This document shows, one piece after another, positions 1 through 24,003 of a stretch of 24,003 nt of DNA (its first letter is position 1; every line of letters starts with the position of its first letter). Below the pieces are notes generated by a model. It was not told the origin of the DNA, ran no database searches, and was given only the letters and a program-made list of their open reading frames with translations. The translations under genes and the position numbers were made by a program. The stretch spans positions 1 through 24,003 of IMG/VR virus record IMGVR_UViG_3300008448_000640; one strand, 5' to 3'. This stretch comes from a virus.

Positions 1-543
1 ACCTGCAACTTTGTCAACAGGATTATCGATCCACTTCATTCTCGCTGTTCCGTCATAGAGTTCAAGATCGGCGCTAAAGAAAAAGCTGAACTTGCGAAGC
101 AGTTTCTCGCGCGCGCGTGCGGGATTCTGGATCAAGAAAATGTTGGTTACGAAAAGAAAGTCTTGGCTGAAGTGATTATGAAGCACTTCCCAGACTGGCG
201 TCGAGTTCTCAACGAGCTTCAGCGTTATTCTGTTCGTGGTACAATCGATTCTGGTATTCTTGCGAGTGTTGACAATGTAGAGATCAAGGAACTTGTCAAA
301 TATCTAAAAGGTCGCGAATTCGAATCCATGCGCAAGTGGGTTGCTACGAACGCTTCGATGGATGTCAATACACTATTCCGCAAGCTATATGATGCAGCAA
401 GTGATATCATGAAGCCAGATTCGATTCCAGCACTTGTTCTTGCTTTGGCTGACTATCAATACAAAGCTGCGTTTGTCGTCGATCAAGAAATCAATATGGC
501 TGCTTGCATGACGCAGATCATGATGGATTGTGAGTTCAAGTAA
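1..543 (+). CDS. 44: Sliding-clamp loader large subunit gp44 (C-terminal part; 5' end outside window)
   Basis: This is the AAA+ ATPase subunit of the T4-type clamp loader, which with gp62 opens the gp45 clamp and places it on primer-template DNA for gp43. The frame is open from the first base and gives 180 residues up to the TAA at 541-543. Near the start it reads NRIIDPLHSRC, which matches the sensor-1/arginine-finger SRC box of clamp-loader ATPases, followed by the helical lid and collar region (FPDWRRVLNELQRYS). The Walker A and B motifs must lie upstream of the window. In T4 the next gene is 62; here three other genes intervene. The stop overlaps the next start by one base (TAATG), so the block is probably co-transcribed. 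Identity is confident from the SRC box, the C-terminal domain and the linked 62-regA-43 genes. Confidence 0.93.
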   Translation, partial: TCNFVNRIIDPLHSRCSVIEFKIGAKEKAELAKQFLARACGILDQENVGYEKKVLAEVIMKHFPDWRRVLNELQRYSVRGTIDSGILASVDNVEIKELVKYLKGREFESMRKWVATNASMDVNTLFRKLYDAASDIMKPDSIPALVLALADYQYKAAFVVDQEINMAACMTQIMMDCEFK

Positions 544-1046
544 TGAGCAATATTGTTTCTCTGATCGAAGAACGTTTTCTGCAACCAGAAGAATCTGATC
601 ATAGATATGACAAATCACCATTCAAACATCTAAAGAGCATGTTGCCTAAACAAAAGGGCAAACGGTTTGAACATATTACCGAATGTGTAATTCGCAAGCT
701 CGGTTATGATGTAAGAGATCGTGTATCGCCTGATCACGATCTTATCATCGACAATATCAAATGCGAGATCAAAGGTGCAACTTTGGTCAAAGGCAAAGAC
801 ATCTTTTCGTTTCTACAGATACGAGCAGATCAAGACTATCAAGAACTGGTCTTTACTTTATTCTATCCGCATGATATGATTATTCTTAGAATGGACAAAG
901 AACTGGTAAAGACATTAATAAATAATGGTACGTTCAAGAAGCAGCACGGTGGTAACAAGGCTGAGTCTGGAACGTATTGCTACTACGGAAACGAAAAGAC
1001 ACTCGAAGCACTTGGGGCAACCAGAGTAAATGGAAAGTCTGCCTAA
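543..1046 (+). CDS. Putative PD-(D/E)XK-fold nuclease paired with a methyltransferase
   Basis: A 167-residue protein whose family I do not recognise with certainty. Residues around 60-80 read DHDLIIDNIKCEIKGATL: an acidic residue, a beta-strand and then E-I-K. This is the D...(D/E)XK arrangement of restriction-type nucleases. Just upstream, KGKRFEHITECVIRKLGYDV resembles the N-terminal helix common in this fold, and after the core QIRADQDYQELVFTLFYP looks like the following strands. It starts one base into the gp44 stop (TAATG) and overlaps the downstream DNA methyltransferase by 17 nt, the tight pairing typical of restriction-modification genes. It could equally be a phage nuclease that degrades host or competitor DNA, or a structural relative without activity. 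Fold assignment is inference from a motif; cleavage specificity cannot be read. Confidence 0.62.
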   Translation: MSNIVSLIEERFLQPEESDHRYDKSPFKHLKSMLPKQKGKRFEHITECVIRKLGYDVRDRVSPDHDLIIDNIKCEIKGATLVKGKDIFSFLQIRADQDYQELVFTLFYPHDMIILRMDKELVKTLINNGTFKKQHGGNKAESGTYCYYGNEKTLEALGATRVNGKSA

Positions 1047-1959
1047 GACAATTACCACTCAGGAATTGATGAGTCTGGATTATCGCTACAACTACAGCGA
1101 TGACGAGCTTATGCAAGACTGGGAAAAGCTAAGAGCCACAATCAAGTTCAAGTCTGGTGCGCAGTTCAAGCCTGGCATGAAGTTGTGCCAACACTTCTTT
1201 GACAACTTCTGGTCTATCGAAAACGAGAAAGGTCAGTCCTTCGCGAAAGCATGGGCTGACTATCAAATTATGGATCAGGTTCGCGAATGGGGATTGCAAG
1301 GTATGAGCCAGCTTTGGTTGAGCTGGATTCGTCGAGCAGTCTATATGCGTGCAAGTCTTCCCAATTCAAGTTTCTATCGTCCGCACTTCTCCAAACAGAT
1401 TTGCATGATGACCCGCAAGTATGAAGGACGAGTATTTGATCCTTGTATGGGTTGGGGTGGTCGCTTGCTTGGTACAGTTGCTCAAGGTTGGCACTATACT
1501 GGTTGCGATCCAAACAAACAGACCTATGCTAATCTACAGCGAATGATTAGCTTTCTTGGTATTGATAATAGTGTATCGATCCATAATATCGGTGCTGAAG
1601 AGTTTGACTTCTCTGCCATTGAGCCTGTCGATGTTGTTGTGACATCTCCACCATACTTCAATCTGGAAGTATACACAACAGACAAAGAACAGTCATACAA
1701 CAAACATGATACATATATTAGTTGGAGAGACGGCTGGTATATTCCGCTTATCGAACAGTCGCTATCCATTCTAAAAGACGACGGAATCTCTGCTTGGAAC
1801 GTAATGAACTTCAAGAAGAACGATCTTGTCGGTGATCTTATTTCAACTCATGAGAAGCATGGTTGGAATATTGTAGGAACAGTTGGCTTTGATAGCCCGC
1901 TGTCAAATATGAGAAAACTGAAGAACAAAGATGTGACCTACCTATTCAAGAGGTATTAG
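1030..1959 (+). CDS. DNA methyltransferase, SPPY-type (N6-adenine or N4-cytosine)
   Basis: A SAM-dependent amino-methyltransferase of 309 residues, expected to methylate adenine N6 or cytosine N4 in DNA. The SAM-binding motif I is FDPCMGWGG (about 136-144) and the catalytic motif IV is TSPPY (205-209), followed by FNLEVYTTDKEQSYNKHDTY. That run resembles the conserved SPPYFNLE-SYNK stretch of a phage and bacterial methyltransferase family. The order motif I then IV is clear. No separate target-recognition domain is obvious, so residues 1-110 or the tail must supply specificity. The start at 1030 overlaps the putative nuclease gene by 17 nt, suggesting translational coupling. It may protect phage DNA from the neighbouring nuclease(s), or from a host enzyme; which is inference. 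Confidence 0.85.
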   Translation: MESLPKTITTQELMSLDYRYNYSDDELMQDWEKLRATIKFKSGAQFKPGMKLCQHFFDNFWSIENEKGQSFAKAWADYQIMDQVREWGLQGMSQLWLSWIRRAVYMRASLPNSSFYRPHFSKQICMMTRKYEGRVFDPCMGWGGRLLGTVAQGWHYTGCDPNKQTYANLQRMISFLGIDNSVSIHNIGAEEFDFSAIEPVDVVVTSPPYFNLEVYTTDKEQSYNKHDTYISWRDGWYIPLIEQSLSILKDDGISAWNVMNFKKNDLVGDLISTHEKHGWNIVGTVGFDSPLSNMRKLKNKDVTYLFKRY

Positions 1960-1972
1960 TTCAGAATCAACA

Positions 1973-2001
1973 TTGACAAAGCCTGTAAAATTTGCTACTA
2001 T
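1973..2001 (+). promoter_or_regulatory. Sigma70-like promoter, TTGACA-N17-TACTAT
   Basis: TTGACA at 1973-1978 and TACTAT at 1996-2001 are separated by exactly 17 bp, in the gap between the methyltransferase and the DUF262 gene. The identical hexamer pair and spacing occur before hsp20 and uvsX, so this belongs to a phage promoter family. The leader to the ATG at 2068 is about 60 nt. It contains short complementary stretches (GGTT with AACC, CAGT with ACTG) but no clear regulatory fold. Confidence 0.75.
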
Positions 2002-2067
2002 ATTATTGTTGGTTGGTCAGAGCGATAGTGCCAGAACCGCCATCTCAGTAAAACTGGAAAGATCGAA

Positions 2068-3519
2068 ATGTCTAAGCTTATGAAGAGTGATTGGTTTGTT
2101 CCCACGAAGGCAAAGCCTCAAGCTTTTGTCTGGAGTATTGCCAAGTTTATCGAAAACTCAAAAAACATTGATACAAACCCGATCGGGCAGCGCCCGTCAG
2201 TCGAAGAAAATCCTATCGGTGGCGCAAAGCCTTCCAAAGCACAAGCCATTATCAATTCTATCTTCCGTGGCTCTGATATTGGTGAAGTAAAGCTTGCTGA
2301 TATTCGTCACGAAAAAGGGAAGTATCACTACGAGTCCATTGACGGTGGTAATCGCAAGCGTGCACTTATCTCCTTTGTCGATGGTACATTTCCTCTTCAT
2401 AAGTCTTCTGTTCTCGGTGAAGTTTACTATGGTCAACTAACTGATGAACAGCGAGAGTATTTTGACAACTATACTTTCCGCATTGTGGTTTTCTCTGAGA
2501 TGACTGCTTCCGAGAAAGGTCAGCAGTTCCGCGATACAAATACCACTACCGAAGTCAATCACCAAGAGATGCTCAACTCCTTCGGTAACATTCCAATTGC
2601 TAATGCTATTCGTTTGCTCTCACGCAATGTAAAGGGATTGAAGGGTCAGCCGCATGAGCTTTTCAAATGCTCAATCTCTCCTAACACAGGCAAGATGCTA
2701 TACAAGAATATTGGGTTCGACAATCTACGTCTAAAGATTGACGAGATTGTAGCCCGTATCTTCTGTATTGTCTATAGCGGTAATGGCGGTCTTGCTACTG
2801 CCTCGCCTGCTAATCTTCAAGCTATGTACGAAGATCCCAATCTCGATGAAGCTACTGTAAAGGTGCTTCAGAAGCGTGTAGAGCATGTTCTGGACTTCAT
2901 CCTTGAGATTGCTGAAAAGCGCAAAACCTATCTCAAGAACTGCATTACGAACAAGGAGCTTCTGCTTCTTTATCGTCTGTATTTCCACTACAACGAGCAA
3001 TATGGCAAATGGAAGGTTGTTGACCCTGATCTCTTCTTGAAGAAGTTCAAGATGGCTATGGACAAATTCGACAAGAAGAATCCTAGCAAGTTTGCTCAGG
3101 ATACATTTATCCTCGACAAGAAGAACAAGGGAGAAGACGGTTCTCCGCGTTTGATCAGCGAAGCTTTTCATGCTTATCTTGGTGAACACAAGATGATGTC
3201 AAAGGCTCGTATGCTCAACAAGTGGATGGATCATTTCTTTGATCCTTTCAATGACGGTTCAGCGATTGTCATTGACAAGAAACGTGTTTTCAATCAAGAT
3301 GAGATTGAGAGTGCTTTGATCCGTCAGATGTTTACCGATCCGATTACTGGCGGTGAACTGACCATGCACGATGCAGCTGGTGGTCATATCGTCGCTCACT
3401 CAAAGGGTGGTACGACAACTCGGAACAACCTGCTCGTTCTAAGTAAGAAAGCCAACTCAACATCAGGTTCGATGAATGCTGTCGAATTTGTAGAGTTTGA
3501 ACGCAACAAGCTAAAGTGA
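2068..3519 (+). CDS. DUF262 + HNH endonuclease-like protein (GmrSD-type architecture)
   Basis: A 483-residue two-domain protein. The N-terminal half carries the DUF262/ParB-like nucleotide-binding signature, here DGGNRKRALI (from residue 92), the counterpart of the DGQQR motif of GmrS. The C-terminus has an HNH-type site, GGHIVAHSKGG with H440 as the probable general base, followed by NNLLVL and a late asparagine (KKANS). Known DUF262-HNH proteins include the type IV restriction enzyme GmrSD, which cuts modified phage DNA, and BrxU-like relatives. The gene has its own TTGACA-TACTAT promoter and a GGAAAG ribosome site, so it can be expressed apart from the upstream nuclease/methyltransferase pair. 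In a phage it could attack competing phages or host DNA; the target is not visible. The HNH motif lacks the zinc-binding cysteines of many HNH enzymes. Confidence 0.82.
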   Translation: MSKLMKSDWFVPTKAKPQAFVWSIAKFIENSKNIDTNPIGQRPSVEENPIGGAKPSKAQAIINSIFRGSDIGEVKLADIRHEKGKYHYESIDGGNRKRALISFVDGTFPLHKSSVLGEVYYGQLTDEQREYFDNYTFRIVVFSEMTASEKGQQFRDTNTTTEVNHQEMLNSFGNIPIANAIRLLSRNVKGLKGQPHELFKCSISPNTGKMLYKNIGFDNLRLKIDEIVARIFCIVYSGNGGLATASPANLQAMYEDPNLDEATVKVLQKRVEHVLDFILEIAEKRKTYLKNCITNKELLLLYRLYFHYNEQYGKWKVVDPDLFLKKFKMAMDKFDKKNPSKFAQDTFILDKKNKGEDGSPRLISEAFHAYLGEHKMMSKARMLNKWMDHFFDPFNDGSAIVIDKKRVFNQDEIESALIRQMFTDPITGGELTMHDAAGGHIVAHSKGGTTTRNNLLVLSKKANSTSGSMNAVEFVEFERNKLK

Positions 3520-3534
3520 GGTTCTAAATATCGT

Positions 3535-3930
3535 ATGGCTGAAAAACCGTTTGTTTATGTTGAAAGTGCGAGCTATACGAAGAAGAACCTCATGAGGGGG
3601 ACAGCGAACGATGAACTGGCTGAGAAGGGATACAAACCCTTTCTAGTCAATCGCTCGATGTCTTATCATCAAGATGCCATTCTTTTTGGCAACGAGATGA
3701 ATATGCGCCCTCATCTCGACAATAAGCCACAATACGAGTATTTGCTAAATAGTCTGCGGAAGCGTAAAAGGTTTGCCAAGTGGGCAAAAGAAAAACCTGA
3801 TGCTTCCGTTGAGATGATCATGGAATACTATGGCTATGGTCGTTCGAAGGCTGAGGAAGCTCTCAGAGTTTTGACCGATGAACAGCTTGCCATGATCGAG
3901 GTAGCACTCGACAAAGGTGGAAAGGTATGA
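3535..3930 (+). CDS. 62: Clamp-loader small subunit gp62
   Basis: The non-ATPase subunit of the T4-type clamp loader, which forms a complex with four gp44 subunits. The 131-residue protein has the pattern of the shorter cyanophage-type gp62: FVNRSMSY and LFGNEMN near residues 40-60, then RKRKRFAKWAKE and the C-terminal EYYGYGRSKAEEALRVLTDEQL. T4 gp62 is longer (187), so the short form is a lineage trait, not a truncation. The stop overlaps the next start (ATGA), and it lies directly upstream of regA as in T4. The gene is separated from its partner 44 by about 3 kb of inserted genes. Upstream GAGG is 13 bases from the ATG, so the ribosome site is weakly placed. A CTAAATA at 3524-3530 is too close to the start to be a convincing late promoter. 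Confidence 0.9.
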   Translation: MAEKPFVYVESASYTKKNLMRGTANDELAEKGYKPFLVNRSMSYHQDAILFGNEMNMRPHLDNKPQYEYLLNSLRKRKRFAKWAKEKPDASVEMIMEYYGYGRSKAEEALRVLTDEQLAMIEVALDKGGKV

Positions 3931-4334
3931 ACACATCGGTTGAAAGTATGGTCGAAGTAAAGCTTCGATCATCAGAAGATTTCCTAAAGATTCGTGAAAC
4001 ACTTACCCGTATTGGTGTCGCTTCTCGACGCGACAAGGTATTGTTTCAATCATGTCATATCCTGCACAAGCAGGGTCGTTACTATATTGTTCACTTCAAA
4101 GAATTGTTTGCTCTAGATGGCAAGCCAACCAACTTCTCAGATGAAGACAAGGCTCGCCGTAATACAATTGCCAATCTTCTTGCCGAATGGGATTTGATTG
4201 ACATTGTAAGTCTGGAGAGAACTAAGGAACCAGTCGCTCCCCTAAACCAGATCAAGATTCTGGCACATAAGGAAAAGAACGATTGGAAGCTCGAAGCAAA
4301 ATACAATATCGGAAAAAAACGTTCTGATACTTGA
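3927..4334 (+). CDS. regA: Translational repressor RegA
   Basis: RegA binds the translation start regions of many early phage mRNAs and silences them. The 135-residue product follows T4 RegA closely in pattern: VEVKLRSSEDFLKIRETLTRIG, then DKVLFQSCHILHKQGRYYIVHFKE, DEDKARRNTIANLLAEWDLI and WKLEAKYNIG at the end. The start at 3927 overlaps the gp62 stop (ATGA) and follows a good GGTGGAAAGG ribosome site. T4 RegA begins at the residue equivalent to the internal Met8 (3948), so a shorter product is possible. The stop codon TGA (4332-4334) is embedded in the TTGACA -35 box of the next promoter. Order 62-regA is as in T4; here hsp20 and a lysis cassette come between regA and 43. Confidence 0.94.
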   Translation: MNTSVESMVEVKLRSSEDFLKIRETLTRIGVASRRDKVLFQSCHILHKQGRYYIVHFKELFALDGKPTNFSDEDKARRNTIANLLAEWDLIDIVSLERTKEPVAPLNQIKILAHKEKNDWKLEAKYNIGKKRSDT

Positions 4335-4359
4335 CATTTTAGTCTATTCAGTTTACTAT
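4331..4359 (+). promoter_or_regulatory. Sigma70-like promoter for hsp20, TTGACA-N17-TACTAT
   Basis: TTGACA at 4331-4336 and TACTAT at 4354-4359 have a 17-bp spacer; the -35 box contains the regA stop codon. The expected transcription start is near 4366, giving a leader of about 54 nt which folds into the two hairpins described in the next entry. Confidence 0.8.
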
Positions 4360-4367
4360 ATACTATT

Positions 4368-4415
4368 GTGACGCCGTAAGGGTCACGAACATAACCTTGC
4401 CTAACAGGAGGTAAT
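4368..4415 (+). promoter_or_regulatory. Candidate ROSE-like RNA thermometer in the hsp20 leader
   Basis: Two hairpins fill the leader. The first pairs GTGAC (4368-4372) with GTCAC (4382-4386), continues after a bulged G as CC/GG, and closes with a GTAA (GNRA) tetraloop. The second pairs ACCT (4394-4397) and CCT (4400-4402), with TG bulged between them, to AGG-AGGT (4406-4412) across an AAC loop. AT/AT pairs (4391-4392 with 4414-4415) extend it beyond one mismatch. The whole Shine-Dalgarno sequence AGGAGGT is thereby buried. A UUGCC(U) stretch opposite the Shine-Dalgarno resembles the conserved U(U/C)GCU of ROSE elements that control small heat-shock genes in rhizobia. Pairing is seen in the sequence; temperature control is inferred. 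Confidence 0.6.
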
Positions 4416-4419
4416 TACT

Positions 4420-4875
4420 ATGGCAAACTCATACACACAACTCCCTTCCGCTTTCGCTTCTTTCGATCCATTTTCTGTTGGTTTTGACAAGAGCTTCAAG
4501 CTGCTTGCTGATCAGCTAGAAACAATCGGTAAGAACGTTCCTGGCTATCCGCCTTACAACATCAAGAAGGTTGATGATAACAAGTATGTCATCGAACTGG
4601 CTGTTGCTGGTTTCGCAAAGACTGATCTTGAAATCACTCTTGATGGCGGCAAGCTAACAGTTGCTGGTAAGACTAAGGATGCCAGCGATCTAGACAACGC
4701 AAATGTCTACTACTTCTATAAGGGTATCGCAGAGCGCGCATTCACACGTACGTTTACTCTTGCTGACTCCGTAGAAATCAAGGATGCTGAAATGATTAAC
4801 GGCATTCTGAAAGTTTGGCTCGAAAATATCATTCCTGATAGTAAGAAGCCTAAAAAGATCGATATCAAGGACTAA
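4420..4875 (+). CDS. hsp20: Small heat-shock protein Hsp20 (IbpA-like chaperone)
   Basis: An ATP-independent holdase that keeps unfolding proteins soluble. The 151-residue protein has the alpha-crystallin domain: YPPYNIKKVDDNKYVIELAVAGFAKTDLEITL (about 43-75), the strand LTVAGKTK, YKGIAERAFTRTFTLAD, and GILKVWLENIIP near the end, like IbpA/IbpB. The short N-terminal arm with FDPFSVGFDKSF is also typical. Hsp20 is a known accessory gene of T4-like cyanophages, so its presence fits this lineage. It has a private promoter, a strong AGGAGGT ribosome site that may be masked by a hairpin, and a terminator directly after it, so it is a single-gene transcription unit. It probably protects phage proteins during assembly or heat stress (inference). 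Confidence 0.95.
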   Translation: MANSYTQLPSAFASFDPFSVGFDKSFKLLADQLETIGKNVPGYPPYNIKKVDDNKYVIELAVAGFAKTDLEITLDGGKLTVAGKTKDASDLDNANVYYFYKGIAERAFTRTFTLADSVEIKDAEMINGILKVWLENIIPDSKKPKKIDIKD

Positions 4876-4898
4876 TCGTATATTGATTTATTGATTAT

Positions 4899-4929
4899 AG
4901 CTGGGTAGCAATCCTGCTGCCCAGCTTTT
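4899..4929 (+). terminator. Rho-independent terminator after hsp20
   Basis: AGCTGGGTAGCA (4899-4910) and TGCTGCCCAGCT (4915-4926) form a 12-bp stem with one T-G wobble and an ATCC loop, followed by a short T tract (4926-4929). It closes the hsp20 unit and isolates the next small gene. Confidence 0.85.
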
Positions 4930-4947
4930 CTACGCAGGGAGATACGT

Positions 4948-5118
4948 ATGTTAGAAGCTATCCGCAATACACTTCGATATTATATAACCATTGTTGAGCT
5001 TGTCAAGTTGACAGACGAAGAACTCGGTCATCTCAATCTCAAGCGCGGCGATGTCGTTCACGTTGCACTCAAGCAGTATTGGAAAGACAATGGCCTCAAT
5101 TCTCGCGCTTTTCACTGA
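4948..5118 (+). CDS. Small DUF1127-like protein
   Basis: A 56-residue protein that starts with ATG after a CAGGGAGAT ribosome site. Its core ELVKLTDEELGHLNLKRGDVVHVAL follows the DUF1127 pattern (a helix, L-(S/T)-D-x-E-L, then (I/L)-x-(L/I)-x-R-G-D). DUF1127 is a very common family of short proteins in alphaproteobacteria, where members influence RNA turnover and phosphate or stress responses. I know of no standard T4-like gene of this type, so it may be a host-derived regulator. It sits alone between the hsp20 terminator and the late endolysin gene. Family assignment rests on a short motif. Confidence 0.6.
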   Translation: MLEAIRNTLRYYITIVELVKLTDEELGHLNLKRGDVVHVALKQYWKDNGLNSRAFH

Positions 5119-5233
5119 GTTCAAGCAACTCTTTCGTCAGATGATGGGCAATAGACCTTATGGTTGAATCCCTTCGTAAACTGTTATCTAATATGCTAGA
5201 TCACTTCTCTAATATGGGAAGCTATCCTAACGG

Positions 5234-5240
5234 CTAAATA
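5234..5240 (+). promoter_or_regulatory. Possible late promoter CTAAATA before the endolysin
   Basis: CTAAATA lies 18 bases before the endolysin ATG. It would start transcription near 5246 and keep the GGAAGGAGG ribosome site in the mRNA. It is a one-base variant of the T4 late box, and a lysis gene is an expected late target. The region 5119-5258 otherwise shows only a doubtful 25-codon ORF. Confidence 0.4.
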
Positions 5241-5258
5241 GCGCGGAAGGAGGCTCCC

Positions 5259-5879
5259 ATGTTAGTGACACACGAACAACTATGTCAATTCTTTGAAGAT
5301 ACAACAGAAGAATGGCTATTAGAATGTCTAGAACCGCTAAACGACGCTCTAGCATTCTATGAAATCAATACCCCACAGCGCATTGCCATGTTCTTGGCTC
5401 AAGTCGGACACGAGTCCGCAGGTATGTCTGTGATGGAAGAAAACCTAAACTATTCCGCTCAAGGTCTCAACAAGATTTTTCCTAAGTATTTTATTCGTGC
5501 TGGTCGCGATGCAAATGCTTATGCAAAGAAGCCAGAAAAGATTGCGAACGTAGTTTATTCAAGTCGTATGGGTAACGGCGACGAAGCATCCGGTGACGGC
5601 TATCGCTATCGTGGTCGCGGCTTTATTCAGCTTACAGGCAAGAGCAACTATAAAGCTTTTGCTGAAGATATGGAGATGCCACTTGAAGAAGCAACCGCTT
5701 GGTTGGAAACAGCTGAAGGTGCAGTATGGTCAGCATGTTGGTTCTGGGATTCTCGTGAACTAAACAAGTGGGCTGACAAGGGTGATATCCTTACAGTAAC
5801 AAAGAAGATCAATGGTGGAACAATTGGTCTTGAAGACCGTAAGCACCACTATGAAGAAGCACTACATATATTTGCATAA
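5259..5879 (+). CDS. Endolysin, glycoside hydrolase family 19 (chitinase-like)
   Basis: A peptidoglycan-degrading lysin of 206 residues that hydrolyses glycan strands at the end of infection. GH19 marks are RIAMFLAQVGHESAGMSVMEENLNYSAQGL (about 40-70; the E of HES is the expected catalytic acid), GYRYRGRGFIQLTGKSNY (about 110-127), and the C-terminal TVTKKINGGTIGLEDRKHHYEEAL. No signal peptide is seen, so release needs the holin encoded two genes downstream. A strong GGAAGGAGG ribosome site precedes the ATG. The gene opens the lysis cassette and is followed closely by an alpha/beta hydrolase. Confidence 0.92.
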   Translation: MLVTHEQLCQFFEDTTEEWLLECLEPLNDALAFYEINTPQRIAMFLAQVGHESAGMSVMEENLNYSAQGLNKIFPKYFIRAGRDANAYAKKPEKIANVVYSSRMGNGDEASGDGYRYRGRGFIQLTGKSNYKAFAEDMEMPLEEATAWLETAEGAVWSACWFWDSRELNKWADKGDILTVTKKINGGTIGLEDRKHHYEEALHIFA

Positions 5880-5896
5880 TTGGACTGAGGTCGTTT

Positions 5897-6787
5897 ATGA
5901 ATAACAAGTTTATTACAATTGATGATTTGAAGATTCGCTATATTGACGAAGGTGCTGGTCGACCGATCCTTCTATTGCATGGTGGTTCTATCGGTTCTTC
6001 CGTTGAATCGTTCAAGTATGTTATTCCAGGCTTGCTCAAGGCGGGATATCGTGTCCTCGGTTTTGATCAGCCTGGATGTGGTCTTTCAGATATTCCCGCA
6101 GAAGATGAAAAGGCGACTCGCGAGTATCGTGAGTTTGTTGTAACCGAGTTTGTCCAAGCACTTGATCTCAAGGATGTAGTGCTTGTTGGTCATTCTCAGT
6201 CTGGTGGTATTGTAGGAAAGTTGCTGCTAAAGAAACCCGAGTTCTGCACTGCTGCTGTTTTCCTTTGCGCTGGAATCTGTCTTCCACACTCAGAACGTTT
6301 CAAGCCTGGCAATCATAAGAAAGACAAGCACGAAAACTTTTCAACCGAACCAACGGTCGAAGACATACGCACATTTTTCGAATACAATCTCTACAACCAT
6401 GATCTTATCACAGAAGAAGTTCTGAATGATAGACTCAAATATAGTGTAGGTGATTTATACGATTTCTTCGTAAAGCATAGAAGTATGCCTAAGAACACAG
6501 ATTACTATCTGTGGGCTAAGTTCATTGAAGTGGATATCCCCATGATGTTTGTTTATGGTGGGTCTGACGACAAGCGGGACGATGCGACAGTTAGAGTCGA
6601 AAAGATGCGAGCGGTCTATCCGTATCCGCACTTCTCAATTCATCTATTCGATAACTGTAAGCATTATCCTCATTGGGATCATCCAAAACTTACTGTCGAT
6701 AAGGTCATTGAATTCCTAGAAAATTATAAAGAAAAGGAAACACAATGCCTAGATTTGGAAACCCAGACCCAAACGAAGAACCAGTAA
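5897..6787 (+). CDS. Alpha/beta hydrolase inside the lysis cassette
   Basis: A 296-residue serine hydrolase. The oxyanion-hole motif is LLLHGGS (H28-G-G), the nucleophile elbow is GHSQSGG with S100, an acidic residue is in VYGGSDDKRDD, and the catalytic histidine is in CKHYPHWDHP near residue 258. The fold is that of meta-cleavage-product hydrolases, haloperoxidases and esterases; the substrate cannot be read. Its last 14 codons overlap the holin start by 43 nt in another frame, which explains the low-complexity tail (ETQTQTKNQ). Placement between endolysin and holin suggests a part in lysis, for example attack on a lipid or ester of the envelope, like LysB of mycobacteriophages. It could instead be a metabolic gene caught there. 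No spanin gene is visible in the window. Confidence 0.85.
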   Translation: MNNKFITIDDLKIRYIDEGAGRPILLLHGGSIGSSVESFKYVIPGLLKAGYRVLGFDQPGCGLSDIPAEDEKATREYREFVVTEFVQALDLKDVVLVGHSQSGGIVGKLLLKKPEFCTAAVFLCAGICLPHSERFKPGNHKKDKHENFSTEPTVEDIRTFFEYNLYNHDLITEEVLNDRLKYSVGDLYDFFVKHRSMPKNTDYYLWAKFIEVDIPMMFVYGGSDDKRDDATVRVEKMRAVYPYPHFSIHLFDNCKHYPHWDHPKLTVDKVIEFLENYKEKETQCLDLETQTQTKNQ

Positions 6788-7227
6788 AGATCCCAGTTGC
6801 TATGGATCAACTAGATCCAGCAACGAAAGGTGCAGCGTCAAGAATTGACATGGGCTATAGCAGACCAGCATTCGGTTCTGCTTCAATGGCACCAGCTGCA
6901 CCACAGCTTTCCGAAGCAGCACAGCTCGCAAAGATTGAGCTAGAAAAGAAGCAATGGGAAGCTGAGAACGCAAAGCAGAACGAAGACTGGATGGTCAAGA
7001 AGTGGCGTCCAGCAATGGGTTGGTGCTATATGGTTATCTGCGTACTCGACATGGCTATCTTTCCAGTGCTATGGTCAATTGCTCAGGTTATGACAAAGAC
7101 ACCGATGGTTCAATGGAATCCACTTACGCTGCAAGGCGCTGGTCTATTCCATCTCGCAATGGGCGCAGTCCTTGGTATTGCCGCATGGTCCCGTGGGCAG
7201 GAAAAGATCCAAGGCGTAACAAAGTAA
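6745..7227 (+). CDS. Holin (3TM holin family-like)
   Basis: A 160-residue membrane protein. Residues 1-85 are hydrophilic, with a Pro/Ala-rich stretch and a charged helix (KIELEKKQWEAENAKQNEDW). They are followed by WRPAMGWCYMVICVLDMAIFPVLWSI and, after a loop, LQGAGLFHLAMGAVLGIAAWSRGQEKI. This gives at least two membrane helices in the pattern of the GTA/T4-like-phage holin family. The W-R-P start of the first helix and the A-W-S-R-G-Q-E end are characteristic. The ribosome site is AAAGGAAA, inside the end of the hydrolase gene. It would form the membrane lesion that lets the GH19 endolysin reach the wall. Confidence 0.82.
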   Translation: MPRFGNPDPNEEPVKIPVAMDQLDPATKGAASRIDMGYSRPAFGSASMAPAAPQLSEAAQLAKIELEKKQWEAENAKQNEDWMVKKWRPAMGWCYMVICVLDMAIFPVLWSIAQVMTKTPMVQWNPLTLQGAGLFHLAMGAVLGIAAWSRGQEKIQGVTK

Positions 7228-7236
7228 GGATATATC

Positions 7237-7560
7237 ATGGATAGTGCACAAAATGTAACTGCGATTATGATGCTGCGTCTCATCAACGGTGATGAGATTG
7301 TTGGTAAGGTGAGTTTGGTGAGTAACGTGATCAAGGTGTCTAAGCCTGCTGCTGTCATGATTCAGCCTGGCGCAGCAGGCAAAGCACAAATGGCACTTGT
7401 TGATTACATTCCTATGGCTAAGAGCAAGGACATTATGCTCGACTCGCGCAATGTGCTTTTCACATACGAACCTGACGACCAGATCGAAGCTGCTTATCAG
7501 CAGAACTTTGGATCAATGTTAGTTCTACCCAAGAAAGGCATCTTGACAGCGGTATCATAA
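7237..7560 (+). CDS. Small conserved phage protein with Sm/LSm-like pattern
   Basis: A 107-residue protein with an AAGGA ribosome site. The N-terminal part MLRLINGDEIVGKVSLVSNVIKVSKPAAVMIQP looks like the first three strands of an Sm/Hfq-type beta barrel (strand, N-G-D-E turn, strand, strand). A second part, VDYIPMAKSKDIMLDSRNVLFTYEP, continues the barrel. Similar short proteins occur near replication genes in T4-like marine phages (recalled, not searched). An RNA-binding role is possible but not shown. Its stop codon TAA lies in the left arm of the hairpin that contains the gp43 start, and the -35 box of the gp43 promoter lies in its last codons. Confidence 0.6.
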   Translation: MDSAQNVTAIMMLRLINGDEIVGKVSLVSNVIKVSKPAAVMIQPGAAGKAQMALVDYIPMAKSKDIMLDSRNVLFTYEPDDQIEAAYQQNFGSMLVLPKKGILTAVS

Positions 7561-7571
7561 TGTAGTAGTAT
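7543..7571 (+). promoter_or_regulatory. Sigma70-like promoter for gene 43, TTGACA-N17-TAGTAT
   Basis: TTGACA (7543-7548) and TAGTAT (7566-7571) have the same 17-bp spacing as the other promoters. Transcription would begin about base 7578, which is the A of the gp43 ATG, so the predicted mRNA is nearly leaderless. This agrees with the absence of any ribosome site before the ATG. Confidence 0.6.
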
Positions 7572-7581
7572 TACATTATGA
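7555..7581 (+). promoter_or_regulatory. Perfect 10-bp inverted repeat containing the gp43 start codon
   Basis: TCATAATGTA (7555-7564) and TACATTATGA (7572-7581) are exact inverted repeats around a 7-base loop, GTAGTAT. The right arm contains the gp43 ATG, the left arm the stop of the upstream gene, and the loop holds the -10 box. As RNA it would bury the start codon in read-through transcripts; as DNA it is an operator-like palindrome over the promoter. T4 gp43 represses its own translation through a hairpin next to its start, so an autogenous operator is a reasonable inference. Confidence 0.7.
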
Positions 7582-10088
7582 AATTTTACACAAATGTCCT
7601 TGAATACGGCAACAACATTCTCGTTCGCGGTTACGACCGCGGACGTCCCTTCAATGAAAAGATTCCATATCAACCAACTCTCTATCTTCCGTCAAAGCGC
7701 CCAAACGCCGAATGGAAAACTATCCGTGGGCTTCCGCTTGATCCGATGCCTTTCGATTCCATTCGTGATGCGAAAGACTTTCTCCAGCGATACGAAGATG
7801 TCAGCAACTTTGATGTCTATGGTCTTCCGCGCTTTCTCTATGCCTATCTCAACGACGAGTATCAGAACGAGATTGTTTATGATCGCGATCTAATCAAGGT
7901 TGCATATATCGATATCGAGGTTAGCTCTGAGTTTGGCTTTCCGACTGTCGACCGTGCATCCGATACTGTTACCGCTATCACTCTAAAGAAAGATGGTATC
8001 TTTCATGTTTGGGGTTATGGTGAGTTTGAAGTAAAGCGCGATGATGTTCGTTACTATCAATGCAACAACGAGAAGGAACTCTTTATCAAGTTCCTGAGCG
8101 AGTGGAGCAACGAGTATCCAGATATCGTGACTGGCTGGAACGTTACGTTCTTCGATATTCCGTATCTTGTTCGTCGTATGAGCGCAGTTCTCGGCGAAAG
8201 CGAAGCGAAGCGTTTCTCTCCTTGGAAGATTATCAAAGCACGACAGGTTCGCACAAAGTTCAAAGAAGAAACCGTCTATAACATTGGCGGTGTCGCTACA
8301 CTCGACTATCTTGAAATGTATCAGAAGTTCACTTATACTCAGCAAGAGAGTTATAAGCTGGACCATATTGCGTTTGTGGAACTTGGTGAGCGCAAGCTAT
8401 CGTATGACGAATACGAAACGCTGCATGAGTTTTACATGAACGACTTCCAGAAGTTCATTGAGTATAACATTCGAGATACAGAACTTGTCGAAAAGCTAGA
8501 CGACAAGATGAAGCTAATTGACATGGCTCTCGCGCTCGCGTACGACGCGAAGGTTAGTTTGATGGATGTATTCACGCAGGTTCGCATGTGGGATACAATC
8601 ATTCACAATCATCTATTCAAACAAAAGATCGCTGTTCCTCAATCTTACGATAACAAGAAAGACGAACAGTATGTTGGCGCACACGTCAAAGAACCAAAGC
8701 CCGGTGGCTACGATTGGGTTATGTCGTTCGATTTGAACTCTCTGTATCCGCATCTCATCATGCAGTATAACATCTCACCCGAGACAATGCTTCGAGATAA
8801 TCGTGGGCAAACTATCAAGGTCGAGACTACTGTTGATGAACTGCTCGACGGTATCTTTCCAGAAGTTCCAGATGGATATGGTCTAGCTGCAAACGGCTGC
8901 TTCTTCAGCAAAGCTCGTCAGGGCTTCTTGCCTGAGATCATGGAGCGAATGTATAATGATCGTGTCGTCTATAAAGATAAGATGATTGCAGCACAGAAGG
9001 AATACGAAGCCACAAAGTCTAAACAAGCAGCGAAAGATATCTCACGATATAAGAATATGCAGCTTGCTAAAAAGGTTCAGTTGAACTCAGCTTACGGCGC
9101 GATTGGTAATCCACACTTTCGTTTCTTCGATATCAATCAAGCGACGGCTATCACTCTCGGTGGTCAGCTTTCTATTCGTTGGGCTGAAAACGAAATGAAT
9201 AAGTATTTGAATAAGCTACTCAAGACCAAGGACTATGATTATGTCATTGCTGCCGATACGGACTCGCTGTACATCTGCTTTGATAAGTTGGTACGTCAAG
9301 TGTTTGAGGTACGAGGAGATCAGCATTCTTATTCTGAAGAAGATAAGCAAAAGATCGTCAACTTTTTGGACAAGGTCGCTTCTCAGAAAATTGAACCAGT
9401 TATTGATCGTATCTATTCGGATCTTGCTATTCGGATGGGCGCATTCGCGCAAAAGATGAACATGAAGCGAGAAGTCATCGCTGATCGTGGTATCTGGACT
9501 GCGAAGAAGCGATACATTCTCAATGTTCATGATTCTGAAGGTGTGCGCTATGCCAAGCCGAAGCTAAAGATCATGGGCATCGAAGCGGTCAAGTCATCAA
9601 CTCCTGCCGTTTGCCGTAAAGCAATTATCGATGCTCTCAGTATCATTATGACTCAACCAGAAGAAGAACTGCACAAATTTATCGCCGAGTTCAAAACAAA
9701 GTTCTGTTCTCTTAGCTTCGAGGAAGTTGCTTTTCCGCGATCAGTCCAAGACCTAACTAAATACAAAAACGAAACAAAGAGCATTCCGATTCATGTTCGT
9801 GGTGCATTGCTCTATAACAATTTGGTAAAGAAGAACAATCTTACCAAGAAGTATGAGCTAATCAAAGACGGAGAGAAGATTAGGTTCTCTTATCTCAAGA
9901 TGCCTAATCCAGTTCGTGATAACGTAATTTGCGCTTTCTCTGCTCTTCCTTCCGAGTTTAGACTGGAAGAGTATATCGACTACGATATTCAATTTGAAAA
10001 AGCGTTCATGTCTCCGCTCAATTCTATTCTGCAAAACATTGGTTGGCATGCAGAAAAGCAGAGTACACTAGAGGATTTCTTTTCGTGA
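7578..10088 (+). CDS. 43: DNA polymerase gp43 (family B, with 3'-5' exonuclease)
   Basis: The replicative polymerase, 836 residues against about 898 in T4. Exonuclease motifs: Exo I YIDIEV (D112, E114), Exo II WNVTFFDIPYL, Exo III YNIRDTELV. Polymerase motifs: A DLNSLYPHLI (D385), B QLNSAYGAIGN, and C AADTDSLY (D560, D562). The C-terminus ends QSTLEDFF, a PIP-like clamp-binding tail. The N-terminus MKFYTNVLEYGNNILVRGYDRG matches other T4-like polymerases, so the ATG at 7578 is right although it has no Shine-Dalgarno sequence. The TGA stop overlaps the next gene's GTG. No intein or intron is seen. Expression probably involves the promoter and hairpin at 7543-7581. Confidence 0.97.
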   Translation: MKFYTNVLEYGNNILVRGYDRGRPFNEKIPYQPTLYLPSKRPNAEWKTIRGLPLDPMPFDSIRDAKDFLQRYEDVSNFDVYGLPRFLYAYLNDEYQNEIVYDRDLIKVAYIDIEVSSEFGFPTVDRASDTVTAITLKKDGIFHVWGYGEFEVKRDDVRYYQCNNEKELFIKFLSEWSNEYPDIVTGWNVTFFDIPYLVRRMSAVLGESEAKRFSPWKIIKARQVRTKFKEETVYNIGGVATLDYLEMYQKFTYTQQESYKLDHIAFVELGERKLSYDEYETLHEFYMNDFQKFIEYNIRDTELVEKLDDKMKLIDMALALAYDAKVSLMDVFTQVRMWDTIIHNHLFKQKIAVPQSYDNKKDEQYVGAHVKEPKPGGYDWVMSFDLNSLYPHLIMQYNISPETMLRDNRGQTIKVETTVDELLDGIFPEVPDGYGLAANGCFFSKARQGFLPEIMERMYNDRVVYKDKMIAAQKEYEATKSKQAAKDISRYKNMQLAKKVQLNSAYGAIGNPHFRFFDINQATAITLGGQLSIRWAENEMNKYLNKLLKTKDYDYVIAADTDSLYICFDKLVRQVFEVRGDQHSYSEEDKQKIVNFLDKVASQKIEPVIDRIYSDLAIRMGAFAQKMNMKREVIADRGIWTAKKRYILNVHDSEGVRYAKPKLKIMGIEAVKSSTPAVCRKAIIDALSIIMTQPEEELHKFIAEFKTKFCSLSFEEVAFPRSVQDLTKYKNETKSIPIHVRGALLYNNLVKKNNLTKKYELIKDGEKIRFSYLKMPNPVRDNVICAFSALPSEFRLEEYIDYDIQFEKAFMSPLNSILQNIGWHAEKQSTLEDFFS

Positions 10089-10912
10089 TTGATAAACTGT
10101 TGATTGATGCTCTTGACCGAGCATCTACTAATAAAGAAGTTGCTGTTCTTTTGTCTGGCGGTGTAGATAGCGTCTCTGTTGCTTTTGCTGCTCATCGATT
10201 AGGCAAGAAGATTACAGCTTATACTTTTCACTTGAAGGATCAACCGACTTACGATTCCCAGAAGGCAGTACACATTGCGGATACAATGGGCTGGGATTGC
10301 AAGGTTGTCGAAGTCCCTACAGATAGTAAGACGGTCGAAGATTCGTTTGTAGAGTTGGCTAGAAAGTATCATTGTATAAAGAAGACACACTTTGAATGTT
10401 GCTATCCGTTTCTATTTGTGTATCCGCAAATCGAGTTTGACGAAGTATTGAGTGGATGGGCTGCAGATGGTTACTATGGTGTTTCGAAAAGAGCACATCT
10501 ACACTTCAAGTCACCAAAGAGTAAGTTTGACGAGTTTCGTGATGCATACTTCAAAGATTATAGTCGTGCTGGATACAACTGGCACAAGAGAATTGCAGAC
10601 GAGCACAATAAGAAGTTTATAACACCGTATTTGACACAAGAGGTTTCGGATTACTTTTATACAATGGATTGGTATCAACTCAATCAACCATTTCAAAAGC
10701 ATCATGTAGTCGAAGCGTTTCCAGAATTCAAACAAGTTGGTGGTGTCAAGAAGCATATCAATCTACAGCTTGGTTCTGGTATTGACAAGCTGTTTGAAGA
10801 AAAAGTTCTTACTAATAAAACGCTAAACTTCAAAAATAGAATTCGTATTATGGATGTATGTCGCGATTGGACAAATACATCAACATCAAATCTAGAGGGC
10901 TTCTTTGCATGA
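10085..10912 (+). CDS. Asparagine-synthetase-type PP-loop ATPase (no glutaminase domain)
   Basis: A 275-residue N-type ATP pyrophosphatase if translated from GTG 10085, which overlaps the gp43 stop (GTGA) after an AGAGGA ribosome site. The longer in-frame ATG at 10043 would lie deep in gp43. The PP-loop is LLSGGVDSVSVAFAA, matching SGGxDS of asparagine synthetase B, and LSGWAADGYYGVSK corresponds to the SG-GADExxxGY box. Such enzymes adenylate a carboxylate (aspartate in AsnB). The N-terminal Cys-containing glutaminase domain is absent, so ammonia or another amine donor would be needed. The true substrate could be free aspartate, a peptide, or a nucleotide precursor. It lies in the replication block directly after 43, so it is expressed with it. 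Confidence 0.78.
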   Translation: MIDKLLIDALDRASTNKEVAVLLSGGVDSVSVAFAAHRLGKKITAYTFHLKDQPTYDSQKAVHIADTMGWDCKVVEVPTDSKTVEDSFVELARKYHCIKKTHFECCYPFLFVYPQIEFDEVLSGWAADGYYGVSKRAHLHFKSPKSKFDEFRDAYFKDYSRAGYNWHKRIADEHNKKFITPYLTQEVSDYFYTMDWYQLNQPFQKHHVVEAFPEFKQVGGVKKHINLQLGSGIDKLFEEKVLTNKTLNFKNRIRIMDVCRDWTNTSTSNLEGFFA

Positions 10913-11199
10913 GTGTCAAAATTCCACAAGAGTATCTTGGCTATGACTTTGGTTTTACTGGAGTCGATGAGCATGAGATCAAGCACGACGTTCTACAAGA
11001 GCTAAATGCAAAAGATCAAGCTCTTACCGAAAAAGAGGAAGAGCTACAAGAAAAGATCAAAGTATTGGAAAGTATGATTGTTCCGCTACTGAATAATCTA
11101 ATCAAGACTTCCGACAAGGCTTACATCTACTGGCCTAATCGTAAAGACAAGTGTCAAGAGATGTTGGAAAAAGTATTGAAAACTACAAGAGGTTTGTGA
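10909..11199 (+). CDS. Conserved phage coiled-coil protein next to gene 43
   Basis: A 96-residue protein that starts at the ATGA overlap with the previous gene. It begins SVKIPQEYLGYDFGFTGVDE, continues with a charged helix (LNAKDQALTEKEEELQEKIKVLE, about residues 28-50; coiled coil likely), and ends SDKAYIYWPNRKDKCQEMLEKVLKTTR. I recall proteins of the same layout near polymerase or recombination genes in T4-like marine phages, with unknown function. In-frame codons upstream (from 10858) lie inside the preceding gene and lack a ribosome site. Confidence 0.75.
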   Translation: MSVKIPQEYLGYDFGFTGVDEHEIKHDVLQELNAKDQALTEKEEELQEKIKVLESMIVPLLNNLIKTSDKAYIYWPNRKDKCQEMLEKVLKTTRGL

Positions 11200-11420
11200 T
11201 GACTAGTCCAATGACACAATTGAATCCGCCTATTCCCCTCATGACTCCGAAGGGAAGAGCGGTAGCTCACTTCATTATCGACTACGGTATGGAAAATGAC
11301 TTGATGTGGGTTTGCTTTCAGGATGATACAGGTGAGTGCTGGACCTGGGAAAACGCTCACGTCCGCGCTCGTGTCAACGAAACCATCGGACGCAAGAAAG
11401 CATCAAAGATAAATGTTTGA
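11199..11420 (+). CDS. Small conserved phage protein
   Basis: A 73-residue protein whose ATG overlaps the previous stop by one base (TGATG). It reads NPPIPLMTPKGRAVAHFIIDYG, then WVCFQDDTGECWTWENAHVRAR and a basic end (GRKKASK). The pattern NPPIP-TPKG-A-FxIDYG-QDDTGExW recurs in short proteins of T4-like and alphaproteobacterial phages. The function is not known to me. A second ATG four codons in (11211, MTQLNPPIP) is an equally plausible start. The predicted fold is a short beta meander with acidic and aromatic residues. Confidence 0.7.
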   Translation: MTSPMTQLNPPIPLMTPKGRAVAHFIIDYGMENDLMWVCFQDDTGECWTWENAHVRARVNETIGRKKASKINV

Positions 11421-11589
11421 AGTAACAGAAGATAACTATCATATTTTCCTAACGTGGCACGGACACGATCTGGAAGTGGCTGAGTGGGTAGTGGAAACGC
11501 AAGATGCTAATTCACCACTTCTTTCTGTCCGTCTATGGGTTGAAGCATCGAAAATGCTTCTAAAGAAACATGGTTCTAAATCTAGATAG
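11413..11589 (+). CDS. Small hypothetical protein
   Basis: A 58-residue ORF that begins inside the end of the previous gene (8-nt overlap) and overlaps the following membrane protein gene by 20 nt. The sequence MFEVTEDNYHIFLTWHGHDLEVAEWV is followed by a helix (SVRLWVEASKMLLKK). No motif or family is recognised. It fills a gap that would otherwise be 149 nt long, and codon use resembles its neighbours, which supports it as a real gene. The ribosome site is weak (AAAGATAA). Confidence 0.55.
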   Translation: MFEVTEDNYHIFLTWHGHDLEVAEWVVETQDANSPLLSVRLWVEASKMLLKKHGSKSR

Positions 11590-12388
11590 AATTCTAATTA
11601 TGATGACGGGGATCGCACTCTCCGTCGTCGCAGCTTGGTATTCAGTTACAGGTCTCACAGCTATCTTCGCTGGAGCTTACTGGGCTGTTGTGATTCTCGG
11701 CGGAACACTAGAGTTTGGTAAAATTGTTCTAGCTTCTTGGTTATACAGAAATTGGAAATACGTTCCATTTCTACTCAAGACCTACTTTACAATCGCATTG
11801 TTAGTTCTTATGCTTATTACAAGCATGGGCATTTTTGGCTTCTTATCTAAAGCACACCTTGAACAAACTTCTCCTGCTGGTGATGTAGCTGCTAAGATAG
11901 AACGCATCGACGGCTCTCTCGCGCGCGAGCGCGGGCGTATCACGCGCGGAGAGCAACAACTAGCACAAATGGATAAGGCTATCGATGCGATTATTGATCG
12001 TAACAATCGTGCCCAAACAGCTATGCAAGTTCGCACTCAGCAAAAGAAAGAGCGCGATATGATTGCAGCTGAGATAAAAGATGCCCAAGTAAATATTGAC
12101 AAGCTGCTAGACGAGAAAGCGCCACTTATGGCTGCTACTCGTGCAATCAAGTTAGAAGTTGGTCCTATTCGATATGTGGCTGAAATGATCTACGGCGAAG
12201 GTAACGAACGTGATCTCGAAGCAGCTATTCGCGCAATGATTCTGTTGCTTGTTCTCGTCGTTGATCCATTGGCTGTATTGATGATTATCGCAGCCAGTAG
12301 AAATCTAAAAATGGATGTCGATAGAATTGATGCAATCGCGACAGACGGCGATCTATGGGAACCTGTTGTCCTAGAAAAGAAGTCTTGA
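11570..12388 (+). CDS. Membrane-anchored coiled-coil protein
   Basis: A 272-residue protein with hydrophobic helices at about 8-25, 31-50 and 68-90. A long charged central region (about 95-195, KIERIDGSLARERGRITRGEQQLAQMDKAIDAI and on) should form a coiled coil, and a last hydrophobic segment lies at about 222-243 (AMILLLVLVVDPLAVLMIIAA). The segment GEGNERDLEAAIRAM before the last helix and the DPLAVLM in it recur in conserved membrane proteins of T4-like marine phages (recalled). Function unknown; a membrane scaffold or superinfection role is speculation. Its TGA stop (12386-12388) is embedded in the -35 box of the uvsX promoter. An ATG ten codons in (11600) is an alternative start. Confidence 0.72.
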   Translation: MVLNLDRILIMMTGIALSVVAAWYSVTGLTAIFAGAYWAVVILGGTLEFGKIVLASWLYRNWKYVPFLLKTYFTIALLVLMLITSMGIFGFLSKAHLEQTSPAGDVAAKIERIDGSLARERGRITRGEQQLAQMDKAIDAIIDRNNRAQTAMQVRTQQKKERDMIAAEIKDAQVNIDKLLDEKAPLMAATRAIKLEVGPIRYVAEMIYGEGNERDLEAAIRAMILLLVLVVDPLAVLMIIAASRNLKMDVDRIDAIATDGDLWEPVVLEKKS

Positions 12389-12413
12389 CAATTTGTGGCT
12401 ATTCTGTTACTAT
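12385..12413 (+). promoter_or_regulatory. Sigma70-like promoter for uvsX, TTGACA-N17-TACTAT
   Basis: TTGACA (12385-12390) and TACTAT (12408-12413) are 17 bp apart. The -35 box contains the upstream stop codon. A strong GGAGGTGAG ribosome site and the uvsX ATG follow within 20 bases. Confidence 0.8.
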
Positions 12414-12431
12414 TATGATTGGAGGTGAGAA

Positions 12432-13481
12432 ATGTCTCTCAAGGAAAAACTTATCAAGAATTCAACAATCGCATTTACGGCTACACTAGAAGATTCCAAA
12501 ATCTTTACCAAGAAAGATGTTATTCCAACATCTGTACCAATGATCAACGTTGCGTTGTCTGGTTCAATAGATGGTGGTCTAGTTCCTGGCATTACAATGC
12601 TTGCTGGTCCATCGAAGCACTTCAAGACTGGCTTCGCATTGCTTATGGCATCAGCATTCCTCAAGAAGTATTCTGATGGCGTAATTCTTTTCTACGATTC
12701 AGAGTTTGGTACACCGCAGGCATACTTCAACACATTTGGTATTCCGTTTGATTCGGTTGTTCATACACCAGTGATGGATGTAGAGCAGCTAAAGTTTGAC
12801 ATTATGAAACAGCTGACTGGTCTTGAGCGGGGTGATCGTGTCATGATTGTCATCGATTCTATTGGCAATCTTGCTTCGAAGAAAGAAGTTGAAGATGCTC
12901 TCAACGAGAAGTCTGTTGCGGATATGTCTCGTGCAAAGCAACTCAAGTCTTTGTTTCGTATGATTACTCCGTATCTTACTCTCAAAGATATTCCTATGGT
13001 TGTGGTCAACCATACCTATAAAGAAATTGGTCTCTATCCAAAAGATATCGTTGGTGGTGGCACTGGTTCTTATTATGGCTCAGACAATATCTGGATTCTT
13101 GGTCGTCAGCAAGATAAAGACTCTGACGGTATTCAAGGCTATCACTTTGTTATCAACGTGGAGAAGTCACGCTATGTCAAAGAAAAGTCCAAGATCCCTA
13201 TTACTATCAACTATGAAGGAGGTATCAATAGGTGGAGCGGTCTACTGGATATCGCTATTGATGGTAATTATATTGCTAAACCTAAGGTAGGTTGGTACGC
13301 TCGCGTCAATAGAGAGACCGGCGAAGTTATTGCTCCAAACATGAGAGCAGCTGATATCGTCGACAACGGTGAGTTGTGGAAAGATATCTTCAAGACTACA
13401 GACTTTGCAGACTACATCAAGAATCGCTATTCTATCGCACACGGCGCTATTATGGGGGAAGAAGATGAAACTAATCAGTGA
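12432..13481 (+). CDS. uvsX: RecA-like recombinase UvsX
   Basis: A strand-exchange ATPase for recombination-dependent replication and repair, 349 residues (T4 UvsX is about 390). Walker A is GPSKHFKT (residues 59-66), an unusual form shared with T4 UvsX. A Walker B-like strand is RVMIVIDSIGNLAS, and VVNHTYKEIGLYPKDIVGGGTGSYY corresponds to the DNA-binding/loop region. The N-terminus begins with SLKEKLIKNSTI after an excellent GGAGGTGAG ribosome site. It has its own promoter and begins the uvsX-41 block. The end overlaps the next small gene by 17 nt. No UvsY candidate is visible in the window. Confidence 0.95.
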   Translation: MSLKEKLIKNSTIAFTATLEDSKIFTKKDVIPTSVPMINVALSGSIDGGLVPGITMLAGPSKHFKTGFALLMASAFLKKYSDGVILFYDSEFGTPQAYFNTFGIPFDSVVHTPVMDVEQLKFDIMKQLTGLERGDRVMIVIDSIGNLASKKEVEDALNEKSVADMSRAKQLKSLFRMITPYLTLKDIPMVVVNHTYKEIGLYPKDIVGGGTGSYYGSDNIWILGRQQDKDSDGIQGYHFVINVEKSRYVKEKSKIPITINYEGGINRWSGLLDIAIDGNYIAKPKVGWYARVNRETGEVIAPNMRAADIVDNGELWKDIFKTTDFADYIKNRYSIAHGAIMGEEDETNQ

Positions 13482-13677
13482 ACATTATGATGATAAGAGT
13501 ATCAAGTCAGCTAAAGTCTATCTTGATAAAGATACATATTGCGTAGAGTATATTCAAAACGAACAAGTTGTTTCACTTAGATACTTTCCTGGGCATTCTA
13601 TCTACATGGCAGAAGATGCAGCTGAAAATTGGGTTAGTGGTATTTTGAGGTATGAGCATGTCACAGCGGACTATTGA
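13465..13677 (+). CDS. Small conserved phage protein downstream of uvsX
   Basis: A 70-residue protein. The ATG at 13465 follows GGGGGAAG and lies within the end of uvsX; codons further upstream in this frame lack a ribosome site. It reads MKLISEHYDDKSIKSAKVYLDKDTY and continues with RYFPGHSIYMAEDAAENWVSG, a pattern (HS-x-x-x-AEDAAENxVxG) seen in short proteins beside uvsX in marine T4-like phages (recalled). The function is unknown. The stop TGA (13675-13677) lies in a TTGACA box. Confidence 0.72.
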   Translation: MKLISEHYDDKSIKSAKVYLDKDTYCVEYIQNEQVVSLRYFPGHSIYMAEDAAENWVSGILRYEHVTADY

Positions 13678-14008
13678 CAATCCAGTTGCAGTAGCTTACA
13701 ATCATATTGAACATCCTGAGGTAAAAGACTTTATCTGTATTCGCATTGAAGAAGGCGAGTTTGAAGGTATGGTCTATCACTATGAAAACCTAAAGGTTGG
13801 TGATGAAACTGATGATGGTGGCGCACTACTCAATTTCAATTATCATGTGGTAGAATCATTCTTAGCAGAAGAGATGCTGACTGAAGCTATCAAGACTCGT
13901 TTTGAAGATACTATCGCTGGTATCCTTTATGACATTTTGCTCAAACAAGTAGGAAAGATCGGGAATGAAGATCGAACTGACGATCCTAAAGAATCTGGTT
14001 CACAATGA
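13658..14008 (+). CDS. Hypothetical protein between uvsX and 41
   Basis: A 116-residue acidic protein. Two ATGs compete: 13652 is only one base from the GAGG ribosome site, while 13658 is six bases from GAGGT, so 13658 is preferred. The sequence has beta-rich stretches (FICIRIEEGEFEGMVYHYENLKVGDETDDGG) and a helix (AEEMLTEAIKTRFEDTIAGIL). No family is recognised. It overlaps gene 41 by 44 nt. In T4 a small gene (40) precedes 41, but no similarity to gp40 is claimed. Confidence 0.65.
   Translation: MSQRTIDNPVAVAYNHIEHPEVKDFICIRIEEGEFEGMVYHYENLKVGDETDDGGALLNFNYHVVESFLAEEMLTEAIKTRFEDTIAGILYDILLKQVGKIGNEDRTDDPKESGSQ
13674..13702 (+). promoter_or_regulatory. Promoter-like site TTGACA-N17-TACAAT inside the 13658 gene
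   Basis: TTGACA (13674-13679) and TACAAT (13697-13702) are spaced by 17 bp, and the -35 box contains the stop of the preceding gene, as at regA and before uvsX. It would start RNA near 13709, inside the next gene, so it could serve gene 41. Part of its likeness may come from coding constraint. Confidence 0.42.
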
Positions 14009-15386
14009 AGATTTTGCCCGCAAAACATTACCATTTCTAAAAGAAGAGTATTTTAGTGATTCGTCTGAGCGTATTGTATTCAGACGAATTACTGACTTCA
14101 TGACAAAGTATAATTCTCGTCCAACACGCGAAGCAATTGGTATTGAGATTGAGTCAAGCTCAAATCTATCAGAACAAGATCATAAGCAGTCTATGGAACT
14201 GGTTCGACAACTCATCGAACCAGAGCCTAGCGATCCAACATGGCTTCTAGAGTCAACTGAATCGTTCTGTCAAGAGCGAGCTGTATTCAATGCGGTCATG
14301 GATAGTATCGCTATCCTCGATGGTAAAGATCATAACAGAACCAAGAACTCTATTCCTGAGATTCTATCAGAAGCTCTTGGTGTTTCGTTCGACAGCCATA
14401 TTGGTCACGACTTCATCGACGACTATGAAGATCGCTATGACTACTATCATCGCGTAGAAGAAAAGCTGCCATTTGATCTTGAGTATATGAACAAGGTTAC
14501 TCGTGGCGGTTTATCTCGCAAGTCACTCAATATCATCCTCGCTGGCACGGGTGTTGGTAAGACGCTCGCGATGTGTCACTTCGCAGCAGCTAATCTTGCG
14601 ATGGGTAAGAACGTTCTGTATATCACCATGGAAATGGCTGAAGAAAAGATTGCAGAACGTATCGACGCGAATCTGTTGAACATTGCTACAGAAGATATCA
14701 AGCAGCTTCCGCGTGATCTGTTCGAGAGCAAGATCGCTCGACTAAAAGCAAAGACTACAGGCAAGCTGATCATCAAAGAGTATCCTACTGCTTCTGCTCA
14801 CGTCGGTCACATTCGTCATGTGTTGAATGAGTTGAATCTGAAGCGCAACTTTGTTCCCGATATTATCTACATCGACTATCTCAATATCTGTTGCTCGTCG
14901 CGTATCAAAGCTGGTGGAAACGTCAACAGCTATACCTACATCAAGTCTATCGCAGAAGAACTTCGTGGACTTGCAGTTGAACGTAATCTCCCTATCGTGT
15001 CAGCTACTCAGACAACTCGTTCTGGTTACTCTAACAGCGATCCTGGTCTTGAAGATACCTCTGAGTCGTTCGGTTTGCCTGCGACTGCCGACTTTATGAT
15101 TGCACTGGTCCGCACAGATGACGCAGACGAGCGTGGTCAAATTCTAGTCAAGCAGCTCAAAAACCGCTACAGCGATCCGTCCGAAAACAAGCGTTTCTTT
15201 GTCGGGGTCGATCGGGTAAAGATGCGACTATTTGACCTCGAGGAATCTGCCCAAGACGATCTAATTGATGATAGCCGTGGTGGCAAGACAAAGCGCGCCG
15301 AAGCGGTAATGGATAACACCAAGTTTGGAATGGAAGAACGTGAAAGATCAAAGCCAAAATCCAAGTTTAGCAACTTCAAATACTGA
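13965..15386 (+). CDS. 41: Replicative DNA helicase gp41 (DnaB-like)
   Basis: The hexameric 5'-3' helicase that works with primase gp61, 473 residues like T4 gp41 (475). Walker A is GTGVGKT (194-200) in LNIILAGTGVGKTLAMCHFAA, followed by VLYITMEMAEEKIAERIDANLLN (motif 1a). The Walker B strand is IIYIDYLNIC, and later ATQTTRSGYSNSDPG provides the H3-like sensor. The N-terminus MKIELTILKNLVHNEDFARKTLPFLKEEYF is typical of T4-like gp41. The basic C-terminal tail (RERSKPKSKFSNFKY) is where T4 gp41 contacts partners. It starts 44 nt inside the previous gene, after AGGAAAG. Confidence 0.95.
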   Translation: MKIELTILKNLVHNEDFARKTLPFLKEEYFSDSSERIVFRRITDFMTKYNSRPTREAIGIEIESSSNLSEQDHKQSMELVRQLIEPEPSDPTWLLESTESFCQERAVFNAVMDSIAILDGKDHNRTKNSIPEILSEALGVSFDSHIGHDFIDDYEDRYDYYHRVEEKLPFDLEYMNKVTRGGLSRKSLNIILAGTGVGKTLAMCHFAAANLAMGKNVLYITMEMAEEKIAERIDANLLNIATEDIKQLPRDLFESKIARLKAKTTGKLIIKEYPTASAHVGHIRHVLNELNLKRNFVPDIIYIDYLNICCSSRIKAGGNVNSYTYIKSIAEELRGLAVERNLPIVSATQTTRSGYSNSDPGLEDTSESFGLPATADFMIALVRTDDADERGQILVKQLKNRYSDPSENKRFFVGVDRVKMRLFDLEESAQDDLIDDSRGGKTKRAEAVMDNTKFGMEERERSKPKSKFSNFKY

Positions 15387-15406
15387 ATGGCTAAATAGCA
15401 AGTCTA

Positions 15407-15435
15407 TTGACAATCTACAGCATTTGGAGTATGAT
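15407..15435 (+). promoter_or_regulatory. Sigma70-like promoter, TTGACA-N17-TATGAT
   Basis: TTGACA (15407-15412) and TATGAT (15430-15435) are 17 bp apart, in the 76-bp gap after gene 41. A CTAAATA at 15391-15397 just upstream could be a weak late box. The leader contains the GGGAGGT ribosome site of the metalloprotease gene. Confidence 0.65.
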
Positions 15436-15462
15436 AGTCCACTAAGCATAAAGGGAGGTGCC

Positions 15463-15990
15463 ATGATCCCAGAGGCTTTGGAATACGCAAAAAACTCCGC
15501 CCATATTACCCTTGAGGGCGGAAGCTATAGAAAAAAGAAGCTAGTAAAAAGCGCTGCCAGATGGATGCTTGGATACGTTCTAGGTACCCGTTTAGCCAAC
15601 AATATCGACCTAAACATTAGGTTCGAAGAAGACCTCAAGAATACCCCTATCTACGCCACGGTAACGTGGGAAGACAACAATCACAAACCTCGTGTCTTCG
15701 ATATGGAACTGTGTAACTACATTACAGACAGAACAATGATGCGTGTTCTCTCGCATGAGATTGTTCATATTCGTCAATATGCTACAGGCGATCTAAAAGA
15801 CTTAGCACTTCAGGCTGATTACTGTAAATGGAAGAACAAGCTCGTCAAAGTCGATGGGCAAGGTCGTGTCAGATATTGGGATCTTCCTTGGGAAATTGAA
15901 GCGCGCCGTGATGAAAAAGAAATCTTCCGTGAGTGGCGCATTGCGCATGGTTATCATTTCAAACAAAAGACTGGAGAGATTTATAAGTGA
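15463..15990 (+). CDS. SprT-like zinc metalloprotease-domain protein
   Basis: A 175-residue protein. The ATG at 15463 is chosen because it follows AAGGGAGGT and a promoter; the same frame is open back to 15325 but overlaps gene 41 and the promoter. The zinc motif HEIVH (H98, E99, H102) lies in MRVLSHEIVHIRQYATGDLKD. A probable third ligand is a glutamate in PWEIEARRDEKEI about 40 residues later, a gluzincin-like layout seen in phage SprT-type proteins. Possible roles are proteolysis of DNA-protein crosslinks (by analogy to SprT/Spartan) or host protein cleavage; neither is shown. It overlaps the glutaredoxin start (GTGA). Confidence 0.75.
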   Translation: MIPEALEYAKNSAHITLEGGSYRKKKLVKSAARWMLGYVLGTRLANNIDLNIRFEEDLKNTPIYATVTWEDNNHKPRVFDMELCNYITDRTMMRVLSHEIVHIRQYATGDLKDLALQADYCKWKNKLVKVDGQGRVRYWDLPWEIEARRDEKEIFREWRIAHGYHFKQKTGEIYK

Positions 15991-16214
15991 TCACGATCTA
16001 TAGTAAAGATAATTGTCCTTGGTGCGATAGAGCAAAAGAGCTTTTGACAAATAAGAATGAATCATATAATGAGATAAAGATCGGTCGTGATATCACCCGC
16101 GACGAGTTTATGGAACAATTTCCAAACGTCAGAACCGTCCCTTATATTTTGGTCAACGAAGAAGTGCGCGGCGGTTATGATGTTCTCGTATCTCACTACA
16201 ATTCGCTCTCATAG
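15987..16214 (+). CDS. Glutaredoxin
   Basis: A 75-residue thiol-disulfide carrier that starts with GTG at 15987 (GTGA overlap with the previous stop, GGAGAG ribosome site). The redox motif is CPWC in IYSKDNCPWCDRAKELL. The cis-proline is in VRTVPYILVNEE, and a GGYDVL loop binds glutathione. T4 NrdC is the classic phage example and supplies electrons to ribonucleotide reductase; no reductase gene is in the window. The final codons (N-S-L-S-stop) form the 5' end of the tRNA gene, so the two genes overlap by 10 nt. Confidence 0.92.
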   Translation: MITIYSKDNCPWCDRAKELLTNKNESYNEIKIGRDITRDEFMEQFPNVRTVPYILVNEEVRGGYDVLVSHYNSLS

Positions 16215-16281
16215 CTTAGTGGTCTAAAGCCAACCGCTCATAACGGTTTGATCCTAGGTTCGAATCCTAGTGGGAGCCCCA
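16205..16281 (+). tRNA. tRNA with CAT anticodon (Met or Ile2), CCA encoded
   Basis: A full cloverleaf of 77 nt. The acceptor GCTCTCA pairs with TGGGAGC (one T-G). The D arm is GCTT/AAGC, and the anticodon stem AACCG/CGGTT holds the loop CTCATAA (anticodon CAT). The T arm is CTAGG-TTCGAAT-CCTAG, followed by discriminator C and an encoded CCA. CAT may mean elongator Met or, if the C is modified to lysidine, Ile for ATA codons; initiator is unlikely because the GGG/CCC pairs of the anticodon stem are absent. The discriminator C is unusual for both, so the charging identity is open. It overlaps the glutaredoxin stop. Confidence 0.93.
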
Positions 16282-16284
16282 GTT

Positions 16285-16292
16285 TATAAATA
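16285..16292 (+). promoter_or_regulatory. T4-type late promoter box TATAAATA
   Basis: An exact TATAAATA three bases after the tRNA CCA. T4 late RNA starts about six bases after the box, that is near 16298, which is the second base of the following ATG. Confidence 0.65.
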
Positions 16293-16296
16293 AATA

Positions 16297-16668
16297 ATGC
16301 GCAAAATCGCAGCTACAGTGATCATGTCGATCACTCTGTGCGGCTGTACGATTTCTAATGTAGAACAGCCGCGCATCGTCAGTTCATACCAAGTAAAAGC
16401 CTCATGGTATGAATGTTGTAAGAAAACCGCAAACGGAGAAAAATTCGATCCAGAAGGAATGACTGCGGCTCATCGCAGCTTGAAGTTTGGGACGAGGCTT
16501 AGACTAACAAATCCCAGCAATGGTAAATCAGTCATCGTTAGGATCAACGACCGTGGTCCCTTCATAAAGGGTGTTGATCTAGACGTTTCGAGAGGTGTTG
16601 CAAGATATTTGGATATGATAAAGAAAGGTCATGCCAAACTTCTTGTCGAACAGTTGGCTCATGACTAA
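16297..16668 (+). CDS. RlpA-like double-psi beta-barrel lipoprotein
   Basis: A 123-residue protein with a lipoprotein signal peptide: MRK start, short hydrophobic core and lipobox TLCGC, so the mature protein would begin at Cys17. The rest is the RlpA domain: VKASWYECCKKTANGEKFDPEGMTAAHRSLKFGT, then VIVRINDRGPFIKGVDLDVSRGVA with the conserved D-R-G-P-F and D-x-D/S catalytic-type segment. Bacterial RlpA is a lytic transglycosylase acting on naked glycan strands. In a phage it may assist lysis or modify the envelope. No ribosome site precedes the ATG; the late box ends four bases before it. Translation may need a transcript from further upstream, or the later in-frame ATG at 16324, which would spoil the signal peptide. 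A terminator follows. Confidence 0.82.
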   Translation: MRKIAATVIMSITLCGCTISNVEQPRIVSSYQVKASWYECCKKTANGEKFDPEGMTAAHRSLKFGTRLRLTNPSNGKSVIVRINDRGPFIKGVDLDVSRGVARYLDMIKKGHAKLLVEQLAHD

Positions 16669-16693
16669 GGAGGTGCTTGTTTTGTCATGAGTC

Positions 16694-16728
16694 GGGGAGG
16701 CGTGTGGTGCGCCTCCCCTTTTGCTTTT
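16694..16728 (+). terminator. Strong rho-independent terminator
   Basis: GGGGAGGCG (16694-16702) and CGCCTCCCC (16710-16718) form a perfect 9-bp GC-rich stem with a 7-base loop, followed by TTTTGCTTTT. It ends the rlpA-like unit. The last T of its tract is the first base of the next late promoter, so termination and restart share sequence. Confidence 0.92.
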
Positions 16729-16735
16729 ATAAATA
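16728..16735 (+). promoter_or_regulatory. T4-type late promoter box TATAAATA
   Basis: Exact TATAAATA right after the terminator. The expected RNA start is near 16741, two bases before the ATG at 16743, so the HAD gene mRNA would be practically leaderless. Confidence 0.8.
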
Positions 16736-16742
16736 GGGCTAG

Positions 16743-17354
16743 ATGTTAGGATTCAAAGAATATATCGCCGAAAATGTCGGAGCAGGAAGTTTGTCGGTAT
16801 TTGATATCGACGATACGCTTTTTCATACGACAACGAAGGTCTATGTTACTAAAGGGGGAAAGAAGGTCGGCGAACTTTCCCCCGCCGAATTCAATGTATA
16901 CAAACTAAAGCCAGGCGAAGAATTTGACTTCGCACAGTTTCGTTCAGCAGAGGTATTTGCTAAGACTGCAAAGCCAATTGAAACTGTATTCAAGACAGCT
17001 AAGAAAATGATCAATCGTTTTCGTGCGCATCCTAACAAGCGTATCATTATCTGCACGGCTCGCGCTGATCTTGATGACAAGCATCTGTTTCTCGATACGT
17101 TCAAGAAGTATGGATTTGATATTAGCAAGGTTCATGTTTACCGTGCTGGTAATATCAAAGCTCCAGGTGCAGAAGCTAAGAAGCAGATCGTACGCGATCA
17201 GATGAAAGCTGGTCAGTATTCTTTTGCTCGTATGTTTGATGATGCAAAAGCAAATCTTGATAAGTTTTTAGAACTCAAGCAAGAGTTTCCAGAAGTAAAC
17301 TTCGAAGCGTTTCTCATTCATGAGGACGGTCGCATCACAAGGTATCAAAGCTAA
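16743..17354 (+). CDS. HAD-family phosphatase with capsid-targeting-like N-terminus
   Basis: A 203-residue HAD hydrolase. Motif I is FDIDDTLF (D21, D23, T25), motif II is IIICTAR, and the acidic motif IV is ARMFDDAKANLDKF. The layout resembles the 3'-phosphatase domain of T4 polynucleotide kinase and related small HAD proteins, so a nucleic-acid or nucleotide phosphate is a plausible substrate. The first ten residues, MLGFKEYIAE, closely parallel the T4 capsid-targeting peptide MKTYQEFIAE that sends internal proteins into the prohead and is removed by gp21 after the Glu; here cleavage would leave NVGAG. There is no ribosome site, and a late box lies eight bases upstream. It overlaps the next gene by one base. 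Confidence 0.83.
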   Translation: MLGFKEYIAENVGAGSLSVFDIDDTLFHTTTKVYVTKGGKKVGELSPAEFNVYKLKPGEEFDFAQFRSAEVFAKTAKPIETVFKTAKKMINRFRAHPNKRIIICTARADLDDKHLFLDTFKKYGFDISKVHVYRAGNIKAPGAEAKKQIVRDQMKAGQYSFARMFDDAKANLDKFLELKQEFPEVNFEAFLIHEDGRITRYQS

Positions 17355-18148
17355 TGGCTCAAGAAGGTTTTTTATACGAGTCTAATGCATATACTGCTCT
17401 GCAGAAATTCAAAATTTCTACGGGCGGTGTAGCGGGAGCTTCTCACGACAAACCAGATTTGACAGTTCAGAGAGGAACAAAGAAGGCTGGTGTTGAGCTA
17501 AAAAATGCTCCAACTGCTGCAGGTTCTCTTGTTATGAAATATCATAACGGTAAGTGGAGCTATGGTGCTTATAAAGGTGAGATTGAAAAAGAGTTTATCC
17601 ACGATATGGCAGAAGCAAACGATCTACTAAAGAATATGAATACAAGCGGATCAGCAGGCGCAAATTGGAGAGGAAAGATTCCACACCTTCAAAACGATGC
17701 TACTGGCAAAAAAATTCTTATTCCACCTAGCATGGACAAAAGAAAAGCATACGCGGCAGATATCAAAAAGTTTGGCGGCGAAAATGAAGTTCATATCGAT
17801 ATACCTGCAAGTATGATTTGTGCATACTATATCAAGAAGAAGTGTTCTTATATCAATGTCGGAACACATGGATTGTTTACACTAAACGGACAAGATACTT
17901 TAGGTCTAAATAAAATTTTAGAAAAGAATGGTCTTGATCCACTTCCTGATTTTTCATCAAATGCTTCAGCAAGAATTCGCGTTCGTTGTCAATCAAAAGG
18001 TGGTGGTGACTATCAGTTTGTAACGACCATGGAATTTAGTCGTGTTAGCAAATCTCCATACAATCTAGCTCCTATTCAAAAAGGAAGCAAGTCAACTATT
18101 GACGCAGCCGCATTGAAAAAAGATCCAATACTATTGGCGTTCAAATAA
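17354..18148 (+). CDS. Putative PD-(D/E)XK-type nuclease
   Basis: A 264-residue protein starting one base within the HAD stop (TAATG). The N-terminal part, EGFLYESNAYTALQKF then SHDKPDLTV and KAGVELKNAPTAAGSLVMKY, gives a helix, an acidic residue (D in KPDLTV) and then E-L-K. This is the usual D...ExK core of restriction-like nucleases with a following strand. The remaining 180 residues (VHIDIPASMICAYYIKKK, then RIRVRCQSKGGGDYQFVTTMEFSR) are beta-rich. I recall similar phage proteins of unknown function. It lies between a phosphatase and a ligase-fold protein, which supports a role on nucleic acids. Activity is inferred from the motif only. Confidence 0.62.
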   Translation: MAQEGFLYESNAYTALQKFKISTGGVAGASHDKPDLTVQRGTKKAGVELKNAPTAAGSLVMKYHNGKWSYGAYKGEIEKEFIHDMAEANDLLKNMNTSGSAGANWRGKIPHLQNDATGKKILIPPSMDKRKAYAADIKKFGGENEVHIDIPASMICAYYIKKKCSYINVGTHGLFTLNGQDTLGLNKILEKNGLDPLPDFSSNASARIRVRCQSKGGGDYQFVTTMEFSRVSKSPYNLAPIQKGSKSTIDAAALKKDPILLAFK

Positions 18149-19380
18149 TGAAAAAGTTATCTACCTTTATTACTGAAGAAAAGAACCTTCACATGGAACA
18201 TCTTGAGGACTTGATCCTCAATGATGGTGTTGAAGGCGCACAGCAAATCTTTAGATTCCTGAACGCAACGCGCGATATGCTCGCTGGTCATACGAAGACG
18301 CGAGTGTCTGCCACAGTCAAGTGGGATGGTGCTCCATCTATCTTTGTTGGTGTTGATCCTCGCGACGGCAAGTTCTTTGTTGCGAAAAAAGGTATCTTCA
18401 ATAAGAATCCTAAAGTCTATAAGACACAGGCTGACATTGACGCAGACCTGAGTGGTGAACTTGCAGATAAGTTTACAATTGCGCTGCGCGAGTTCAAAAA
18501 GCTCGGTATCAAGTCTGGTGTTTATCAAGGTGACCTAATGTTTACCAAGGGTGATGTCAAGGTAGAAACACTTGATGATGTCAAGTTCTATACGTTTCAA
18601 CCAAATACAATTGTATATGCAGTTCCTGTAAATTCTTCGCTTGGTAAAACTATCAAAGCTGCAAGCATTGGTGTTGTGTGGCATACAACTTACGAGGGTA
18701 ATAGCTTCGAGTCAATGAAAGCTACGTTTGCTAAAGGTATCGTAAGCAAGCTAAAGAAAGTTGCTACGATTTGGATGGATGATGCAACATACAAAGACGT
18801 TAGCGGAACTGCTACATTCACCGCAGCCGAAACTAAAGCATTCAACGCTATCCTTGCTCAGGCTGATCAAATTATCAAGCACATTCCACACGAAGCTCTA
18901 AACTTGATTAGCTCAGATGACGAGCTACTAATTCGCGTCAAAGCTTATAACAACAGCAAGATCCGTGCAGGTCAAACAATTGCAAATACAACTTCGCATG
19001 TTGCGGGGCTTATTCATTACCTAAATGATTATTACATGAAGGAAGCTGCGAAGAAGAAAACTGACGCTGGTAAGAAAGCTCAGAAGGATAAATTCCAAAA
19101 GGTCTTTGCGCCAATCGCAAGAACTCCGCTTGTTCAACTCAAGCAGATTTTTGATTTCATGAATGTGGTTGTTGAGGCTAAGAAGATGATCATCGCTAAG
19201 ATGAATACGTCAGCAACTGTTAGTACCTTTATTCGTACACAAACCGGACTAAAGGTTACAGCCCCAGAAGGATATGTTGCTGTCGATCATCTATCTGGCG
19301 GTGCGGTCAAGCTGGTTGACAGACTTGGCTTTAGTCAGGCTAACTTTAGTACAGAAGTAATCAAGGGATGGGAGAGGTAA
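18148..19380 (+). CDS. Ligase-fold nucleotidyltransferase-like protein (DUF6267-like), capsid-targeting-like N-terminus
   Basis: A 410-residue protein starting one base inside the previous stop. It has the layout of a covalent nucleotidyltransferase (DNA/RNA ligase fold). Motif I is KWDGAPS (K58 as adenylated lysine), GVYQGDLMF may be motif III, APEGYVAV carries the E-G of motif IV (E374), and AVKLVDR carries motif V (K388). A long helical region (about 230-345) separates the last motifs. T4-like phages of marine and rhizobial hosts carry similar proteins annotated as unknown (DUF6267, from memory). It starts MKKLSTFITE followed by EKN, again like a capsid-targeting peptide with a prohead-protease site. 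Whether it seals DNA or RNA, or is only a fold relative, is not known. Confidence 0.72.
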   Translation: MKKLSTFITEEKNLHMEHLEDLILNDGVEGAQQIFRFLNATRDMLAGHTKTRVSATVKWDGAPSIFVGVDPRDGKFFVAKKGIFNKNPKVYKTQADIDADLSGELADKFTIALREFKKLGIKSGVYQGDLMFTKGDVKVETLDDVKFYTFQPNTIVYAVPVNSSLGKTIKAASIGVVWHTTYEGNSFESMKATFAKGIVSKLKKVATIWMDDATYKDVSGTATFTAAETKAFNAILAQADQIIKHIPHEALNLISSDDELLIRVKAYNNSKIRAGQTIANTTSHVAGLIHYLNDYYMKEAAKKKTDAGKKAQKDKFQKVFAPIARTPLVQLKQIFDFMNVVVEAKKMIIAKMNTSATVSTFIRTQTGLKVTAPEGYVAVDHLSGGAVKLVDRLGFSQANFSTEVIKGWER

Positions 19381-19381
19381 C

Positions 19382-19486
19382 ATGGATATCATTATCGGTT
19401 TTGCACTCGGTCTTATTGTTGGTTGGAACTTCCTACCACAGCCATCTATTGTAAAAGGATGGATTGACAAGCTACGCGGTAAGTAA
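19382..19486 (+). CDS. 34-residue membrane protein
   Basis: MDIIIGFALGLIVGWNF is one hydrophobic helix, followed by a short basic tail (GWIDKLRGK). The ribosome site GGGAGAGG lies at the end of the ligase-fold gene, one base from the ATG of this one after its stop. Tiny proteins of the same form (MD-x-x-IG-x-x-x-G-x-x-x-GWNF) occur in T4-like marine phages (recalled). Small membrane modulator is all that can be said. Confidence 0.7.
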   Translation: MDIIIGFALGLIVGWNFLPQPSIVKGWIDKLRGK

Positions 19487-19509
19487 TCTGACCGGTTGAT
19501 AACAATCAA

Positions 19510-19538
19510 ATTATACCATGCGTAAATCAATTTGTCAA
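19510..19538 (-). promoter_or_regulatory. Perfect consensus sigma70 promoter on the minus strand
   Basis: Read on the minus strand, TTGACA (19538-19533) and TATAAT (19515-19510) are exact consensus hexamers with a 17-bp spacer. RNA would start near 19503 and run leftward, antisense to the 34-residue gene and the ligase-fold gene. No minus-strand gene is supported there. It stands back to back with the late box at 19546. A TTGAT/ATCAA inverted repeat (19496-19508) lies at its start site. Confidence 0.7.
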
Positions 19539-19545
19539 TACTTTT

Positions 19546-19553
19546 TATAAATA
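19546..19553 (+). promoter_or_regulatory. T4-type late promoter box TATAAATA
   Basis: Exact TATAAATA, preceded by a T run, 65 bases before the 1236-residue ORF. RNA would begin near 19559 and carry a conventional leader of about 60 nt with a GCGAGGAA ribosome site. Confidence 0.85.
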
Positions 19554-19577
19554 AGAGAGCAGACAAATCTGCTCTCT
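19554..19577 (+). repeat. 10-bp inverted repeat at the late transcription start
   Basis: AGAGAGCAGA (19554-19563) and TCTGCTCTCT (19568-19577) are perfect inverted repeats around CAAA. The left arm spans the predicted late start site, so the late mRNA would begin inside or next to the stem. No T run follows on either strand, so it is not a typical terminator. It could be an operator, or an mRNA 5' stabiliser. Confidence 0.7.
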
Positions 19578-19617
19578 ACTCATATGCGGTCAGGCTAAGG
19601 CAATCCCGCGAGGAACA

Positions 19618-22600
19618 ATGAAAAGCGTCGTATTTACATTCGGGCGAATGAATCCCCCAACGACTGGACACCAGCTGCTTGTCAACAAGCTGGTTGCTTA
19701 TGCTCATAAAATTAGCGCTGCTCCTCGTGTTTATCTTTCCCATTCGACTGGAAAGAAAGATCCCCTACAATACGATAAGAAGATTAGCTTCGCACGACAG
19801 GCGTTTGGCGCTATCGTGAAGAAGTCGAACGCACGCAACGTAATCCAGATTCTTCAATCACTGGAGAAAGAAGGATACACACACGTTGTTATGTTTGCTG
19901 GCTCTGATCGTGTTCCTGAATTCAATAAGTTGCTCAATGCTTACAATGGCAAAGAGTATAAGTTTGACAAGATCGAAGTCAAGTCAGCTGGCGAACGCGA
20001 TCCAGACGCAGATGATGTGTCTGGTATGTCAGCTTCTAAAATGCGCGCTCTAGCAACAGATAACAAAGCCGCAGAGTTCATGCGCGGCGCGCCCTCTACT
20101 CTCAAAGCACAAACAAGAAAACAAATGTTCCTTGCTGTTCGTAAGGTACTACTAGGAGAAGATGTTATGGATTATAGCCATGATGATCGTTTCATCGAGT
20201 TCGTAATTGAGAACAGCGAAGAAGATGCTATTCAGTTGCCTTCTGACGATGAAATCAAAAAGATGATCGATAAGATTGATGTTACGGATCTTGATCTTGA
20301 TGATGCAGACGCAATGATGCTTGATCTTCTTATTGGCAAAGAAGATAAAGAAGAAGACGACGACAAAGAAGATGTAAAGGAAGCTCGTATTCTTTCTATA
20401 TCAGCAAGACAGAAACTTGCGCAGCGTATGAAATCTATGTCTAAGCGCCTTGCTCGTCTGCGTCAGATCAAATCAAAACAAATGCCAGCGCAACAGCGCC
20501 TGCGCCTTCGTGCGCGCAAGGCAGCTCTTATGATTCTTCGCAAGCGCGCGACAGGCAAGAAGAATCTCGACTACAATTCACTATCTCGTTCACAACGTAT
20601 CGCTGTTGATACTGCACTTGTTCAGCGTTTTGGTAATAGATTGAATAGAGCTATTGACGTTCTTTCAAAACGCATTCTTCCAAAGATTCGCAGCAAAGCA
20701 CAGCAAAATGTAGCAAAGGCCCGCGACATGAAGAAAGAAAATATAAACGAACTCTTTACCAGCAACCCACATCTGCTAGGTAAAGAGAAAGAAGGATCGC
20801 CGAGAGATGTTGCTCAAGACAAGCTGCAAGCTGCAAAGCGTGGCATCTCTGTTGCTGACTGGGAAAAGACAAAGGCTGATGCTGCACACGACTCTCCGTT
20901 GAACATTGATGCGACAAAGCTCAATACACTTGATACAGATCCTTCTCTCAATGATCGTACAGCACCAAATCCTAAGCAAGCACATCTACACTTGAATAGA
21001 AAGCTTATGCATTATGCTCGCGGTGTAGACGAAGCTCGTCGTGGTGCTTCAGCAGAGACTGGAGATCCAGGCGATACAAATATTATCTACCAAATGCGTA
21101 AAGCAGTTCTTGCTCGTGGCAATCACGATGTTGCATTTGCTGATGGAAGCAAGCACAAGATTTCTGTCAACGATGCTAACAAGCTAATCGACAAGTTCAA
21201 TTCGATTCGTATGCCAAAAGAAAAGCAGCTATTTACAATCGCTGCTGGTAAGTCATTGAAGGCATTCCGAGAAGTTCTCCTTCATGGTGCACCAAAAGAA
21301 GTTGGTAAGAAAGTATCACTTGGTGGTCGTTCGTTCAAAGAATTCTATATGGGCGTTGGTCGCACTCGCACAATCGCGCCATATCCTCAAGATTCAGATG
21401 AGCCGCCTGGAACTCGTCGTATTGCTGAAGCATCTGTTGGCGGCGTAGATAAAGACGCTAACGACGATCCTAATAAGCCACGCAAAACTAATGCGAAGCT
21501 AGACCTACTACTTCGTCTTGGCTTGGCTGACGGTGAAGAACTACAGAAGTATCGTCGTGCGCTTCGCACAAGCAAGAAGCAAGCTCTGCAATCACCAGAG
21601 ATGCGCAAGAAACTCGCTGATCTACTAGACAAGCTGATTGATCTAACAACACAAGATCCGGCTATCTACTCGCGCGCACGCACGAAGATTGTTACGACAA
21701 AAGAAGCTTATGCGCTTCTTCGTAAGTCCGAGATGTCTGGCATTGATGCAAACATTATTGCTGAAGTTTATGTTCGTGGTCTTAGCGAGAGCGGCGAATC
21801 AACTATTGCGTTTGATCGTGTCAACTCATTTATTGCTGGCGGCAAGGCTGCTGAGATGGATAGTGATCTGTCAGAAAAAGTAAAGGAACCAACAGGCGGA
21901 CTCAAGGATGCTTGCTGGTCAGGTTACACAGCAGTTGGTATGAAGATGAAGAACGGTCGCAAAGTTCCTAACTGCGTTCCAAAGGAAGAAGCTAAGTCTG
22001 ATGCTCAGCAACGTGCAGCTGGTGCTGCTCTTGCTACACAGCGCGGCGAGTATGCTGGTGGTAAGAAAGGCGGAGCAATCAATCGTATGGCTATGATTGA
22101 ACCAAAGAAGCTTCGTCAGATTGCTAAGAAGAAAACAAACGAAGAAGTTGAACAGATCGATGAAATCTCATCAGGTCTGCTAAAGCGTGCTATGCACAAA
22201 GCTGGTAACAGAGCTATGTGGCTTTCTTCAGCTGGCAAGAACAACCCAGCGTTCAAGAAAGAAAAAGAACGCGCAAACAAGTTTCGTACAGCTGGTATTG
22301 CTAAAGAGAAGAAAGAGAAAGTTAAAATGAACGAGATGTTCGAACAGCTTTCGACCCATAAGGCAACATCTCTTTCGCAACGTTCGAAGCGCGTAAAGCC
22401 ATTCAAATCATATGAACCACCAGCGCATACAGATCATTCCAGTTTGTCTGCAAAAAACGAAGCAACTCGTCGTAGCGATGTCAAGATGGTCAAGGTAAAA
22501 CTTCCTGACGGTAAAGTTGTTTTCCGTAGGGAGCGTCCAAAGACTGAAGTTCAGATGGAAGCTCCAGCACATAAGCATCCAACTGGAAAAGTGCCATATA

Positions 22601-23328
22601 GCGATTTGACAAACAAAGAACTTCGCGCTGATCTTACAAAGAAAGTAAAAGCAGCTAGTGAAGCATATACTGGATCAGAGCCAACAAGCTCGAACAAGAA
22701 CGATCCATCAAATCGTTTTATTGGAACTGATTCGATTGTAAAAAATTATGCAGCTGCTACACCTGGTCAATCGACTAAGATTGAAACCGCGTCATTTGCT
22801 ACTGCTAAACCATTTGTTGCTTCTTCGCGTGACGATGAAGATGCAGGAGCAGCTCGTGTTCAGGCTAATCAGACTGATCCATCAGCAGCAAAGCATTTCA
22901 AGGATATCAAGAAAGCTCTTTCTGGTGTTCGTGAATCGCATAATATCAACGAATCGTTTGCCGCAGGATTTGAACTTGCGCCATTTGCTCGCGACTATGG
23001 AATGAAAGTTCAATCTGCATTTGAACATCATCCAGAAGTGCAGGAAGCTCTTGACGCAAAAGAAGACGAGGTAAATGAAGCTATATATCAGGGACGTGAT
23101 GTTCCGTTGAATAAGCCTATGAAAGGTGATGTAAAGAAATCCAAAGTTTATGTTCGTGATCCTTCAACTGGTAATATTAAGAAGGTAAACTTTGGCGATA
23201 AGACACTAAGTATCAAGAAGGATCAACCTGCTCGTAAGAGATCATACTGTGCTCGCTCAAGCGGTCAGGGAAATCTAACAAAGAAGACCAGTGCTAATTA
23301 CTGGTCGCGTAGAGCATGGGATTGCTAA
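19618..23328 (+). CDS. Giant multidomain protein: NMNAT-like adenylyltransferase plus polyprotein-like modules
   Basis: A 1236-residue protein. Residues 1-170 form a cytidylyltransferase/NMNAT-like domain: FGRMNPPTTGHQLLV (T-T-G-H at 15-18) and SGMSASKMR (135-143), the two nucleotide-binding motifs. Then come an acidic stretch (205-255), a basic helical module (256-375), linkers, another helical module (about 610-715), a cysteine motif (DACWSGYTAVGMKMKNGRKVPNC, about 765-787), and a C-terminal module from about 1163 with SKVYVRDPSTGNIKKVNFGDK. The last two modules recur in T4-like cyanophage proteins (recalled). Junctions repeatedly read hydrophobic-x-E followed by a small or nonpolar residue: VKE/A (255), INE/L (378), VDE/A (472), IAE/A (604), IAE/V (716), IDE/I (849), MNE/M (906), INE/S (1112), VNE/A (1154). 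These resemble T4 gp21 prohead-protease sites. A late promoter drives it. Confidence 0.83.
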   Translation: MKSVVFTFGRMNPPTTGHQLLVNKLVAYAHKISAAPRVYLSHSTGKKDPLQYDKKISFARQAFGAIVKKSNARNVIQILQSLEKEGYTHVVMFAGSDRVPEFNKLLNAYNGKEYKFDKIEVKSAGERDPDADDVSGMSASKMRALATDNKAAEFMRGAPSTLKAQTRKQMFLAVRKVLLGEDVMDYSHDDRFIEFVIENSEEDAIQLPSDDEIKKMIDKIDVTDLDLDDADAMMLDLLIGKEDKEEDDDKEDVKEARILSISARQKLAQRMKSMSKRLARLRQIKSKQMPAQQRLRLRARKAALMILRKRATGKKNLDYNSLSRSQRIAVDTALVQRFGNRLNRAIDVLSKRILPKIRSKAQQNVAKARDMKKENINELFTSNPHLLGKEKEGSPRDVAQDKLQAAKRGISVADWEKTKADAAHDSPLNIDATKLNTLDTDPSLNDRTAPNPKQAHLHLNRKLMHYARGVDEARRGASAETGDPGDTNIIYQMRKAVLARGNHDVAFADGSKHKISVNDANKLIDKFNSIRMPKEKQLFTIAAGKSLKAFREVLLHGAPKEVGKKVSLGGRSFKEFYMGVGRTRTIAPYPQDSDEPPGTRRIAEASVGGVDKDANDDPNKPRKTNAKLDLLLRLGLADGEELQKYRRALRTSKKQALQSPEMRKKLADLLDKLIDLTTQDPAIYSRARTKIVTTKEAYALLRKSEMSGIDANIIAEVYVRGLSESGESTIAFDRVNSFIAGGKAAEMDSDLSEKVKEPTGGLKDACWSGYTAVGMKMKNGRKVPNCVPKEEAKSDAQQRAAGAALATQRGEYAGGKKGGAINRMAMIEPKKLRQIAKKKTNEEVEQIDEISSGLLKRAMHKAGNRAMWLSSAGKNNPAFKKEKERANKFRTAGIAKEKKEKVKMNEMFEQLSTHKATSLSQRSKRVKPFKSYEPPAHTDHSSLSAKNEATRRSDVKMVKVKLPDGKVVFRRERPKTEVQMEAPAHKHPTGKVPYSDLTNKELRADLTKKVKAASEAYTGSEPTSSNKNDPSNRFIGTDSIVKNYAAATPGQSTKIETASFATAKPFVASSRDDEDAGAARVQANQTDPSAAKHFKDIKKALSGVRESHNINESFAAGFELAPFARDYGMKVQSAFEHHPEVQEALDAKEDEVNEAIYQGRDVPLNKPMKGDVKKSKVYVRDPSTGNIKKVNFGDKTLSIKKDQPARKRSYCARSSGQGNLTKKTSANYWSRRAWDC

Positions 23329-23342
23329 TAGGAGAATATGAA

Positions 23343-23624
23343 ATGACGAATTTGCTTATGAATGATACGTTTATTTGGAGTGCATTGAGTCTTGCTGTTG
23401 TAGCTTTTGCTTGGCTTTGCTGGCCTAAGAAAAGTGTAGTGGAAACTCTTGAGGAAGCTAAGGCTGCAGAGCAACCAGCTAAAGTAGAATCACAGATTAC
23501 TGATGCTGTTACACAGGCTGCTCCAGCACCTAAGAAAACACGTGCTAAGAAGCCAGCTGCTCCTAAGAAGACTGCTGCTAAGAAAGTTGCTACTAAGAAG
23601 CCCGTAAGGAAGGGAAGAAAGTAA
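23343..23624 (+). CDS. Membrane-anchored Lys/Ala/Pro-rich protein
   Basis: A 93-residue protein. The ATG at 23343 is chosen for the GGAG ribosome site at 23331; an ATG at 23338 is out of frame and the frame's upstream codons lie in the giant gene. It has one membrane helix (FIWSALSLAVVAFAWLCW, about 9-26), a short acidic linker, then a histone-H1-like tail of repeated K-K-T, K-K-P-A and A-A-K-K units ending in KKPVRKGRK. The tail should bind nucleic acid or acidic surfaces. A membrane-tethered basic tail could hold DNA at the membrane or neutralise charge; that is speculation. A Dps-like gene follows after one base. Confidence 0.75.
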   Translation: MTNLLMNDTFIWSALSLAVVAFAWLCWPKKSVVETLEEAKAAEQPAKVESQITDAVTQAAPAPKKTRAKKPAAPKKTAAKKVATKKPVRKGRK

Positions 23625-23625
23625 T

Positions 23626-24003
23626 ATGGAATCGCTCGTAGAGGCACTCAAGAAAGCACAGGCGACTAGCTTTGCGTTTTATCTCAAGGCGCATAACTAT
23701 CACTGGAATGTGGAAGGACCGAACTTCTCGGAGTATCACGAATTCTTGGGTGAACTCTACGTTGAAGTTTTTGGTGCGGTTGATGCTATCGCAGAGCACA
23801 TCCGCACCTTAGATGCTTATGTTCCTGGATCGTTTTCACGTTTCCAAGAGCTGTCTTCTATCGAAGATGAACTTGCTGTTCCTACTGGGCGCGCAATGAT
23901 GTCTAAGTTGTATATTGACAATATGCGCGTTCTTTCTGATCTTCAAGCAGCACACGCAGTAGCTGAAACGCTCAACAAGCGCGGTATCGTAAACTTCCTT
24001 GAA
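23626..24003 (+). CDS. dps: Dps-like ferritin (3' end outside window)
   Basis: The first 126 residues of a Dps-type mini-ferritin, open to the right edge. Dps-family marks are KAHNYHWNVEGPNFSEYHEFLGELYVEVFGAVDAIAEHIR, with H26, H38, D53 and E57 as likely ferroxidase ligands, and RTLDAYVPGSFSRF afterwards. Dps proteins oxidise and store iron in a 12-mer cage and bind or shield DNA during stress. In the phage it may guard DNA from peroxide or condense host DNA. It begins one base after the previous stop with an AAGGGAAGAAAG ribosome site, so it is probably co-translated with the Lys/Ala-rich protein. Confidence 0.88.
   Translation, partial: MESLVEALKKAQATSFAFYLKAHNYHWNVEGPNFSEYHEFLGELYVEVFGAVDAIAEHIRTLDAYVPGSFSRFQELSSIEDELAVPTGRAMMSKLYIDNMRVLSDLQAAHAVAETLNKRGIVNFLE

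Follow-up and report, generated by a model that had tools for sequence, protein, structure and literature searches.

We find that two genes of a T4-like phage, encoding a HAD-superfamily phosphatase and a DUF6267 protein, begin with ten residues that match the capsid-targeting sequence (CTS) of T4, and that their products are very probably late head cargo of this Kyanoviridae-type phage. The genes lie in a window of 24,003 nucleotides (24 kb; virus record G000), a fragment of a phage genome. Both open reading frames and their starts, MLGFKEYIAE (16743) and MKKLSTFITE (18148), were confirmed. On these starts the initial annotation had built its proposal of enzymes loaded into the prohead and trimmed after Glu10, and this central part of it stands: given the constraint on the tag residues, the spread of the tag over unrelated proteins, the protease and capsid cut site of related phages and the virion proteomes of relatives, we infer packaging and trimming in this phage with high confidence. 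Subsequent ejection into the host is likely, at a somewhat lower level of assurance. What can be read from the genomes themselves is the tag, its constraint, spread and toggling between orthologues, the late promoters, the relatives' protease and the agreement with the relatives' virion proteomes.

Judging from their translations, genes for a DNA polymerase, a UvsX-like and a DnaB-like protein make up a replication block, which is followed by a late region from about position 16285. The late-promoter motif TATAAATA occurs at 16285, 16728 and 19546, each time on the coding strand and just 5' of a gene, namely that of a DPBB lipoprotein, that of the HAD protein and a giant open reading frame, respectively. 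These three occurrences compare with 0.83 expected, and at least three were seen in 4 of 100 shuffles. The motif is retained 5' of most close HAD orthologues, and its presence suggests that the HAD and DUF6267 genes are expressed late. Both had been assigned to a late-promoter unit of four genes; a late promoter does precede the HAD gene, but the giant gene has its own at 19546 and therefore belongs to a neighbouring unit. The DPBB (RlpA-like) lipoprotein frame (16297-16668) lies directly behind its late promoter and adjoins a tRNA-Met gene (16205-16281). A small open reading frame at 23316-23624, without a Pfam match, encodes a protein with a hydrophobic segment at its N-terminus and a histone-H1-like tail rich in Lys, Ala and Pro (KKTRAKKPAAPKKTAAKK).

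Table 1. Features of the putative cargo locus and its surroundings (positions in the window)
Feature	Position	Strand	Basis or remark
T4-type late promoter motif	16728..16735	+	7 bp 5' of the HAD start codon; retained in most close orthologues
CTS of HAD, MLGFKEYIAE, predicted cut after Glu10	16743..16772	+	pattern match
HAD-superfamily phosphatase, 203 aa	16743..17354	+	DIDDT, T105, K146 and FDD motifs invariant in 17 orthologues
PD-(D/E)xK nuclease-like protein, untagged	17354..18148	+	motif seen by eye in alignment (PDL ... GxELK)
CTS of DUF6267, MKKLSTFITE, predicted cut after Glu10	18148..18177	+	pattern match, conservation, disorder in model
DUF6267 protein, 410 aa	18148..19380	+	KxDG (K58, D60, G61) invariant; weak nucleotidyltransferase/ligase-like fold
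Second late promoter motif	19546..19553	+	5' of giant gene
Giant cytidylyltransferase-like (NMNAT-like) protein with DUF3008 segment, 1236 aa, untagged	19618..23328	+	profile matches

Internal residues of the same genomes served as the reference for the strict CTS pattern, M..[FYLIW]..[FYLIM][ILVM].E, and put its chance rate at about 0.001 per start; three levels of strictness were applied and results are given for each. Among the 2486 genes of 152 related loci, a pattern nearly identical to the strict one matches 251 starts where 8.6 are expected, and a tighter pattern finds 230 gene starts against 1.9 expected. The tight-pattern starts fall into 32 unrelated protein clusters, the clustering having used the sequence after residue 12, that is, without the tag. 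DUF6267 and HAD, for which the loci were fetched, are the two largest clusters; the other 30 were unselected except for a single tagged nuclease relative. The search for further genes with the ten-residue start, which the initial annotation had suggested for the whole genome, yields many of them in the relatives. Other tagged bodies in these loci include HD_4 (RelA/SpoT-like) proteins and Zeta-toxin-like kinases, and for most of the remaining tagged proteins Pfam has no family. Across nine complete or large genomes the strict pattern marks DUF6267 in 7 of 8 carriers, HAD in G001 and G004 and a cytidylyltransferase in G002, and in T4, taken as a control, it recovers the internal-protein genes. 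The shortened version MYNDLLVE at the start of HTVC008M DUF6267 counts against our reading. One more match in the window, at 543-1046 (MSNIVSLIEE), fits at the loosest positions only and is probably due to chance. Three tagged genes elsewhere merit mention in their own right: at L093:13803-14360 a protein starting MKTFKKYIAE carries an HD_4 domain resembling RelA/SpoT hydrolases, possibly a head-delivered alarmone enzyme, and at L075:7470-8147 and L157:6193-7059 this cargo locus encodes kinases of Zeta-toxin-like/AAA_33 type.

The tag is constrained at specific residues. Among 43 DUF6267 sequences Glu10 is invariant, position 4 is F, L or Y (43/43), position 8 is L, I or V (43/43) and position 7 is F or Y in all but one (42/43); no such restriction applies to positions 2, 3, 5, 6 and 9, and the linker after Glu10 differs in length. 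Codons 7, 8 and 10 drift synonymously, therefore it is the protein sequence that is under retention. The four constrained positions are the same as those identified by mutagenesis of T4 IPIII, in which residues 4 and 7 serve targeting and residues 8 and 10 processing (PMC9026906). In the structural model of DUF6267, residues 1-14 have a pLDDT below 50 as compared with a mean of 87 for the whole model; likewise, residues 1-5 of the HAD model fall below 50. Orthologues differ in whether they carry the tag, which heads 40 of 61 HAD proteins, 120 of 133 DUF6267 proteins, 17 of 89 cytidylyltransferases and 1 of 37 nuclease-like proteins. Untagged HAD orthologues begin close to the DIDDTLF motif, and in the nuclease-like homologue of L107 the string MLTFKKYITEA is prepended to the AQxGFxYE start. 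Two HAD orthologues with a decayed tag (e.g. MLKFKEYNDYK) speak against our interpretation. The tag is modular; many unrelated proteins have gained or lost it, so that it defines a locus of swappable cargo.

A gp21 homologue, which the initial annotation had proposed to look for, is found in the relatives: a Peptidase_S77 (gp21-type) gene is present in 9 of 9 genomes checked, including G001, whose HAD protein is 84% identical; it is absent from the window, which is a fragment. The T4 capsid protein gp23 is cut between Glu65 and Ala in SFLTE-A. Capsid proteins of most relatives align an [FL][IL]xE-like motif (FLTE, FLSE, LLGE, LLTE, FLGE or LLME) with this site, and because the motif matches, the end of the tag should be a site that the protease of these phages recognises. 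At L284:6806-7354 and L285:5622-5807, small proteins repeat a segment of the capsid protein just past the gp21 cut site; one of them is annotated as a virion protein.

Published virion proteomes of relatives agree with the tag. The S-CREM2 genome holds six matches to the CTS pattern, five of them at annotated starts, and these five proteins (SAM hydrolase, ORF13, APH-like kinase, ORF136 and cytidylyltransferase) are all present in the virion proteome (PMC10665884 Table 3; hypergeometric P=7e-4, and P=5e-5 among non-structural proteins only). The authors of that proteome considered carry-over in CsCl purification possible (PMC10665884). A cytidylyltransferase was detected in virions of S-SM1 (PMC3037559), S-SCSM1 (PMC9602691), S-SZBM1 (PMC9146016) and S-CREM2 (PMC10665884), and in all four phages it is tagged (MKKFSAFLNE, MKSFLQFLKE, MRFRQFIIE and MKNFSSFLTE, respectively). 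In accordance, the DUF6267 proteins of S-SZBM1 and S-CREM2 are untagged and missing from both virion tables. The kinase of S-CRM01 starts with MISFDQFLSE and is presumably the one reported in virions, as cited in PMC10665884. Exceptions are S-SZBM1_191 and SSCSM1_30, orthologous small tagged proteins that were not reported in virions. A further virion-detected protein, the Cas9-annotated gp12 of S-CREM2 (OR473000 7704-10313, locus L246), contains a CTS-like stretch, LRFASFMAEAA, that follows MTSRWSNWSTGSDKK some 16 residues from the start; 128c of S-CRM01 has a similar layout, which suggests a longer form of the tag.

The initial annotation had grouped the nuclease-like and the giant gene with the two tagged ones, but their membership of the tagged set is not supported. 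They start with MAQEGFLYE and MKSVVFTFGRMNPPTTGH, respectively, and neither could gain a tag from an upstream start, as in each case an in-frame stop closely precedes the start and no tag lies in between. The view of the giant protein as a polyprotein cut by gp21 fares no better: its internal [IL]xE sites number 8 against 8.7 in shuffles, which leaves that view without support, and its CTS-core sites are also at shuffle level. In this protein a cytidylyltransferase domain is fused to about 1000 residues, in whose tail Pfam DUF3008 and PHROG profiles match; in S-SCSM1 a DUF3008-like virion protein, recognised by eye, is encoded separately, next to the NMNAT gene. Homologues of the cytidylyltransferase part are elsewhere tagged and virion-detected.

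We propose that the HAD and DUF6267 proteins would be made late, that residues 4 and 7 of their tag would dock them onto the prohead core, and that residues 8 and 10 would let a gp21-type prohead protease cut after Glu10. Once released, the enzymes would remain in the head with the DNA and would probably be ejected into the next host; the swappable locus encoding such cargo would sit just downstream of the replication genes.

What these enzymes do is less clear. The HAD protein is a HAD-superfamily phosphatase, given its four motifs (D21-I-D23-D24-T25, T105, K146 and D166-D167, invariant in 17 orthologues) and its fold matches. The second protein is assigned to DUF6267 by PF19782 at 1.3e-101, a very widespread family (466 phage records); in 43 sequences K, D and G of its K58-W-D60-G61, a ligase motif I (KxDG), are invariant, and an EG...K pair is conserved as well. 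A reading compatible with head delivery, tentative at best, makes the cargo a kit for repairing nucleic-acid ends, with a PNKP-type 3' phosphatase (HAD), a ligase (DUF6267) and a nuclease that would act on damaged or defence-cut DNA or RNA at entry. It draws on a PHROG polynucleotide kinase profile that matches HAD at 2.6e-7, on the presence of T4 PNKP in the HAD fold list, and on the invariant DUF6267 residues together with the recurrence of DNA/RNA ligases or capping enzymes among the top fold matches of that protein. However, the best fold matches of HAD are other phosphatases, Legionella Lem4 and Ceg4 and AphA, with T4 PNKP ranking lower. The best DUF6267 match, a DNA ligase, reaches E=0.13 (prob 0.80), nothing in that fold search falls below E 0.001, and no ligase matches by sequence in Pfam or PDB, so that the modelled protein resembles ligases weakly; moreover, the nuclease is untagged in the window. 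PDB sequence searches with HAD and DUF6267 gave nothing significant, and PADLOC found no defence-system match for the three window enzymes. The earlier description of the cargo as an end-processing set is therefore not established.

Might the tagged proteins enter the core and be trimmed, yet serve head assembly or DNA packaging, as scaffold helpers or in the handling of DNA ends, rather than act as injected effectors? The T4 core also holds the structural proteins gp22, gp67 and gp68, and IPIII affects head morphology (PMC9026906); the wide distribution of DUF6267 and its place beside replication genes would likewise suit such a role. But orthologues differ in carrying the tag, and the bodies that it heads are highly diverse (HD_4, Zeta-toxin-like kinase, cytidylyltransferase), so optional effectors fit better than essential assembly factors, and T4 CTS cargo is released by proteolysis; we regard a role in assembly as unlikely. 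Still far less credible is that the pattern belongs to each protein's own fold or function, for example as a helix or dimer contact unrelated to the head: in DUF6267 it is conserved as strongly as many active-site residues, but the same pattern heads 32 unrelated clusters, orthologues lacking it are otherwise intact, the first 14 residues of DUF6267 are unstructured in the model, the following linker varies in length, and the tag predicts virion presence in S-CREM2.

T4 Alt, an ADP-ribosyltransferase, is an enzyme carried as head cargo: it is loaded into the head core, undergoes processing by gp21 and is ejected. Enzymes in this role are thus not new, and cyanophage virions, too, contain kinases, a SAM hydrolase and a cytidylyltransferase (PMC10665884 among reports). 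Unlike in that system, profile searches gave no Alt or ADP-ribosyltransferase match for any of the four window genes. Similar in design are T4 IPI, IPII and IPIII (Mullaney & Black; PMC9026906; PMC12373910), which share with the proteins described here an N-terminal propeptide of 10 residues in which the same four positions matter, a gp21-type protease (here seen in relatives), late expression, unrelated bodies that have only the tag in common, and a swappable locus. Their bodies, however, are small anti-restriction inhibitors, whereas those in the window are enzymes or enzyme-like and 200-410 aa long, and the phages here are of Kyanoviridae type, with the locus behind the gp41 helicase gene. 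The virion cytidylyltransferase/NMNAT-like proteins of cyanophages S-SM1, S-SCSM1, S-SZBM1 and S-CREM2 belong to the same family as the N-terminal domain of the giant protein, and in S-SM1 and S-SZBM1 they are encoded in the same locus beside DUF6267; they start with a CTS-like tag, whereas the window's version is untagged and fused into a 1236-aa protein.

What is new is that, in Kyanoviridae-type phages, a set of interchangeable enzymes carries the T4 address tag; we found no report of this in the open-access literature. Within that literature no paper names DUF6267, none contains tag strings such as MKTFKEF, and the titles and abstracts consulted among papers naming the CTS yielded no report of it in cyanophages. 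The virion-proteome papers on cyanophage cytidylyltransferases report their presence in virions, and no mention of a tag was found there. The tag offers a reason why a cytidylyltransferase, a kinase and a SAM hydrolase are in virions, for which the authors had given only possible cargo or carry-over.

The proteins that a phage delivers with its DNA are usually learned one proteome at a time. From T4 comes a short sequence rule that, compared with the published virion proteomes of four cyanophages, allows head cargo to be predicted in abundant aquatic phages; DUF6267 gains a place of action, and what these phages inject becomes directly testable. Probably, the ten-residue tag marks out a large class of injected enzymes in Kyanoviridae-like phages that has gone unrecognised. 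Since whole gene families would gain and lose it, a phage could shift a protein from synthesis after infection to delivery at entry, or back. If so, virion cargo would be readable from raw genomes, including phosphatases, DUF6267 proteins, nucleases, NAD-type nucleotidyltransferases, kinases and RelA/SpoT-like HD proteins.
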